Assembly (NCBI RefSeq): GCF_003990725.2
Contig: NZ_CP030064.1
Location: 682,001 to 746,000 of the forward strand
Source of the DNA: Halorubrum sp. PV6
GTDB lineage: Archaea > Halobacteriota > Halobacteria > Halobacteriales > Haloferacaceae
DNA: 64,000 nt
Direction of reading: 5' to 3'
The notes under the pieces were generated by a model. That model was not told the origin of the DNA. It did not search any database and worked only from the letters and a program-made list of their open reading frames with translations. The translations under genes and the position numbers were made by a program. This document shows positions 1-64,000 of the stretch, piece by piece. How positions within the stretch are numbered: the stretch's first letter is position 1; the number at the start of each line of letters is the position of its first letter.

Positions 1-385
1 GTGATTGCAGTCCCGATCGGCCTAAGTAGCTATCGCTCACATTATCGCGATTGATTCTCGTCCGGCGGGCGGGTGGTCGTCTCCATCGGCACGCGCGACG
101 ATTGGCGACGCCGCTCGGTCGATGCAGGCGGCGTTCGAGAGAGCGCACGGAAAGGGAGGCGGCGAAGAGAGGCGGACGACGGTTGTGGCGAAGGCGAAGC
201 GAACTTCGAACGACGGGAGGCGGGCGGGCGGCGGCCGAACAGCGGACCCCCAGGCTGTCACCGGCGTCGCCGCCCGAGTGGTCGGGACGGGCGCGTGGTT
301 TTGTCACCGAACCCCAACGAGAAAAGCGTCGGACTTCGGCAAGTTTGTCTATACACTTCTCCGGTATAAATGAGACGGTCCGGCG
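1..385. other. Gene-free left edge
   Basis: No convincing gene was found. The short open frames here lack the acidic composition of haloarchaeal proteins and resemble no family I know. Positions about 130-235 on the + strand are a purine-rich, low-complexity stretch. A TATA-like block lies at about 361-372; it reads CATTTATACC on the minus strand and could drive leftward transcription out of the window. A gene starting left of the window is possible but cannot be seen. Confidence 0.5.
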
Positions 386-1192
386 TTACCGTCGGTCCCG
401 CAACGCGGGGAACTCCTCGCGCACCGTCGCGACCTCGGCGGGGTCGACCTCTGCGGTCACCGTCGCCGGCGCCTCGCCCGCCGACGCCATCGTCGTTCCC
501 CACGGGTCGTACACGGTCGTCCGGCCGCAGAGCGCGTCGCCGTCGAACGCGCCGCTCCCGTTGACCGCCGCGACGTACGAGAGGTTCTCGATCGCTCGCG
601 CCCGCCCGAGCGTCCGCCAGTGTTCGACGCGGGGGTACGGCCACGCGCTCGGCACCAGCACGCACTCGACGCCGGCGTCGACCATCTGCCGGAACTGCTC
701 CGGGAACCGGAGGTCGTAGCAGGTCGTCACGCCGACGCACACCCCCTCGATTTCCGTCACTGGCACCCGGTCGCCGGGGACCATTCTGTCGGTCTCCTCG
801 GAGCCGTAGCCGAACAGGTGGCGCTTCCGGTAGACGAGCCGGCGCTCCCCGTCTCGGTCGAAAAGCACCGCGGTGTTCGCGAGCCCGTCGTCGGCCGGGA
901 CCGCGATCCCGTCCGCCGCCGATGCGGCGAGGTCCTCGACGACGGTCCCCGCGAGCACGTTCACGCCGGCCTCGGCGGCGACCGCGGCGAAGCGGCCGAG
1001 TCGGTCGCCGGCGAGGCTCTCGGCCGCGCGCTGGTAGGCGTCGAACGCGAAGTATCCCACGTCGAACAGCTCCGGGAGGACGACCAGGTCCGCTCCCGCG
1101 GCGGCCGCGTCGCGCACCGCGTCGAGCGCGGCGGCGACGTTCTTCGCGACGGCACCGCCCTCGACGCCGAGCTGGACGCAGGCGAGCCTCAT
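386..1192 (-). CDS. Carbon-nitrogen hydrolase (nitrilase superfamily)
   Basis: A 268-residue cytosolic amidohydrolase of the nitrilase/omega-amidase fold, which cleaves or forms C-N bonds in small amides; the substrate is unknown. The family's Glu-Lys-Cys triad is visible: E41 in VVLPELF, K123 in YRKRHLF and C158 in TTCYDLRFPE. The open frame runs further upstream, but the ATG at 1192 is chosen because it starts exactly at the conserved first strand (MRLACVQLG). It also overlaps the stop of the upstream SRPBCC gene by four bases (ATGA), so the two are probably co-transcribed and translationally coupled. Its length is normal for single-domain omega-amidase-like members. Confidence 0.88.
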   Translation of the reverse strand: MRLACVQLGVEGGAVAKNVAAALDAVRDAAAAGADLVVLPELFDVGYFAFDAYQRAAESLAGDRLGRFAAVAAEAGVNVLAGTVVEDLAASAADGIAVPADDGLANTAVLFDRDGERRLVYRKRHLFGYGSEETDRMVPGDRVPVTEIEGVCVGVTTCYDLRFPEQFRQMVDAGVECVLVPSAWPYPRVEHWRTLGRARAIENLSYVAAVNGSGAFDGDALCGRTTVYDPWGTTMASAGEAPATVTAEVDPAEVATVREEFPALRDRR

Positions 1193-1617
1193 GCCGTGCG
1201 TCCGAGCGACGCGCGGAGGGCCGCCTCCAAGTTGTCCAACTCCTCGCCGAAGTTGCTCTTGAAGAACGACTCGACGCCCGGAAGCCGCCCGTCGACCACG
1301 AACTCGTTTGCCAGCCGACAGCCGTCGTCGCTCTCGGTGATCGTGTGTTCTCCGGTAACGCGGAACGCGCGCGACTTCCCGACGAACTTCACGCGGCGCG
1401 GCGGGTCGCGTTCGATCTCTTCGGTGTCGACGGAGATGGTCGACCGGATCATCGGGATCGGGAGCGCGACGTGCCACGTCGCTCGTCCGTCGCCGTGTAC
1501 CTCGAAGGTGTCGACGACGCTTATCGCCCCTGCGCGCTGCTCGGCGTCCGAGATGAACGCCCATACGTCCGCTGCGGGCGCATCGAACTCGAACGTCCGG
1601 GAGACTCGGACGGTCAT
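1189..1617 (-). CDS. SRPBCC / CoxG-like lipid-binding fold protein
   Basis: A 142-residue protein of the START/SRPBCC helix-grip fold. The N-terminal pattern VRVSRTFEFDAPAADVWAFI is the typical first strand and helix of the polyketide-cyclase/CoxG group, and the C-terminal helix (about 115-138) closes the cavity. Such proteins bind hydrophobic ligands or assist cofactor and membrane-protein assembly; no catalytic residue can be assigned. It is the first gene of a two-gene leftward operon with the nitrilase-like hydrolase (4-bp overlap), so a shared small-molecule substrate is possible but inferred. The start is the ATG at 1617. Confidence 0.72.
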   Translation of the reverse strand: MTVRVSRTFEFDAPAADVWAFISDAEQRAGAISVVDTFEVHGDGRATWHVALPIPMIRSTISVDTEEIERDPPRRVKFVGKSRAFRVTGEHTITESDDGCRLANEFVVDGRLPGVESFFKSNFGEELDNLEAALRASLGRTA

Positions 1618-1741
1618 ACGATTCCTGTTGGGACTGGGGGGGTTAAAACCACGCGAGTCGCGCGAGCGCGGCCGCCGCGGATCGCTCGGAAACCACAGAA
1701 CGGTCGAAGCAAAACCGGAATCGCCGGGAGTCGCGTCGAAC

Positions 1742-1969
1742 TCAGCCCTGCGGCGTCACGCGCCACGTCGTCGACCGCGCGCGACCCCACTTCTCGATGT
1801 CCACGTCGTCGGACTTCTCGGCGAGTCGCGGGAGTCTGGAGCCGACCTGCTTGGCGGTGAGGCCGATGGCGTCGGCGATCGTCTTCGAGCGGACGTACCG
1901 CTCGCCACGGGTGACGCTGTCCGTGAGGTACGCGAGGATGCGCTGCTCTTCCTCGGTGTACTCGCTCAT
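1742..1969 (-). CDS. Small winged-helix protein of haloarchaea
   Basis: A 75-residue protein with a single winged-helix-like domain. The pattern EEEQRILAYLTDSV, then SKTIADAIGLTAKQVGSRLPRLAEK, is a classic helix-turn-helix in which AIGLTAKQVG is the turn and recognition helix. The C-terminal WGRARSTTWRV looks like the wing strand. I know near-identical proteins across haloarchaea (from memory the DUF7123 group, unverified). It is probably DNA-binding, but no target is known. It is monocistronic and leftward, with upstream sequence shared with the next small membrane protein gene. Confidence 0.75.
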   Translation of the reverse strand: MSEYTEEEQRILAYLTDSVTRGERYVRSKTIADAIGLTAKQVGSRLPRLAEKSDDVDIEKWGRARSTTWRVTPQG

Positions 1970-2021
1970 ACACAGAAGGTACGCGACAAACGTTATTAAC
2001 GGTTTCTCGTCCGACCCGCGC

Positions 2022-2204
2022 TCAGTCGAAAACCTGCACCGCGACGACCGAACAGAGGGCGAACACGAGCGCCGCGCCGAACCCCCAGGCTTTCCCTAAC
2101 TGCTCCGGGTGGCCGAACATCACGACGGCGCCGACGACCGCGACCGCGCCCAACGCGAGCGCCACGCCGATCTCCTTGTCAGACTCGATGGATGCCTCGC
2201 TCAT
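2022..2204 (-). CDS. Small two-helix membrane protein
   Basis: A 60-residue protein with two predicted transmembrane helices (about residues 12-31 and 39-58), joined by a short polar turn (HPEQLGKAWG), and a short acidic N-terminus. I do not recognise a function; similar small membrane proteins are common in haloarchaea. It lies between the winged-helix gene and the PhoU-like regulator, all on the minus strand but with separate intergenic gaps. The support for it being real is the composition and the ATG following an AT-rich stretch. Confidence 0.6.
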   Translation of the reverse strand: MSEASIESDKEIGVALALGAVAVVGAVVMFGHPEQLGKAWGFGAALVFALCSVVAVQVFD

Positions 2205-2262
2205 ACTTGACGCTTAGCGGGTGGCCACTTAGTTCATACGAACGCGGGGGCGCGGCGGCGCC

Positions 2263-3294
2263 TCAGATGATCTCGACGTGTTCGGACTCCTCGTTCAGGG
2301 CGAGGTTCGCCGCGATCTCGGCGTTCCGCATCGCGTACTCGGCGGTGTGCTGGAGACTGACAAGCACCTCGCGAGTCATCAGCAGCGTGTCGTTGTCGAG
2401 TTCGCTCGGGAGCTCCCCGAGGATCTCCTGCTCGCGGTCTTCGAGCCGCGCGAACAGCTCCCGACACTCGACGGTGAGGTCGTAGTCCCGCTCGACGACC
2501 GCCCGGACGGCGAGAGCGGTCAGGTCGTCGACTTGGTCGGTGAACTCCCGAATCTGGCGCATCGTTGCGCTGTCGACGTCGAGGGTGTGGCCGTCCGCCT
2601 CCATCACGATGTCGGCGATGTCCTCCGCGTTGTCGGCGGTCAGTTCGAGGTTCTTCGCGACCGAGCGGTAGCCGATGAGGGGGAACCCCTCCTCTAATCC
2701 GACCGCACGGGCGAGGTTGGGGTTCTGGTACGCCGTGAAGATCAGCCGGAGCAGGAGGACGAAGATCTTGTTCGCCTGCCGCTCCCGGTTGAGCGCGCGC
2801 TGTGCCAGGTCCGGGTTGCCGTGCGCGAGGGCCTTCACGGCCTCCCCGCGCATGGTCGAGCCCGTGTTCTCCAGCCGTTCGAGCAGGTTGTCGAGGGTGA
2901 AGTCTTCCGGGTCGACGGAACACCGGATCGAGATGTCCGAAGGCGTCTCCTCGATGACGCCGAGCCCCATCAACTGCGTCTCGGCTTTATAAACCGCGTT
3001 GATGTGTGCGCTGTCGAGCGTCCCCTCGCTTCGGACGTGGATCACGCGCCGGCCGAGGACGTACTGCGCGACGACGGCGCGTTCGAGGGACTGCGCGTCG
3101 AGGCCGTCCGCGTTGATCACCGCTTCCGACTCCTCGGTACTCACGGACTCCGGAAGCACCGTGAGCGTCCCTTTTCCGCCCATCCGCAGAGACACCTCGT
3201 CGCCCTTGTTGACGCCGTGCTCCTTCGCCCACTCGGCGGGGAGGGTCATCGCCAGGGTCGATGGCCCTAACCGCTGGACTTTCCGCGTTTCCAT
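2263..3294 (-). CDS. phoU: Phosphate uptake regulator, AbrB-PhoU fusion
   Basis: A 343-residue protein with an N-terminal SpoVT/AbrB-type DNA-binding domain (about 1-50: METRKVQRLGPSTLAMTLPAEWAK) followed by a PhoU-type helical repeat region (about 115-335). PhoU proteins adjust phosphate ABC transport and signalling; in archaea the AbrB domain suggests direct DNA binding. No pst transporter genes are nearby, so it acts in trans or on another target. The open frame extends far upstream, but the ATG at 3294 starts the AbrB domain and has a TATA-like GTTAAGG about 27 bases before it on the minus strand, suggesting a leaderless transcript. It is divergent from cheY. Confidence 0.85.
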   Translation of the reverse strand: METRKVQRLGPSTLAMTLPAEWAKEHGVNKGDEVSLRMGGKGTLTVLPESVSTEESEAVINADGLDAQSLERAVVAQYVLGRRVIHVRSEGTLDSAHINAVYKAETQLMGLGVIEETPSDISIRCSVDPEDFTLDNLLERLENTGSTMRGEAVKALAHGNPDLAQRALNRERQANKIFVLLLRLIFTAYQNPNLARAVGLEEGFPLIGYRSVAKNLELTADNAEDIADIVMEADGHTLDVDSATMRQIREFTDQVDDLTALAVRAVVERDYDLTVECRELFARLEDREQEILGELPSELDNDTLLMTREVLVSLQHTAEYAMRNAEIAANLALNEESEHVEII

Positions 3295-3358
3295 GACCGC
3301 CAGTACCGCTGGACACACCTTAACGTTGTTCCTATGTTCATTATACGTCTCGCTCGAT

Positions 3359-3371
3359 ATACAAGGTGTAT
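3359..3371. promoter_or_regulatory. Short inverted repeat between phoU and cheY
   Basis: ATACA-AGG-TGTAT, two perfect 5-base arms with a 3-base spacer, lies in the 153-bp divergent region between the PhoU-like gene and cheY. Its position fits an operator, for example an autoregulatory site for the AbrB domain. The arms are short, so chance occurrence is quite possible. Confidence 0.25.
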
Positions 3372-3447
3372 GGCGGTCGACGGGGAGCCGACTTGGGACA
3401 CGTGATCGATCCGGGGGCTTATGCCGGTCAGCGCCCGAGCGCTTGAC

Positions 3448-3807
3448 ATGACCGAACGGGTACTCGTCGTCGACGACTCCTCGTTCCAGCGGACCGTCGT
3501 CCGGGACGCGCTGGAGGGCCCCTTCGAGGTGGTCGGCGAGGCAGAAAACGGTGCGGAGGCAGTCGAACTCTTCGAGGCGTACGAGCCGGACGCGGTGTCG
3601 ATGGACGTCGTCATGCCGGAGATGACCGGTATCGAGGCCACCGCCGCGATCAAAGAGCGCTGGCCGGACGCCGTGATCGTGATGTGTACGAGCGTGGACC
3701 AACAGGAGAAGATGATGGAGGCGGTGAAAGCCGGCGCAAACGGCTACGTGACGAAGCCGGTCGACCCCGACAAGCTGGTGCCCGAGATGCAGAGCCACTT
3801 CGAGTGA
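3448..3807 (+). CDS. cheY: CheY-type response regulator
   Basis: A 119-residue single receiver domain without an output domain. All receiver residues are present: the acid pocket D9-D10, the phospho-acceptor D53 in SMDVVMPEMTG, T81 and K103 in VTKPVD. Stand-alone receivers of this type carry signals from a histidine kinase such as CheA to the flagellar (archaellum) switch. No other chemotaxis gene is in the window, so a role in another phosphorelay is also possible. An in-frame ATG lies nine codons upstream (3421), but the ATG at 3448 begins precisely at the first beta strand and is preferred. A strong hairpin follows the stop. Confidence 0.88.
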   Translation: MTERVLVVDDSSFQRTVVRDALEGPFEVVGEAENGAEAVELFEAYEPDAVSMDVVMPEMTGIEATAAIKERWPDAVIVMCTSVDQQEKMMEAVKAGANGYVTKPVDPDKLVPEMQSHFE

Positions 3808-3812
3808 GCCTC

Positions 3813-3830
3813 GCGGTCGACGCCGACCGC
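3813..3830 (+). terminator. Hairpin after cheY
   Basis: GCGGTCG-ACGC-CGACCGC, a perfect 7-base-pair stem with a 4-base loop, starts five bases after the cheY stop codon. No T-run follows directly, so it may be a transcript-end stabiliser rather than a classic terminator. Confidence 0.4.
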
Positions 3831-3845
3831 GCTCGACGAGGAGGT

Positions 3846-3900
3846 CCGGTTTGAATACCGAGCGGTTCGCTTTTAACTCCTCATTGCCGGTTTAAATACC
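3846..3900 (+). repeat. Repeated TATA-like 14-mers
   Basis: CCGGTTTGAATACC (3846-3859) and CCGGTTTAAATACC (3887-3900) differ at one base and lie 41 bases apart, with another AT-rich block (CTTTTAACTCC) between them. Both look like haloarchaeal TATA boxes for rightward transcription. No protein gene follows on this strand until aglJ at 4536, so a small RNA is one possible product. Confidence 0.35.
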
Positions 3901-3927
3901 TAATCGCCCGGCTCTGATACGCCGAAG

Positions 3928-3977
3928 CGGCCGACATCAGCGTCGCCGATGTAGACGGCCGACATCAGCGTCGCCGA
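3928..3977. repeat. Two-copy tandem repeat, 28-bp period
   Basis: A 22-base sequence beginning CGGCCGACATCAGCG and ending TCGCCGA occurs exactly at 3928-3949 and 3956-3977, separated by a 6-base spacer. It is non-coding and lies in the gap between cheY and the next leftward gene. The function is unknown. Confidence 0.7.
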
Positions 3978-4016
3978 AACAACCGGCGTCGACGGCGCGA
4001 GGGCGACTGCCGTCGA

Positions 4017-4397
4017 CTACGCTGGGTCGAACGAGCGCAGTATCGCCGCGAGCGCGCTCGCCAACTCCTCGAAGCGGTCGATGTCCATCGAATCGGTGGT
4101 CACCCACACGCCGTGACCGTTGGCGATGACGCGCGTGAGGTACCCGTTCTCGAACACGCGGACGGTGAACTTGTACGCGCCAAGCTGGGTGTCGGCGTAC
4201 AGCGACTGCGCGTGAAACCCGTGTCGTTCGCTCTCCGCGAAGCCGACGAGGTCGGCCGTCCGGCTCAGGTCGTTTCGGAGGTACAGCTGTTCGACCGCCT
4301 CCTCCGTGAAGTACGTGAGGCTCCGCAGCTCGTCTCCCGTGGCGGTTCGCGCCGCGCTGAGCAGTTCGTCGCCGTCGGCCCCGAGTGGATGTGCCAT
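4017..4397 (-). CDS. Conserved haloarchaeal protein of unknown function
   Basis: A 126-residue soluble acidic protein. Recognisable blocks are GDELRSLTYFTEEAVEQLYLR near residue 21, a beta-rich centre (YKFTVRVFENGYLTRVI), then GVWVTTDSMDIDRFEELA. I have seen this pattern in uncharacterised haloarchaeal proteins but know no function. There are no cysteine pairs, transmembrane helices or catalytic motifs. It is monocistronic and divergent from aglJ, with 138 bp between the two starts. Confidence 0.7.
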   Translation of the reverse strand: MAHPLGADGDELLSAARTATGDELRSLTYFTEEAVEQLYLRNDLSRTADLVGFAESERHGFHAQSLYADTQLGAYKFTVRVFENGYLTRVIANGHGVWVTTDSMDIDRFEELASALAAILRSFDPA

Positions 4398-4535
4398 GCT
4401 ATCACGATCGACCGTCTGCTACATGAGCGTATGGGTGTCCGCGGCCCTCACGCGCTGTGCGCGTCCGTCGGTTTCGACGGACCGCCACGACACAGAGGGA
4501 CAGAGTTTAGCGACTCGCCTGATATCACCCCGGTA

Positions 4536-5528
4536 ATGAGCGACTACGACGACGTCTGCGTCCTGCTTCCGACGATGGACGAGGTCGAGACGGTCGCGCG
4601 CGTCGTCGAGTCGTTCCGCGAGGTCGGCCTCGACGAGATTCTCGTCATCGACGGCGGCTCGACGGACGGGACGCAGGCGGCCGCCCGCGAGGCGGGAGCG
4701 CGCGTGGTCGAACAGTCCGGACGCGGCAAGGGACAGGCCGTCAGGGAGGCGGTTCGGAGCCACATCGACGCGCCGTACGTCGTGATGGCCGACGCCGACG
4801 CGACCTACGACGCGAGCGACGTCGACGCCATGCTGGCGCCGCTCGTCGACGGCGAGGCCGACCACGTCATCGGGAACCGGTTCGCCGACATGCGGCCGGG
4901 TGCCATGACGCGACTGAACCAGATCGGGAACCGGATCATCAACCTCTCGTTCCGCGTCATCCACGGCGAGTCCTACCGAGACATCCTCTCCGGGTATCGC
5001 GCGTTCTCCCGCGAGTCGTTCGACAGGCTCCACCTCACCGCCGACGGGTTCGGCATCGAGACGGAGATGGCAGTCGAGTGCGTGAAAAACCAGCAGTCGG
5101 TGACGGTCGTCCCGATAACCTACCGCGAGCGGCCCGGCGGCTCCGCCACCAACCTCCACCCCGTTCGCGACGGCGGCGTCATCTTCATCGAACTGTACCG
5201 GAAGGCGAAGACGAACAACCCGCTGTTCTACTTCGGGAGCCTCGGCGTCCTCTCGACGGCCACCGGGGCGGCCCTGACCGCGTACGTCCTCTACCGCTGG
5301 CTCGTGTTCGGCGCCACCCACGAGATAATCGCCATCGGCGCCGTGGGGTCGGCGATCCTCGGCATCCAACTGCTGATCTTCGGCTTCCTCGCCGACATGA
5401 TCCACTCGCTCCACCGCGAGCAGGTCGCGCGCTTCGAGCGCGCGGTCGACCGGCACGCGGAGGGGGCGGCCGAGACCGGCTCCGGTCCCTCTGTCGACGA
5501 CGCCGGAACGGCCGAGGAGGCCGAGTGA
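4536..5528 (+). CDS. aglJ: S-layer N-glycosylation glycosyltransferase AglJ
   Basis: A 330-residue family-2 glycosyltransferase. In Haloferax volcanii AglJ adds the first sugar of the S-layer N-glycan to dolichol phosphate at the inner face of the membrane. Visible features are the GT-A nucleotide-binding start (VLLPTMDEVETV), D39 in VIDGGSTDG, and the DAD metal site at 86-88. Two membrane helices near the C-terminus (about 228-255 and 262-288) are followed by an acidic tail. The frame is open further upstream, but the ATG at 4536 starts the domain and has a TATA-like GTTTAGC about 30 bases before it. No other agl genes are close. Confidence 0.88.
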   Translation: MSDYDDVCVLLPTMDEVETVARVVESFREVGLDEILVIDGGSTDGTQAAAREAGARVVEQSGRGKGQAVREAVRSHIDAPYVVMADADATYDASDVDAMLAPLVDGEADHVIGNRFADMRPGAMTRLNQIGNRIINLSFRVIHGESYRDILSGYRAFSRESFDRLHLTADGFGIETEMAVECVKNQQSVTVVPITYRERPGGSATNLHPVRDGGVIFIELYRKAKTNNPLFYFGSLGVLSTATGAALTAYVLYRWLVFGATHEIIAIGAVGSAILGIQLLIFGFLADMIHSLHREQVARFERAVDRHAEGAAETGSGPSVDDAGTAEEAE

Positions 5529-5589
5529 CGCGCTCGCTCGCGCGGATCGAGCCCACATAGTTTATGACGAATCACTGAGAGAGGCCGCT

Positions 5590-6696
5590 ATGGACGAAAA
5601 GCGGTTGGTCATCGCCCTCTTCGGACTCGTCATCGCGGCGCTCGTCGGGTTCATCGCCTACCGGTTCGTCGCCCCGCTCACCGTCGCGGTCTTCCTCTAC
5701 TACTCCACGCGACGGCTCTACCACCGGCTCGAACGCTTCCGGCTCCCCGCAAGAGTCAGGGCGGCCGTCTCGCTGTCGTTGGTCGGGGTTCCGCTCATCG
5801 CGTTGTTGAGTTACACCGTGGTGCTTCTGATCGTGGAAGCGCGCCGGTTCATCGAGCAGTATCCGGTCGCAGAGACGGTCGGCGCCGAAAACTCGTGGGT
5901 CGGCGACTTGGCCGAACTCTCGAACCCCACCTTCGACGGCGTCTTGCAGGCCTACCGGTCCGGTCAGCTCGACCCGCTCATCGACTTCGTGTCCGAACAG
6001 GCGTCGATTTTGGCGAGTACCCTCTCCGGGCTCACGCTGAACCTCGTGATCACCGTCGTCGTCACCTACTACCTGCTTCTCGACGGCTCGAAGTTCCACG
6101 AGTGGCTCCTGACCTTCGACGACGACGCGGTCGTCCGCGAGTACCTCGAGACGGCCGACGACGAGCTGGAGGCGGTGTTGTACGGGAACCTGCTCAACGT
6201 CATCGCCATCTCGATCATCGCCGTCGTGACGTACACCGGCTACAACATGATCGCGCCCGAAATCGTGGAGGTGCCGTACCCGGCGCTCGCGGGCGCGCTC
6301 ACCGGCGTGGCCAGCCTCATTCCGGTCATCGGGATGAAGATCGTGTACATCCCGCTCGCGGCGGCGACCGCGGTTCCCTCGGTCCTCGGCAACGAACTCA
6401 CCGGACTCGTCTACGTCGCCGGGTTCCTCGTCGTCGCCGCCATCGTCGTTGACACGATCCCCGATATCGTCCTCCGGCCGTACTTCAGCGGAAAGGCCAC
6501 TCACGTGGGGCTGCTCATGCTCGCGTACATCTTCGGGCCGGTCGTCTTCGGCTTCCACGGGCTGTTCCTCGCGCCGATCATCCTCGTGCTCGCGCTCACC
6601 TTCGCCAACACCGCCCTGATACGGCTCCTCGGCGGCGACGTCGACGACCCCGGCCCAGAACTGTCGCGGGGACAGCGGCAACTCGACGAGTTCTGA
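5590..6696 (+). CDS. AI-2E family transporter (PerM/TqsA type)
   Basis: A 368-residue polytopic membrane protein with about seven to eight hydrophobic helices: two close together at the N-terminus, one near 57-80, then a large extracellular or cytoplasmic segment (about 85-150), and a C-terminal bundle. The pattern YPALAGALTGVASLIPVIGMKI in the central part and DTIPDIVLRPYFSGK near residue 286 are diagnostic of the AI-2E exporter/PerM family. Members export small molecules or act as ion antiporters; the substrate here is unknown. A TATA-like AGTTTATGA lies about 30 bases upstream of the ATG. It is a single gene between aglJ and the tubulin-like gene. Confidence 0.87.
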   Translation: MDEKRLVIALFGLVIAALVGFIAYRFVAPLTVAVFLYYSTRRLYHRLERFRLPARVRAAVSLSLVGVPLIALLSYTVVLLIVEARRFIEQYPVAETVGAENSWVGDLAELSNPTFDGVLQAYRSGQLDPLIDFVSEQASILASTLSGLTLNLVITVVVTYYLLLDGSKFHEWLLTFDDDAVVREYLETADDELEAVLYGNLLNVIAISIIAVVTYTGYNMIAPEIVEVPYPALAGALTGVASLIPVIGMKIVYIPLAAATAVPSVLGNELTGLVYVAGFLVVAAIVVDTIPDIVLRPYFSGKATHVGLLMLAYIFGPVVFGFHGLFLAPIILVLALTFANTALIRLLGGDVDDPGPELSRGQRQLDEF

Positions 6697-6751
6697 CCGA
6701 CCCCCCGCCCGACGCGACGACCGACTCGGCCCGCGGTGGCGGCTTTGCGAA

Positions 6752-6759
6752 TATATAAA
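6752..6759 (+). promoter_or_regulatory. TATA box of the tubulin-like gene
   Basis: TATATAAA lies 27-34 bases before the ATG at 6786, the expected position for a leaderless haloarchaeal transcript. It is the clearest TATA box in this part of the window. Confidence 0.7.
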
Positions 6760-6785
6760 CCCTCGCTCGACGACCGGGGTGACGT

Positions 6786-7931
6786 ATGCGTGTACACGTC
6801 ATCGGTCTCGGCGGCGCCGGCGGCCGGGTCGTCGACCGACTCGCCGCCGACCGCGACGGGGACCGGTTCCTGCACGGCGTCAACGCGTTCGACACCGACG
6901 CCGCCGCGCTCGACGCGCTCCAGTCGGTCGGCGAGTCGCGGCGGTACCGCTTCGGCGACGCGGCCGCCGGGAGCGGACTCGACGGGGACCTCCACGCGGC
7001 CCGCCGGCTGGGCGACGCGCACGCCGGCGAACTCAGCCGGGCGATGGACGACCAGCAGCCGTCGCTCGCGGAGGCGTTCGTGCTCGTCGTCGGCGTCGGC
7101 GGGGGTGCGGGCGCGGGAGTCGCGCCTGCGCTGGCGGACGAACTGACCCGGCTGTACGACACGCCGGTCTACGCCGTCGGCCTCCTGCCGACCCCGGACG
7201 AGTCTGCGCCCGACGACCCCGACGCGCCGCGGTCCGCGGGCGACGACCCCGAGCGTCGCACCCCGGACCGCCCGCTGGCCGAGCAGAACGCGGCCCGGAC
7301 GCTGAACGCGCTCTCTGACCGTTGTGCGGCGATTTTTCCCTTCGACAACGCCGCGTGGATCCGGCCGGGCGAGGACATCGCCGACGCCCGAGACCGACTG
7401 AACGGCGTCCTCGCGACGCGGCTCGCGGCGCTCTTCGGCGCCGGCGAGGCGGACGACGCGGACTCGACGCCCCAGCAGGTGCTCGACGCGAGCGACGTGG
7501 CCCGCGCGGTGGGGTCGGACGGGGAGATCGCGGTCATCGGTCATGCGACGCAGGCGGTCGAACCCCCCGATTCCGGGTCTCGGTTCGGCCTCGGACTGTT
7601 CGGCTCCTCGGAGCCGGCCGAGGTCGACACGAGCGCCGCGGTCTCGGCGATAGAGACGACGATCCGGAAGGCCGCTCGCGGGAAGAACACGAGCGAAGTC
7701 CCCGAGGGCCGAGCCGATCGGACCCTGCTCGTTGTCGGCGGCCCGCCGGCGTGGCTCAACCGCGAGGCGATCGCCGACGGCCGGCGGTGGCTCGCCGACG
7801 AGACCGGATCGGGCGCGATCCTAAGCGGCGACGCTCCTGTCCCGGACGGCGACGAGGTGTTTGCAGTGGTCGTGCGATCGGGGGTCGACGAGCCGCCGCG
7901 AATCCGGGAGATTCGGTCGTCGATCGCGTGA
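6786..7931 (+). CDS. Divergent tubulin/FtsZ-superfamily protein
   Basis: A 381-residue protein with the FtsZ/CetZ layout: the nucleotide-binding start VHVIGLGGAGGRVVDRLA (about 4-20) and a T4-like signature loop at 105-114 (GGGAGAGVAP). FtsZ and CetZ have Thr in this loop (GGGTGTG or GGGTGSG), here replaced by Ala. The T7-like segment at 232-237 reads VLDASD: both catalytic acids (D234, D237) are kept, but the usual leading Asn is Val. GTP-driven polymerisation is therefore uncertain; it may be a regulatory or non-polymerising paralogue like other non-canonical haloarchaeal tubulins. It carries a long acidic, proline-rich insertion (about 137-165). It has its own TATA box and a downstream partner gene 67 bp away. 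Confidence 0.72.
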   Translation: MRVHVIGLGGAGGRVVDRLAADRDGDRFLHGVNAFDTDAAALDALQSVGESRRYRFGDAAAGSGLDGDLHAARRLGDAHAGELSRAMDDQQPSLAEAFVLVVGVGGGAGAGVAPALADELTRLYDTPVYAVGLLPTPDESAPDDPDAPRSAGDDPERRTPDRPLAEQNAARTLNALSDRCAAIFPFDNAAWIRPGEDIADARDRLNGVLATRLAALFGAGEADDADSTPQQVLDASDVARAVGSDGEIAVIGHATQAVEPPDSGSRFGLGLFGSSEPAEVDTSAAVSAIETTIRKAARGKNTSEVPEGRADRTLLVVGGPPAWLNREAIADGRRWLADETGSGAILSGDAPVPDGDEVFAVVVRSGVDEPPRIREIRSSIA

Positions 7932-7998
7932 GGAGCGACGACGGTCCACCATGGTTCCGACCCGAACTCGTTAACCGGATGAGGCGCCCAGTACGCCC

Positions 7999-8736
7999 GT
8001 GACATCCGCCGACCTCGGACTCGATCTCGACGTGCGCGACACGGACGCGGTCGCCGACCGACGCGACGACCTCGTCGCGGCCGTCCGGGACCACGCCGGG
8101 ACGATCGCCTACCAACTCGCGCGGCTGCAGGGCGGCGACTACGGCCGCCAGGAGCTGTCGACGCCGGGCGGGACCTGGACGGTCAAACACGAGGCGGGCG
8201 AACTGGAGTTCCTGCTGTTCTCACCGAAATCCGGCTCCGACGTGTACGTCATCTCGACGAAACAGCCGCCCGAGCCAGCGGACCTGTCGGCCGCGCTCGG
8301 CGACTACGCGAACTTCGTCGCGGCGTGGAACGAGTGGGTCGACTCGCTGTCCGGCGTCTTAGACGACGTCCACGTCGACTTCCCCGAGCCCGCCTCGACG
8401 GACGGCCTCGTCGCCGAGCGCGACCGCGTGCTGGACGCGATCCGCGAGGCCGCCTCGGTCATGGCCGGCGAGATCTACCGATACGAGGGAGACGACTACG
8501 GCACCTTCACCGCCCGCGTCGACGGCGACCGGTGGGAGTTAAAGTGGGAGGAAGGCGCCGTCTCGTACCTCCGGGTGGGCGGCTCCGGCGGGCTCTACCT
8601 GCTCTCGCAGTACGAGGCCCCGTCGGCCGTCGACGTGCGCGAACACGCCGACGCGGTCCGGGGATTCATCGAGGCGTACAACGAGTTCGTCGCGGAGGTA
8701 GAAAGCGATCTCGCGGCGGTCGAACTCGCTCCCTGA
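7999..8736 (+). CDS. Two-copy internal-repeat protein, unknown function
   Basis: A 245-residue acidic soluble protein with a GTG start at 7999. I do not recognise a family. It consists of two homologous halves: GDYG at 46-49 matches DDYG at 165-168, YVIS at 83-86 matches YLLS at 200-203, and FVAAWNEWV (106-114) matches FIEAYNEFV (223-231), offset 117-119 residues. Each unit appears as helix, then a beta meander with conserved Trp/Gly, then helix, somewhat like a profilin or secretion-chaperone fold, but that is a guess. It follows the tubulin-like gene on the same strand with 67 bp between them, so a functional link is plausible. Confidence 0.72.
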   Translation: MTSADLGLDLDVRDTDAVADRRDDLVAAVRDHAGTIAYQLARLQGGDYGRQELSTPGGTWTVKHEAGELEFLLFSPKSGSDVYVISTKQPPEPADLSAALGDYANFVAAWNEWVDSLSGVLDDVHVDFPEPASTDGLVAERDRVLDAIREAASVMAGEIYRYEGDDYGTFTARVDGDRWELKWEEGAVSYLRVGGSGGLYLLSQYEAPSAVDVREHADAVRGFIEAYNEFVAEVESDLAAVELAP

Positions 8737-8764
8737 GGGAGCCGGTGGCGGCGCTGTTGTCCAC

Positions 8765-8803
8765 GAATGTGCACATTCACCCGCCCAATGTGGGAATATT
8801 TAT
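8765..8803 (+). promoter_or_regulatory. purK promoter with palindromic element
   Basis: A perfect 14-base palindrome GAATGTGCACATTC (8765-8778) is followed by CCCAATGTGGG (8784-8794) and a TATA-like AATATTTATG (about 8795-8804). This places three copies of AATGTG (two inverted, one direct) immediately upstream of the TATA box, which is about 26-33 bases before the purK ATG. The layout suggests a regulator binding next to the promoter. No such motif is seen before purE, purNH or purB. Confidence 0.55.
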
Positions 8804-8828
8804 GCAGTAACGTCCGGTAGCGGCGCGC

Positions 8829-10013
8829 ATGAGTGTCACCCTGCCGGGACCCACGCTCGGTATCGTCGGCGGCGGCCAACTCGGGCGCATGATCGGCGAG
8901 TCGGTCGCGCGGCTCGGCGTCGAAGTCGTCGTGTTAGACCCCACGCCGGACTGCCCGGCCAGTCCCGTCGTCAGCGACCAGATCGTCGGGGGGTTCGACG
9001 ACCCCGAGGCGATCCGCGAGTTGGCGAGCCGAGTCGACGCCCTCACATTCGAGATCGAGTTGGCCGACCCGGATCTGCTGGCCGAGGCGGCCGCCGACCA
9101 CGACGTGCCGGTCCATCCGGACCCGGACACCCTCCGCACCATCCAGGACAAACTCGTCCAGAAGGAGGCGCTGGTCGACGCGGGAATCCCGGTCCCCGAG
9201 TTCGTCGCTACCGCCACGGCCGATGGGCTCAAACGAGTCGTCGAAGAGTACGGCGGCGTCATGCTGAAGGCCCGCGAGGGCGGCTACGACGGCCGCGGAA
9301 ACGTTCCGGTGCAGGACCCCGACGACGCGGCCGACGCGCTCGACGAGATCGGCGGCGCCGCGATGGCCGAGGAACTCCTCGACTTCGAGCGCGAAATCGC
9401 CGTGATGGGGTTAAAAGGGACAGACGGCGAGATCCGGACCTACCCCGTCACCGAGACGATCCACCGGGAGGAGATCCTCCGCGAGAGCGTCGCGCCGGCC
9501 CGCACCGACGACGCCATCGTCGCCGAGGCCGAGTCGGTCGCTCGCGACGTGCTCGGCGTGCTCGACGGCCGCGGCGTCTTCGGGATCGAGCTGTTCGAGA
9601 CCCGCGACAGCGAGGTGCTCGTCAACGAGATCGCCCCCCGCCCGCACAACTCCGGTCACTGGACGATCGAGGGGGCGCGCACCTCCCAGTTCGAGAACCA
9701 CGTTCGCGCCGTGCTCGGGTGGCCCCTCGGACCGACCGACCTCGTCGCGCCCTCGGTCACCGCGAACGTGCTCGGAGACGTCGAAGAGACCCAGTCCGCG
9801 ACGCTGCGAAACGTCGACGCGGTGTTGGAGGCGGCCGAGGCAGACTTCCACTGGTACGGCAAAGCCGACGTGCGACCGCTCCGGAAGATGGGGCATCTGA
9901 CGGCGACGCTCGTGGACGACAGCGATGCTGGTACGGCCGGCGAGTCGGACCGCGACGCGCTGCTCTCGCGAGCGCGGGCCCTCCGTGACGAGTTGACATT
10001 TATCAGCGAGTAG
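8829..10013 (+). CDS. purK: N5-carboxyaminoimidazole ribonucleotide synthase PurK
   Basis: A 394-residue ATP-grasp enzyme that carboxylates AIR with bicarbonate and ATP in purine synthesis. The N-terminal pre-ATP-grasp start is clear (LGIVGGGQLGRMIGESV). The ATP-grasp core includes TIQDKLVQKEALVDAGIPVPEF (about 98-120), MLKAREGGYDGRGN and the metal site around EIAPRPHNSGHWTIE. The length is typical. It is followed 55 bp later by purE, the next enzyme, with a separate TATA-like GATTTACACC, so the two may be transcribed separately or together. The upstream palindrome suggests regulation. Confidence 0.95.
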   Translation: MSVTLPGPTLGIVGGGQLGRMIGESVARLGVEVVVLDPTPDCPASPVVSDQIVGGFDDPEAIRELASRVDALTFEIELADPDLLAEAAADHDVPVHPDPDTLRTIQDKLVQKEALVDAGIPVPEFVATATADGLKRVVEEYGGVMLKAREGGYDGRGNVPVQDPDDAADALDEIGGAAMAEELLDFEREIAVMGLKGTDGEIRTYPVTETIHREEILRESVAPARTDDAIVAEAESVARDVLGVLDGRGVFGIELFETRDSEVLVNEIAPRPHNSGHWTIEGARTSQFENHVRAVLGWPLGPTDLVAPSVTANVLGDVEETQSATLRNVDAVLEAAEADFHWYGKADVRPLRKMGHLTATLVDDSDAGTAGESDRDALLSRARALRDELTFISE

Positions 10014-10068
10014 CCGGCCGACTCACAGACCGTCACGATTTACACCCTCGCTCGCGTCACTCACGTCC

Positions 10069-10686
10069 ATGACCACGGTTCAGGATCTTATCGATCGACT
10101 CGACGCAGAGGCGGCGGCCGACGCCGACCCGGCGACGACCCCCGACGTGGGGATCATCATGGGGTCCGACTCGGATCTCCCCGTCATGGAGGGGGCGTAC
10201 GACGCGCTCGACGACCTCGGGTTCGCAGAGCAGACCGACTTCGACGAGGCGCCCGCTGAGCGATTCACCTACGAGAGCTACGTCGTCTCCGCACACCGGA
10301 CGCCCGATCTGATGTACGCGTACGGGGAGACCGCCGCGGCTCGGGGGCTCAATATCGTGATCGCGGGCGCGGGTGGGAAGTCGGCCGACCTCCCGAACAT
10401 GACCGCGTCGATCGCGTACCCGATCCCGGTGATCGGCGTCCCCGTCCAAGAGAAGTCGGTCGACTCGGTGATCGGGATGCCGACCGGCGCCCCGATCGTC
10501 GCGGTCGACGCCGGCAAATCGTACAACGCCGCGCTGTCGGCGGCGCAGGTCATCGCGCGCGAACACGATACCGTTGAGGACCGACTGGTCGCCCTCCACG
10601 AGGACCAGAAGGCCGGCGTCGCCGACGTCTCGGCGGCCCTCCACGACCGCGGGCTCGCCGGATTCAGCGAGCGCGACGACGCGTAA
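10069..10686 (+). CDS. purE: N5-CAIR mutase PurE
   Basis: A 205-residue class I PurE, which converts N5-CAIR made by PurK into CAIR. Signature segments are VGIIMGSDSDLPVMEGA (about 25-41), SAHRTPDLMYAYGETAAARG and VIAGAGGKSADLPNMTAS. An N-terminal extension of about 24 acidic residues precedes the domain and is common in haloarchaea. Adjacent purK supports the assignment. The start is the ATG at 10069. Confidence 0.95.
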   Translation: MTTVQDLIDRLDAEAAADADPATTPDVGIIMGSDSDLPVMEGAYDALDDLGFAEQTDFDEAPAERFTYESYVVSAHRTPDLMYAYGETAAARGLNIVIAGAGGKSADLPNMTASIAYPIPVIGVPVQEKSVDSVIGMPTGAPIVAVDAGKSYNAALSAAQVIAREHDTVEDRLVALHEDQKAGVADVSAALHDRGLAGFSERDDA

Positions 10687-10831
10687 CTCCGGGCGAGCGT
10701 ACCGGGGCGGCGAGCGGTGACCGACGCGCCGTCCCGTTCGGTGCCGTTTTCGGTGACGTTGGGTTCGTTGCGGTGAAGACTCAACGCTTATGAGGGGGCG
10801 GTTCAAACCCTCGGACGTTACGGAGACCTAT

Positions 10832-11248
10832 ATGAGCGATTGGATAGCGATTGGCGCCTTGGCGGTCGTCGGCCTGCTCATCCCGATAGCGATGATGACA
10901 GTGTCGGCGTTGCTCCGACCAAGCGTGCCTGAGACCGGTAAAAGTACCACCTACGAGTCCGGCGAAACCCCGACCGGCGGGACGAAGATCCGGTTCAACA
11001 TTCAGTACTACATGGTCGCGCTGTTGTTCGTCGTGTTCGACATCGAGACCGTGTTGCTGTTCCCGTGGGCCGTCATCTACCGCCCGGCCATCAGCGCGGG
11101 CGTCCCGATGATCGACCTGCTGTGGCCGATGTTGGCGTTCGTCGGCATCCTCGCCGTCGGACTCGTCTGGGCGTGGCGCTCCGGCGCCATCAGCTGGGCG
11201 CGGAGTCCGCGCGCGACAAACCGAAAGACGGAGCGTGACCTCAACTAA
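10832..11248 (+). CDS. nuoA: Complex I subunit NuoA
   Basis: A 138-residue membrane subunit of the proton-pumping quinone oxidoreductase, first gene of a 12-gene operon. It has three transmembrane helices and the family hallmark YESGETPTGGTKIRFNIQYYMVALLFVVFD, including the conserved acid near the second helix. An upstream in-frame ATG exists at 10790, but the ATG at 10832 starts at the first helix and is preferred. The stop overlaps the nuoB start by one base (TAATG). The promoter probably lies in the 145-bp gap before it, where CGCTTATG is a TATA candidate. Confidence 0.92.
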   Translation: MSDWIAIGALAVVGLLIPIAMMTVSALLRPSVPETGKSTTYESGETPTGGTKIRFNIQYYMVALLFVVFDIETVLLFPWAVIYRPAISAGVPMIDLLWPMLAFVGILAVGLVWAWRSGAISWARSPRATNRKTERDLN

Positions 11249-11946
11249 TGAGCAGCGATCAACCATTCATCACCGACGAATCGCAAGTCGTGACCGAGAC
11301 GCGGGACGCCCGGATGACCGGGCAGGGAGACCGGTTTAACTCCCGCCTCCGCGAGGCGTTCGGCTCTTCGCCGTTCATCCTCACCAAGTTCGACAAGTTC
11401 CTGAACTGGTGTCGCGGCTCCTCGATGTTCATGCTGCAGTTCGGTATCGCCTGCTGCAGCATCGAGATGATGCACACCTACGCGGTGAAACACGACCTTG
11501 ACCGCTTCGGGTCGGGGGTCCCCCGCGCCTCGCCGCGACAGGCCGACGTGATGATCGTTCCGGGGACGATCGTCTCGAAGTTCGCCCCCCGGATGAAGCG
11601 CGTCTACGACCAGATGCCCGAGCCGAAGTTCGTGGTCGGCATGGGTTCGTGTACCATCTCCGGCGGCCCGTTCCAGGAGGGGTACAACGTGATCAAAGGC
11701 GCCGAGGAGGTCATCCCGATCGACATTCACGTCCCCGGCTGCCCGCCCCGTCCGGAAGCGCTCGTCTACGGCGTCGTGAAGCTGCAAGAGCGCGTCGCCA
11801 ACGGCGAGGCCGCCCCCGTGACGGTCAAGCCGTACGAACTGGAGGAGTTCTCCGACCTCGAACGCGACGAGCTCGTCGACAAGCTCGCCGACCAGATAGA
11901 CGACGACGAACTCGTCATGCGGTACAACTTCGCTGATTCGCCATGA
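11248..11946 (+). CDS. nuoB: Complex I subunit NuoB (N2 cluster)
   Basis: A 232-residue peripheral-arm subunit that carries the terminal [4Fe-4S] cluster N2, which reduces quinone. The cluster ligands are visible as the CC pair in [10 protein letters not shown], the Cys in [10 protein letters not shown] and the Cys in [11 protein letters not shown]. It has an extended haloarchaeal N-terminus and an acidic C-terminal extension. It overlaps nuoA by one base and nuoCD by four bases. Confidence 0.95.
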
Positions 11947-13607
11947 GCCTCGAACGACAAGACCCCGTCGACGACGGCGCCCTCGAGCGCACTCCGGACG
12001 AACTGGAGGCGCTCTTGGGCGACCTCGTCGTCGACCGCGACGACCACCTGAACGCCCCCGGTTTCGTCATCCGCCCGGACACCGTCCAGGAGACGCTCTC
12101 GACGCTGAAACAGGAGGCGGGCTACGACCACCTCTCGGTCGTGTCCGCACAGGAGTACGAAAACCGGTACGAGTCGATCTACCACTTAAAAAAGTACGAC
12201 GACCCGACCCAAGAGGTCAGCATCGTCGTGCCCGCCGACAAGGACAACCCGGTCTCGGAGTCGGCCGAGCCCGTCTTCCGTACCGCCGACTGGCACGAGC
12301 GAGAGGCGTACGACCTGATCGGCATCGAGTACGACGACCACCCCGACCTCCGCCGGATCCTGCTGCCGGAGACCTGGCAGGGACACCCCCTGTCGATGGA
12401 CTACGACAAAGACCGGCCGCAGATCGCCACGCTGCCGGAGCACGCGAACCCGCTCGAGGAACACCACAAGGACGCCGAGTCCGACACGATGTTCCTCAAC
12501 ATCGGGCCGCACCACCCGGCGACTCACGGGGTGCTCCACCTGAAGACGGTCCTCGACGGCGAGCAGGTCGTCGACGTCGAGCCCGACATCGGCTACCTCC
12601 ACCGGAGCGAAGAGCAGATGGCACAGTCCGGGACCTACCGCCACCAGATCATGCCGTACCCGGACCGCTGGGACTACATCTCGGCGGGGCTGCTCAACGA
12701 GTGGGCGTACGCCCGCGCGGCCGAGGACCTTGCAGACATCGAGGTCCCCGAGTACGCGCAGGTCATCCGGACGATGGGCGCGGAGATGTGCCGGATCGCC
12801 GCGCACATGCTCGCGCTCGCCACGTTCGCGCTCGACATCAACGGCGACTTCACGGCGACGTTCATGTACGCCATCAACGACCGCGAGCGCGTACAGGACC
12901 TCTTAGAGGACCTGACGGGTCAGCGCCTGATGTTCAACTACTTCCGGCTCGGCGGCGTCGTCTGGGACCTGCCGGAGCCGCGCGAGGAGTTCTTCTCGAA
13001 GACGCGCGACTTCCTCGACCAGCTCCCGGAGTCCGTCGAGGAGTACCACAACCTGATCACCTCGAACGAGATCTTCCAGATGCGGACGATCGACACCGGC
13101 GTGCTCCCGCCGGATGTCGCGAAAAACTACGGTGCGACCGGCCCCGTCGCCCGCGGCTCGGGCGTCGACTACGACCTGCGTCGTGACGACCCGTACGGCT
13201 ACTACGACGAACTCGACTGGGACGTCGTCACCGAGGAGGGCTGTGACAACTTCAGCCGGCTGCTCGTCCGGATGCGCGAGGTCGAAGAGTCCGCGAAGAT
13301 CATCGAGCAGTGCATCGACCTGCTCGAAGACTGGCCCGAAGACGAGCGCAACATCCAGGCGAACGTGCCCCGCACGCTCCGCCCGGACGACGACACCGAA
13401 ATCTACCGTGCCGTCGAGGGCGCAAAGGGCGAGCTCGGTATCTACATCCGCGCCGACGGCACCGACAAGCCGGCGCGGTTCAAGATCCGGTCGCCCTGCT
13501 TCTCGAACCTCCAAACGCTGCCGGAGATGGCGAACGGGGAGTACATCCCCGACGTGGTCGCCGCCCTCGGTAGCCTCGACATCGTTCTCGGGGAGGTGGA
13601 CCGCTAA
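11943..13607 (+). CDS. nuoCD: Complex I fused subunit NuoCD
   Basis: A 554-residue fusion of the 30-kDa and 49-kDa subunits. The NuoC part (about 1-165) contains REAYDLIGIEYDDHPDLRRI; the NuoD part (about 180-554) begins FLNIGPHHPATHGVLHLK and forms most of the quinone-reaction cavity with NuoB. Fused nuoCD is known in several bacteria and is normal in haloarchaea. The ATG overlaps the nuoB stop (ATGA) and the stop overlaps the nuoH start by one base. Confidence 0.95.
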   Translation: MSLERQDPVDDGALERTPDELEALLGDLVVDRDDHLNAPGFVIRPDTVQETLSTLKQEAGYDHLSVVSAQEYENRYESIYHLKKYDDPTQEVSIVVPADKDNPVSESAEPVFRTADWHEREAYDLIGIEYDDHPDLRRILLPETWQGHPLSMDYDKDRPQIATLPEHANPLEEHHKDAESDTMFLNIGPHHPATHGVLHLKTVLDGEQVVDVEPDIGYLHRSEEQMAQSGTYRHQIMPYPDRWDYISAGLLNEWAYARAAEDLADIEVPEYAQVIRTMGAEMCRIAAHMLALATFALDINGDFTATFMYAINDRERVQDLLEDLTGQRLMFNYFRLGGVVWDLPEPREEFFSKTRDFLDQLPESVEEYHNLITSNEIFQMRTIDTGVLPPDVAKNYGATGPVARGSGVDYDLRRDDPYGYYDELDWDVVTEEGCDNFSRLLVRMREVEESAKIIEQCIDLLEDWPEDERNIQANVPRTLRPDDDTEIYRAVEGAKGELGIYIRADGTDKPARFKIRSPCFSNLQTLPEMANGEYIPDVVAALGSLDIVLGEVDR

Positions 13608-14680
13608 TGGGCGCGGTGCCCGCACAGCTGTTCCCCGAGTTCCTCGCTAACGCGGTCGGCGTCGAGGGGCTCCTCGCCGAGATCGTCAGCTCCCTTATCG
13701 GAGCGACCGTCGTCGCCAGTATCATCCTCGCCTTCTCCGGCGTCGCCGGACCGTGGGCGAAACGGAAGATCACGGCCGCGTTCACCGACCGCATCGCGGT
13801 CGACCGGATCGGGCCGTTCGGGCTGCTCATCATCCCCGCCGCGTCGGTTCAGCTGCTGGCGAAAGAGCTCATCATCCCCGAAGGCGTCGACCGCCCGACG
13901 TGGGACATCGCCCCGATAATCCTCCCGGCGTCGGCGCTGCTCGGCTTCTCCGTGATTCCGATGGGACAGATCGGCCCGCTGAACATCCACCTCGCGGACC
14001 CCGAAGTCGGGCTGGCGCTGGTGTTCGCGTTCGCCTCCATCGCCTCAGTCTCGCTGGTGATGGCGGGCTACGCGTCGAGCAACAAGTACTCGCTTCTCGG
14101 CGGGCTCCGCGCGGTCGCACAGAACCTCGCGTACGAGATCCCCCTCATCGTCACGGCCATGTCGGTCGTGATCTTCGCGGGGACGCTCCAGATCAGCGGC
14201 GTCGTCGGGGCACAGACCGAGACGCTCGTGACGATCGCCGGGTTCGACATCCCGTCGTGGTACGCGTTCGTGAACCCGTTCGCGTTCGTGCTGTTCCTCA
14301 CGGCGAACATGGCGGAGATCGGGCGGAACCCGTTCGACATCCCCGAGGCGCCGACCGAGATTGTCGGCGGGTACCAGACCGAGTACTCCTCGGCGTACTT
14401 CGTGCTGTTCTACCTCGGCGAGTTCGTCCACATCTTCCTCGGCGGGGCCATCCTCTCCGTGGTGTTCCTCGGCGGGGCGTCCGGTCCGGGTCCGGAGAGC
14501 ATCAGCTTCATCTGGTTCGTGGTGAAGGTCTGGGGCTTCTTCCTGTTCACGCAGTGGGCCCGCGCGGCGATTCCCCGCGTCCGGATCGATCAGCTGATCG
14601 AGATCGGCTGGAAAGGAATGCTGGTGCTGTCGTTCGCGAACCTGGTGCTCACGGCCGTAATCGTGGGGGTGATCGCGTAA
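13607..14680 (+). CDS. nuoH: Complex I subunit NuoH
   Basis: A 357-residue membrane subunit with about eight helices that links the quinone site to the membrane arm. Diagnostic patterns are GPFGLLIIPAASVQLLAKE near residue 68, SIASVSLVMAGYASSNKYSLLGGLRAVAQ, and the loop MAEIGRNPFDIPEAPTEIVGGYQTEYS. The start ATG overlaps the nuoCD stop by one base, so translation is coupled. The next gene, nuoI, starts one base after the stop. Confidence 0.95.
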   Translation: MGAVPAQLFPEFLANAVGVEGLLAEIVSSLIGATVVASIILAFSGVAGPWAKRKITAAFTDRIAVDRIGPFGLLIIPAASVQLLAKELIIPEGVDRPTWDIAPIILPASALLGFSVIPMGQIGPLNIHLADPEVGLALVFAFASIASVSLVMAGYASSNKYSLLGGLRAVAQNLAYEIPLIVTAMSVVIFAGTLQISGVVGAQTETLVTIAGFDIPSWYAFVNPFAFVLFLTANMAEIGRNPFDIPEAPTEIVGGYQTEYSSAYFVLFYLGEFVHIFLGGAILSVVFLGGASGPGPESISFIWFVVKVWGFFLFTQWARAAIPRVRIDQLIEIGWKGMLVLSFANLVLTAVIVGVIA

Positions 14681-14681
14681 T

Positions 14682-15143
14682 ATGATTGGACTGATGAAAT
14701 CCATGGCGACGACGATGAAACACGCGCTGGACGGGACGACGTTCACGGTGGAATACCCCGAGGACGCGCCCGACGTGAGCCCGCGGTTCCGCGGCGTTCA
14801 CAAGTTCAGCCAGGAACGGTGCATCTGGTGTCGGCAGTGTGAGAACGTCTGCCCGAACGACACCATCCAGATCGTCCAAGACGACCAGCGAAACGGCGAG
14901 CAGTACAACCTCCACATCGGCCAGTGTATCTACTGTCGGCTGTGTGAGGAGGTCTGCCCCGTCGACGCCATCCTGTTGACGCAGAACTTCGAGTTCACCG
15001 CGGACACGAAAGACGACTTCGTGTTCAACAAAGAACAGCTCAAGAACGTCCCGTGGTACAAGGGAATCGACCCGCTGGAGTCCCGGAACCCCGATCGCGG
15101 CGCGTGGATCGGGGAGGGAGACGGCGAGGTCGACTACCAGTAG
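14682..15143 (+). CDS. nuoI: Complex I subunit NuoI (2x[4Fe-4S])
   Basis: A 153-residue ferredoxin-like subunit with two complete cluster motifs: C47, C50, C53, C57 in CIWCRQCENVCP, and C82, C85, C88, C92 in CIYCRLCEEVCP. These hold clusters N6a and N6b in the electron path to N2. With NuoE/F/G absent, NuoI is the probable electron entry point for a ferredoxin-like donor; that is inference from related archaeal complexes. Confidence 0.95.
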   Translation: MIGLMKSMATTMKHALDGTTFTVEYPEDAPDVSPRFRGVHKFSQERCIWCRQCENVCPNDTIQIVQDDQRNGEQYNLHIGQCIYCRLCEEVCPVDAILLTQNFEFTADTKDDFVFNKEQLKNVPWYKGIDPLESRNPDRGAWIGEGDGEVDYQ

Positions 15144-15178
15144 CGGGCGCGTCTCGAAATCTTCAAAGGGGTTCTCAT

Positions 15179-15183
15179 AGGAG
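15179..15183 (+). promoter_or_regulatory. Ribosome binding site of nuoJ1
   Basis: AGGAG lies nine bases before the nuoJ1 ATG. It is notable because most genes in the window lack such a site. Here it serves an internal operon gene that, unlike its neighbours, is not coupled to the preceding stop (49-bp gap after nuoI). Confidence 0.6.
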
Positions 15184-15192
15184 ACAAACACA

Positions 15193-15459
15193 ATGGTTTA
15201 TCCTACCATCGCGTTCGGGCTGTTCGCCGCGGTCACGCTGGCGTTCGCCCTCGGGGTCGTCCTGGCGCGCGACGTGTTCCACGCCGCGTTGCTTCTGGGC
15301 GGTGCCCTCACGAGCGTTGCGGTTCACTACGTGATGCTGCAGGCGGAGTTTATCGCCGCCATGCAGATCCTCGTCTACGTGGGCGGGGTGCTGATTCTCG
15401 TCACGTTCGCCGTGATGCTCACGCGATCGGACACGAAAACGGAGGTGAATAGTGCATGA
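15193..15459 (+). CDS. nuoJ1: Complex I subunit NuoJ, N-terminal part
   Basis: An 88-residue membrane protein with three helices that matches the N-terminal half of NuoJ (ARDVFHAALLLGGALTSVAVHY, then MQILVYVGGVLILVTFAVMLT). The C-terminal half is encoded by the next gene. Both pieces have proper start and stop codons with an ATGA overlap, so this is a natural gene split rather than a sequencing error; the same split is usual in haloarchaea. Confidence 0.9.
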   Translation: MVYPTIAFGLFAAVTLAFALGVVLARDVFHAALLLGGALTSVAVHYVMLQAEFIAAMQILVYVGGVLILVTFAVMLTRSDTKTEVNSA

Positions 15460-15818
15460 GTGACGATGAAACGCGGCGCGGCGGGCGTCTCGTACCCGCA
15501 CTTACGGTCGGGCTCCTGTTCGCGGTGATGGCGTTTACCGTCCTCTCGGCCGAGTTCAGCGCCGAGATGGCGGCGTTCCCGGCGGACGCGTCTATCGTCC
15601 ACAACATCGGGTACGCCCTGTTCAACCTCGGCGAGTACGAACTCGGCTCGGTGCCGTCCGAAGGGTTCCTCGCGGCGTTCCTGATCGCGGCGGTCGCGCT
15701 CGACGTGGCCGTTGACGGCGCGGTCTACCTGGCGAAACGCGAGAAAGACGGCTCCATCGTCTCTGCAGTTAGTGCCGCCCTCACCGACGGCGGTCGCGAC
15801 GGAGGTGACCGGCAATGA
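15456..15818 (+). CDS. nuoJ2: Complex I subunit NuoJ, C-terminal part
   Basis: A 120-residue membrane protein with two main helices (about 13-33 and 68-88) corresponding to the C-terminal half of NuoJ. It includes the segment IGYALFNLGEYELG (typical: the IG..LF..Y..PFE region of NuoJ) and a charged cytoplasmic tail. It starts within the nuoJ1 stop (ATGA) and ends with another four-base overlap into nuoK, giving tight translational coupling. Confidence 0.85.
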   Translation: MSDDETRRGGRLVPALTVGLLFAVMAFTVLSAEFSAEMAAFPADASIVHNIGYALFNLGEYELGSVPSEGFLAAFLIAAVALDVAVDGAVYLAKREKDGSIVSAVSAALTDGGRDGGDRQ

Positions 15819-16135
15819 CGGCCGTCGCGTCGTCGATCCCGCCCCAGTGGTACCTGCTGCTCGCCACTGGGGTGTTCTGTATCGGTCTGTTCGGCGTGCT
15901 CACGCGTCGTGACGCGCTGTACTTCCTCATGAGCGTCGAACTCATGATGAACGCCGCGAACATCAACTTCGTCGCGTTCGCGCTGTACTACGGCGACCTC
16001 ACGGGGCAGGTGTTCGCGCTGTTCGTCATCGCGCTCGCGGCTGCCGAGGTCGCGATCGGGATCGGCATCATCCTGGTGTTGTACCGCAACTTCGGCGTCA
16101 CCGACGTCACCGTTCCAACGGAGATGAGATGGTAA
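15815..16135 (+). CDS. nuoK: Complex I subunit NuoK
   Basis: A 106-residue three-helix antiporter-like subunit. Helix 1 carries GVFCIGLFGVLTRRDALYFLMSVELMMNAANIN, with the conserved Glu of helix 2 (SVELMMNA), and helix 3 has ALAAAEVAIGIGIILVLYR with the second conserved Glu. Both acids belong to the proton path along the membrane arm. It is coupled to nuoJ2 by a 4-bp overlap; nuoL starts one base after its stop. Confidence 0.94.
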   Translation: MTAVASSIPPQWYLLLATGVFCIGLFGVLTRRDALYFLMSVELMMNAANINFVAFALYYGDLTGQVFALFVIALAAAEVAIGIGIILVLYRNFGVTDVTVPTEMRW

Positions 16136-16136
16136 C

Positions 16137-18179
16137 ATGATTGATGTGTTTTCGTACGTTCCGGCGATCGTTCTCCTCCCGTTCTTCTCGTTCCTCGTCG
16201 CTCTCAGCGTCGGGAAGTACCTCCCGAAAGGCGGCGCGTTCGGCGGTATCGCGGCGACGGCAGGCTCGTTCCTGCTCTCGCTGTGGGTACTCGCGTCCGT
16301 CGCGGGCGGGGAGGCGGCGAACCGCACGCTCTACACGTGGGCAAGCGGCGGCGGGATCGGCCCGACGGACGTGGAGCTGTCCTTCGGCATCCTGATCGAC
16401 CCGCTGTCGGCGCTCATGCTCGTCATCGTTACGCTCGTGGCGATGCTCGTCCACGTGTTCTCGCTCGGTTACATGAACGACGAGGGCGAGACCGGGCTCC
16501 CCCGGTACTACGCCGGACTCGGCCTGTTCACGGCGTCGATGCTCGGCTTCGTCGTCGCCGACAACCTGCTGATGGCGTTCATGTTCTTCGAGCTGGTCGG
16601 ACTCTGTTCGTACCTGCTCATCGGGTTCCACTTCCGCGAGCCCGGCCCGCCGTCGGCGGCGAAGAAGGCGTTCCTCGTCACCCGCTTCGGTGACTACTTC
16701 TTCCTTATCGGCGTCGTCGCCGTCCTCGCGACGTTCGGGACGGCGCAGTTCGGCGGTCCGGAATCGTTCCCGGCGCTCGCCGAGGCGGCGCTCGCCGGTG
16801 AGGGATCGCTCGCATGGACTCCCGGCGGCGTCGGCGTCCAAACGTGGTTCACCGTCGTCGGGCTCCTCGTGTTGGGCGGTGTCGTCGGGAAGTCCGCACA
16901 GTTCCCGCTTCACACCTGGCTCCCCGACGCGATGGAGGGCCCGACGCCCGTCTCCGCGCTCATCCACGCCGCGACGATGGTTGCGGCCGGCGTCTACCTC
17001 GTCGCGCGGATGTACGGGTTCTACGCCCTCACGCCGACGACGCTCGCGGTAATCGCCTTCATCGGCGGCTTTACCGCGCTGTTCGCGGCGACGATGGGGC
17101 TCGTGAAAGACGAACTGAAGCAGGTGCTCGCGTACTCGACCATCTCGCAGTACGGCTACATGATGCTCGCGCTCGGCTCGGGCGGGTACGTGGCCGCGGT
17201 CTTCCACCTGACCACGCACGCCTTCTTCAAGGCACTGCTGTTCCTCGGTGCCGGTGCGGTGATCATCGCCATGCACCACAACGAGAACATGTGGGACATG
17301 GGCGGGCTCAAATCGAAGATGCCCGTCACCTACTACACCTTCCTCGCCGGGTCGCTCGCGCTCGCCGGCATCTTCCCGTTCGCCGGCTTCTGGTCGAAAG
17401 ACGAGATCCTCTACGAGGCGCTCGTTCACGCGCCCGGCGAACCGCTGCTGTTCGGCGGCTACCTGATGGGGCTGCTCGCGGTGCCCGTCACGGCCTTCTA
17501 CACCTTCCGGATGGTGTTCTTGACCTTCCACGGTGAGGCCCGGAGCGACACCGCACGCGACCCCGAACCCGTTCGCTGGAACGTGAAGGGGCCGCTGACG
17601 GTCCTCGGGTCGCTCGCGGTCGTGACCGGATTCATCAACATGGTGCCGGTCCAGAAGGTCCTGGGACTCGAGGGGATCGACTTCCTCCACCTGTGGCTCG
17701 ACAACGAGTGGGGCGGGATCGAGGGACTCTCCTCGCACCACTACGGAGACATCGGGCCGTACAGCAGCCAGTACCTCGTCGGCGGCGAGGTCGGCACGGT
17801 GCTCGCCGGCGCGGCCGTCTCGCTCGGCCTGGCGCTGGCCGGCCTCGGCGTCGCCTGGCGGCTCTACAACGTTCCGTCGCCGACGGAACACACGGCGAAG
17901 CTCGGCGGGATCAAAGACGTGCTGTACAACAACTACTACTTAGACGAACTGCAGGTATGGCTCGCGTATCGAACTGAGGACGTGGCCGGCGGCGCAAACA
18001 CCTTCGACCAAGGCATCATCGACGGCGTCGTCAACGGCGTCTCGTCGGTGAGCCTCTTCGGAGGGAGTCGCGTCCGGCGGCTCCAGAACGGCGTGGTGTC
18101 GCAGTACGCCATGCTGCTTACGCTGGGGCTCGTCGCGCTCATCCTTGTCCTCGGCCTGACCGAAGGAGGGTTCCTATGA
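16137..18179 (+). CDS. nuoL: Complex I subunit NuoL
   Basis: A 680-residue distal antiporter-like subunit with about 16 membrane helices and the long lateral C-terminal helix. Conserved patterns are WEGVGLCSYLLIG-type FFELVGLCSYLLIGFHF, GKSAQFPLHTWLPDAMEGPTPVSALIHAATMVAAGVYL and the broken-helix region LAYSTISQYGYMMLALG. It pumps protons at the end of the membrane arm. It overlaps nuoM by four bases. Confidence 0.95.
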   Translation: MIDVFSYVPAIVLLPFFSFLVALSVGKYLPKGGAFGGIAATAGSFLLSLWVLASVAGGEAANRTLYTWASGGGIGPTDVELSFGILIDPLSALMLVIVTLVAMLVHVFSLGYMNDEGETGLPRYYAGLGLFTASMLGFVVADNLLMAFMFFELVGLCSYLLIGFHFREPGPPSAAKKAFLVTRFGDYFFLIGVVAVLATFGTAQFGGPESFPALAEAALAGEGSLAWTPGGVGVQTWFTVVGLLVLGGVVGKSAQFPLHTWLPDAMEGPTPVSALIHAATMVAAGVYLVARMYGFYALTPTTLAVIAFIGGFTALFAATMGLVKDELKQVLAYSTISQYGYMMLALGSGGYVAAVFHLTTHAFFKALLFLGAGAVIIAMHHNENMWDMGGLKSKMPVTYYTFLAGSLALAGIFPFAGFWSKDEILYEALVHAPGEPLLFGGYLMGLLAVPVTAFYTFRMVFLTFHGEARSDTARDPEPVRWNVKGPLTVLGSLAVVTGFINMVPVQKVLGLEGIDFLHLWLDNEWGGIEGLSSHHYGDIGPYSSQYLVGGEVGTVLAGAAVSLGLALAGLGVAWRLYNVPSPTEHTAKLGGIKDVLYNNYYLDELQVWLAYRTEDVAGGANTFDQGIIDGVVNGVSSVSLFGGSRVRRLQNGVVSQYAMLLTLGLVALILVLGLTEGGFL

Positions 18180-19708
18180 TACTTGAAGCGCTCATCGGCG
18201 TGACGTTCGTCGCCGCGCTCCTCGTGCTCTTGGCCCCGGACGCGTGGGCCGGCCGGCTGGCGTTCGTGTTAAGTTTGCTCCCGTTCGCCGGGTCGCTGTA
18301 CCTCTGGTCCGGCTTCGACGCCGCCGGCAACGCACTCAAGGGCGGCGACATCGCGTACGCGACGCAGGTCGAGTGGCTGGAAGTCGGCGGACGGACCGTG
18401 TCGTGGTTCGTCGGGCTGGACGGGATCAGCCTCCCGCTCGTCGTCCTCACGACCTTCCTCGTCCCGCTCGCAATCGTCAGCGCGTGGACGCCGATCGACG
18501 CCCGGCAGAGTCAGTTCTACGGGCTCATGTTGTTCATGGAGGCGAATCTGCTCGGCGTGTTCACCGCGCTGGACTTCTTCCTGTGGTTCGTCTTCTGGGA
18601 GGCCGTCCTCGTCCCGATGTACTTCCTCATCGGCGTCTGGGGCGGTCCGCGCCGGAAGTACGCCGCGATCAAGTTCTTCGTGTACACGAACGCGGCGTCG
18701 CTGCTGATGTTCATCGGGTTCATGTCGCTGACCTTTGCGCTCGGCGACTCCGTGAGCTCGTTCGCGCTGCCGGAGATCACGGGGGCCATCGCCAACGGCG
18801 GACTCGGTGAGTTCTTCGGCATCGCCGGCGGACAGATCGCGCTGTTCGCGTTCCTCGCGATGTTCCTCGGGTTCGCGGTGAAGGTCCCGATCGTGCCGTT
18901 CCACACGTGGCTCCCGGACGCCCACGTCGAGGCGCCGACACCGGTGTCGGTGCTCCTGGCGGGCGTCCTCCTGAAGATGGGGACGTACGCGCTGCTCCGG
19001 TTCAACTTCACGATGCTCCCCGAGCAGGCGTCCGCGCTCGCGGTGCCGATCGCGGCCATCGCCGTCATCAGCGTCATCTACGGCGCAATGTTGGCGCTGG
19101 CACAGAAAGACCTCAAGCGCATCGTCGCGTACTCGTCCGTCTCCTCGATGGGCTACGTCATCCTCGGCCTGATCGTGTTCACCGAGTACGGCGTCGGCGG
19201 CGCGACCTTCCAGATGGTCGCACACGGCCTCATCTCGGGGCTGATGTTCATGGCCGTCGGCGTCATCTACAACGCGACGCACACCCGGATGGTCGGCGAC
19301 ATGTCCGGCATGGCCGACCGGATGCCCATCGCCGTGGGCATCCTCGTCGCCGGGGCGTTCGGCTACATGGGACTCCCGCTGATGGCCGGCTTCGCCGGGG
19401 AGTTCTTCATCTTCGTCGGCTCCTTCGCCGCGCCGACGCTGCCGTACGCGCCGGTGTTCACGGCACTCGCGATGTTCGGTATCGTCATCGTCGCCGGCTA
19501 CCTGCTGTCGGCGATGCAGAGCACGCTGTTCGGACCCTTCGAGATCGAAACGGACTACGACATCGGTCCCGCGCCGTTCCACGACGTCGCCCCGCTCGCG
19601 GTGCTTCTGGTGGCGATCATCGTGCTCGGCGTCGCGCCCGACATCTTCTTCGAGATGATCCGTGATGCTGCCGTCCCCGTGGTCGAGGGGGTGACCGTCG
19701 ATGGATAG
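18176..19708 (+). CDS. nuoM: Complex I subunit NuoM
   Basis: A 510-residue antiporter-like membrane subunit with about 14 helices. Hallmarks are FWEAVLVPMYFLIGVWGG near residue 140, KVPIVPFHTWLPDAHVEAPTPVSVLLAGVLLKMGTYALLRF, and LKRIVAYSSVSSMGYVILG. The conserved Glu of helix 5 (the E of FWEAVLVP) and Lys of helix 7 are present. Its start overlaps the nuoL stop (ATGA), and it overlaps nuoN by eight bases. Confidence 0.95.
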   Translation: MILEALIGVTFVAALLVLLAPDAWAGRLAFVLSLLPFAGSLYLWSGFDAAGNALKGGDIAYATQVEWLEVGGRTVSWFVGLDGISLPLVVLTTFLVPLAIVSAWTPIDARQSQFYGLMLFMEANLLGVFTALDFFLWFVFWEAVLVPMYFLIGVWGGPRRKYAAIKFFVYTNAASLLMFIGFMSLTFALGDSVSSFALPEITGAIANGGLGEFFGIAGGQIALFAFLAMFLGFAVKVPIVPFHTWLPDAHVEAPTPVSVLLAGVLLKMGTYALLRFNFTMLPEQASALAVPIAAIAVISVIYGAMLALAQKDLKRIVAYSSVSSMGYVILGLIVFTEYGVGGATFQMVAHGLISGLMFMAVGVIYNATHTRMVGDMSGMADRMPIAVGILVAGAFGYMGLPLMAGFAGEFFIFVGSFAAPTLPYAPVFTALAMFGIVIVAGYLLSAMQSTLFGPFEIETDYDIGPAPFHDVAPLAVLLVAIIVLGVAPDIFFEMIRDAAVPVVEGVTVDG

Positions 19709-21191
19709 CACGCTACCGAACCTGGTCGCGCTGCTCCCCGTCCTCCTGCTCGCGTTCACGGGGCTCGCGCTGCTGCTCGTCGACACGATCAGTCCCGACG
19801 CGCGGTCGAACACCTCGATGGCGATCGTCGGCGCCGTCGGATCGCTGGCCGCGCTCGCGGCGAGCGTCTGGCTGGTCGTCGCCGGCAGCGGCGAGCCGAT
19901 CACGCTGCTCGCCGAGGCGATCAAAGTCGACACGATGGCGCTGTTTTTCACCGCCATCTTCGCCTCCGTGACGGCGCTCGTCGTCGTCGCGGCCCACGAC
20001 TACTTCCACGACCACCCGAGCCCGGCGGCGTTCTACTCGCTCGTCGTGTTCGCGGCGACCGGGATGGCGCTGCTCGCGGCCGCGAACTCCCTCGCGGTCG
20101 TCTTCGTCGCCTTAGAGATGGTGTCGCTGCCGTCGTACGTCCTCGTCGCCTACCTCAAGGAGAACCGCGGGAGCGTCGAGGCGGGGATGAAGTACTTCCT
20201 CGTCGGCGCGCTCTCGTCGGCGATATTCCTGTTCGGCATCTCGCTCGTGTACGCGGCGACAGGGTCGCTCCTGTTCGCCGACGTCGCTGAAGGGATCGGC
20301 TCGCTCGACGGTCTCGCCGGCGTCGCCGGCATCGGCATCGTGATGATCGTCGGCGGGGTCGCGTTCAAGACCGCCTCCGTGCCGTTCCACTTCTGGGCGC
20401 CGGAGGCGTACGAAGGCGCGCCCGCACCGGTGAGCGCGTTCCTCTCGTCCGCCTCGAAGGCGGCCGGGTTCGTGGTCGCGTTCCGCCTCTTCACCGAGGC
20501 GTTCCCGGTGGGCGCAGCGCCCGCCATCGACTGGGTGCTCGCGTTCGGGATCTTAGCGGCCGTGACGATGACGCTCGGTAACTTCGCGGCGGCGGTCCAA
20601 GAGGAGGTCAAGCGGATGCTCGCGTACTCCTCGATCGGGCACGCGGGCTACGTGCTCATCGGCGTCGCGGCCCTCTCGCAGGGCTCCGGCGGGAACGGTG
20701 CCGTGATGGGCGCCGCGATGGCGCACCTGCTCGTCTACGGCTTTATGAACACCGGCGCGTTCCTCTTCGTCGCGATGGCGGAGCGGTGGGGTGTCGGCCG
20801 GACCTTCGAGGACTACGCCGGGCTCGCCAAGCGCGCGCCCGTCGCCTCCACGGCGATGGCCGTGTTCATGTTCTCGCTCGCCGGCCTGCCACCCTTCGCC
20901 GGGTTCTTCTCGAAGTACTTCCTGTTCATGGGCGCCATCGACAACGGCTTCCTGTGGCTGGCGGCCGTCGGCGCCGTCAACAGCGTCATCTCGCTGTACT
21001 ACTACAGTCGGGTCGTGAAGGCGCTGTTCATCGACGATCCGGCGTCGTCGAGCGCGCTCGACGCGATCGACGTGCGGCCGACCGGCCTGTACGCGGCGGT
21101 CGTCTTCGCCGCGGTCGCGACGGTGCTGCTCCTGCCCGGCTTCGGCCCGGTCATCGAGACCGCCGAGGCCGCCGCGTCGGCGCTGTTCTGA
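19701..21191 (+). CDS. nuoN: Complex I subunit NuoN
   Basis: A 496-residue antiporter-like membrane subunit with about 14 helices, the last gene of the operon. Typical blocks are ALEMVSLPSYVLVAYLKENRGSVEAGMKYF near residue 135, KTASVPFHFWAPEAYEGAPAPVSAFLSSASKAAGF and VKRMLAYSSIGHAGYVLIG. The operon ends without nuoE, nuoF or nuoG. A T-rich terminator follows. Confidence 0.95.
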   Translation: MDSTLPNLVALLPVLLLAFTGLALLLVDTISPDARSNTSMAIVGAVGSLAALAASVWLVVAGSGEPITLLAEAIKVDTMALFFTAIFASVTALVVVAAHDYFHDHPSPAAFYSLVVFAATGMALLAAANSLAVVFVALEMVSLPSYVLVAYLKENRGSVEAGMKYFLVGALSSAIFLFGISLVYAATGSLLFADVAEGIGSLDGLAGVAGIGIVMIVGGVAFKTASVPFHFWAPEAYEGAPAPVSAFLSSASKAAGFVVAFRLFTEAFPVGAAPAIDWVLAFGILAAVTMTLGNFAAAVQEEVKRMLAYSSIGHAGYVLIGVAALSQGSGGNGAVMGAAMAHLLVYGFMNTGAFLFVAMAERWGVGRTFEDYAGLAKRAPVASTAMAVFMFSLAGLPPFAGFFSKYFLFMGAIDNGFLWLAAVGAVNSVISLYYYSRVVKALFIDDPASSSALDAIDVRPTGLYAAVVFAAVATVLLLPGFGPVIETAEAAASALF

Positions 21192-21199
21192 CGCGCCGG

Positions 21200-21219
21200 C
21201 TCCGTTTTTCGCCGTTTTA
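21200..21219 (+). terminator. T-rich terminator of the nuo operon
   Basis: CTCCGTTTTTCGCCGTTTTAT, with two T-runs separated by CGCCG, begins about ten bases after the nuoN stop. Stacked T-runs without an obvious hairpin are typical archaeal terminators. Confidence 0.5.
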
Positions 21220-21277
21220 TACGGGCCTTCGGTACCGCTATCCGCAGGTATTAGCGCGTTCGGTCCCACCATTCGGT

Positions 21278-21607
21278 ATGAGTCGAACTCGGACGTACCG
21301 CTGTCTGAACTGTCTCGAACACACCGTGAGCCGCGAGTTCGACACCTCGCACCTCTCGGTGACGTGCCCGAACTGCGACTCGTTCGAGCGGTTCGTCAAC
21401 GAGGCGGTGTACCAACGGTTTCAGTCGTTCGAGGAGTCGCCGCCGCCGGAGTTCGAGTGGAACCGCCTCGACAAAATGGAGAAGCTCGTCGTCGCAGAGC
21501 GGCTCGTCCGCTCGACGAAGACGCTCGCCGACTTCGAAATCGTCGACAGTGGCGCGCCGGACGAGGGCGCCGACGGCGAGCCGGGCGAGTCGCCCGCGCT
21601 CAAATAG
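21278..21607 (+). CDS. Small zinc-ribbon protein
   Basis: A 109-residue protein with two CxxC knuckles near the N-terminus (CLNC around residue 8 and CPNC around residue 30), which form a single zinc ribbon. A helical acidic region (about 60-90) and a disordered tail follow. Such haloarchaeal zinc ribbons are presumed to bind nucleic acid or protein; no specific function is known. The open frame runs further upstream into nuoN, but the ATG at 21278 starts directly before the ribbon and lies after an AT-rich segment. It is convergent with the gar1-like gene. Confidence 0.78.
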   Translation: MSRTRTYRCLNCLEHTVSREFDTSHLSVTCPNCDSFERFVNEAVYQRFQSFEESPPPEFEWNRLDKMEKLVVAERLVRSTKTLADFEIVDSGAPDEGADGEPGESPALK

Positions 21608-21619
21608 CGCCGAGCAGCG

Positions 21620-21847
21620 TTACCGGGCGTACAGTTTGCCGCCGACGAGCGCCGCGAGGTCGTCGTCGTTCGGCGTCACCGCCACGTACGGCCGCTCGAC
21701 GGGACCAAACACGTCGACGACGCGGCCGACCGTCGCCAGCGACTCGTCGACGACGGACGACCCGATGCGCGGCGGCTCTGTCTCCGAGGCCGTGCGCGCG
21801 ATGGCGAGGCCGCCGGCGGTGCGGACGACGGTGCCGACGCGGCGCAT
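21620..21847 (-). CDS. gar1: H/ACA RNP protein Gar1
   Basis: A 75-residue single-domain protein with the six-stranded barrel pattern of archaeal Gar1: MRRVGTVVRTAGGLAIAR, then SVVDESLATVGRVVDVFGPVERPYVAV, ending KLYAR. Gar1 binds the Cbf5 pseudouridine synthase and helps product release in H/ACA guide RNPs. The neighbouring upstream gene encodes SRP19, and srp19-gar1 is a common archaeal pair. The frame is open upstream, but the ATG at 21847 lies two bases from the SRP19 stop and begins the domain. Confidence 0.87.
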   Translation of the reverse strand: MRRVGTVVRTAGGLAIARTASETEPPRIGSSVVDESLATVGRVVDVFGPVERPYVAVTPNDDDLAALVGGKLYAR

Positions 21848-21849
21848 CG

Positions 21850-22128
21850 TCACTCTCGGATGACGCCGAGGTAGGCCCCGACCGCCTGCACGAGGTCGTT
21901 TTTCGCGGTGTCTTCGGTTCCCCGAACGACCACCGCGCCGCGGGGCTCGAACTCCCGCGAGTAGGCTTTCTCGCGTTCGATCACCGCGTCGTACCCAACC
22001 TGCTGGACCGCCTTCGCGATCTCGTCGACGGTCGGCTCCTCGATCGCGAGGTCCATCGGAACGCGACGCCCCGCGGACCGCGACAGATCGGCGTCGAAGT
22101 ACGCTGGATAGACGACGTTCTCGACCAT
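21850..22128 (-). CDS. srp19: Signal recognition particle 19 kDa protein
   Basis: A 92-residue SRP19 that binds the SRP RNA and promotes SRP54 loading during membrane protein targeting. The N-terminal pattern [20 protein letters not shown] is diagnostic, and [26 protein letters not shown] follows as in other archaeal members. The stop lies two bases before the gar1 start, so they form an operon. The start is the ATG at 22128, next to a TATA-like ATATAT stretch just upstream. Confidence 0.93.
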
Positions 22129-22203
22129 ATATCAGAGACGCGAGCGCGTGTCGTAAGGTCGTTTCGGACCGACTCGGAGCCGCGATTGCAGTCCTCGATT
22201 CGG

Positions 22204-24126
22204 TTACGATGTTCTGAACTCGAAGCGCGCGCCGCCAGACTCGCCGGCCACCGCGTGAACCTCCCACCCGTGGGCCTCGGCGATGCGCTCGCTGATCGCG
22301 AGCCCGAGCCCGGTCCCCTCCTCGTTGGTCGTGAACCCGCTCTCGAACACGCGGTGCGCCTCTTCCGGGAGCCCACAGCCGTCGTCTTCGACGAAGAACC
22401 CCTCGCCGTCGCCGTCCGCAGTCTCGGAGCCGAGGCCGCCGATGCGCACCGTGAGGCGGTCGCCCGCACACTCCTCTGTGGGAGACTCGGGCTCATCGCC
22501 CGCCGGCTGCCCGTGTTCGACGCTGTTCCGAAACATGTTCTCTAACAGCTCACGGGTCCGGGCCGGGTCCGCGGTGAGCGCCACGTCGTTCGCGACGACC
22601 AAGTCGGCGCGGGGGGTGTCGACGCTCTGCCAGGCCTCTCGACCGACCGCCGCGAGCGAGACCGATTCCGTGTCGCTGACCGACTGGCCCTGCCTGGCCA
22701 GCGAGAGCAGGTCGCCGACGAGCTCGTCTATCCGACCCAACGCCTCGCCGGCCGTCGCGAGATGGGCCGTCTCCCCGGTTTCGCTCGCAAGGTCGACGTA
22801 CCCTTCGGCGACAGACAGCGGGTTCCGGAGGTCGTGTGAGACGATGCTCGCGAACTCGTCGAGCCGCTCGTTTTGCTCCCTGAGTTTCGCTTCGCGCTCG
22901 CGTTGCTCCGTGACGTCGGTATAAATGGCGTACCCCGAGCCGTTGTCCTCGTCGAGCCGGACCGGGACCACGTGAACGATGAAGTGGCGGGCGCCGTCGG
23001 CCGTTTTTCGGGCCGCTTCGCACCGAACGCTCTCGCCGCGCTGGAGCCGGGTGTTGATCTCGGCGACCTCTTGGACCGCCGTCGTCTCGTCGGGGATGAC
23101 GTAGTCGTCTATCGACTCGCCGACGACGGTCTCCGCGTCGTAGCCGAACGTCGCCTCGAAGGCCTCGTTGACGCGGTAGACGACCGGCTCGCCGTCGACG
23201 TAATCGTAGGCGACGGCCGGGTCGGGGATGTTCGAGAACAGCGCGAGCAAGTGCTCGTGTTCCGTCCGGAGGGCCTCGTCGACGCGGATCCGGTCGAGGG
23301 TCTCCTCGACGTGCGACGCGAGCAGCGCCGCGAGTCGCCGGTCGCCCGCGTCGAACCCGTCCTCGTCGGTCGCGAGCTGGAACACGGTGTCGCTGCCGAC
23401 CGGAATCGAGAGGACCGAGTCGTAGGGGCTCTCGTCGCTCGACCGGGACTCGATCACCGGTTCGCCGTCCTCGATGGCGGCGCCGGCCGAGCCGCGGCCG
23501 ACGCGGACCCGCTCGCAGTCTTCGACCGCGACCTCGGCCGACGCCGCGCTCGGTTCGACCCACTCCTCGTCGCGCACGCCGACGACGCAGTGGTATCGAG
23601 GGAACACCTCGCTTGCGACGTCGATGGCCGTTTGGTGGGCCTCCTCGGTCGACCGCACCGACGCGAGCCGCGTCATCTCGGCGTTCAACTGCTCGATCCG
23701 TGACGGCGTCCGCGCCGGTTCGTCGTGTCTCCGGTCGGCGTCGCCTCTGGCGGCGAGCCAGCGGACCGTCGCGTCCAACTCGGCGCGGGTGGTCGCGACT
23801 GCGTCGACGAGCGGGTCGGTGGCCGTCGCCCCGGTGGGGTCGTCGACGAGCGCGACCACTCGGCACGCTCGGCTCTGCCCCCTGACGGAGTCGAGTCCCT
23901 CCGCGTCGACCACGACGACGACGTCCGCCCTCCCGACGTCCGTGTCGCCGTCGCCGGGAGAACGCGAGGGCGAAACGTCGGCGGCGGCCGCGGCAGTGGC
24001 CTCGGCGGACGGTATCGCGCCGGCCACGTCGCTCGCCGTCTCCGCGTCCCCGGCGAGAACGAGAACGGACGGCCGCGCTTCGGACTCAGACTCCACGATA
24101 CATTTGATAACTGTTCGCATGCGCAT
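22204..24126 (-). CDS. PAS/GAF sensor histidine kinase
   Basis: A 640-residue soluble kinase without transmembrane helices, so it senses an internal signal. The order is a degenerate receiver-like N-terminus (about 20-125, no phospho-acceptor pattern), a GAF domain (about 150-285), a PAS domain (about 290-405, [26 protein letters not shown]) and a HisKA/HATPase core. The core shows the H-box SHDLRNPL, N-box [10 protein letters not shown]1 DDGCGLPE and G2 GTGLGLAI. No response regulator is adjacent. The start is uncertain: ATG at 24126 or 24120 gives the longest frame, but an AATTTATG box lies immediately upstream, so a leaderless GTG at 24096 is also plausible. It is divergent from alaS. Confidence 0.87.
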
Positions 24127-24255
24127 AAATTTTCCTCAACGACCGTGCCACCTCGATATCGGTCGCGCGGGCGAAGAACCGTCGTACTGAGCGCGGAAAC
24201 CGGGTCGCGCGGTACCCCGGAACCCTTTTGGATGAACACGGGCCACGTTTCAGTA

Positions 24256-27036
24256 ATGAGCGATCTCGAAGCGGAGTACCGCCTTGACTACTTCGAAGAG
24301 GAGGGGTTCGAGCGCAAGGAGTGCCCCGACTGCGGCGCGCACTTCTGGACCCGCGACGCCGACCGCGAACTGTGCGGCGAGCCGCCCTGTGCGGACTACA
24401 GCTTCATCGACGATCCGGGCTTTCCCGAGCCGCACTCGCTGACCGAGATGCGAGAGGCGTTCCTCTCCTTTTTCGAGGATCACGACCACGAGCGGATCGA
24501 GCCGTACCCGGTCGCCGCGAACCGCTGGCGCGACGACGTCCTTCTGACACAGGCGTCGATCTACGACTTCCAACCGCTCGTCACCTCTGGACAGACGCCG
24601 CCGCCTGCGAACCCCCTTACCATCTCCCAGCCCTGTATCCGGATGCAGGACATCGACAACGTGGGGAAGACGGGCCGGCACACGATGGCGTTCGAGATGA
24701 TGGCCCACCACGCGTTCAACACGCGCGAGGAGGTCGACGAGGACGAGTACGCCTACCACGGCGAGGTGTACTGGAAAGACGAGACCGTCGAGTACTGTGA
24801 CGAACTGTTCGAGAGTCTCGGCGCCGACCTCGAAGAGATCACGTACATCGAAGACCCGTGGGTCGGCGGCGGCAACGCCGGACCGGCCATCGAAGTCATT
24901 TATAAAGGCGCCGAGCTGGCAACGCTCGTCTTCATGTGCATGGAGCGGGACCCCGACGGCGACTACGAGATGAAAGACGGGAACACGTACTCGTTCATGG
25001 ACACGTACATCGTCGACACCGGGTACGGGCTCGAACGGTGGACGTGGATGAGCCAGGGGACGGCGACGGTGTACGAGGCCGTCTACCCCGACGCGATCGA
25101 CTTCTTAAAAGAGAACGCGGGGATCGAACACACCGAGACCGAACGCACGATCGTTCACCGCGCCGCGAAGCTCTCCGGACGGCTCGACATCGACGACGTC
25201 GACGACGTAGAGGCCGCCCGCGGCGACATCGCCGACCGGCTCGACGTCGACGTCGACCGGCTCCGCGAACTCGTCGAGCCGCTCGAATCGATCTACGCCA
25301 TCGCCGACCACTCGCGAACGCTCGCGTACATGTTCGGCGACGGCATCGTCCCCTCGAACGTCGGAACGGGCTACCTCGCGCGGATGGTGCTGCGACGCAC
25401 GAAGCGGCTCGTCGACGAGGCGGGCGTCGACGCCCCGCTCGACGAACTGGTCGACATGCAGGCCGAACGGCTCGGCTACGAGAACCGCGACACGATCCGC
25501 GAGATCGTCCGCACCGAAGAGCGGAAATACCGCAAGACGCTCGAACGCGGCTCCCGCAAGGTGGAGTCGCTCGCGGACGAGTACGCCGGCACCGGCGAAC
25601 CGATCCCCACGGAGGCGCTCTTAGAGCTGTACGACTCCCACGGGATCCAGCCGGACATGGTCGCCGACATCGCGGCCGAGCGCGGCGCGACCGTCGACGT
25701 GCCGGACGACTTCTACGCGCTCGTCGCCGACCGACACGAAGAGGAGGACGGCGACGAGACCGTGGCCGACCGCGACGACCGGGTCGCGGACCTCCCCGAC
25801 ACGGAGAAACTGTTCTACGAGAACCAGGGCCGAACCGAGTTCGAGGCCGTCGTCCTCGACGTGTTCGAGCGCGAGGAGGGGTACGACGTCGTCTTAGACC
25901 AGACGATGTTCTACCCCGAAGGGGGCGGCCAGCCGGCGGACAGGGGACAGCTCGCGGCCGGCGAGACGGTCGTGGACGTGGTCGACGTACAGGAGCGCGA
26001 CGGCGTCGTCTTACACCGGACCGACGCCGACCCCGGAAAAGGCGAGTTCGTGCGCGGACAGCTCGACGGCGACCGCCGCGACCGACTGCGCGCGCACCAC
26101 ACGGCGACCCACCTGATCGGGCACGCGGCCCGAGAGGTCCTCGGCGAGCACGTCCGGCAGGCGGGTGCACAGAAGGGGATCGACTCCTCGCGGCTCGACG
26201 TCCGCCACTTCGATCGGATCAGCCGCGACCAGGTCAAAGAGATCGAACGCGTCGCCAACGACCTCGTCCGCGACAACGTCCCGGTGCGACAGGAGTGGCC
26301 CGACCGGAACGCGGCCGAGGCCGAACACGGCTTCGACCTGTACCAGGGCGGCGTCCCGCCGGGAACGAACATCCGACTGATCCACGTCGGCGACGCCGAC
26401 GTGCAGGCCTGCGCCGGCACCCACGTCGACCGCACCGGCGACATCGGCGCGATAAAGGTCTTAAAAACCGAGCCGGTCCAGGACGGCGTCGAGCGGATCG
26501 TGTTCGCCGCCGGCGGCGCGGCCGTCGAGGCGACACAGCGCACCGAGGACGCGCTGTACGACGCCGCGGAGGCGCTCGACGTCGACCCGCTCGACGTGCC
26601 GGAGACCGCGGAGCGGTTCTTCGAGGAGTGGAAGGCGCGGGGCAAGGAGGTCGAGTCGCTGAAAGAGGAGCTCGCGGCCGCGCGGGCCTCCGGCGGCGCC
26701 GACGCCGAGGAGGTCGACTTGGGCGACGCCACGGCCGTGATCCAGCGGCTCGACGGCGACGCCGACGAACTGCGCGCGACGGCCAACGCCCACGTCGACG
26801 ACGGGAAGGTGGCGGTCGTCGGCAGCGGCGCCGACGGCTCCGCGTCCTTCGTCGTCGGCGTCCCCGACGGCGTGGACGTGAACGCCGGACAGGTGGTCTC
26901 CGAACTCGCCGGCCGCGTCGGCGGCGGCGGCGGCGGGCCGCCGGACTTCGCGCAGGGGGGCGGCCCCGACGCCGAGGCGCTCGACGACGCGCTCGCGTCG
27001 GCCCCGGACGTGCTTCGCAGCCTCCAGGAGGCGTAA
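24256..27036 (+). CDS. alaS: Alanyl-tRNA synthetase
   Basis: A 926-residue archaeal-type AlaRS that charges tRNA-Ala. Its N-terminus carries a zinc-binding extension typical of archaea (C23, C26, C40, C45). The class II catalytic domain follows ([56 protein letters not shown]). The editing domain has [12 protein letters not shown] and [11 protein letters not shown], and a C-Ala domain with a glycine-rich linker ends the protein. The ATG at 24256 is preferred; an alternative ATG lies at 24232 and would add eight residues. The tRNA-Ala(GGC) gene is about 33 kb away in this window. Confidence 0.95.
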
Positions 27037-27056
27037 CGAACCCGACTCCCCCTTTC

Positions 27057-27863
27057 ATGCCACACGCGAACAACGCCGGCGTCGAGATCCGGTACGAGGT
27101 CGACGCCCCCAACGCCGGCCCCGACGACGAGGCGGTGGTCTTCTGTGGCGACGTGGGGCTCGGCGCCTGGCAGTTCGGCTGGCAACACGCCGCGATCGCC
27201 GGCCCGCACACGGTCGTGACGCCCGAGACGCGCGGGGTCGGGCGTTCGGACGCCCCGCCGGGGCCGTACACCGTCGAGGAGCTGGCGAGCGACGTGGACG
27301 CGGTGTGTGCCGCGGAGGGGCTCCGAAACGCGCACCTCGTCGGGTACGGGCTCGGCGGGATGGTCGCGCTCGCGTACGCGCTCGCCTCGTCGCGCCCGGC
27401 GAGTCTCACCGTCGTCGGCACACCGCCCGCGGGCGACGCGTACAACCCCGACGGCGTGTGGGCCGACCCGGCGACGCCGGCGGCCGTCGAGCGGTCGCTG
27501 AACGGCCTGCTCTCGGCGTCGTTTCGCAAGGGCCATCCGGACGTGCTCGCTCGGATCGCCGACTGGCGGGTCGGCGAGGACGCCGGCCGCGAGACCTTCG
27601 AGGCACACCGCGCCGCGGTCGAGGGGTTCGACCGCTCCGACACCCTGTACGAGCTCACGACCCCGACGCTCGTCGTCCACGGGACCGAAGACGCGGTCTG
27701 TCCGAAGTCGGCCGCTGAGGGGCTCGCGGACGGGCTCCCGCGGGGGGAGCTCCATCCGGTCCCCGGCGCGCGCCACCTCGCCGGCGTGGAGGCGTCCGCC
27801 GCGGTCAACGACGCCCTCGTCGGCTGGCTCGCGGAACACGCCACGGACCCGTTCTCGGGGTGA
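27057..27863 (+). CDS. Alpha/beta-hydrolase fold protein lacking nucleophile
   Basis: A 268-residue alpha/beta-hydrolase fold protein. The oxyanion-side region (VVFCGDVGLG), the VVTPETRGVGRSD strand, the acid D212 in HGTEDAVCP and the His H240 in PGARHLAG are all present. The nucleophile elbow, however, reads GYGLGG (96-101): the catalytic Ser is Gly98 (codon GGG at 27348-27350). The protein may be a binding or regulatory relative, or use another chemistry. The ATG at 27057 lies 20 bases after alaS; the longer open frame upstream is an out-of-frame shadow of alaS. Confidence 0.8.
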   Translation: MPHANNAGVEIRYEVDAPNAGPDDEAVVFCGDVGLGAWQFGWQHAAIAGPHTVVTPETRGVGRSDAPPGPYTVEELASDVDAVCAAEGLRNAHLVGYGLGGMVALAYALASSRPASLTVVGTPPAGDAYNPDGVWADPATPAAVERSLNGLLSASFRKGHPDVLARIADWRVGEDAGRETFEAHRAAVEGFDRSDTLYELTTPTLVVHGTEDAVCPKSAAEGLADGLPRGELHPVPGARHLAGVEASAAVNDALVGWLAEHATDPFSG

Positions 27864-27957
27864 GGGGGTCGCGGTCGGCGGCGCCGCTGCGTCATCCCCT
27901 CGTTCACGCGGCTCGCCGTCGCAACCGTTTTTGCGCCGTCACGCCTCTCACCGAGCA

Positions 27958-28671
27958 ATGACACGGCTCCGGTTCGCACTGTTGAACGCCGCCCACGACG
28001 ACGCGAACACCCGGCGGAACTTCCGCCGGGAGATCGACGCCGACCTCGTCGAGTTCTCGGCCACCGACGGGCACCTCCCCGACCACACCCGGTTCGACGG
28101 CGTGGTCGTCACCGGGTCGCGCTCCTCTGTCTACTGGGACGAGGCGTGGATCCCGGCGCTCGTCGACTACGTCGCCGAGGCCGCGGACGCCGGCCTCCCG
28201 ATCCTCGGCGTCTGTTACGGCCACCAGGTGCTCGCCGAGGCGCTCGGCGGTCGCGTCGCCGGGATGGACGGTTTCGAGATCGGATACAACACGGTGCGCC
28301 ACCGCGGCGACGATCTGTTTGCGGGGATAGACGAGTCGTTCACCGTCTTCACGACGCACGGCGACACCGTCGTCGAACTCCCCCCGACCGCGACGCCGCT
28401 CGCGGAGAACGACCACGGCCTGCACGCGTTCCGCGACGGGCACTGCTGGGGCGTACAGTTCCACCCGGAGTACGACCTCCAGACGGCACGCGAGGTCGCG
28501 GAGGGCAAACGCGAGAAACTCGGCGACGCTCGCGTCGACGCGGTGTTGGCGGACGCCACGCCCGAGGCGCACGACGCCGCCTGCGAGGCGAAGTCGCTGT
28601 TCGACAACTTCACCGAGTACGCCCGTCGGCTGAAGGCCGACCGGGAGCCGTCCGCGGCGGCCGGGGACTGA
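27958..28671 (+). CDS. Class I glutamine amidotransferase, GMP synthase-like
   Basis: A 237-residue protein with a class I glutaminase domain. The nucleophile Cys lies in GVCYGHQ (about 95-101), and the His and Glu in QFHPEYD (about 172-178). Stand-alone members hydrolyse glutamine for partner enzymes, or act as gamma-glutamyl hydrolases or peptidases. There is no adjacent synthetase, so the partner is unknown. The TATA-like CGTTTTTGCG lies about 30 bases before the ATG at 27958, which is preferred over an in-frame ATG nine codons upstream. Confidence 0.83.
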   Translation: MTRLRFALLNAAHDDANTRRNFRREIDADLVEFSATDGHLPDHTRFDGVVVTGSRSSVYWDEAWIPALVDYVAEAADAGLPILGVCYGHQVLAEALGGRVAGMDGFEIGYNTVRHRGDDLFAGIDESFTVFTTHGDTVVELPPTATPLAENDHGLHAFRDGHCWGVQFHPEYDLQTAREVAEGKREKLGDARVDAVLADATPEAHDAACEAKSLFDNFTEYARRLKADREPSAAAGD

Positions 28672-28723
28672 CGCGGTCGCTCGGGTCGAACACGCTTATA
28701 CGCTTCCCGACCGATTCCTGCGT

Positions 28724-30604
28724 ATGAACGTAGTACCGGACACCAGTGCGGTCGTGGACGGCCGCGTGTCCGAACGCGTCGAGGACGGGACCTACGCGGC
28801 GGCGACGGTGCTGGTCCCGGAGGCCGTCGTCGGCGAACTGGAGTCGCAGGCCAACGACGGCCTCGAGTCGGGGTGGGACGGCCTGAGCGAACTGAAACGC
28901 CTCGCCGACTACTCGGACGAGGGGACGATCGAACTGGTGTACGTCGGCGAGCGGGCCGACGGCGACGCGCGCTCGAACGCCCACGAGGGCGACGTGGACG
29001 CGCTCATCCGGGAGGTCGCCGACGACCGCGACGCGACGCTCCTCTCCAGCGACATCGTGCAGGCGGAGGTCGCCCGCGCGAAGGGTATCGACGTGGAGTA
29101 CGTCGAGCCGGTCGCCCGCGGCGTCGTCGACGAACTGCCGATACAGGAGTTTTTCACCGAGGAGACGATGTCGGTCCACCTCAAGACGGGGACGAAGCCG
29201 AAGGCCAAACGCGGCGCCTTAGGCGAGATGCGGTACGTCGAGATCGACGACGCGGAGACCGACGAGACGCAGATGCGCGAGTGGGCCAACGCCATCGTCG
29301 ACCTGGCCCGCCAGTCCAACGAGGGCTTCATCGAACTGTCGAACGACGGGATGGACATCGTCCAGTTCCGGAACTACCGGATCGCGGTCGCGCGGCCGCC
29401 GTTCGCCGACGGGATCGAGATCACCGCGGTGCGGCCCATCGCGAAGACGACGCTCGACGACTACGAGTTCGCCGACGAACTTCGCGATCGGTTCACCGAG
29501 CGGAAGCGCGGCGTGCTCATCTCCGGCTCACCGGGCGCCGGGAAGTCGACGTTCGCGCAGGCGGTCGCGGAGTTCCTTTCGGATAGCGACTATGCGGTGA
29601 AGACGATGGAGAAGCCGCGGGACCTCCAAGTCGGTCCGGAGATCACTCAGTACGGTGCGCTCGGCGGCGAGATGGAGAACACGGCAGACTCCCTCCTCCT
29701 GGTCCGGCCCGACTACACAATCTACGACGAGGTCCGGAAGACGAACGACTTCGAGGTGTTCTCGGACATGCGGATGGCCGGCGTCGGGATGGTCGGCGTC
29801 GTCCACGCCTCCCGCGCCATCGACGCGCTCCAGCGCCTCGTCGGTCGGGTCGAACTCGGGATGATCCCCCAGATCGTCGACACCGTGGTCTACATCGAGG
29901 CCGGCGAGGTTCACACCGTCTACGACGTGACCACCGAGGTGAAGGTGCCCGCGGGGCTCACCGCCGAGGACCTCGCGCGCCCCGTCATCCAGGTGTCGAA
30001 CTTCGAGACGGGCCGGCCGGAGTACGAGATTTACACGTTCAACCGGCAGGTCGTCACGGTGCCCCTCAACGACGAGGACGAGGCCGACACGGAGACCGGC
30101 GTCGGTCGGATCGCGAAACAGGAGATCGAACGCGAGATCAAGTCGGTCGCACACGGGCGCGTCGACGTCGAACTCAAAGGGAACGACGAGGCCGTAGTGT
30201 ACGTCTCCGAGGGCGACATCGGCACCGTCATCGGCAAGGGCGGCGGCCGCATCAGCGACATCGAAAACCGGCTCGGGATCGAAATCGACGTCCGCACGCA
30301 CGACGAGCAGCCGGGCGGCGGGTCCGGCCGCGAGACGAACGGACACGCCGGCGGGCAGGGCGGGCAGGTCGGCGAGGAGCGCGGCACCGTCGTGACGCCC
30401 GAGATCACCGCCAGACACGTCGTCATCGGCGTCGACGCCGGCGTCGGCGAGACCGTGGAGGTGCGCGCCGACGGCGAGTACCTCTTTACGGCCACCGTCG
30501 GCCGCGGCGGCGAAGTGCAGGTGTCTCGCGGCTCCGCCATCGCCGAGGAGTTAGAGGACGCCATCGACCGCAAACGGACCGTGACGGTCGTCCCGGCTCG
30601 CTGA
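28724..30604 (+). CDS. PIN-domain ATPase with KH domain (PINA-like)
   Basis: A 626-residue protein with an N-terminal PIN nuclease domain (acids in VPDTSAVVDG, EAVVGELE and TLLSSDIVQ; about 1-130). A PilT/VirB11-like ATPase follows, with Walker A GSPGAGKST around residue 268 and DYTIYDEVRK as Walker B. Near residues 475-530 is a KH-type RNA/DNA-binding domain (GTVIGKGGGRISDIENRLGIEIDV), and the C-terminus forms a beta-rich domain. The Sulfolobus relative PINA is a hexameric ATPase acting with Hjc on Holliday junctions; a similar repair or RNA role is inferred. A TATA-like CTTATA box lies about 25 bases upstream of the ATG. Confidence 0.87.
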   Translation: MNVVPDTSAVVDGRVSERVEDGTYAAATVLVPEAVVGELESQANDGLESGWDGLSELKRLADYSDEGTIELVYVGERADGDARSNAHEGDVDALIREVADDRDATLLSSDIVQAEVARAKGIDVEYVEPVARGVVDELPIQEFFTEETMSVHLKTGTKPKAKRGALGEMRYVEIDDAETDETQMREWANAIVDLARQSNEGFIELSNDGMDIVQFRNYRIAVARPPFADGIEITAVRPIAKTTLDDYEFADELRDRFTERKRGVLISGSPGAGKSTFAQAVAEFLSDSDYAVKTMEKPRDLQVGPEITQYGALGGEMENTADSLLLVRPDYTIYDEVRKTNDFEVFSDMRMAGVGMVGVVHASRAIDALQRLVGRVELGMIPQIVDTVVYIEAGEVHTVYDVTTEVKVPAGLTAEDLARPVIQVSNFETGRPEYEIYTFNRQVVTVPLNDEDEADTETGVGRIAKQEIEREIKSVAHGRVDVELKGNDEAVVYVSEGDIGTVIGKGGGRISDIENRLGIEIDVRTHDEQPGGGSGRETNGHAGGQGGQVGEERGTVVTPEITARHVVIGVDAGVGETVEVRADGEYLFTATVGRGGEVQVSRGSAIAEELEDAIDRKRTVTVVPAR

Positions 30605-30610
30605 TCGTCG

Positions 30611-30620
30611 CTTTTTGCGC
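30611..30620 (+). terminator. T-run terminator after PIN-ATPase
   Basis: CTTTTTGCGC begins seven bases after the stop codon of the PIN-ATPase gene. A single T-run of this kind fits the archaeal intrinsic terminator pattern. Confidence 0.4.
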
Positions 30621-30774
30621 CCTGTCAGCGCGTCGCACTCGAATTTGCGCCGACCGACGCGCCGAAAACCGACGGACGGCGGCAGCGTCGTTCGACGCGA
30701 CGCCGCTCGACGATCGTCGTGCGTATTCCTCCTGAAAGATAACGCTTTTTTGGCGCTGGTCGGAAGGTGACTGC

Positions 30775-31923
30775 ATGTCAGACGAGTTAAAGCGCGGGCT
30801 CGAAGGCGTCCTCGTCGCGGAGTCGGAACTGAGCTACGTCGACGGCGCCGTCGGCAAGCTCGTATACCGTGGATACGACATCGAGGACCTCGCCCGCGAG
30901 GCGAGCTACGAGGAGGTGCTGTACCTCCTGTGGCACGGCTCGCTGCCGACGCGCGACGAACTCGACGCGTTCTCGGCCGACCTCGCGGCCGAACGCGACG
31001 TCGACGACGACGTTCTCGCGACCGTTCAGACGCTGGCCGACGCGGGCGAGCGCCCGATGGCCGCGCTGCGAACCGCGGTCTCCATGCTCTCGGCGTACGA
31101 GCCGGAACCGGACGCGGACCCGGAGGATCTCGACGCGACGCGCCGACAGGGACGCCGGATCACGGCGAAGGTTCCGACGGTTCTCGCGGCCTTCGAGCGC
31201 GCCCGGCAGGGCGAAGCGCCGGTCGCTCCCGACCCGGACCTCTCGCACGCCGCGAACTTCCTGTATATGCTCACCGGGACCGAGCCGGACGACGTGAGCG
31301 CCGAGACGTTCGACATGGCGCTGACGCTCCACGCCGACCACGGGCTCAACGCCTCGACGTTCACCGCGATGGTCATCGGCTCGACGATGGCCGACGTGTA
31401 CTCGGCCGTCACCGGCGGTATCGGCGCGCTCTCCGGCTCCCTTCACGGCGGCGCGAACCAGGACGTCATGGAGGTGCTCCACGAGGTCGACGCCTCGGAC
31501 AAAGGTCCCGTCGAGTGGGTCACGGACGCCCGCGACGCGGGGCGGCGCATCCCCGGCTTCGGCCACCGCGTTTATAAGGTGAAAGACCCCCGCGCGAAGA
31601 TTCTCGAAGAGAAGCTCCGCGACCTCTCCGAGTCGTCCGGCGACACGAAGTGGCTCAAGTACACCTCGGCGATCGAGTCGTACCTCACGGATCAGGGGCT
31701 CTTAGAGAAGGGCATCGCGCCGAACGTCGACTTCTACTCCGGCTCCGTCTACGACTCGCTCGGGATTCCGGTCGACATGTACACCCCCATCTTCGCGATG
31801 AGCCGCGCCGGGGGCTGGATCGCCCACGTCGTCGAGTACCAGAGCGAAAACCGCCTCATCCGTCCGCGAGCGCGCTACACCGGCGCCGAGGACGCGACGA
31901 TCACGCCGATCGACGAGCGGTAA
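30775..31923 (+). CDS. gltA: Citrate synthase
   Basis: A 382-residue archaeal/Gram-positive-size citrate synthase that condenses oxaloacetate and acetyl-CoA at the head of the TCA cycle. Catalytic regions are HADHGLNASTFTAMVIGSTM (around 189-210), IPGFGHRVYKVKDPRA (around 261) and the Asp in NVDFYSG (around 324). The start is the ATG at 30775, preceded by a TATA-like CTTTTTTGG about 25 bases upstream. It is monocistronic. The length and signature do not suggest methylcitrate specialisation, although that cannot be excluded by eye. Confidence 0.93.
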   Translation: MSDELKRGLEGVLVAESELSYVDGAVGKLVYRGYDIEDLAREASYEEVLYLLWHGSLPTRDELDAFSADLAAERDVDDDVLATVQTLADAGERPMAALRTAVSMLSAYEPEPDADPEDLDATRRQGRRITAKVPTVLAAFERARQGEAPVAPDPDLSHAANFLYMLTGTEPDDVSAETFDMALTLHADHGLNASTFTAMVIGSTMADVYSAVTGGIGALSGSLHGGANQDVMEVLHEVDASDKGPVEWVTDARDAGRRIPGFGHRVYKVKDPRAKILEEKLRDLSESSGDTKWLKYTSAIESYLTDQGLLEKGIAPNVDFYSGSVYDSLGIPVDMYTPIFAMSRAGGWIAHVVEYQSENRLIRPRARYTGAEDATITPIDER

Positions 31924-31957
31924 GGGTCCCGCGGGCCGCAACCCTCGACGGTCTCTT

Positions 31958-33010
31958 TTATAACGTGTAGTCGTGTTCGCCGGTCTCGGAGGTCAGAAAC
32001 GCCGTCAGCAGATCGATCGTCGCGGCGATGTCGTCGCCGTCCGCGGTCTCGGTGACGGTGTGGAGGTAGCGCGTCGGAATCGAGATGGCCCCGACCGGCT
32101 TCGCGCCCGCGGTGTTCTGGAACCCCGCGGTGTCGGTGCCGCCCGCGGGCAACACCTCGTGTTGATGGTCGATCCCCTCGGTCTCGGCCACCGCCGTGAG
32201 CCGCTTGTGAACCTTCGGGCTCGTGATCACGGAGGCGTCTTTCAGCTTGATCGCCGTCCCCTCACCCAGTTTCGTCACCGCGTCGGCGGCGTCGCCGATC
32301 TGGGGAACGTCGTTCGCGACGGTCACGTCCAAGGCGAGAGCGAGGTCCGGGTCGATGTCGACGCCGAGCGCGGTCGCGCCCCGGAGTCCGACCTCCTCTT
32401 GGACCGTCGCCGCGAAGTGTATCGTCACGTCCGGGTCCTCGATCCGCTTTGCGGCCTCGATGGCCGCGAACAGGCAGACCCGGTCGTCGAGCGCCTTCCC
32501 CGTGATCCGATCGCCCATGCGCGTCGTCGTCTGATCGAGGGTGACGACGTCGCCGACGCCGACGAGTTCCTCGACCGTCTCGGCGTCGCGGCCGAGGTCG
32601 ATGAACACGTCCGAGACCGCGTCGGCCTTCTCGCGCTGCTCCTCGGTGAGCGTGTGCGGCGGCACGGAGCCGATGACGCCGGTGAGGTCCTCATCGCCGT
32701 GGACGGTGACGCGCTGGGCTCGCAGGACGCGGGGGTCGAACCCGCCGAGCGGGTCCACCTTGACGAACCCGTCCTCGGTGACGTGCCGGACCATGAAGCC
32801 GATCTCGTCCATGTGGGCCGCGACGGCGACCGAGTAGTCCGAGTCGCCCTCGATGGTGCCGACGACGTTGCCCATCGCGTCGGTCCGAACCCGGTCCGTG
32901 TGTTCCGCGAACTCGCGGCGAGCGATCGCCCGCACCGCGTCCTCGTACCCCGGAACGCCTCGGGCCTCGGTCAGTTCACGCAACAGGTCGTACGCGAAAT
33001 CGAACGACAT
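31958..33010 (-). CDS. M42 family metallopeptidase
   Basis: A 350-residue dinuclear-metal aminopeptidase of the TET/glutamyl-aminopeptidase family, cytosolic and usually a dodecamer. Metal and catalytic residues are visible: His and Asp in VAAHMDEIGFMV (about 67-78), Asp in GKALDDRVCLFAA, the EE pair in VQEEVGLRGA, Asp in LALDVTVAN, and the final His in SIPTRYLHTVTE. It trims peptides produced by the proteasome. It is convergent with citrate synthase (34 bp apart). The start is the ATG at 33010. Confidence 0.92.
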   Translation of the reverse strand: MSFDFAYDLLRELTEARGVPGYEDAVRAIARREFAEHTDRVRTDAMGNVVGTIEGDSDYSVAVAAHMDEIGFMVRHVTEDGFVKVDPLGGFDPRVLRAQRVTVHGDEDLTGVIGSVPPHTLTEEQREKADAVSDVFIDLGRDAETVEELVGVGDVVTLDQTTTRMGDRITGKALDDRVCLFAAIEAAKRIEDPDVTIHFAATVQEEVGLRGATALGVDIDPDLALALDVTVANDVPQIGDAADAVTKLGEGTAIKLKDASVITSPKVHKRLTAVAETEGIDHQHEVLPAGGTDTAGFQNTAGAKPVGAISIPTRYLHTVTETADGDDIAATIDLLTAFLTSETGEHDYTL

Positions 33011-33148
33011 GCCTCACTCTCGTGGCCCCGTCGACAAAGATTCACGCGATCCGGCACGCCGTCTCGGCGTCGGTCGCGGTCGTCGGCGCGCCCCGTGCCC
33101 GCATCGGCGGATCGGTCTTTTAAAACCCTCAACCGGTTTGTCGTTGTT

Positions 33149-33165
33149 CCGCAACGCTTTTGCGG
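33149..33165. repeat. Inverted repeat around promoter of MTH865-like gene
   Basis: CCGCAA-CGCTT-TTGCGG is a perfect 6-base-pair inverted repeat that overlaps the TATA-like CTTTT about 25 bases before the next start codon (33187). It could be an operator or simply a hairpin; the arms are short. Confidence 0.3.
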
Positions 33166-33186
33166 TCGCTTGCGGGAAGTGTGTGT

Positions 33187-33444
33187 ATGTCAGACGTTAA
33201 AGCGGAACTCCGCGAACAGTTCATGGAGGCGTTCAGCGGCGCCGACTTCCCCGTCGATAACCAGATGGACCTCGTCCCCGCGCTCCCGGACGGGCCGGGC
33301 ACGAAGTTCGAGGCCGGCGACGTGAGCTTCACCGCGATGGAGATGGCCGCGAAGCTCGGCAGCGAACAGGAGTTCCCCTACGACACCGCCGAGGCGCTCG
33401 TCGACGACATCATCGACGGGCTCGAAGCGAAGGGCATGCTCTGA
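33187..33444 (+). CDS. MTH865-like family protein
   Basis: An 85-residue protein that matches the MTH865 family, a small helical (EF-hand-like) fold first seen in Methanothermobacter, with segments FSGADFPVDNQMDLVPALPDGPGTKFEAGDV and FPYDTAEALVDDIIDG. The function is unknown. The ATG at 33187 is preferred over an in-frame ATG nine codons upstream because it starts the family alignment. A leaderless promoter is likely. Confidence 0.85.
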   Translation: MSDVKAELREQFMEAFSGADFPVDNQMDLVPALPDGPGTKFEAGDVSFTAMEMAAKLGSEQEFPYDTAEALVDDIIDGLEAKGML

Positions 33445-33550
33445 AACGGCGGCCGCAACTGCGCTCCGTTCTCCGCTCGCCGAACGCGTTGGTGAGTACT
33501 CGCGATGTCCCCGGCGAGAGGTTGATACCCTCGGAGCCGTTACTACGCTC

Positions 33551-34258
33551 GTGGTCGTCGAACTGATCCGTCTCCTGCCGCCGTGGGTTGCGCTGGGCCT
33601 CGCGCTCGGCACCGTCGCGTCCGGATTCGTCGCGCTCGCCTTCTACCTCGGAGACCGCTACGTCGACCAGGCCCCCAACGCCGGCGGGCAGGGCGCCGGC
33701 AGCGCGACCGGCGACGAGCGACGGCGCCGAGAGCTTCGCGAGTACCTGACGGCTATCGGCGAGCGGTTCCACGAGGACCACGGGCTCGGGAGCGTGACGG
33801 TTCCCTTCTATCTCCCCGAGCGCGGGGTCGCCATCACCTTCGACGCGCACGACTACTTCAGACTCGAAGGCGAGGGCGTCTACACCGTCCTCTGTGAACA
33901 CGAGATGCCCGGCCGCGGGCTGGGTCGGCGGCTCCCCTTCGACGTGACCGAACCCGATTGGGGGCCGTCTCGACCGCCCAGGAGCGGCGGCCGCGATCCG
34001 GTCGCCGCCGCGTTCGCGGAACTCGACGTCGCCCGCGACGCCGACGCCGCCGAGGTGAAACGCGCCTACCGCGAGCGCGTCAAGGAGACGCACCCGGACC
34101 AGGGCGGCGACGAGGAGTCGTTTAAACGCGTCCGCGAGGCGTACGCGACCGCTCGCAACCACACCGGCGACGCGGACGGCGGCGTCGGACGAGGCGGCCC
34201 GGCCGCTCGGGCCACGCGATCCGACCGCGCCGACCCGCAGACGGGCTTCGGCCGATAA
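33551..34258 (+). CDS. Membrane-anchored J-domain protein
   Basis: A 235-residue protein with a GTG start, one N-terminal membrane helix (about 10-34), a middle domain (about 60-145) and a C-terminal J-domain (about 155-215) containing the HPD motif in KETHPDQGGDEE. J-domains stimulate DnaK-type chaperones; the anchor would place this co-chaperone at the inner membrane face. The middle domain is not recognised. The C-terminal 20 residues are basic and glycine-rich, unusual for this proteome. Confidence 0.8.
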   Translation: MVVELIRLLPPWVALGLALGTVASGFVALAFYLGDRYVDQAPNAGGQGAGSATGDERRRRELREYLTAIGERFHEDHGLGSVTVPFYLPERGVAITFDAHDYFRLEGEGVYTVLCEHEMPGRGLGRRLPFDVTEPDWGPSRPPRSGGRDPVAAAFAELDVARDADAAEVKRAYRERVKETHPDQGGDEESFKRVREAYATARNHTGDADGGVGRGGPAARATRSDRADPQTGFGR

Positions 34259-34302
34259 CGCGAGCGCGACTCGAACGCCGCCGCTCGCCGAGACGGGTCG
34301 GG

Positions 34303-34395
34303 GTCGTCGACCTCCACACCAGTCGCTACGACCTCGGCGCCGTGAAAGCCGTCGCGGAGGGGCTCGAACGCGGCGAGACCGACGGCCGCGCCGTG
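34303..34395 (+). pseudogene. Possible coding remnant
   Basis: One + frame reads VVDLHTSRYDLGAV, then GLERGETDGRAVITP, which looks like the conserved C-terminal end of a metabolic enzyme, perhaps a dehydrogenase. It has no recognisable start and is followed by non-protein-like sequence in the same frame. It lies between the J-domain gene and the next membrane protein gene. I could not identify a family, so this may be chance. Confidence 0.25.
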
Positions 34396-34469
34396 ATCAC
34401 GCCCTGTGAGGGACAAGTCGGGACTGTAGCCACGACAAGGACTTTACCCGGCGTGGCTGATGTTGGTTC

Positions 34470-34952
34470 ATGGACAGTTCTCGCGCCGCCGAACTCGGCC
34501 CGTTCACCGCCCGGCAGTGGTCGCTGCTCGCCGGCGTCTACGCGTTCGGTTGTGCGACCCTCACGGCGTTCGCGCTCTCCGGGATGCTCGGCCTCTTCGC
34601 GGAGGTGATCGGACTGCCGGCCGCCGTCGCGCTGCCGCTTCTCGCGACGCCGGCGCTGATCGTTGGCGCGGGCGTCTGGTGGACGCTCGTCGAGCGGCGG
34701 GAGACAGCCACCTACCCTCGCGGGGCCGCGTTCGGGCTACTCACCGCGCTGCTCACCGGCGGCGTCTGGACCGCTCGGTTCGTCTCCGTCTGGAGCGTCG
34801 AGATGCTGACGGCCGGCCCCGTCCCGCTGCTCGTCGGCTTCGTGCTCGGCGCGGTCGGCGTCGCGGGCGTGCTCGTCGGACTTCCGTTCACCTTCGTCCG
34901 CCGGCGGAGCCGGGTGCGGTCGGACGCCGACGCGACCGCTAACTCCTTGTGA
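34470..34952 (+). CDS. Four-helix membrane protein of haloarchaea
   Basis: A 160-residue protein with four predicted transmembrane helices (about 17-43, 48-72, 85-108, 115-140) and a short basic then acidic C-terminal tail. I do not recognise a function. It has a TATA-like CTTTACC about 25-30 bases before the ATG at 34470, consistent with a leaderless transcript. Its stop is only about 20 bases before the E1-alpha gene, but no functional link is evident. Confidence 0.65.
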   Translation: MDSSRAAELGPFTARQWSLLAGVYAFGCATLTAFALSGMLGLFAEVIGLPAAVALPLLATPALIVGAGVWWTLVERRETATYPRGAAFGLLTALLTGGVWTARFVSVWSVEMLTAGPVPLLVGFVLGAVGVAGVLVGLPFTFVRRRSRVRSDADATANSL

Positions 34953-34972
34953 TCGTGGGCCACACAGACGGT

Positions 34973-36145
34973 ATGGACGAGCACGGCGCCGACGAGGACG
35001 ACTCCCCCGAGTCCGACGACGCCGCGACCGACCCTCTCGCCGACGAGGACGTCTACCGCGTGCTGGGGCCGGACGGGTCGCCGCTGCCGGACGCGACGGT
35101 CCCTGACCTGTCAGACGAGGAGTTCCGCGCGATCTACCGCGATCTGGTCATCACGCGCCGGTTCGATGAACGCGCAGTCAGCCTCCAGCGACAGGGGCGT
35201 ATCGGGACGTACGCGCCCTGCGCGGGCCAAGAGGGCTCCGCGGTCGGATCGACCCACGCGCTCGCGGACGAGGACCTGATAAGCTACCAGTACCGCGAGC
35301 ACGGCGCGGTCGTCGTCCGCGACCTCCTCGCCGACTACCTCCCGTACTGGCTGGGACACGAATCGGGGACCGAGGCCATCGCCGAGGGCAACGTCTTCCC
35401 GCTGAACATCGGTATCGCCGCGCACCTCCCCCACGCCGTCGGGGCCGCGTGGGCGTTCGACTACCGGGACGAGGACCGAGTCGTCGCCGCCCACTTCGGC
35501 GACGGCGCGACGAGCGAGGGGGACTTCCACGAGGCGTTGAACTTCGCGGGCGTGTTCGACACCCCGACCGTCTTCTGTTGTCACAACAACGGCTGGGCGA
35601 TATCGATCCCCGAGCGGCGACAGACCGCGAGCGACACGTTCGCGCGGAAGGCGACCGCCTACGGCTTCGAGGGCGTTCGCGTCGACGGGATGGACCCGCT
35701 CGCGAGCTACGCCGTCACGCGCGAGGCTGCCGAGCGCGCCCGCGGCGGAGCCGACGCGGCGGCCGACGACACCGGCTCCCCTCGACCGACTCTCGTCGAG
35801 TTCGTCGAGTACCGGTTCGGCGCGCACACGACCGCCGACGACCCGACCGCGTACCGAGACGCCGACGCGGTCGAACCGTGGCGCGCGCTCGACCCCCTCG
35901 ACCGGATGGAGACGTTCTTACGGGAGACCGGTCGGATTGACGACGCGGGCGTCGAAGCGATCCGCGAGGACGCCGACGAGGTCGTCGCCGACGCCATCGA
36001 CGCCGCCGAGTCGGTTACGGCCGACCCGAGCGACATGTTCGACTACGCGTACGACGATATCCCGCCCGAGATCCGTCGCCAGCGCGACGAACTGCTCGGG
36101 ATGGTCGCGGAACACGGCGACGACGCGTTCGTCCGCGACGAGTGA
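34973..36145 (+). CDS. 2-oxoacid dehydrogenase E1 component, alpha subunit
   Basis: A 390-residue TPP-dependent E1-alpha of the pyruvate/branched-chain 2-oxoacid dehydrogenase type. It has YAPCAGQEGSAVGSTHAL (substrate/TPP region), the TPP motif HFGDGATSEGDFHEALNFAGVFDTPTVFCCHNNGWAIS, and the phosphorylation-loop region. No E1-beta, E2 or E3 gene is adjacent, so it is an orphan subunit here. Haloarchaea oxidise 2-oxoacids mainly through ferredoxin-linked enzymes such as korAB (also in this window), so the role is uncertain. The ATG at 34973 is chosen over a GTG eight codons earlier that overlaps the previous gene. Confidence 0.87.
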   Translation: MDEHGADEDDSPESDDAATDPLADEDVYRVLGPDGSPLPDATVPDLSDEEFRAIYRDLVITRRFDERAVSLQRQGRIGTYAPCAGQEGSAVGSTHALADEDLISYQYREHGAVVVRDLLADYLPYWLGHESGTEAIAEGNVFPLNIGIAAHLPHAVGAAWAFDYRDEDRVVAAHFGDGATSEGDFHEALNFAGVFDTPTVFCCHNNGWAISIPERRQTASDTFARKATAYGFEGVRVDGMDPLASYAVTREAAERARGGADAAADDTGSPRPTLVEFVEYRFGAHTTADDPTAYRDADAVEPWRALDPLDRMETFLRETGRIDDAGVEAIREDADEVVADAIDAAESVTADPSDMFDYAYDDIPPEIRRQRDELLGMVAEHGDDAFVRDE

Positions 36146-36169
36146 CCCCGCGGCCGTGAGCAACTCTAT

Positions 36170-37483
36170 TTATAAATACTCAGTCGCGACGGTCGCCGCC
36201 TCTCGCCCGCTCGCTAACGCGCCCTGAATCGACGACCACTCGGTGTAGTCGCCGGCGAGAACCACCGGCCCCTCGGGGTCGTCCGGGTCGGGAAGGCGGT
36301 CGTGGACGCCCGGCGGCTGTGCGAACTGCGCGAACGGAATCCGGTGGACATCGACCGTTTCGAGGCCGCCGAACTCGCGTTTCGGATACCACGCCGCAAG
36401 CGCGTCGCGCACGTCCTCGCGCAGGGCGTCCGCCGGCCGGTCCTGCGCCGCCTCGCCGAGGAACGTCGCGGCGAGCAGCGCGCGGTCGTCGGGGGCGTAC
36501 TCGGGCGCGACCTCCGACATCGGGATCACGGCGTTCGGCGACGCTTCGGCCGCGTTGAGCAGGATGCGCTTCCCCGTCTCGAACGACTCGCCCGCGGGGA
36601 GCGTGTACCAGCCGGTCGCGTTCGGCACGGCCTCCGTGGGAATCGACTCGACGCCCGTGAGCCGGCGGGCCTCCGGCGGCGTGGTCGCGACGACGACGGC
36701 GTCGGCCTCGCGGGTCGACCCGTCGGCGAGTTCGACCGTGGCGCCCTCGGCGTCGGCGCTCCCGGTCCGGAAGGGGATCCGGCCCTGCCCCGCGGTTCGG
36801 ACGGTCTCCACGTCGGCGCCGGTCTCGACGTCCACGCCGGCGTCGCGGGCGCGGGCGGCGAGCGCCTCGGGGATGGCCTGCATCCCGGCCGCGGGGACGC
36901 CTATCGCCCCTCGGCTCATGGCGCGGAAGGTGTACTCGAACACCTGCTTCGAGGTCGAGAGGCTCCGATCGAGGGTGATACCGCCGTAAAAGGGCTCGAC
37001 GAAGTTGCCGATGTAGTCGTCGGCGAACCCCCAGTCGCGGAGGTACTCGCGGATCGAGGCGTCCGGGCCGCCGAAAAACGACGCCTCCTCGCGCTGCGCG
37101 AGGTCGTACCGGAGCGCGAGCGTCCGGAGTTTATCCGAGACCGACACCTCGCGGTTCAGGAGGGAGGGGATCGCCCCGCGGGGGTCGCGCAGCGGGTCCG
37201 AAAGCGTCGCGCGCGAGCCGGGGCGACAGATCGTCGCGCCGGGCGCGAACGTTCGGAGGTCGAGGGCGTCGGCGTCGAGTTCGCTCGCGACGGCCGGATA
37301 ACTCGTGAAGAGCACCTGAAAGCCGCGGTCGAGGGTGAACCCGTCGACCGTCTCGGTCCGGACGCGGCCGCCAAGATCCGGTCGTCGTTCGAGAAGCGTC
37401 GCGTCTGCGCCGGCCTCCGCGAGCCGAGTCGCCGCGACGAGCCCCGCGATCCCGCCGCCGACGACGGTGACGTCTCCGTTCAT
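36170..37483 (-). CDS. FAD-dependent amine-oxidase/desaturase-like oxidoreductase
   Basis: A 437-residue flavoprotein with the N-terminal Rossmann motif VTVVGGGIAGLVAATRLAEAGADATLLERRPDLGGRV and the C-terminal FAD segment VVLAGDYTEWSSIQGALASGREAA. It belongs to the protoporphyrinogen-oxidase/phytoene-desaturase/amine-oxidase group. A substrate cannot be assigned. It is convergent with the E1-alpha gene, with an AT-rich block (CTATTTATAAATAC) spanning its stop codon that may terminate transcription in both directions. The start is the ATG at 37483. Confidence 0.83.
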   Translation of the reverse strand: MNGDVTVVGGGIAGLVAATRLAEAGADATLLERRPDLGGRVRTETVDGFTLDRGFQVLFTSYPAVASELDADALDLRTFAPGATICRPGSRATLSDPLRDPRGAIPSLLNREVSVSDKLRTLALRYDLAQREEASFFGGPDASIREYLRDWGFADDYIGNFVEPFYGGITLDRSLSTSKQVFEYTFRAMSRGAIGVPAAGMQAIPEALAARARDAGVDVETGADVETVRTAGQGRIPFRTGSADAEGATVELADGSTREADAVVVATTPPEARRLTGVESIPTEAVPNATGWYTLPAGESFETGKRILLNAAEASPNAVIPMSEVAPEYAPDDRALLAATFLGEAAQDRPADALREDVRDALAAWYPKREFGGLETVDVHRIPFAQFAQPPGVHDRLPDPDDPEGPVVLAGDYTEWSSIQGALASGREAATVATEYL

Positions 37484-37597
37484 ACGCGGAGTATCGGGTT
37501 GCGGGTTTATAAGCGGCCGCGGCGCGGCGGCGAGGGGCCTCGGCCGCCGCGGTCCGCGAGAGGGAAGCGATTAGTCGCCGCCGCCGTAAGGGTCGGT

Positions 37598-38824
37598 ATG
37601 GAGACGACGGAGACGACGACGGCGTTCCGCGGGCTGGAGAGTCGCGCGTCGGGTCGCGTCCACGAGACGGCCGATCCGACGACCGTGCCGGCCGACGAGC
37701 AGGCGCGCGGGCTCGACCCCGCCTACGACTACGACGCGGTCGACCCCGAGTCGCTGCTCGCCCCCCCGGCGGACGGGCCGGCCGGAGCGGGCCGCGGTCA
37801 CTGGCGCTTCGACGCGCTGCTCCCCTTCCCGGCCGAGTCGGCCATCTCCGCCGGCGAGGGCGCCACGCCGCTCGTCCCCACCGAGCGCCTCGCGGACGAG
37901 CTGGCCGTCGACGCGGTGTACGTCAAAGACGAGGGGCGGAACCCCACCGGCACCGTGTTCGACCGCGGGCTCTCGGTCGCGCTGACGGCCGTCGCCGCGC
38001 GGGCGGCCGAGGGGCAGGACGTGGAGCCGCTCGCCTGCGCGAGCCCCGGCAACGCCGGGCAGTCGATGGCGGCGTACGCGGGCCGGGCCGACCTGCGCTC
38101 GTACGCGTTCGTCCCCTCGCGCTGTGCGTTCTCGAACAAGGCGATGACGAACGTCCACGGCGGCGACATGCGCGTGGTCGGCGGTCGCTTCCCGGACGCC
38201 GCCGACGCCGTCGACGAGCAGCTGGAGACGGAGTACACCGACCTCGGCGAGTTCACGACGCCGTACCGCCACGACGGCGTGAAGACGCTCGCCTTCGAGC
38301 TGGTCGCCGACCTCGGCGCGGCGCCCGACGTCGTCGTCGTCCCGACCGGCTCCGGCGAGGTCGTCGCCGGCGTTTATAAGGGGTTCACCGAACTGGAGCG
38401 CGTCGGCGCGATCGAGTCGGTTCCGAAGATCGTCGCCGCCCAGGCCGCCGGCTGCGCGCCGATCGCGGCGGCGGTCGAGCGCGACCTCGACGAGCCGGAG
38501 CCGTGGTCGACGCCGGACACCATCTGCGGCGAACTCGAGATTGCCGACCCCGCTGGCGGCGCAGCGGCGGTCGAGGCCGTCACGGAGAGCGGCGGGACGG
38601 CCGTGACCGTCGAAGACGAGGACATCCTCGCGAGCGCGGTCGCGGTCGCGCAAAACGAGGTCATGGAGATGGGCGCCACCGGCGGGGCCGCGCCGGCCGG
38701 CGCGTGGGCGCTCAAGGAGGCGGGCTTCTTCGACGGCGACGAGACGGTGGTCCTGGTGAACAGCGACGCCGGGCTGAAGACGCCCGACGTGCTGCGCAGC
38801 CACCTGATGGGACAGGGTATTTAA
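37598..38824 (+). CDS. Threonine-synthase-like protein without PLP lysine
   Basis: A 408-residue fold-type II PLP-enzyme homologue, closest by eye to threonine synthase. The substrate-loop SPGNAG (149-154) and the phosphate-binding PTGSGEVVAGVYKG (249-262) are present. The PLP lysine motif, usually PTGSFKDRG, reads PTGTVFDRG (116-124): the Lys that forms the Schiff base is Phe121 (codon TTC at 37958-37960). Classic PLP catalysis is therefore unlikely, and the gene may encode a regulatory or structural paralogue. It has an N-terminal extension of about 70 acidic residues. The start ATG follows a TATA-poor region; the frame is open upstream only as a shadow of the reverse gene. Confidence 0.78.
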   Translation: METTETTTAFRGLESRASGRVHETADPTTVPADEQARGLDPAYDYDAVDPESLLAPPADGPAGAGRGHWRFDALLPFPAESAISAGEGATPLVPTERLADELAVDAVYVKDEGRNPTGTVFDRGLSVALTAVAARAAEGQDVEPLACASPGNAGQSMAAYAGRADLRSYAFVPSRCAFSNKAMTNVHGGDMRVVGGRFPDAADAVDEQLETEYTDLGEFTTPYRHDGVKTLAFELVADLGAAPDVVVVPTGSGEVVAGVYKGFTELERVGAIESVPKIVAAQAAGCAPIAAAVERDLDEPEPWSTPDTICGELEIADPAGGAAAVEAVTESGGTAVTVEDEDILASAVAVAQNEVMEMGATGGAAPAGAWALKEAGFFDGDETVVLVNSDAGLKTPDVLRSHLMGQGI

Positions 38825-38875
38825 CCGGGCGCCGCGCGGGGAACCGTTTTTACGTCGCCCGGCGTAGGCGTAGGT

Positions 38876-39472
38876 ATGTACGCCCGCGACGCCAAGAACC
38901 GTGACGAGGCGTGGTTACTGGACGCGATCGAGCGGCTCGGGCTCGACGACGTCGCCTTTCGGTCACGGGACTACGTGATCGCGGTCGACCAAGAGTCGGG
39001 CGACAGAGCGGGATTCGGGCGGCTTCGCCTGCATCGGGCGGACGACGAGGACGCGCCGAACCGCATCGAACTCACCGGTATCGGGGTCCTCCCCGAGTGG
39101 CGCGGCCGCGGCGTCGGCGCGCACGTCGTCGAACGGCTCGTCGACACCGCGGCCGCGGACGGGTTCGAGACGGTGTACGTGCTCACCGACCAGCCGGAGT
39201 ACCTGACGCAGTTCGGCTTCGAGCGCGTCGACACCGACGACCTCCCGCAGGCGCTCTCGGACCGGCTCACGGAGAAACGCGAGTTCCTCGGCGGCGACGT
39301 GGTCGGCCTCCGACTCGCCGTCGACGACTTCGAGATGGCGGACCGGTTCCGCGAGGCGTTTAAATCGGCAGAGCCGGCGGACGCGGCCGGCGCCGACGAC
39401 ACGACCGAGTCGGCCGAGGACTTCGGCATCGACCCCGAGTCGGCCACGTACAAGTACGACACCGGGCGATAG
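38876..39472 (+). CDS. GNAT family acetyltransferase
   Basis: A 198-residue GNAT fold protein. The acetyl-CoA motif A is clear: GIGVLPEWRGRGVGAHVVERL (about 64-84), followed by motif B around FETVYVLTDQPEYLTQFGFERV. The substrate could be an amine, a protein N-terminus or a small molecule. A long acidic tail (about 160-198) is probably disordered. A TATA-like CGTTTTTACG lies about 25 bases before the ATG. It is monocistronic. Confidence 0.85.
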   Translation: MYARDAKNRDEAWLLDAIERLGLDDVAFRSRDYVIAVDQESGDRAGFGRLRLHRADDEDAPNRIELTGIGVLPEWRGRGVGAHVVERLVDTAAADGFETVYVLTDQPEYLTQFGFERVDTDDLPQALSDRLTEKREFLGGDVVGLRLAVDDFEMADRFREAFKSAEPADAAGADDTTESAEDFGIDPESATYKYDTGR

Positions 39473-39552
39473 CCGCGCCCGGCGCGCGACGACGCCTGCC
39501 GCGAGTCGACCGTGATCCGACCGCTTATCGGCCTGCCGAGCAACGCCACCGT

Positions 39553-39960
39553 ATGGACGCAGACCTGATCGAGGCCGCGCGCGACGCCCTCGCCGACGCG
39601 CACGTCCCGTACTCCGACTACCGCGTCGGCGCCGCGCTCCGGACCGCCGACGGCACCGTCTACACCGGCTGTAACATCGAGAACGCGAACTACTCCAACA
39701 GCCTCCACGCCGAGGAGGTCGCGCTCGCAGAGGCGGTGAAGAACGGCCACCGCGAGTTCGACCGCATCGCCGTGGCCTCCGGGGTCCGCGACGGCGTCAC
39801 CCCCTGCGGGATGTGCCGCCAGTCGCTCGCGGAGTTCGCGGCCGACGACCTCGTCGTCGTCTGTGACGAAGGCGAGGGGGAGACGAGCGAGTACACGCTC
39901 GGCGAGCTCCTCCCGAACACCATCTCCGAGGGGACGCTCGACGACGCCCGCAACGCCTGA
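39553..39960 (+). CDS. cdd: Cytidine deaminase
   Basis: A 135-residue homotetrameric-type cytidine deaminase that converts (deoxy)cytidine to (deoxy)uridine. The zinc and catalytic residues are present: C/H-A-E at 52-54 (LHAEEVALAE) and CGMC at 85-88 (TPCGMCRQS), with H/Cys-Cys ligation where the first ligand is His52, as in part of the family. The next gene is a nucleoside phosphorylase, so the pair forms a nucleoside breakdown route. Confidence 0.92.
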   Translation: MDADLIEAARDALADAHVPYSDYRVGAALRTADGTVYTGCNIENANYSNSLHAEEVALAEAVKNGHREFDRIAVASGVRDGVTPCGMCRQSLAEFAADDLVVVCDEGEGETSEYTLGELLPNTISEGTLDDARNA

Positions 39961-40020
39961 GGCGGCGGGCCGCCCGAAGCCGCCGAGACGGAACTGCTTT
40001 GAAACGGCTCGCCGAAGGGC

Positions 40021-40086
40021 GAAGACATGACCGACGAAAGCGCGAAGAGCGAAGACATGACCGACGAAAGCGCGAAGAGCGAAGAC
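40021..40086 (+). repeat. 30-bp tandem repeat at start of nucleoside phosphorylase
   Basis: The unit GAAGACATGACCGACGAAAG plus CGCGAAGAGC (30 bases) occurs perfectly twice at 40021-40050 and 40051-40080, followed by a partial third copy (GAAGAC). It contains the start codon, so it creates two equivalent ATGs and duplicates ten N-terminal residues (MTDESAKSED). This looks like a recent in-frame slippage event. Confidence 0.9.
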
Positions 40087-40884
40087 CCGAACGACGAGGT
40101 GCAGTACCACCTTGAGGTCGCCGCCGAAGACGTCGCGAACGCCGTCTTGCTCCCCGGCGACCCAGACCGCGTAGACAAGGTCACGGCCCTGTGGGACGGC
40201 CACGACGAGGTCGCCCACCACCGCGAGTACCGAACCGCCACCGGCACCTACGACGACGCCCCGATATCGGTGACGTCGACCGGCATCGGCTCGCCGTCGG
40301 CCGCCATCGCCGTCGAAGAACTCGCGCGCGTCGGCGTCGACACGTTCATTCGGGTCGGCTCCTGTGGCGCCATCCAGCCCGAGATGGACGTCGGCGACCT
40401 CGTGATCACGACCGGCGCGGTCCGACAGGAGGGGACGAGCGACGAGTACGTCCGGGAGGACTACCCGGCGGCCGCCGACGGAGAGGTCGTCTCGGCGCTC
40501 GTCGCCGCCGCGGAGCGACTCGGGTACGACTACCACACCGGCGTGACGATGAGCGCCGACTCGTTCTACGCCGGGCAGGGGCGTCCCGGCCTCGACGGGT
40601 TCGAGGCGGCCGGCTCCGACGAACTGGTCGCCGAACTGCAGGAGGCGAACGTCAAGAACATCGAGATGGAGTCGTCGGCCATCCTGACCATCGCGAACGT
40701 GTACGGGCTCCGGGCCGGCGCGGTCTGTTCCGTCTACGCGAACCGCGTCACGGGCGAGTTCCGGACCGAGGGCGAGTCGCGAGCGGCCGAGACCGCGAGC
40801 CTCGCCGTCCGCCTCCTCGCTCGGATGGACGAGGTCAAAGAGGAAGCGGGCGCCGACCGCTGGCACGCGGGACTCTCGCTGTAA
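40027..40884 (+). CDS. udp: Nucleoside phosphorylase (uridine phosphorylase-like)
   Basis: A 285-residue PNP/UDP-family phosphorylase that cleaves nucleosides with phosphate to base and (deoxy)ribose-1-phosphate. Conserved sites are GDPDRVD near residue 43, the GSCGAIQPEMDVGDLVI phosphate-binding loop and the ribose-binding Glu in KNIEMESSAILT. Base preference cannot be set by eye; the uridine type is suggested by pairing with cytidine deaminase. The start is ambiguous because a 30-bp tandem duplication places equal ATGs at 40027 and 40057. Haloarchaea feed the sugar phosphate into a pentose bisphosphate pathway, which fits the cdd neighbour. Confidence 0.88.
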   Translation: MTDESAKSEDMTDESAKSEDPNDEVQYHLEVAAEDVANAVLLPGDPDRVDKVTALWDGHDEVAHHREYRTATGTYDDAPISVTSTGIGSPSAAIAVEELARVGVDTFIRVGSCGAIQPEMDVGDLVITTGAVRQEGTSDEYVREDYPAAADGEVVSALVAAAERLGYDYHTGVTMSADSFYAGQGRPGLDGFEAAGSDELVAELQEANVKNIEMESSAILTIANVYGLRAGAVCSVYANRVTGEFRTEGESRAAETASLAVRLLARMDEVKEEAGADRWHAGLSL

Positions 40885-40987
40885 CGCCCCCGGACCGACC
40901 CGCTTTCCCCCGTACGTGTCGGCTCGCCGACGGCCGGCTGAGGGACGTTCCAAAGCGATTTTACCCGCGGACCGCAGACCAGAACGT

Positions 40988-42169
40988 ATGAGTACACAGG
41001 TCGTCGTCGTCGGCTCCGGCTACGCCGGCGCAGGGGCGGTGAAGGCGTTCGAAGACGAGGTCGGCGACGGCGAGGCCGAACTCACGTGGGTCGCGGAACA
41101 CGACTACCATCTCGTTCTCCACGAGGTCCATCGCGCGATCCGAAACCCGGCGGTCGCCGACAAGATCACCATCCCGGTCGACGAGATCAAATCGCCCGAG
41201 TCCGACTTCGTGCAGGGCCGCGTCGTCAACGTCGACACCGACGAGCGCGTGGTCGAGACGGGCGACGGGACCACCGTCGACTACGACTACCTCCTCTTGG
41301 CGGTCGGCTCCACGACCGCCTTCTTCGGCATCGACGGGCTCAAAGAGCACGCACATCAGCTCAAGAGCCTCGACGACGCGAAGGCGATCCACGAGGACGT
41401 GCGGTCGGCCGCCGCCGAGGCGACCCGGTCCGACCCGGTCGAGGTCATCGTCGGCGGCGCCGGGCTCTCCGGTATCCAGACCGCGGGCGAAATCGCGGAG
41501 TACCGCGACAAACACCGCGCGCCCATCAACATCAAGCTCGTCGAGGGGCTCGACGAGGTCTTCCCCGGCAACGACCCCCAGATCCAGGGCGCGCTCCGCC
41601 AGCGACTCCAGGACGCCGACGTGGAGATCCTCACCGGCGACTTCATCTCGAAGGCCGACGAGGACGCGGTCTACCTCGGCGGCGGCGAGGACGAAGCGCC
41701 CGAGGAGCTCGGCTACGACGTGCTGATCTGGACCGGCGGCATCACGGGCCAGCCCGAGATCGAGGACGTCGAAATCGACAAAGACGAGCGCTCGCACCGC
41801 GTCCACGCCGGCTCCGACTTCGCGACCAGCGACGACCGCGTGTTCGCGCTGGGCGACACCGCGCTCGTCGAGCAGGGCGACGACGACGTGGCGCCGCCGA
41901 CGGCACAGGCCGCCTGGCAGGCCGCGGAGGTCGCCGGCGAGAACCTCGCCCGCGCCGCCCGCGGTGCGCCGCTGCAGTCGTGGCAGCACTCGGACAAGGG
42001 CACGGTCATTTCGGTGGGCGAGAAGGCGGTCGCCCACGACGTGGTCGGCATGCCCATCAAGACGTTCGGCGGCACCCCGGCGAAGCTGCTGAAGAAGTCG
42101 ATCGCGGTGCGGTGGATCGCGAAGGTCTCCTCGGCCGGACGCGGCGTGAGCGCGTTCGGCGACATGTAA
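40988..42169 (+). CDS. ndh: Type II NADH:quinone oxidoreductase (NDH-2)
   Basis: A 393-residue flavoprotein with a FAD-binding start (VVVVGSGYAGAGAVKAFEDEV), an NADH-binding Rossmann motif (VIVGGAGLSGIQTAGEIAEY, about 157-176), the FALGDTA FAD-phosphate strand and AQAAWQAAEVAGENLAR. A basic, hydrophobic C-terminal stretch (TPAKLLKKSIAVRWIAKV) could bind the membrane surface, as in other NDH-2 enzymes. It oxidises NADH without pumping protons. This complements the complex I operon, which lacks the NADH module. The ATG at 40988 starts the domain. The protein ends with a Met, as expected from the stop. Confidence 0.85.
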   Translation: MSTQVVVVGSGYAGAGAVKAFEDEVGDGEAELTWVAEHDYHLVLHEVHRAIRNPAVADKITIPVDEIKSPESDFVQGRVVNVDTDERVVETGDGTTVDYDYLLLAVGSTTAFFGIDGLKEHAHQLKSLDDAKAIHEDVRSAAAEATRSDPVEVIVGGAGLSGIQTAGEIAEYRDKHRAPINIKLVEGLDEVFPGNDPQIQGALRQRLQDADVEILTGDFISKADEDAVYLGGGEDEAPEELGYDVLIWTGGITGQPEIEDVEIDKDERSHRVHAGSDFATSDDRVFALGDTALVEQGDDDVAPPTAQAAWQAAEVAGENLARAARGAPLQSWQHSDKGTVISVGEKAVAHDVVGMPIKTFGGTPAKLLKKSIAVRWIAKVSSAGRGVSAFGDM

Positions 42170-42218
42170 CGTCGGCCGAAAAACCCGGCTGCGGCGCGAC
42201 TTTCCCCGTTCTCCGATC

Positions 42219-42232
42219 GCTATTTAAATAGC
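42219..42232. terminator. AT-rich palindrome between convergent genes
   Basis: GCTATTTAAATAGC is a perfect 14-base palindrome in the 124-bp gap between ndh (rightward) and the HTH regulator gene (leftward). A bidirectional terminator is the simplest reading; because the centre is TTTAAA, a TATA box for an unseen small RNA is also possible. Confidence 0.4.
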
Positions 42233-42293
42233 CGCGGCGTCGTCTGCGCTCACGGTCGAGTGGAGAGAAAACTGCCGGTCGCGGCGGGCGCGT

Positions 42294-42827
42294 TCAGTGT
42301 TCGGCGGGCTCGTCGGGCGCGCGCATGTCGTCGATCCGGAGGATGAGGATGTTCGCGGTGTCGTCTTTCCCGTCGACGGTCCCGTCGATGACGAGCTTCG
42401 AGAGGGGCGTCGGCCCCACCGTCACGGAGTCGCCCTCGTGGAAGTCACGGACGGACCCCTGAACGTGGATCTCGGCGCGGCAGAGCTCGGGGTGGTGAAC
42501 GCTGGACAGGTCGATGCCGTCGACGTTGACGCCCGGTACCTCCTCGCCCTCGTGCGAAATGGGCACGTCGGCGGGCTCGTCCATGCGCTGGATGTCGAGC
42601 GCCTCGTACGCGTTCGAGGTGGGCTTATACCCGCCTTTCGGCCCCGGTACGCCCTCGACCAGTTGGAGGGCTTTCAGGCTCTGCATCTGGTTGCGGATCG
42701 TCCCCGGATTGCGGTCGACTTCCTCGGCGATGGCCTCGCCTTTGACCGCGTCCTCCTGTTCGCCGTACAGGTTGATCAGCGCCGTGAGTATGCTCTTCTG
42801 ACTTGACGTAAGCTCGATGGATGACAT
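42294..42827 (-). CDS. Winged-helix transcriptional regulator (Rrf2-like)
   Basis: A 177-residue regulator with an N-terminal winged helix (about 5-75: LTSSQKSILTALINLYGE, GEAIAEEVDRNPGTIRNQMQSLKALQLVEGV) and a C-terminal beta-rich domain (about 95-165) with LCRAEIHVQGSVRDFHEGDSVTVGPTPLSKLVIDGTVDG. The latter may be a ligand or dimer domain. It resembles the haloarchaeal proteins often labelled Rrf2-like; there are no Fe-S cysteine ligands. The ATG at 42827 is preferred over a GTG two codons upstream. A TATTTAAG-like box lies about 30 bases before it, suggesting a leaderless transcript. Confidence 0.8.
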   Translation of the reverse strand: MSSIELTSSQKSILTALINLYGEQEDAVKGEAIAEEVDRNPGTIRNQMQSLKALQLVEGVPGPKGGYKPTSNAYEALDIQRMDEPADVPISHEGEEVPGVNVDGIDLSSVHHPELCRAEIHVQGSVRDFHEGDSVTVGPTPLSKLVIDGTVDGKDDTANILILRIDDMRAPDEPAEH

Positions 42828-42894
42828 GGACACGAATAGATGGCCGTACCGCTTAAATGCGATGGAAACTCGTTATAAATGATCGTGTGGGTTC

Positions 42895-43107
42895 TCACGA
42901 TTCGCGGAGTCGACGAAGCCGAATATACGCGATCGGACTGGTGAGGGCCACGACGACGCCGACGCCGATGAGGGCGATTCCGAGGTCGCCGACGAAAAAC
43001 GCGAGGGCGGCGCCGACGAGCCCGATGACGGCCCCGGTGAACGCGACGGCGATCATCGCGCCGATCGGTTCGAGATCAGCCGGTTCAAAGGAGTTCCCGC
43101 CGCTCAT
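42895..43107 (-). CDS. Small two-helix membrane protein
   Basis: A 70-residue protein with two strongly hydrophobic helices (about 15-33 and 37-58) and a basic C-terminus (RLRRLRES), so the tail faces the cytoplasm. The function is unknown. The frame is open upstream, but the ATG at 43107 gives a normal haloarchaeal N-terminus (MSGGNSFEPADLEPIG). It is divergent from arginase, with 88 bp between the starts. Confidence 0.6.
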   Translation of the reverse strand: MSGGNSFEPADLEPIGAMIAVAFTGAVIGLVGAALAFFVGDLGIALIGVGVVVALTSPIAYIRLRRLRES

Positions 43108-43195
43108 ACCCTCCGTAGGCGGGCGGTCGTGAAAACAGCCACCGTTCCGGCCGGCAACCCCACCTTTCAAGCGCCGGCGGGCTGCTCTGTTTACT

Positions 43196-44101
43196 GTGAC
43201 TACCGTCAGAATCATCGGCGCACCGACGGACTACGGCGCGAACCGACGCGGCGTGGACATGGGACCGTCGGCGATCCGCTATGCGGGACTGGCCGAACAG
43301 CTCGCGGGCGCCGGCGTCGACACGGTCGACGCGGGCGACCTCGCCGTCCCCCGTGCAGAAGAGCGCGACCCCGACGTGGAGGCCCCGCGCGAGGGTGACG
43401 CGAAGTTCCTCCGGGAGACGGCGGACGTCTCTCGCCGGCTGGCAGACGAGGTCGGCGACACGCTGGCCGCGGGCGACGTCCCGCTCGCGCTCGGCGGCGA
43501 CCACTCCATCGCCATCGGCTCGCTGGTCGGGTCGGCTCGCGACGCGGAGATCGGCGCGGTGTGGTTCGACGCGCACGCCGACCTCAACACGCCCGCGACG
43601 ACGCCTTCGGGGAACGTCCACGGGATGCCGCTCGCGGCCGCCCTCGGGCTCGGCGAGTTCGCGGGCTCCGACTGGGCGACTGCGCCGGGGCTCAACCCGG
43701 AGAACGTCGCGCTCGTCGGGCTCCGCTCCGTCGACGACGCGGAGGTCGACGTGATCCGCGACCACGGCTTCTCGGCGTACACGATGACCGACATCGACGA
43801 ACGGGGTATCACGGCCGTGACGGAAGAAGCGATGGCCGAGGCGGCCGACGGCGTCGACGGCGTCCACGTCAGTTTAGACCTCGACTGGCTCGACCCCAAG
43901 GAGGCCCCCGGCGTCGGGACGCCCGTCCGCGGCGGGGTCACCTACCGGGAGGCTCACAGCGCCATGGAGATCGTGGCGGAGACCGACTCCGTCCGGTCGA
44001 TGGAGCTCGTCGAGGTGAATCCGACGCTGGACCAGCACAACGAGACGGCGGAGCTCTCCACCGAGTTGGCGGCGAGCGCGTTCGGAAAGCGCGTCCTCTG
44101 A
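43196..44101 (+). CDS. rocF: Arginase
   Basis: A 301-residue ureohydrolase with a GTG start. It hydrolyses arginine to ornithine and urea. The Mn2+ ligands are visible: GGDHSIA (about 101), WFDAHADLNTP (about 122) and SLDLDWLDPKEAPGVGTP (about 226). The segment EVNPTLDQHNETAE near the C-terminus is the arginase (rather than agmatinase) signature. It is a single gene; no transporter or urease genes are adjacent. Confidence 0.9.
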   Translation: MTTVRIIGAPTDYGANRRGVDMGPSAIRYAGLAEQLAGAGVDTVDAGDLAVPRAEERDPDVEAPREGDAKFLRETADVSRRLADEVGDTLAAGDVPLALGGDHSIAIGSLVGSARDAEIGAVWFDAHADLNTPATTPSGNVHGMPLAAALGLGEFAGSDWATAPGLNPENVALVGLRSVDDAEVDVIRDHGFSAYTMTDIDERGITAVTEEAMAEAADGVDGVHVSLDLDWLDPKEAPGVGTPVRGGVTYREAHSAMEIVAETDSVRSMELVEVNPTLDQHNETAELSTELAASAFGKRVL

Positions 44102-44133
44102 GAACGACCGGTGCGTTCGACCCGACGGCGCGC

Positions 44134-44430
44134 TCAGGGGCTCCGGTCGAGCCGGTCGACGATCCGCTGGAGGTCCGCCTCGCGCTCTACCTCGCCTTTG
44201 ATCTCCTCGCGTTTTCGGACCGCCGCGGAGTCGGCGTCGTACGCGCGAACGAACTCGGCGCGCGTGTGCTCGTCGAACGCGTGCCGGATCGCGAAGTAGC
44301 CGTCGGGGACGATTGTGCCGCACACCTTACACTCGTGGCGCTGGTGCTCGTTCGTCTGGTGGACGATAGTCGACTCCACGTCGTCGAAGGCGGCGTCGCA
44401 ATCGCCGATTCCGCACGTCCAACGGGGCAT
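44134..44430 (-). CDS. Zinc-finger protein of haloarchaea
   Basis: A 98-residue protein with two small zinc-binding motifs: CGIGDC with H24 and H29 (C2H2-like, about 6-29), and CKVC (34-37) with H50 and H55. A charged helical tail follows (about 65-95). It is a small nucleic-acid- or protein-binding factor of the kind widespread in haloarchaea (from memory DUF7565, unverified). It is convergent with arginase and divergent from the PHP gene. The ATG at 44430 begins the zinc motif. Confidence 0.78.
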   Translation of the reverse strand: MPRWTCGIGDCDAAFDDVESTIVHQTNEHQRHECKVCGTIVPDGYFAIRHAFDEHTRAEFVRAYDADSAAVRKREEIKGEVEREADLQRIVDRLDRSP

Positions 44431-44562
44431 GTGAACCCGTCGCCGCCGCGGGGGATTAACCGTTTCCCCCGGCGACCGTCCGTCACGCCGTCCCGACCGT
44501 CGGCCCTCGGCGGCTCGCCGTCGAACGATACCCCTTTGCTCGGCGACGAAGAACGCGTATCC

Positions 44563-45354
44563 GTGACCCGATCGAGAACGCGCGTCGACGCCCACGTGAA
44601 GGTGCTCGACGACGACGTCGTGGCCCTCGCGAAGGAACGGGGGATCGACGCGCTCGTGTACGCGCCACATTTCACCCGGCTGCCGACGATCCGCGAGCGC
44701 GCGGCCCGGTTCTCCGACGACGACCTCACCGTGGTCCCCGCCCGCGAGGTGTTCACCGGCGACTGGGGGAACCGGCGACACATCCTCGTTCTCGGCTTAG
44801 ACGAACCCGTCCCCGACTACATCACCTTCGAGGCGGCGATGGCCGAGGTCGACCGACAGGATGCGGCCGTCCTCGCGCCGCACCCGAGTTTCGCGACCAT
44901 CTCGCTCACCCGCCCGGAGATCGACGCGCACGGCGCGCGGATCGACGCGATAGAGACGTACAACACGAAACTCCTCCCGCACCAGAACGCCCGAATGCGT
45001 CGCATCGCCGCGGCCACCGGCCAGCCGGGATTCGGCTCGTCGTACGCGCACCTCTCCGGCACCGTCGGCGAGGCGTGGACCGAGTTCGACGGCGCGTTCG
45101 ACGGCGTCGACGAGGTCGTTGCGGCTTTCCGCGAGCGCCGCCCGCGGACCGTGGTCCACCGCGGCGGCGCCGGCCACCAACTCCGCGGGCTCGTCGAGTT
45201 CGCGCACCTCGCGTACGAGAACACCTGGGAGAAGGTCGACCGACAGTTCCTCTCCGGCGACGAGCCGACGCTCCCGACCAACGTCGCCTACGAGGGTCGG
45301 TTCGACGACGTGAGCGTCTACGCCGGGACGCTCTCCGACTACCGGCCGCGGTAG
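44563..45354 (+). CDS. PHP-domain phosphoesterase-like protein
   Basis: A 263-residue PHP-domain protein with a GTG start. The first metal motif, usually DLHxHT, is DAHVKV here (after VTRSRTR), so the second His is a Lys. Other metal-region blocks are VYAPHFTRLPTI, PAREVFTG, APHPSF and IETYNTK. Members hydrolyse phosphate esters such as histidinol phosphate or small nucleotides; with an altered first motif, activity is uncertain. The C-terminus (about 190-263) is haloarchaea-specific in look. Confidence 0.72.
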   Translation: MTRSRTRVDAHVKVLDDDVVALAKERGIDALVYAPHFTRLPTIRERAARFSDDDLTVVPAREVFTGDWGNRRHILVLGLDEPVPDYITFEAAMAEVDRQDAAVLAPHPSFATISLTRPEIDAHGARIDAIETYNTKLLPHQNARMRRIAAATGQPGFGSSYAHLSGTVGEAWTEFDGAFDGVDEVVAAFRERRPRTVVHRGGAGHQLRGLVEFAHLAYENTWEKVDRQFLSGDEPTLPTNVAYEGRFDDVSVYAGTLSDYRPR

Positions 45355-45416
45355 GCCGCACCGGGCAGACGAGCCGCCGGAGGCCGCGAGAACGGCGCAG
45401 GCGATCTCGCCGCCCC

Positions 45417-45920
45417 TTATAAGCCGAGCCCCGCCGCCGCCTCCGAGGCGGCCGTCGAGATGTCGAGGTCGAGGCTCACGACGTAGGCGTTGATCGCCCA
45501 GAAGACTACCAACTCCACGGCGGTGATGATCACGGTGACCAGGTCCGCGTACTTGCTGCTCGTCGTCACGCCGGTCGGCATCCCGTACTCGGTGTCCGAG
45601 AGGGGGTGGAACAGCGCGATGCCGCGGCGGCTCCCGACCACGTCGAGGATGTAGTGGGTCAACACGCCGATCCAGACGTACTGGAGGTTACCGAAGACGA
45701 TGGGGTACGCGAGGAAGATGCCGAGCACCGGGAGGCTGTGGAGCGTCTTCCGGTGGCGGCCGAAGGCGGTGTCGACGTCGGGGAACAGCGCGCCCAACAC
45801 GATCGGGACGGTGATCTCGGCGATGGTCCGCGCGGTGGCCGCGTCGAGGCCGGGCTCGATGACGAAGCCGAGCCCGAGCGCCAACAGGAGGCCGTTGAGG
45901 ACGTGGCCGCGTTTGTTCAT
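45417..45920 (-). CDS. Membrane-bound metal-dependent hydrolase-like protein (YdjM)
   Basis: A 167-residue integral membrane protein of the YdjM/DUF457 family. It has the FPDVDTAFGRHRKTLHSLP motif (about 45-64) and LTHYILDVVG (about 88-97), with His and Asp residues that would bind metal at the membrane face. Four hydrophobic helices are visible. The true activity is unknown; YdjM-like proteins are sometimes SOS-regulated. A frame open upstream is a shadow. The ATG at 45920 gives the family N-terminus (MNKRGHVLNGLLLALGLG). Two related genes lie at 57974-59365. Confidence 0.8.
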   Translation of the reverse strand: MNKRGHVLNGLLLALGLGFVIEPGLDAATARTIAEITVPIVLGALFPDVDTAFGRHRKTLHSLPVLGIFLAYPIVFGNLQYVWIGVLTHYILDVVGSRRGIALFHPLSDTEYGMPTGVTTSSKYADLVTVIITAVELVVFWAINAYVVSLDLDISTAASEAAAGLGL

Positions 45921-46049
45921 ACGGCTGGATCGGCGCGGGCACAGGTGAAACCACCGGATCGCGGGTCCCCGGACCGGCGGTCGAGCCGGCCCCCGAGCCG
46001 ACGCCGCCCCGGTCGAAAGAGCCACGGCGGTCGCCGCCGAGCGACCCGT

Positions 46050-47153
46050 ATGGAGTACGAGGAGCCAAAGTTCTTCCACGTGATGCAGTACGCGGCCGCG
46101 GCCGACGGGGACGTCATCGACATGGTGAGCGGCAACCCCGACTGGGAGCCGCCCGGCGCGCTCCGGTCGGCGCTCAGCGAGTACGCCGACCTGCCCTCCG
46201 AATCGTTCCAGTACCCGCCGAGCGAGGGACTCGTCGAACTCCGCGAGGCCATCGCCGAGCGCCGGAACGTCGACCCCGACCGCGTGGTCGTCACGAACGG
46301 GACCGGCGAGGCCAACTACCTCGCGCTGGCGCGCGCGTTCGAGCGCGACGCGGGCGACGAGGCGCTGCTCATGGACCCCGTCTATCCGTACTACCCCGGC
46401 AAGGTGGACATGCTCGGCGGCGAGAGCACACTCGTCCCGGTCGAGCGCGACGGAGGGCTCGACGTCCCGGCGATCCGCGAGGCGGCGAGCGAGGACACCG
46501 CCCTCATCGTCCTCAACACGCCGAACAACCCGACCGGGGCCGTCTACGACATCGACGCGATCCGAGAGGTCCTCGCGGTCGCCGAGGCGGTCGACGCCCT
46601 CGTCGTGGTCGACGAGGTGTACGACCACTTCGATCTCACGGGGGAGTTCGAGTCGGCGCTCACGCTGTCTTCGGACCGCGTCATCGTCACCAGCGGCTTC
46701 TCGAAGTCGATGGCTATCACCGGGTTTCGTGTCGGCTACGGCGTCTTCCCCGAGTCACACGTCGGCTCCGCCAAGACGCGGCACATGCTCGTGAACGTCA
46801 CCGGCGCGCGCCCGTCGCAGTACGCCGTCTGCCACGCGCTCGCCGAGACGCCACCCGAGTACTACGCGACGGTCCGGGAACGGCTCGCAGGCCGAGTCGA
46901 CGCGTTCACCGACGCGCTCGACGCGGCGGGCGCCGAGTACAGCCGGCCAGACGGTGCGTTCTACGTCCTCGCGCGCTTCGACGACTTCCCCGGCACGATG
47001 GCGAACGTCAAGCGGCTGATCGACGAGGCCGGCGTCGCCGGGATGCCGGGCGAGGCGTTCGGCAGCGCCCGCGACGAGTGGATCCGGTTCGCGCTCGTGA
47101 CGCCGCGAGTCGAGGCGGCCGCGGAGCGCCTCGCCGACTACTTCGGAGCGTGA
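46050..47153 (+). CDS. Class I/II PLP aminotransferase
   Basis: A 367-residue fold-type I aminotransferase. The PLP lysine is in SGFSKSMAITGFRVGYG (about 216), the PLP phosphate/ring contacts in GTGEANYLALARAFE, NTPNNPTGAVYD and VVDEVYDHF. The carboxylate-binding Arg is in WIRFALVTP near the C-terminus. The substrate pair is not clear; aspartate- or aromatic-type enzymes look like this. The ATG at 46050 is the likely start; the longer open frame upstream is a shadow of the reverse YdjM-like gene. Confidence 0.88.
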   Translation: MEYEEPKFFHVMQYAAAADGDVIDMVSGNPDWEPPGALRSALSEYADLPSESFQYPPSEGLVELREAIAERRNVDPDRVVVTNGTGEANYLALARAFERDAGDEALLMDPVYPYYPGKVDMLGGESTLVPVERDGGLDVPAIREAASEDTALIVLNTPNNPTGAVYDIDAIREVLAVAEAVDALVVVDEVYDHFDLTGEFESALTLSSDRVIVTSGFSKSMAITGFRVGYGVFPESHVGSAKTRHMLVNVTGARPSQYAVCHALAETPPEYYATVRERLAGRVDAFTDALDAAGAEYSRPDGAFYVLARFDDFPGTMANVKRLIDEAGVAGMPGEAFGSARDEWIRFALVTPRVEAAAERLADYFGA

Positions 47154-47280
47154 GCCCCGCCGCCGATTTATAACTGATCAACCGATAGAACGGTCGCCCA
47201 CGCGGTCACGTTCGAAGGCGACAGATCGCGGCGGCGTGCCGGCGAGCGCCTCGGTAGCGGCGCGAGCCGACCGCGAGGGA

Positions 47281-47312
47281 GTCGGCGCGGCGCTTTTAAT
47301 CGCCGCGCCGAC
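47281..47312. repeat. Perfect 12-bp inverted repeat
   Basis: GTCGGCGCGGCG (47281-47292) and CGCCGCGCCGAC (47301-47312) pair perfectly around the loop CTTTTAAT. In RNA this is a very stable hairpin. The loop is also a good TATA box for a + strand transcript starting near 47322. Confidence 0.75.
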
Positions 47313-47330
47313 GAGGCTGGGGAGGCGTGA

Positions 47331-47409
47331 GGTGCGGTGCTGTGCGGGGCGGGACTCGAACGGGCAGCAGCCTCACGGCTGGGGCTTTGGTGGTGTGTAT
47401 CGCCGCACC
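47331..47409. ncRNA. Candidate structured RNA, partly tRNA-like
   Basis: GGTGCGG (47331-47337) pairs with CCGCACC (47403-47409), enclosing a CAGCC-TCAC-GGCTG hairpin (47368-47381); on the minus strand this is CAGCC-GTGA-GGCTG with a GNRA-type loop. The minus strand also reads GTTCGAGTCCCGC, like a tRNA T-loop, and an acceptor-like GTGCGG/CCGCAC pairing, but D-arm and T-stem pairing fail, so it is not a normal tRNA. TATA-like boxes lie about 25-35 bases outside both ends, so the transcribed strand is unclear. Confidence 0.3.
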
Positions 47410-47459
47410 GCAGCCAGCAACCGTTTATAAGCGATATCCCGAACCGTCGTCGATCGCGT

Positions 47460-48104
47460 CTACCCGAAGTTCTCGACTTTCGCGGCGTCGGCGTCGCCGC
47501 CGGCGGCCTCGATCGCGGCCTCCGCGTCGGCCACCAGGTCGGCGAAGCCGTACACGAAGACGGTCTCGCCGTCGCCGCCGGTCGTCGACTCGGCGACCGC
47601 GGCGTCGAGTTCGTCGGCGGCGTCGAGGCGGTGGACCGCGACGCCGCGCTCGGCCAACCGGTCCAACCGATCCGCGTGCGACACGTCGTCGTCGCGGTAG
47701 ACGATCGCGGCCTCCCCGCCCTCGTCGAGCGCGCGCTCCGCGATGGCGACCGCCGGACCGACGCCGGGGCCGCCCGCGACGATCACCGCGCGCGCCTCGC
47801 CGTCGTAGTGCTGGTCGCCGAACGGCCCGGAGAGCGTCATCTCCGTGCCGGCCTCGGCGCCCGCGAGGAACGCGGAGAACTCGCCGCCCTCGTCGGGGTC
47901 GATACCGACCGTCACCTCGAAGCTGTCCTCCACGGTCGGCGACGAGAGGGTGTAGAAGCGCGCGACCGACTCGCCGTCGATCTCGGTTCCGAGCTTCACG
48001 AACTGTCCGGGCTCGGCGTCGAACCCGTCCGGCGCGTCGAAGGAGAGTGCGTAGGTGTCGGGGCCGACCGTCTCGACCGCGCTGACCGTCGCTGTCGTGT
48101 CCAT
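47460..48104 (-). CDS. Ferredoxin-NADP reductase-like flavoprotein
   Basis: A 214-residue protein of the ferredoxin-NADP reductase superfamily. The FAD-binding motif RFYTLSSP (about 58-65), VTVGIDPDEGG, the GPFGDQHY loop and the NAD(P)-binding GGPGVGPAVAIAERAL (about 112-127) are visible, with a C-terminal VFVYGFADLVADAEAAIEAAG. There is no Fe-S domain, so the electron partner is separate (ferredoxin or an oxygenase). The ATG at 48104 starts the first strand; an ATG eight codons upstream is less likely. It lies divergent from korA with a 355-bp gap. Confidence 0.85.
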   Translation of the reverse strand: MDTTATVSAVETVGPDTYALSFDAPDGFDAEPGQFVKLGTEIDGESVARFYTLSSPTVEDSFEVTVGIDPDEGGEFSAFLAGAEAGTEMTLSGPFGDQHYDGEARAVIVAGGPGVGPAVAIAERALDEGGEAAIVYRDDDVSHADRLDRLAERGVAVHRLDAADELDAAVAESTTGGDGETVFVYGFADLVADAEAAIEAAGGDADAAKVENFG

Positions 48105-48459
48105 GCCTCGGATCGGGCCGGGAGACACAAACGTGTTCCCGTCGGCGTCGATGCCGGTCGCGCCGCTCCGGTGGGGGCGACCGGGCCGGTCGCTCTCGGT
48201 CGGGTCCGACCGTGGCTGGGCCGGAAGCGTCGCGCGCGAGTCCGGCCGCGGCTCGTTCGACGGGCGTCGAAACCCCCCACGACGATGCGGGTCGATCGTG
48301 AGAGATCAGATAAACATTCGTCCATTCGAACGTGGCTATATGCGATATACGGCGGTGGCCCGCGACAATATTCGCGAAAAACGAAACGAACGTTGGAAAA
48401 TGACCCGATGGCTCCTTCCAGAAGTCTTTTGATGAGTCCGGCGAAAGCCCCGGTATAGC
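48105..48459. other. Long divergent region upstream of korA
   Basis: This holds no credible gene. The left half is GC-rich; positions about 48297-48440 are distinctly AT-rich for this genome. That part contains TATAT-GCG-ATATA (48337-48349), TTCGCGAA (about 48369-48376), two ATTCG repeats and a TATA-like CTTTTGATG about 27-33 bases before the korA ATG. A 30-codon open frame at 48340-48432 overlaps this promoter and is not regarded as a gene. Regulatory DNA is the best reading. Confidence 0.5.
48337..48349. promoter_or_regulatory. Palindrome in korA upstream region
   Basis: TATAT-GCG-ATATA, perfect 5-base arms with a 3-base spacer, is centred about 117 bases before the korA start within the AT-rich block. 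It could be an operator or a distal promoter element. Short AT arms make chance occurrence possible. Confidence 0.3.
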
Positions 48460-50217
48460 ATGGCTGCGGACTTCAACTGGGCCGTCGGCGGAGAAGCCGG
48501 TGACGGCATCGACTCGACCGGGAAAATCTTCGCGCAAGCGCTCTCTCGGGCGGGCCGACACGTGTTCACGTCGAAGGACTTCGCGTCGCGGATCCGAGGC
48601 GGTTACACCGCCTACAAGGTGCGAACATCCGTCGACAAGGTACAGAGCGTCGTCGACCGTCTTGACGTGCTCATCGCGTTAACGCCTCGAACCATCGAGG
48701 AGAACCTCGACGAACTCCACGAGGGCTCGGTGATCATCTACGACGGCGAACGGACCACGATGCAGGACGTGGAGATCCCCGAAGAGATGATCGGGATCGA
48801 CGTCCCGCTTAAAAGTCTCGCAGAAGAGGCCGGCGGGGCGATCATGCGGAACGTCGTCGCGCTCGGCGCCGCCTGCGAGGTCGCGGCGTTCCCCATCGAG
48901 AACCTCGACTCCGCGCTGGAAAAGCGGTTCTCCGATAAGGGGCAGAAACTCGTCGACAACAACAAGGAGGCCGCCCGCGCCGGGCAGTCCTACGTCGCCG
49001 AGGAGTACGACCACGCGTTCGACTACGACTTAGCGACCACCGACGAGGACTACGTCCTCCTCAACGGCGACGAGGCCATCGGCATGGGCGCTATCGCCGC
49101 CGGCTGTCGCTTCTACGCCGGCTACCCGATCACGCCCGCGACCGACGTGATGACGTATCTCACGGGCCGAATCGAGCGGTACGGCGGCCACGTCGTGCAG
49201 GCGGAAGACGAGCTGTCCGCGATCAACATGGCGCTCGGCGCCGCCCGCGGCGGCGCGCGCTCGATGACCGCCACCTCCGGCCCGGGGATCGACCTGATGA
49301 CCGAGACGTTCGGACTCATCGCCACCTCGGAGACGCCGCTCGTCATCTGTAACGTGATGCGCTCCGGTCCCTCGACCGGGATGCCGACGAAACAGGAGCA
49401 GGGCGATTTAAACCAGATGCTGTACGGCGGCCACGGCGAGGTCCCCCGCTTCGTCCTCGCGCCGACGACCATCGCGGAGTGCTTCTGGAAGACGGTGGAG
49501 GCGTTCAACCTCGCCGAGAAGTACCAGATCCCCGTCTACCTCACCGCCGACCTCTCGATGGCGGTCACCGAGCAGACGTTCACGCCGGAAACGTTCGACA
49601 TGGACGAAGTCGAGATCGACCGCGGCAAGGTCGTCGACGAGACGACGATCGACGACCACATGAGCGAGTCGGGCGGCTTCCAGCCCCACGAGATCACCGA
49701 CGACGGGATCTCGCCGCGGGCGTTCCCCGGCACGGCGGACGGCGCACACATGTCCACCGGCCTCGAACACGACGAGCAGGGCCGCCGGACGGAAGACACC
49801 GAGATGCGCGTCGAGCAGGTCGACAAGCGCAACCGGAAAGTCGAGACGGCCCGCGAACGCGAAGACTGGAGCCCGCGCGAGTTCGGCGACGCCGACGCCG
49901 ACACGCTCGTGGTCACGTGGGGCTCGAACGAAGGCGCGCTCGCGGAGGCGGTCGAGTTCCTCGCCGACGACGGCATCGACGTGCGGGTCCTCTCGGTCCC
50001 GTACATCTTCCCGCGCCCGGACCTCACCGAGGATATCGAGGCGGCGGAGAACGTCATCGTCGTGGAGTGTAACGAACAGGGACAGTTCGCGAACCTGGTC
50101 GAACACGACGTGTTGGCGCGCGTCGACCGGATAAACAAGTACAACGGCGTGCGGTTCAAGGCCGACGAACTCGCAGACGACATCAAAGAGACCCTCACTG
50201 CAGGGGTGGAGGCGTAA
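48460..50217 (+). CDS. korA: 2-oxoacid:ferredoxin oxidoreductase alpha subunit
   Basis: A 585-residue fusion of the gamma domain (about 1-185, starting WAVGGEAGDGIDSTGKIFAQALSRAGRHVFTSKDFASRIRGG-type sequence) and the alpha/pyrimidine domain (from about 195, YAGYPITPATDVMTYLTGRI). With the beta subunit it oxidatively decarboxylates a 2-oxoacid and CoA to acyl-CoA, reducing ferredoxin. The size pair (585/287) and sequence fit the haloarchaeal 2-oxoglutarate enzyme (Kor) better than the pyruvate enzyme (Por, about 630/312), an inference from memory. korB follows after three bases. Confidence 0.9.
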   Translation: MAADFNWAVGGEAGDGIDSTGKIFAQALSRAGRHVFTSKDFASRIRGGYTAYKVRTSVDKVQSVVDRLDVLIALTPRTIEENLDELHEGSVIIYDGERTTMQDVEIPEEMIGIDVPLKSLAEEAGGAIMRNVVALGAACEVAAFPIENLDSALEKRFSDKGQKLVDNNKEAARAGQSYVAEEYDHAFDYDLATTDEDYVLLNGDEAIGMGAIAAGCRFYAGYPITPATDVMTYLTGRIERYGGHVVQAEDELSAINMALGAARGGARSMTATSGPGIDLMTETFGLIATSETPLVICNVMRSGPSTGMPTKQEQGDLNQMLYGGHGEVPRFVLAPTTIAECFWKTVEAFNLAEKYQIPVYLTADLSMAVTEQTFTPETFDMDEVEIDRGKVVDETTIDDHMSESGGFQPHEITDDGISPRAFPGTADGAHMSTGLEHDEQGRRTEDTEMRVEQVDKRNRKVETAREREDWSPREFGDADADTLVVTWGSNEGALAEAVEFLADDGIDVRVLSVPYIFPRPDLTEDIEAAENVIVVECNEQGQFANLVEHDVLARVDRINKYNGVRFKADELADDIKETLTAGVEA

Positions 50218-50220
50218 CCA

Positions 50221-51084
50221 ATGAGCTCAGACATTCGATTCACCGACTTCAAGTCAGACAAGCAGCCGACGTGGTGTCCGGGATGCGGCGACTTCGGCAC
50301 CATGAACGGGATGATGAAGGCCCTCGCAGAGACGGGAAACGACCCCGACAACACCTTCGTCGTCGCCGGCATCGGCTGTTCCGGCAAGATCGGCACGTAC
50401 ATGCACAGCTACGCGCTCCACGGCGTTCACGGACGCGCGCTCCCCGTCGGCACCGGCGTCAAGATGGCCCGGCCCGACATCGAAGTGATGGTCGCCGGCG
50501 GCGACGGCGACGGCTACTCCATCGGCGCGGGCCACTTCGTCCACGCCGTCCGGCGCAACGTCGACATGACGTACGTCGTGATGGACAACCGCATTTACGG
50601 GCTCACGAAGGGGCAGGCCTCGCCCACCTCCCGCGAGGACTTCGAGACCTCGACGAGCCCGGACGGCCCGAAACAGCCGCCGGTCAACCCGCACGCGCTG
50701 GCGCTCGCGTCCGGCGCGACGTTCATCGCGCAGTCGTTCTCCTCTGACGCGCTCCGCCATCAGGAGATCATCCAGAAGGCGGTCGAACACGACGGGTTCG
50801 GCTTCGTGAACGTCTACTCGCCGTGCGTGACGTTCAACGACGTGGACACCTACGACTACTTCCGCGACTCGCTGGTCGACTTAAAAGAGGCGGACCACGA
50901 CCCCACCGACCGCGAGGCCGCGAAGGACATCATCTTCGACTCCGACACGGAACACCAGGGCGTCATCTACCAGGAGGAGGACTCGGTGCCGTACCACGAG
51001 CGTCACGGGGTCGACGAGGACATGTCGATCATCCCGGACGGCGCGCCCGAGGGCGCGACCGACCTCGTCCGCGAGTTCTACTGA
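50221..51084 (+). CDS. korB: 2-oxoacid:ferredoxin oxidoreductase beta subunit
   Basis: A 287-residue TPP- and Fe-S-binding subunit. The [4Fe-4S] ligands are C19, C22, C53 and C202 (TWCPGCGD, GIGCSGK, YSPCVTF). The TPP motif begins GGDGDGYSIGAGHFVHAVRRN (93-113) and ends with DNRIYGLTKGQASPTS. It forms the catalytic core with KorA; the gene starts three bases after the korA stop. A T-rich terminator follows. Confidence 0.93.
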   Translation: MSSDIRFTDFKSDKQPTWCPGCGDFGTMNGMMKALAETGNDPDNTFVVAGIGCSGKIGTYMHSYALHGVHGRALPVGTGVKMARPDIEVMVAGGDGDGYSIGAGHFVHAVRRNVDMTYVVMDNRIYGLTKGQASPTSREDFETSTSPDGPKQPPVNPHALALASGATFIAQSFSSDALRHQEIIQKAVEHDGFGFVNVYSPCVTFNDVDTYDYFRDSLVDLKEADHDPTDREAAKDIIFDSDTEHQGVIYQEEDSVPYHERHGVDEDMSIIPDGAPEGATDLVREFY

Positions 51085-51136
51085 CGCGTCACGGACGGAC
51101 TCCGCGTCGCGGTTGTCGTTCCGTTTTCGCCGCTCC

Positions 51137-51148
51137 GTTTTTATATAT
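51137..51148 (+). terminator. T-rich terminator after korB
   Basis: GTTTTTATATAT, preceded by GTTTTCGCCGCTCC, lies about 55 bases after the korB stop. The stacked T-runs resemble other archaeal terminators in this window. Confidence 0.45.
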
Positions 51149-51276
51149 CCCCGCGGACAGCGGCGGCTCCATTCCGACCTCAGTAACACGCCAAATTCCG
51201 GCGACCGAGCCGTCTCGCGGCGGGTTTCCGACCGGTTTCAGCAAGCCTAATTACGTGGGTCCGTATGTACGAGTAT

Positions 51277-52512
51277 ATGGTTGATCGCTACGACGTCGTG
51301 ATCGCGGGCGCCGGTCCCGCGGGCGCTCAGTGCGCTCGCGATCTGGCGACGCGAGACTACGACGTCGTCGTTCTCGAAACGGAGCCGGAAGCCGAGTTCC
51401 CCCGCCAGAGCAACAAGTCGACTGCCGGAACGTTCCCGTCGATGATGTCCTCCTTCGGCATCCCGGACGACGTGGTGATGTCGTACACCGACGACGTTGT
51501 CTTAGAGTCGCCCAACAACCACTACAAGAGCTACCAGCCCGGCGCCGTCTTAGAGTTCGCCGACTTCAAACAGTTCCTCGTCGCGGATGGCCGCGACAAC
51601 GGCGCCGAGTACCGGTTCGACTCGCGGGTCTCTCGGCCCATCCTCGACGACGACGGCGTCATCGAGGGGGTCCGGTACAACGGCGACGAGGAGGTGTACG
51701 GCGAGGTGGTCGTCGACGCCACCGGCCCCGCCGCACCGATCGCGAGCGCGCTCGACGTCGTCGACCTCGAACGCGAAAATCAGGCGATCGGCATCGAGTA
51801 CGAGATGGAGGGCGTCGAGATGAACCACCCGGAGTACGCCGACCTGCGACGAGCGATGATGCTCCGACTCGACCACGACATCGCGCCCGGCGGCTACTCG
51901 TGGATCTTCGCCACCGGCGAGGACACCGCCAAGGTCGGCATCTGTTACATCCAGAACGACCGCCACCGCGAGTTCGCACAGGAGGGGCAAACCGTCGACG
52001 GCTACCTCGACTCGTGGATCGACCGCGACCCGCGCTTTGCCGACGCAGAGCAGATCGGCGAGACGGTCCATCGCGGCTCCGCCCACATCCAGATGCCGGA
52101 CGACATGCACACGGACCGATTCCTCGCCATCGGCGATACGGTCCCGGCAATCGACCCGCTGTGGGGCGAGGGCATTCATAAGGGAATGAAGTCGGCCCGC
52201 GCCGCGGCGGCGACCATCGACCGGTGTCTCACCGACTCGAAGCGCCGCCTCGACGCGGAGAGTCTCGCCGTGTACGAGCGGCTCTGGCACCGCGACGTGG
52301 CCCCGCGCATGAAATCGCGGCTGATGCTCACGCGACTCCTGTATCTCGCTCCGAACGAGCGGTACGACCAGTTCATGCGGGACCTCCAGCGAACCGAAGA
52401 GAACACCCTCGAGAAGGCGAATCAAGGCGAGAAGTCGTCGATGGCGAAGCTGCTCCACCTCAGCGACCTCCCGCTCTTAGCGAAGTTCGCCCGCGAGCAG
52501 TTGGGTTCGTAA
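51277..52512 (+). CDS. Geranylgeranyl reductase family flavoprotein
   Basis: A 411-residue FAD protein of the geranylgeranyl/digeranylgeranylglycerophospholipid reductase family, which saturates archaeal lipid chains; a halogenase- or other flavin-oxidoreductase role cannot be ruled out. Visible are the FAD Rossmann motif VVIAGAGPAGAQCARDLATRDYDVVVLE (about 7-34) and the second FAD motif AIGDTVPAIDPLWGEGIHKGMKSAR (about 285). The ATG at 51277 is chosen because a TATA-like CTAATTAC lies about 27-30 bases upstream; an in-frame ATG four codons earlier (51265) is the alternative. It is monocistronic. Confidence 0.72.
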   Translation: MVDRYDVVIAGAGPAGAQCARDLATRDYDVVVLETEPEAEFPRQSNKSTAGTFPSMMSSFGIPDDVVMSYTDDVVLESPNNHYKSYQPGAVLEFADFKQFLVADGRDNGAEYRFDSRVSRPILDDDGVIEGVRYNGDEEVYGEVVVDATGPAAPIASALDVVDLERENQAIGIEYEMEGVEMNHPEYADLRRAMMLRLDHDIAPGGYSWIFATGEDTAKVGICYIQNDRHREFAQEGQTVDGYLDSWIDRDPRFADAEQIGETVHRGSAHIQMPDDMHTDRFLAIGDTVPAIDPLWGEGIHKGMKSARAAAATIDRCLTDSKRRLDAESLAVYERLWHRDVAPRMKSRLMLTRLLYLAPNERYDQFMRDLQRTEENTLEKANQGEKSSMAKLLHLSDLPLLAKFAREQLGS

Positions 52513-52570
52513 CGCCGCGCCCGTCCCGGTCTCCAGAACTGTTTTGTCCGCCGGTTCCCGACAATCGATC

Positions 52571-53734
52571 ATGCTCGACTACGTGGGGCTCGAGGCTGAC
52601 CTCGATCAGGAGGAGCGGCTGATACGCGACACCGCTCGGGAGTTCGTCGACGAGCGGGTGCGTCCCGACATCGGCGACCACTTTCAGGCGGGGACGTTCC
52701 CGACGGAACTGATCGAAGAGATGGGCGAGATGGGGTTTTACGCCCCCAACCTCGACGGGTACGGCCTCCCGAACGTCTCGGAGACGGCGTACGGCCTGTT
52801 GATGCAGGAGTTAGAGGCGTGTGACTCCGGGCTCCGGTCGATGGCGAGCGTGCAGGGCGCGCTGGTCATGTACCCCATCCACGCGTACGGCAGCGACGAA
52901 CAGAAGGAGCGATGGCTGCCGGCGCTCGGCGAAGGCGAGGCGGTCGGCTGCTTCGGGCTGACGGAGCCGGAACACGGCTCGAACCCGTCTGCGATGGAGA
53001 CCAGCGCGCGGCGAGACGGCGACGAGTACGTCCTCGACGGCGCGAAGACGTGGATCACGAACGCGCCGATCGCGGACGTGGCCGTGGTCTGGGCCCGCGA
53101 CGAGTCGGCGGACGACGCCCCCGTCCGCGGCTTCCTCGTCGAGACGGACCGCGACGGCGTGACCACGAACAAGATCGACGACAAAATCTCGCTGCGCGCG
53201 TCGATCACCGGCGAGGTCAGCCTCCAGAACGTGCGCGTTCCCGAGTCGAACGTCCTCCCCGGCGTGTCGGGAATGAAGGGTCCGCTGTCGTGTCTCACGC
53301 AGGCCCGCTACGGGATCGCGTGGGGAGCGGTCGGTGCCGCCAGGGACTGCTTCGAGCAGGCGCGGGCGTACGCCACCGACCGCGAGCAGTTCGGCGGACC
53401 GATCGCGCGGTTCCAACTCCAACAGGAGAAGCTCGCGGAGATGGCCACCCAGATCACCACGGCGCAACTGCTCGCGTACCGGCTCGGCGAGCTGAAAGAG
53501 CGCGGGGATCTCACCCCCCAACACGTCTCGATGGCCAAGCGCAACAACGTGCGCACGGCACGCGACCAGTCGCGGGTCGCCCGCGAGATGCTCGGCGGCA
53601 ACGGGATCACGACCGACTACTCGCCGATGCGCCACATGGCGAACATGGAGACCGTCTACACCTACGAGGGGACCCACGACATCCACACGCTCGTCCTCGG
53701 CGAGGACCTGACCGGCATCCCGGCGTACGAGTAA
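52571..53734 (+). CDS. Acyl-CoA dehydrogenase (glutaryl-CoA dehydrogenase-like)
   Basis: A 387-residue flavoprotein of the acyl-CoA dehydrogenase family. Typical blocks are [53 protein letters not shown] and the C-terminal [15 protein letters not shown]. The catalytic Glu of the family is in YEGTHD. The glutaryl-CoA-type resemblance (extra Arg and the AWGxxGAA pattern) is suggestive, not proven. It feeds electrons to ETF. The ATG at 52571 starts the domain; convergent with purNH. Confidence 0.87.
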
Positions 53735-53781
53735 CGGGCCGAATTCGGCTGACGACCGACGACCGACGGACCGCTCCCGGC

Positions 53782-55383
53782 TCAGTCGTGCCGGAAGCAG
53801 CGCGAGCCGGTGAACGCCATCGCCATGTCGTGTTCGTCGGCCGCGGCGATCACGTCCTCGTCGTTGACGGAGCCGCCGGGCTGGATCACGGCTTCGACGC
53901 CGGCCTCGGCGGCCTCTTCGATCGCGTCCGGGAACGGGAAGAAGGCGTCCGAGGCCATCACGGCGCCCTCGGCGGATTTCCCCTCCGCGTCCTTCTCGGC
54001 TTTCATGGCCGCGAGCGTGACGGCGTCGACGCGGGACACCTGCCCCATCCCGACGCCGACCGTCTCGGTGCCCGTCGCGAACAGTATCCCGTTCGATTTC
54101 ACGTGTTTGAGCGTCTTCCACGCGAACACCATCGTCTCGATCTGCTCGTCGGTGGGCTCACGCTCGGTGACCACGTCGAGGTCGGCGGCGACCGGGGACT
54201 GCCGGTCCCGCTCTTGGATGAGCCGCCCCCCGACGATCGGCTTCTCGGTGAAGCGCTCGGAGAACCGCTCGTCGCCGTCGCCGAGCGGGCCGACGTCGAG
54301 CACGCGGAGGTTCTTCTTCTCTCGGAGCACGTCGAGCGCGCTGTCGGTGTAGCCGGGCGCGACGACGACCTCTTTAAACGAGTCGACGACTGCGTCCGCG
54401 GTGTCGGCGTCGCACTTGCGGTTGACGGCGACGATGCCGCCGAACGCCGACTTCGCGTCGGTACGGAGCGCGCGGTCGTACGCCTCCGCAATCGTGTCTC
54501 CCGTCGCACAGCCCGCGGGATTCGTGTGCTTGATCACGGCGGCGGCCGGCTCGTCGAACTCCTTGACGAGGTTCAAGGCGGCGTCGGCGTCGTTGTAGTT
54601 GTTGTACCCCATCCCCTTCGCGCCGGGGTTCAGCTGCGGGGCGTCGACGACGCTCGCCTCCTCACAGCCGTCGTCGACGTAGAGCGCGGCGTCTTGGTGC
54701 GGGTTCTCGCCGTACCGCAGCGTGGCCGCGCGCTCCTCGGAGACGAGTCGGCGCTCGGGGAAGTCCCCGCCGTCGTCGCCGTCGACGGTCACGTCGACCG
54801 GCTCGTCGCCGTCGCGGTCGATCGTCACCCGGTCTTCGGCGAACCACCGCACCGCACGCGGGTACGCGGTGAACTCGGCGTCACGGAGGACGCGGTCCTT
54901 CAGCGAGTCGACGTCGTCGTCCTCGTAGACGGGGACCGGTTCCTGGGTGACGATCGGCCCGGCGTCGACCTCCTCGGTGACGACGTGGACCGTGCAGCCG
55001 GTGGTGCGGACGCCGGCGTCGAGCACCTGCTCGTGGGCGTCCGCGCCGGGGAAGGAGGGCAAAAGCGAGGGGTGGACGTTCAGCGTCGTGGGTGTCGCTT
55101 CGAGGAACTCGTCGGTGAGCACGCGCATATACCCGTCGAGACAGACGATGTCGAAGTCGTACCCTGCGAGTCGGTCGAGGAGTCGCTGTTCGTGGGATGT
55201 ACGCGACTCGCCGTCCTCGCGTTGGACGACCTCGGTCGGGACTCGACGCTCCGTCGCGGCCTCCAAGACGGGCGCCTGTTCGCGGTTGGTCACGACGACA
55301 GAGAGCTCCGCGCCGCCGGGCGCGGTGTCGGCGATGTGTCTGAGGTTCCGTCCCCGGTTGCTCGCGAGTCCGGCGATCTTCAT
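53782..55383 (-). CDS. purNH: Fused GAR transformylase / AICAR transformylase (PurNH)
   Basis: A 533-residue fusion. Residues about 1-185 form GAR transformylase (PurN): [31 protein letters not shown] with the catalytic Asn and His, and [16 protein letters not shown] with the catalytic Asp. Residues about 205-533 form the AICAR transformylase part of Pur[41 protein letters not shown] and the C-terminal [31 protein letters not shown]. The PurH cyclohydrolase domain is missing, as expected if a separate archaeal PurO-type enzyme does that step. A TATA-like ATATAC lies about 27 bases before the ATG. It is divergent from purB. Confidence 0.93.
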
Positions 55384-55551
55384 ACGCGAGTGGTCCGACC
55401 GATCGCGTATATCGATTGCGGTCCGCACCGGACGAGGATCCACGTTCGCGGATAGATACTCCCCGAGAGCGCGACAGAATCCGACGACGTATCCACGTCT
55501 GTGCGACTCACCATCGACACGCTTTTGCTGGCTCCGGCGGCAGTCGCGGAT

Positions 55552-57012
55552 ATGACCGACGACTCCGAACCGACTGGCGACGACGCGATCGCAGGGCTCT
55601 CTCGGTCCGACCCGCTCGCCGCGGTGTCGCCGCTCGACGGGCGATACGCCTCACGGACCGCGCCGCTCTCGCCGTACGCGAGCGAGGCGGCGCTCATGCG
55701 CGCGCGGACCCGGGTCGAGGTCGAGTACCTCGTCGCGCTCGCCGACCTCGACGCGACGCCCATCGCGCTCGACGACGACGCCGAGGCGGCGCTGCGCGCG
55801 GTCCACGAAGAGTTCACCGCCGAGGACGCCCGCCTTATAAAAGCGCTCGAAGTCGAGGGCACCGAGGGGTACAGCGCGACCAACCACGACGTGAAGGCGG
55901 TCGAGTACTTCCTGCGGGTCCGACTCGACGCGCTGGCGGACGACGGGGTGATAACCGACGGCGAGACGCTGTACCCGTGGATTCACTTCGGGCTCACGAG
56001 CGAGGACGTGAACAACCTCGCGCACCGTCTGCTCGTAAAACGGGCCGTAAGCGAGACGATCGTCCCCGCGATCCGCGAGGTCAGAGACGCGCTCGCGACC
56101 CTCGCCCGCGAGCATCGCGACACGCCCATGCTGGCGCGGACGCACGGGCAACCCGCCACGCCGACGACGTTCGGCAAGGAGATGGCCGTGTACGCGTCTC
56201 GGCTCGGTCGCGCGCTCGGCCGAGTCGTCGTCGCCAACGGCGACCTCTCCGGGAAACTCGCCGGCGCCTCGGGGACGTACGCCGCCCACGACGCCGCCTA
56301 CCCCGCGGTCGACTGGCCGGCGTTCGCCGAGTCGTTCGTTCGCGGCCTCGATCTGGAACACACGCCGCTCGCGACGCAGGTGAACCCCTGTGACGACCTC
56401 GCAGCCCTGTTCGACGCGCTCCGGGGGGTCAACAACGTCCTCCTCGATCTGGACGTGGACGCGTGGCTGTACGTCTCCGACCGCTACCTCGGACAGCGAA
56501 CCGTCGAGGGCGAGACCGGCTCCTCGACGATGCCCCACAAGGTGAACCCGATCGACTTCGAGAACAGCGAGGGGAACCTCTCGAAGGCGAACAGCGACCT
56601 CACCTTCCTCGCCGACTACGTGACGAGTTCGCGGCTCCAGCGCGACCTGTCCGACTCCACCGTCAAGCGCAACGTGGGCGCCGCCCTGGCGCACTGCCTC
56701 ATCGGCTACTCGAAGGCCGGCGACGGGCTGGAAACGATCGTCCCGAACGAGACGGTCATGCGCGAGGAGCTGGCTTCGACCCCCGAAGTGATCGGCGAGG
56801 CGGTCCAGACGATCCTCCGGCGCGAGGGCGACACCGCCGCCTACGAGCGCGTGAAAGACCTGACGCGCGGACAGTCGGTGACGCTCGACGACTTCCGCGA
56901 CCTCTTCGCCGACCTCGACGTCGACGAGTCCGTCCGCGAGGAGCTACAGGCGCTGACGCCGGCGACGTACGTCGGCGTCGCCGACGAGCTGGTCGACGAG
57001 ACCGACGAGTAA
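55552..57012 (+). CDS. purB: Adenylosuccinate lyase
   Basis: A 486-residue fumarase/aspartase-superfamily enzyme that acts twice in purine synthesis (SAICAR and adenylosuccinate cleavage). Key patterns are YSATNHDVKAVEYFL, HFGLTSEDVNNLAHR, ARTHGQPATPTTFGKEM and the family signature GSSTMPHKVNPIDFEN (catalytic Ser loop). An acidic N-terminal extension of about 30 residues precedes the domain. The ATG at 55552 is preferred over an upstream GTG; a CTTTTG TATA-like element lies about 28 bases before it. It is divergent from purNH with 168 bp between starts. Confidence 0.95.
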   Translation: MTDDSEPTGDDAIAGLSRSDPLAAVSPLDGRYASRTAPLSPYASEAALMRARTRVEVEYLVALADLDATPIALDDDAEAALRAVHEEFTAEDARLIKALEVEGTEGYSATNHDVKAVEYFLRVRLDALADDGVITDGETLYPWIHFGLTSEDVNNLAHRLLVKRAVSETIVPAIREVRDALATLAREHRDTPMLARTHGQPATPTTFGKEMAVYASRLGRALGRVVVANGDLSGKLAGASGTYAAHDAAYPAVDWPAFAESFVRGLDLEHTPLATQVNPCDDLAALFDALRGVNNVLLDLDVDAWLYVSDRYLGQRTVEGETGSSTMPHKVNPIDFENSEGNLSKANSDLTFLADYVTSSRLQRDLSDSTVKRNVGAALAHCLIGYSKAGDGLETIVPNETVMREELASTPEVIGEAVQTILRREGDTAAYERVKDLTRGQSVTLDDFRDLFADLDVDESVREELQALTPATYVGVADELVDETDE

Positions 57013-57075
57013 GCGCGCGGCTCGTCCCGGACGGCGACCGATTTATGTCGCCCGCGAGGAATTTTTCGACCGCGC

Positions 57076-57909
57076 ATGGTCTCCCTCCGTTCACCCTCCG
57101 CCATCCCAGTCGTCGGCGTGTTAGTCGACGGTCGCACGTACGTCCACCTGTTGTACCTCCTGATCGCGATTCCGCTCGGGGCCGTCTACTCCTCGCTTTT
57201 CTCGTTCGGATTCGCGTTCGGGATCGCCTTCTCCGTGGTGCTCGTCGGCCTCGTGATCCTGTTGGCGACGCTCGTGGCCGCCAGACTCGCGGCCGGCGTC
57301 GAGCGCTGGCTCGCGAACCGGCTTCTGGGCACGGACCTGACGCGATACGACGACCTGGCCGACGACCCGCCCGGCGCGCTCGCGGGCGTCAGGAAGTACG
57401 TCGAGGCCGCGTCGACGTGGCGAGCGGTCGGGTTCATCTCGCTGAAGTTCTTCGTCACCGTCTTCGCGATCATCCCCCTGTTCGCGCTCGCGAACGGGCT
57501 CTCGCTGCTTTCCGCCCCGATACGGTACCCGTACGTGGCCACTTTCGGCGAGTCCAACGGGGAACCGATCACGTGGGCGATCGGCACGCTCCCCGAGTCG
57601 CTGCTCGCGGTTTCGGTCGGTTTCGTCGGGGTACTCGTGGCGCTTCACGTGACGAACCTCGTCGCGTACGCCAGCCGGCAGATGGCGATCGCGCTCCTCG
57701 GGGAGCCGGCGGCGGCCGAGGGGGGCGCGACCGGAGACGACCCAGAGACGACCGAGGAGGGCGCGACCGGAGACGAACCCACCGCGTCGTCTCCATCCTC
57801 GGGGTTCGCCCCGGCGGACGCCGACGAGTCGGAATCGGAGTTCGTCCCGGCGGACGCGGTCGAGCCGGAGTCGGACGGCGACTCGGACCGCGACGAAATC
57901 GGCTCCTAA
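57076..57909 (+). CDS. Putative 'sensor' membrane domain protein
   Basis: A 277-residue protein with the putative sensor-type membrane domain: two close N-terminal helices (about 22-65, LLYLLIAIPLGAVYSSLF and the following segment), then a charged loop with RWLANRLLGTDL, and further helices near 115-135 and 178-200. A disordered acidic tail (about 215-277) has short degenerate repeats (EGGATGDDPE, EEGATGDEPT, then APADADES, VPADAVEP). In actinobacteria such domains are attached to kinases; here no kinase is fused or adjacent. The function is unknown. Confidence 0.7.
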   Translation: MVSLRSPSAIPVVGVLVDGRTYVHLLYLLIAIPLGAVYSSLFSFGFAFGIAFSVVLVGLVILLATLVAARLAAGVERWLANRLLGTDLTRYDDLADDPPGALAGVRKYVEAASTWRAVGFISLKFFVTVFAIIPLFALANGLSLLSAPIRYPYVATFGESNGEPITWAIGTLPESLLAVSVGFVGVLVALHVTNLVAYASRQMAIALLGEPAAAEGGATGDDPETTEEGATGDEPTASSPSSGFAPADADESESEFVPADAVEPESDGDSDRDEIGS

Positions 57910-57973
57910 CCTGCCGGCTCGCGGCGGCTCTACGCCCCGGTGGGCTTATTCTCGTGGGGCCGTCAGGGTCGGT

Positions 57974-58666
57974 ATGGCACCGACGCTGGTCGCCGCCGCC
58001 ATCGGGGCGATCCTCGCGGTGGCCCTGCTTGGCGCCGCGTTCGACCGGCGCGCCGTCGCGGTGGTCGTCGCGGCCGCCGTCTTCCCCGACCTCGACGCGG
58101 TCGCCAGCCTCGTCGTTCCGGGCGCGACCAACGCCCTCTTTCACGCGGTCTGGCTCCCGCTCGTCGCGGGCGTCGCGCTCTACTGGGACACCGCGGCGGC
58201 GAGCGACTCCCGCCTTCGCGCCCGGTTCGGGTGGCGAGGCGTCCGGGTCGCGTGGGTCGCGCTCGCGGCCGCTCTCGTCGCGGGAATCGGGCCGGACCTC
58301 TTCGGCGGGGCCGGCGCGAACCTGCTGTACCCGTTTCACGACGCCTACTACCGCATCGACGGGCGCCTCCTGTTCTCGACACAGGAAGGGGTCGTACAGA
58401 CGTTCGTCGCTCTCGGGGCCGAGGGGCCCGGACCCCTCCCGTTTCCGAGCCCCGGCACGACCGCCTCGTATCCGATACCGACGTGGGTGAATCCGGACGG
58501 CCGTCCGGGGCTCTCGCTCGGAACGGATCGCGAGCTGGTTCTCGTCCGAAGCGGCTGGCAGCTCGTCGTCGTCGCCGCCGGGACGGCCCTGCTCGCGGTC
58601 CGGTTCGTGCAGGCGCGTCGCTCGGGCGAGTCGGACACCGACCGCGATCGGAGGGAGGTGGCCTGA
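57974..58666 (+). CDS. Membrane-bound hydrolase-like paralogue 1 (YdjM-type)
   Basis: A 230-residue membrane protein related to the next gene and, more distantly, to the gene at 45417. It keeps the FPDLDAVASL motif (about 37-46), an NALFHAVWLP segment with His, and a later PFHDAYYRIDGRLLFST region. The helix that carries HxxLD in the sister protein reads AGIGPD here, so one metal-ligand group is missing. It has four to five helices and a short basic-acidic tail. It ends four bases before the next gene, forming a two-gene operon. Confidence 0.72.
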   Translation: MAPTLVAAAIGAILAVALLGAAFDRRAVAVVVAAAVFPDLDAVASLVVPGATNALFHAVWLPLVAGVALYWDTAAASDSRLRARFGWRGVRVAWVALAAALVAGIGPDLFGGAGANLLYPFHDAYYRIDGRLLFSTQEGVVQTFVALGAEGPGPLPFPSPGTTASYPIPTWVNPDGRPGLSLGTDRELVLVRSGWQLVVVAAGTALLAVRFVQARRSGESDTDRDRREVA

Positions 58667-58669
58667 CCG

Positions 58670-59365
58670 ATGGTCTCGACGGTCGTCCACGCGGCGTTCG
58701 CGCTCGCGCTCGCAGCCGGGCTGCTCGGCGAGCACTACGACCGTCGCGCGCTCGCGGTCGTCCTCGCGGTCGTCCTGTTGCCGGAACTCGACAGCTTCCT
58801 GGGGCCGGTGATGCCGGGCGCACACCGAACGGTCGGGCACAACCTCGTGTTCCCGGCGGCGGTCGCGCTGCTGCTCTACTACGACACGCGGCTCCGGTCT
58901 GTGTCGGTGCTCCGCCGGCGACTCGCTCGGTGGACCTCGGAGCGACGCGCCGAGCGGTGGATCGCGGTCGCGTGGGTCGCCATCTTCGTTCACGTGTTCG
59001 CCCACGTCGCGCTCGATTGGGTCCACCTCGACGGCGTGAACGCGCTCTGGCCGCTCCGAGACCGGTTTTACGCCTTGTCCGGCGAGATTCTGCTCTCGTC
59101 GACGGACGGGTTCACGCAGACGTTCGTCGACGTGCGGGTCGACCCGGCGACGGGGAGCCGCCAGATCGACGCGGGCGCAGGCGGCACCACCGCCACGGTC
59201 CACGTGAGCAATCCCGTCGAGCCGCGCGCGCCCAGCGAGGTCGCCGACGAGCCGGTCGACAGGCGGTTTCCGGTCGCGAGCGCCGGGTGGCGGCTCTACC
59301 TGATCGGCGTCGGCCTGTTCACGCTCGTCGCGCGGCGGCTACAGAGCGCGGACCCGCGTCAGTAG
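58670..59365 (+). CDS. Membrane-bound hydrolase-like paralogue 2 (YdjM-type)
   Basis: A 231-residue membrane protein, tandem paralogue of the preceding gene. Motifs are LPELDSFLGPVMPGAHRTVGHNLVFP (about 37-62) with conserved His, and HVFAHVALDWVHLDGVNALWPLRDRFY (about 104-130), which keeps the HxxLD pattern. The stretch SGEILLSSTDGFTQTFVDV matches the same part of its sister. A beta-rich segment (about 145-195) lies outside the membrane. The activity is unproven. Confidence 0.75.
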   Translation: MVSTVVHAAFALALAAGLLGEHYDRRALAVVLAVVLLPELDSFLGPVMPGAHRTVGHNLVFPAAVALLLYYDTRLRSVSVLRRRLARWTSERRAERWIAVAWVAIFVHVFAHVALDWVHLDGVNALWPLRDRFYALSGEILLSSTDGFTQTFVDVRVDPATGSRQIDAGAGGTTATVHVSNPVEPRAPSEVADEPVDRRFPVASAGWRLYLIGVGLFTLVARRLQSADPRQ

Positions 59366-59418
59366 GCGGCGTTTCCCACCTGCCGAGGTGTTCGACTCGC
59401 GTGCGACGCCGCCCGCGT

Positions 59419-60006
59419 TCAGCGCTCGTCGCGGGGGTCTCGGTCGGTCGGTTCCGCGACCGCCTCCTGCACCGCGGCCCAGTGAGTGATGGTCCCGTCG
59501 GCGCCGGGAAGCGGTCGCAGCGAGACGCGGTTTAAAAACGGCGTCCCGTCGCGGCGGTGGTTCCACACCTCGACGGTGACCGGCTCCCAGATGGACACGG
59601 CCTCGCGCAGCGCTGCGACCGACTCCGGCTCCGTGCGCGGCCCCTGGAGCAGTCGCGGGTTTTCGCCCCGGAGCGCTTCCAGTGAGTAGCCCGTCAGCGC
59701 GCGGAACGTCCGGTTCGCGTAGAGGATGGGCGTGTCGCGGTACGCCGGGCCACACAGGGTGACACCGACCGGAGCGGTGTCGAGGGCGCGAACGCGGTCG
59801 ATGCGGCGTCTGTCGGCGTCGCCGAGGGGCGGATCGTCGGCTCCACTCGCGGGGTCGCGGCTCGCGTCGCTTCCGGCGGTGTCCGCGTCATCGTCGCGCA
59901 ACTCGGGTTCGAGTTCGTACCGAGCCACCAGACCGTCGAGTCGGTCGCGAGCCGCCTCGTCGTCGCGGCACGCGAGATAATCGAGAATGTCGCCTCTGAG
60001 GCCCAT
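59419..60006 (-). CDS. LOV-like PAS protein without photoactive cysteine
   Basis: A 195-residue protein with a short helical N-terminus (about 1-60) and one PAS domain (about 72-185) of the LOV type. The LOV core motif, normally GxNCRFLQG, is GENPRLLQG (114-122): the flavin-adduct Cys is Pro117. The FMN-contacting Asn149 (WNHRRDG), Asn159 (FLNRVSL) and Gln180 (WAAVQ) remain, as do R118 and Q121. It could bind flavin without forming the adduct, or be a plain PAS sensor. There is no kinase or output domain. It is convergent with the YdjM-like pair. Confidence 0.82.
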   Translation of the reverse strand: MGLRGDILDYLACRDDEAARDRLDGLVARYELEPELRDDDADTAGSDASRDPASGADDPPLGDADRRRIDRVRALDTAPVGVTLCGPAYRDTPILYANRTFRALTGYSLEALRGENPRLLQGPRTEPESVAALREAVSIWEPVTVEVWNHRRDGTPFLNRVSLRPLPGADGTITHWAAVQEAVAEPTDRDPRDER

Positions 60007-60082
60007 CTGCTGGCTCGGTTTACGCCTCGGTCGGGCAAGTGACTGTCGTCCGCGGGGCGCCGTTGCTCGCGGCGGAAAAGCA

Positions 60083-60095
60083 TGGACTCGCGGGG
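60083..60095. repeat. 13-bp copy of the tRNA-Ala 3' end
   Basis: TGGACTCGCGGGG at 60083-60095 is identical to 60208-60220, which is the 3' end of the tRNA-Ala gene (minus strand). The 112 bases between the copies are purine-rich, low-complexity sequence with no gene. It could be a scar of an integration event or of tRNA-end duplication; the match is short. Confidence 0.4.
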
Positions 60096-60207
60096 GTCCC
60101 GTGAGCGGTGCGAGGTATGAGCAAAGCGAATACTCGATTGCGAGCGGCGAAGCCGAGAGCAGCGAACGGGACCAAGCGAGGAAACGAGACGAACGGAGTG
60201 AGTCGAG

Positions 60208-60279
60208 TGGACTCGCGGGGATTTGAACCCCGGGCCTTCCCCGTGCCAGGGGGATGATCTACCACTGATCTACGAGCCC
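60208..60279 (-). tRNA. tRNA-Ala (anticodon GGC)
   Basis: A 72-base cloverleaf without intron. On the minus strand the acceptor GGGCTCG pairs with CGAGTCC, including the G3-U70 pair that identifies alanine tRNA. D-arm (GATC/GATC), anticodon stem TCCCC/GGGGA with loop CTGGCAC (anticodon GGC) and T-arm CGGGG-TTCAAAT-CCCCG all pair. The discriminator is A; no CCA is encoded. GGC reads GCC and GCU codons. Confidence 0.96.
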
Positions 60280-60308
60280 TCGAACGCATCCAATCGTTCC
60301 CCGCTGGA

Positions 60309-60316
60309 TATATTAA
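60309..60316 (-). promoter_or_regulatory. TATA box of tRNA-Ala
   Basis: TTAATATA (minus strand) lies 30-37 bases before the tRNA 5' end, the right distance for an archaeal tRNA promoter with a few bases of 5' leader. Confidence 0.65.
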
Positions 60317-60361
60317 GGCCTTCGACTCGCCGACCTCGGCGACACGACCTGACACACCCGG

Positions 60362-60913
60362 TCAGATCCGCGCCGAGTCGACGTACACGTCCAGGTCCAC
60401 GTCTCGCGTCGACCCTTCGAGGTCACGGACCGCGCGCTCGACGACGCGCTCGGCCTCGCCTCTGATCAGGGGGATCGCCTTTTTAAGTACCCAGTCGAAC
60501 GAGACGAGCCGCGGCAAATCGAGCGCGTCCGAACTGGCGGAGCCGGGGTCGAACGCCACTTCGAGCGCGACCTCGCAGGGCTGATCGGTCGGACTGTCGT
60601 CGGTACCGTCGGCGTCGTCCGCCGACTCGGGCGGCGTCACGCGCCAACACCCGCCGGCGTCGATGTCCTTCGTGATCTCCCAGTCGATCCGTTCCGGCGG
60701 TTCGACGCCCGTCACGTGCGAGTGGGCCGTGTACGTTATCTTCCACCACGCGAACGTCAGCGCGTAGCGAGTCCCCGGACCGCCGTCGCCTCGCATCGTT
60801 CGCACCTCGCGGAGGTACTCGGAGTAGTTGGCGTACTGCGGGAAATCGAGCAGGAACGCGTACACGTCCTCGGGGTCGGCGTACACCTCCGTACTCACGA
60901 CGAGTTCGTCCAC
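60362..60913 (-). CDS. SRPBCC family protein
   Basis: A 183-residue SRPBCC/START-like protein: DELVVSTEVYADPEDVYAFLLDFPQYANYSEYLREVR (about 2-38) is the first strand and helices of the polyketide-cyclase/CoQ-binding-type group, and GGCWRVTP and VALEVAFDP form later strands. It contains an acidic insertion (about 112-127). Ligand and function are unknown. It lies between tRNA-Ala and gltB, all leftward but separated by gaps. Confidence 0.75.
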   Translation of the reverse strand: MDELVVSTEVYADPEDVYAFLLDFPQYANYSEYLREVRTMRGDGGPGTRYALTFAWWKITYTAHSHVTGVEPPERIDWEITKDIDAGGCWRVTPPESADDADGTDDSPTDQPCEVALEVAFDPGSASSDALDLPRLVSFDWVLKKAIPLIRGEAERVVERAVRDLEGSTRDVDLDVYVDSARI

Positions 60914-60964
60914 GCTCTGAGGTTCGGCCCACGCGTAATAAGCAGTCCGGCGCGGGCGGGCCGA

Positions 60965-63900
60965 TCAGTCGTCGCTCGACGCCTGCCCGGTCGCGTCGGC
61001 GGCGGAGCCGGGGACGGCGGCGGCGGGCTCCGGCGGCTCCTCGCGCACGTCGGCGCCCGTGCCCTCCGCGATGACCTCGGCGTACGCGTCGGGGAAGACG
61101 CGGACGAAGTCGTCTAGGGCGGCCGTCCAGTCGTCGAGGAGTTCGCTCGCGCGTTCGCTGTCGGTGTACGCCCGGTGGTTCTCCACGAGCCGGCGGAGCA
61201 TGCGCTCGTCGGACTCCGCTAAGCTCTCCGATACCGATACCATCCCGCGGTTCACGCGGTCGGCGAAGCGGTCGTCTGGGTCGTACACGTAGGCGACGCC
61301 CCCGGACATCCCGGCCGCGAAGTTGCGGCCCGTGTCGCCGAGGACGGCGACGACGCCGCCGGTCATGTACTCACAGCCGTGGTCGCCGACGCCCTCGACG
61401 ACGGCCTTCACGCCGGAGTTGCGGACGCCGAAGCGCTCGCCGGCGACGCCGTTGACGTACACCTCGCCCTCGGTGGCGCCGTACAGCCCGACGTTGCCGG
61501 CGACGACGTTCTCGGCGGGGTCGTAGCCGGCCTCTTCGGGCGTGTTGATAATGATTCGACCGCCGGAGAGTCCCTTGCCGACGTAGTCGTTGGCGGCGCC
61601 GGACAGCTCCATCGTGACCCCGGACGCGAGGAACGCGCCGAAACTCTGGCCCGCGTAGCCGTCGAACCGGCAGGTGACGGTGTCGTCCGGGAGGCCGTCG
61701 CCGCCGTGCTCGCTGACGATGCGGTTCGAGAGCGTCGCGCCGACCGCCCGGTCGACGTTCTCCACGTCGCGGGTGAGCGCGACCGGCGCGCCGTCTTCGA
61801 TTGCCGGGGACGCCTCCTCGATGAGGTCCCAGTCGAGCAGGTCGTCGATGCCGGCGTGCTCCTGCTCGCGGGTCTTGGTGCGGGCGTCGCCAGCGGGCTC
61901 GGCGATGACCGCGGACAGGTCGAGGTGTTTGGCCTTCTCGTGGTCGGTCTCGCGCTGAGAGAGCAGCTCGGGGCGACCGATGAACTCCTCGACCTCGGTG
62001 TAGCCCAGTTCGGCCATGATCTCTCTGAGCTCCTGGGCGATGAACGTCATGTAGTTGATGACGTGGTCCGGCTGACCGGGGAAGCGCTGGCGGAGGTCCT
62101 CGCGCTGGGTCGCGACCCCGACCGGGCAGGTGTTCTCGTGACACTGCCGCGCCATCACGCAGCCGGCGGTGACGAGCGAGGCGGTCCCGAACACGTACTC
62201 CTCGGCGCCGAGCGCGGCGGCGATGGCCACGTCTCGGCCGGTCTTCATCCCGCCGTCGGCCGTCACGCGGATGCGGTCGCGCAGGCCGGTTGCGCGGAGC
62301 ATCTGGTTGGCCTCGGCGAGGCCGAGCTCCCACGGGAGCCCCGCGTTCTTGATCGACGTCTTCGGGGAGGCGCCCGTCCCGCCGTCGTGCCCGGAGACGT
62401 GGACCACGTCGGCGTTGGCCTTCGCGACGCCCGCCGCGATGGTGCCGATGCCGGCCTCGGAGACCAGCTTCACGTTGACATCGGCGTCCGGGCTGGCGGC
62501 CTTCAGATCGAATATCAGCTGTTTGAGGTCCTCGATCGAGTAGATGTCGTGTTGCGGGGGCGGCGAGATGAGCCCGACGCCGGGGGTCGAACACCGGACG
62601 TGCGCGATCATCTCGTTGACCTTCTTGCCGGGGAGGTGGCCGCCCTCGCCGGGCTTCGACCCCTGTGCCATCTTGATCTGGAGCTCGTCGGCGCTCGCGA
62701 GGTACTCGGAGGTGACCCCGAACCGCCCGGAGGCGACCTGCTTCACCGAACACTCCTTCTCGGTGTCGAACCGCTCCGGCGGCTCGCCGCCCTCGCCCGT
62801 GTTCGACTTCGCGCCGATGCGGTTCATGGCGATGGCGTTGTTCTCGTGGGCCTCCGGCGAAATGCTCCCGAGGCTCATCGCCGCCGTGGAGAAGCGCTCC
62901 ACGATCGACTCGACCGGCTCGACCGCTTCTACCGGGACCGCGTCGCGGTCGGAGTCGAACTCCAGCAGCCCGCGAAGCGTCTGTAACTCCTCGGACTGGT
63001 CGTTGACGAGCTCCGCGAACTCCCGGTACTGCTCGTAGTCGCCCCCGCGGACCGCCTGCTGGAGCGTGCCGACCGTCTGGGGGTTCCAGCCGTGTTTCAC
63101 GCCCGACGAGCGGTGTTCGTACTCGCCGATGGTCTCTAAGTCGGGGTCCGCGCCGAACGCCATCGCGTGCCGGGTCCGGAGGTCGTCTTCGATCTCCGCG
63201 ATCCCGATCCCCTCGGTGCGGATCTCGGTCCCCTCGAAGTACTCGGCGACGAACTCGGAGGCGAGCCCGACCGCCTCGAAGATCTGGGCGCCCTGGTACG
63301 ACTCCATCGTCGAGATGCCCATCTTCGCCATCGTCTTGAGGAGGCCGTCTTCCAGCGCGTGGCGGTACGCGGCCAGCGCCTCCTCCTCGTCGGCACCGTC
63401 GGGGCCGGCGACCACGTCGGCGATGGAGGCGTACGCGAGGTAGGGGTCGACCGCGTCGGCGCCGTACCCGACGAGCGTCGCGACGTGGTGGACCTCGTGC
63501 GGTTCGCCGGACTCGACCACGACGCCCGCGCGATTCCGGAGGCCGTTCCGCACGAGGTGGTGGTGGACCGCGCCGGTCGCCAGCAGGCTCGGGACGGCGA
63601 GCCGGTCCGGGCCGACGTTCCGGTCGGAGAGCACCACCACGTCGGCGCCCTCGCGGATCGCGGTCGCGGACGCCTCGCGAACGCGGTTCACCGCGTCGAC
63701 GAGCGAGTCGTCTCGGTCGTAGGTCACGTCGACGGTCGACGCCGAGAACGCGGGGCCGTCGCCGGCCTCGGACGCCCCGTCGCCCGCGGGCTCGCCGTCC
63801 AACCGCTTCAGCGCGGCCGTCTCGCTGTCGGTGAGTATCGGCGTCCCGGAGACGATCTGTTCGGCGTGTGCCGGCGTCTCGTTTAAGAGGTTGCGCTGGT

Positions 63901-64000
63901 TCCCCATCCGGGTTTCGAGCGACGTCACCAGCTCCTCGCGGATGTAGTCGATCGGGGGGTTCGAGACCTGTGCGAACAGCTGTTTGAAGTACGTGAACAG
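60965..64000 (-). CDS. gltB: Glutamate synthase large subunit, partial (5' end missing)
   Basis: The visible part, 1011 residues, is the central and C-terminal part of ferredoxin-type/large-subunit glutamate synthase, which makes glutamate from 2-oxoglutarate and glutamine. The frame is open to the right edge (reading KQLFAQVSNPPIDYIREEL there), so the N-terminal glutaminase domain lies outside the window. Visible are the FMN domain (AAMSLGSISPEAHENNAIAMNRIGAKSNTGEGG), the flavin loop HDGGTGASPKTSIKNAG, the [3Fe-4S] ligands in CVMARQCHENTCPVG and the C-terminal GxGxG helix repeat (SGGRIIINTPEEAGY, GNVGLYGATEGEVYVNG). Confidence 0.93.
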   Translation of the reverse strand: MFTYFKQLFAQVSNPPIDYIREELVTSLETRMGNQRNLLNETPAHAEQIVSGTPILTDSETAALKRLDGEPAGDGASEAGDGPAFSASTVDVTYDRDDSLVDAVNRVREASATAIREGADVVVLSDRNVGPDRLAVPSLLATGAVHHHLVRNGLRNRAGVVVESGEPHEVHHVATLVGYGADAVDPYLAYASIADVVAGPDGADEEEALAAYRHALEDGLLKTMAKMGISTMESYQGAQIFEAVGLASEFVAEYFEGTEIRTEGIGIAEIEDDLRTRHAMAFGADPDLETIGEYEHRSSGVKHGWNPQTVGTLQQAVRGGDYEQYREFAELVNDQSEELQTLRGLLEFDSDRDAVPVEAVEPVESIVERFSTAAMSLGSISPEAHENNAIAMNRIGAKSNTGEGGEPPERFDTEKECSVKQVASGRFGVTSEYLASADELQIKMAQGSKPGEGGHLPGKKVNEMIAHVRCSTPGVGLISPPPQHDIYSIEDLKQLIFDLKAASPDADVNVKLVSEAGIGTIAAGVAKANADVVHVSGHDGGTGASPKTSIKNAGLPWELGLAEANQMLRATGLRDRIRVTADGGMKTGRDVAIAAALGAEEYVFGTASLVTAGCVMARQCHENTCPVGVATQREDLRQRFPGQPDHVINYMTFIAQELREIMAELGYTEVEEFIGRPELLSQRETDHEKAKHLDLSAVIAEPAGDARTKTREQEHAGIDDLLDWDLIEEASPAIEDGAPVALTRDVENVDRAVGATLSNRIVSEHGGDGLPDDTVTCRFDGYAGQSFGAFLASGVTMELSGAANDYVGKGLSGGRIIINTPEEAGYDPAENVVAGNVGLYGATEGEVYVNGVAGERFGVRNSGVKAVVEGVGDHGCEYMTGGVVAVLGDTGRNFAAGMSGGVAYVYDPDDRFADRVNRGMVSVSESLAESDERMLRRLVENHRAYTDSERASELLDDWTAALDDFVRVFPDAYAEVIAEGTGADVREEPPEPAAAVPGSAADATGQASSDD

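Follow-up and report, generated by a model that had tools for sequence, protein, structure and literature searches.

A CetZ-type gene with an altered GTP-binding loop

The gene at positions 6786 to 7931 of the window (the whole 64,000-nucleotide stretch of Halorubrum sp. PV6 DNA analysed here) raises the question of what a tubulin-superfamily protein does when its GTP-binding T4 loop reads GGGAGAG, a sequence that does not fit the canonical signature GGGTG(S/T)G. The earlier note had placed the protein in the tubulin superfamily, and the search against superfamily profiles that it proposed confirms this placement and narrows it to the CetZ type, with both the CetZ_C domain (PF21011; E = 3.1e-36, 124.9 bits against a cut-off of 21.6) and the Tubulin/FtsZ GTPase domain (PF00091; E = 5.2e-15, 56.7 bits against a cut-off of 33) exceeding their curated Pfam cut-offs. 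By sequence, the best solved relative is PDB 4B46 (E = 3.8e-54), whose match covers residues 1–143 and 168–377, which is all of the protein except an insertion, and which is identified in PMC9856176 as CetZ1 of Haloferax volcanii. An AlphaFold2 model made from 17 close Halorubrum sequences has low confidence (pLDDT 41), and its top PDB matches, CetZ2 and CetZ1, are given little weight. A scan of viral contigs for further sequences to deepen the alignment found none. The gene is a real, conserved archaeal CetZ-type tubulin homologue, and its reading frame, coordinates and motif positions are as first described (GLGGAGG from residue 7, GGGAGAG from 105, VLDASD from 232). Its features are as follows.

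6750–6759, + strand: TATA-box-like element, 27–36 bases upstream of the ATG (assigned by eye)
6786–7931, + strand: coding sequence of the divergent CetZ, 381 amino acids plus stop (open reading frame, Pfam, structure-sequence match, orthologues)
6804–6824, + strand: T1 loop GLGGAGG, residues 7–13 (tested sites invariant in Halorubrum orthologues)
6975–6995, + strand: T3 loop GLDGDLH, residues 64–70, where CetZ1 has GVGADNE
7098–7118, + strand: T4 loop GGGAGAG, residues 105–111, with Ala108 and Ala110 in place of the canonical Thr and Ser/Thr
7194–7280, + strand: acidic, proline-rich insertion in the T5 loop, residues 137–165
7467–7496, + strand: T7 segment TPQQVLDASD, residues 228–237, with catalytic acids Asp234 and Asp237 (near-invariant in Halorubrum)
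7578–7601, + strand: conserved SRFGLGLF, residues 265–272, in the M-loop region

Most Halorubrum orthologues carry an A/T-rich box ~30 bases upstream of the ATG which, together with the TATA-box-like element, suggests that the gene may have its own promoter and a leaderless transcript. At most Halorubrum loci the gene has a transporter gene of the AI-2E type on one side and, on the other, an unknown gene that precedes purK/purE. In another family (f4) it mostly adjoins a tRNA endonuclease gene, often with a tRNA synthetase gene, and in the remaining genomes it lies elsewhere. Because the neighbours differ among families, the context gives no function, and a function read from the neighbours was rejected, a partner common to all families being absent. 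Directly downstream, at 7999–8736 of the window, is a gene for a 245-residue protein with no Pfam match, which adjoins the CetZ gene in most of the Halorubrum loci examined.

The T4 substitution is fixed throughout Halorubrum

Counted along the FtsZ sequence, T4 residues 105–111 have the numbers of their E. coli FtsZ counterparts; residues 108 and 110 correspond to its T108 and T110, and B. subtilis T111 is equivalent to E. coli T110, the second Thr of the loop. Which residues contact the nucleotide is assumed from knowledge of FtsZ. The altered loop is no peculiarity of one genome: of 53 Halorubrum sequences, some of them near-duplicates, 52 have Ala at residue 108, one has Val, and none has Thr or Ser. 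In this same set of 53, near-duplicates included, residue 107 is Ala in 31 and Gly in 22, and residue 110 is Ala in 42, Gly in 8, Ser in 2 and Thr in 1, while Gly 105, 106, 109 and 111 are invariant in the Halorubrum orthologues. By comparison, all 30 Halorubrum CetZ1 orthologues read GGGTGSG, with Thr at the position equivalent to 108, and chance does not account for the T4 substitution.

Both this gene and a CetZ1 relative are found in 52/52 Halorubrum genomes. The median dN/dS is 0.30 for the divergent CetZ and 0.046 for CetZ1; the divergent protein is under purifying selection and evolving faster than CetZ1. Sequencing error and pseudogene status were rejected on the presence of the gene in all 52 genomes and on a dN/dS of about 0.30. 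In a tree built by a quick method, with the T4 and T5 columns omitted and without FtsZ rows, the protein falls outside the CetZ1 subfamily, in a separate clade of 45 rows (SH-aLRT 100) that stands apart from the CetZ1-like rows and contains Halorubrum, three other genera of its family and members of family f4, where the protein occurs in 66 of 125 genomes, about half. Outside Halorubrum the T4 sequences include GGGTGAG, GGATGGG and variants like them. Since these relatives retain Thr or Ser, Thr was lost a single time, at the base of Halorubrum, and the replacement of Thr/Ser by Ala/Val at 108 is one change on the tree. Orthologues with intact Thr in other haloarchaea had been expected to imply an error in this sequence. 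Such relatives, with Thr or Ser, do exist, but only outside the genus, and they do not imply error because the gene is present in every Halorubrum genome, with Thr/Ser in 0/53 sequences.

Among the plasmids searched there was no orthologue (best matches under 40% identity) and among the phages searched no match, and an origin from either was rejected on these grounds. The genome that carries the present gene has two further tandem CetZ-like genes at G000:C1:1012000-1014471 (loci L003, L005 and L094); the gene nearer position 1012000 combines a long T3-loop insertion with the loop GGGTGCG. A CetZ-like copy at G000:C1:1030933-1031853 (locus L118) is seemingly broken, its pieces lying in different frames and one of them containing an in-frame TGA.

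The T7 face is conserved and the T5 loop carries an insertion

Compared with randomly drawn sites, the T7 segment shows higher conservation (P about 1e-4), with residues 228–232 and 234–237 invariant in the 53 Halorubrum sequences. It had been observed that both T7 acids are kept, which holds and extends to their invariance, and that the leading Asn is replaced by Val, which is no departure, as CetZ1 itself reads VVDSSE. A T7 anomaly or weakening was therefore rejected, Val being the CetZ norm and the catalytic acids invariant. The true difference from CetZ1 is Asp rather than Glu at the second acidic position, which is E218 of CetZ1 when counted along the sequence alignment. Around the pocket, the T1 Gly residues and Asn168, the equivalent of FtsZ N165, are invariant in Halorubrum orthologues, and T3 and T4 show a tendency toward above-average conservation (P 0.09 for T3 and 0.07 for T4). 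The position of Asn188, presumably a guanine-contact residue, is Thr in 6/37 sequences, and residue 189 varies. The divergent CetZ lacks the acidic tail found at the C terminus of the genome's CetZ1-type proteins.

The unusual insertion noticed earlier is real. It can now be placed in the T5 loop, adjacent to the nucleotide, and assigned to the whole clade of relatives, where a T5 insertion is found in all 45 rows. It comes after Glu139, the residue aligned with E138 of FtsZ. Residues 137–165 read PDESAPDDPDAPRSAGDDPERRTPDRPLA; of these 29 residues, 9 are acidic, 7 are Pro and 4 are Arg. Its length in the aligned segment varies from 11 to 46 residues in Halorubrum and reaches 88 elsewhere. A CetZ lineage of another genus (code g5; loci L112, L113 and L123) has a T5 insertion of ~25 residues and the loop GGGTGAG; because this lineage is a separate tree branch, T5 insertions probably have more than one origin.

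Comparison with FtsZ mutants and known CetZ proteins

Published work locates E. coli FtsZ G105 and T108, and B. subtilis T111 (PMC3618327), in the tubulin signature motif. With almost no GTPase activity, E. coli FtsZ T108A still forms rings, without treadmilling and with hardly any subunit exchange (PMC5979038, PMC8175707), and B. subtilis FtsZ T111A has 13% GTPase activity and a critical concentration of 3.3 versus 1.6 µM (PMC3618327). In these mutants the same T4 residues are changed to Ala, and the proteins assemble with low GTPase activity. In contrast to the divergent CetZ, they are single laboratory mutations without a T5 insertion, whereas both changes here are natural and occur in a CetZ, the first of them fixed in the genus. 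By analogy, the substitutions predict a loss of hydrolysis more than a loss of binding or polymerization, with the mutant data describing single FtsZ changes and the T4 double substitution on a CetZ background known here from sequence.

H. volcanii CetZ1 (4B46) shares the two-domain architecture, the match along both domains and the Val before the T7 Asp, but differs in its GGGTGSG loop, in having Glu as the second T7 acid and in lacking a T5 insertion. H. volcanii CetZ2 (4B45) shares the superfamily (E = 4e-28) and is the top PDB match of the low-confidence model, but has the loop GGGSGSG and no T5 insertion. Brown and Duggin 2023 (PMC9856176) describe non-canonical superfamily members in archaea as well as CetZ paralogues beyond CetZ1 and CetZ2, including an uncharacterized Halobacteria CetZ subfamily that, like the present protein, lies outside the CetZ1 and CetZ2 groups; the text consulted does not mention altered T4 residues. 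In 2010, attention was drawn to archaeal FtsZ paralogues without important motifs (PMC2875224). In the open papers we found no report of the clade or of a genus-wide loss of Thr108, although the groups of PMC9856176 might already include the clade.

A slow- or non-hydrolysing CetZ as the preferred reading

Somewhat short of an even chance, our preferred reading is that the protein is a slow- or non-hydrolysing CetZ that binds nucleotide and makes or joins long-lived filaments beside CetZ1; we infer that it binds nucleotide, hydrolyses it slowly and polymerizes, as we do any role in the cell. Its own pocket would still hold guanine nucleotide, with hydrolysis slow or absent, and its T7 face would retain the catalytic acids. 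The invariant T1 and T4 Gly residues, Asn168 and T7 acids argue that nucleotide is still held at an interface, and slow or absent hydrolysis of its own, combined with the retained T7 acids, would lead the protein to form, or be built into, long-lived CetZ filaments with less turnover than those of CetZ1. Guanine binding may be weak too, given the altered T3, the Thr at Asn188 in a subset and the variable residue 189. The T5 insertion, if disordered, could block the longitudinal contact, which is a point against long-lived filaments, and the missing acidic C-terminal tail also counts against them.

The near-invariance of T7 beside more variable T3, T4 and T6 positions, and the T5 insertion in every clade row, would also suit a filament cap or terminator. 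It is unlikely that the T7 bottom face docks on the nucleotide exposed at the growing end of a canonical CetZ filament and that the degenerate pocket and T5 insertion then stop the next subunit, thereby limiting filament length. There is a precedent for one paralogue restraining another in Arabidopsis FtsZ1/FtsZ2, but the restraining paralogue requires its own GTPase (PMC8142252), and the tendency of T3 and T4 toward above-average conservation would be needless for a dead top face. More broadly, a protein that has lost its own hydrolysis and kept the hydrolysis-triggering T7 face could be a cap or a stabilizing co-subunit of canonical CetZ filaments, which we consider rather doubtful.

The altered T3 and T4 loops, the partly altered T6, the dN/dS of 0.30 against 0.046, the lost C-terminal tail and the known archaeal FtsZ paralogues without key motifs (PMC2875224) would fit a nucleotide-free pseudo-tubulin, its fold serving as a scaffold or partner-binding module that neither binds GTP nor polymerizes. 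This is improbable, the invariant T1 and T4 Gly residues, Asn168 and T7 acids making little sense unless nucleotide sits at some interface. Least probable is an ordinary dynamic CetZ in which Thr-to-Ala is tolerated or compensated, with normal GTP hydrolysis and cycling. Suppressors outside the pocket do partly restore the GTPase of the T4 mutant ftsZ84 (PMC4603965), and in a GC-rich genome a single A-to-G base step (ACC/ACG to GCC/GCG) suffices for the change, but CetZ1 of the same genus retains Thr in 30/30 despite equal base composition, and the same substitutions in FtsZ lower GTPase activity about 10-fold or more.

Implications

Haloarchaeal CetZ paralogues are numerous and mostly without known function, and this one is a natural counterpart of the FtsZ T108A and T110A mutants that is present across a whole genus. 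The use of two unequal FtsZ proteins in chloroplasts offers a parallel (PMC8142252). A direct test would be feasible of whether an archaeal slow- or non-hydrolysing tubulin stabilizes or limits filaments, and a genetic system reportedly exists for Halorubrum lacusprofundi (PMC10102395). If the protein does act as a cap or stabilizing co-subunit of canonical CetZ filaments, it would be a regulatory tubulin paralogue in archaea, both natural and genus-wide.
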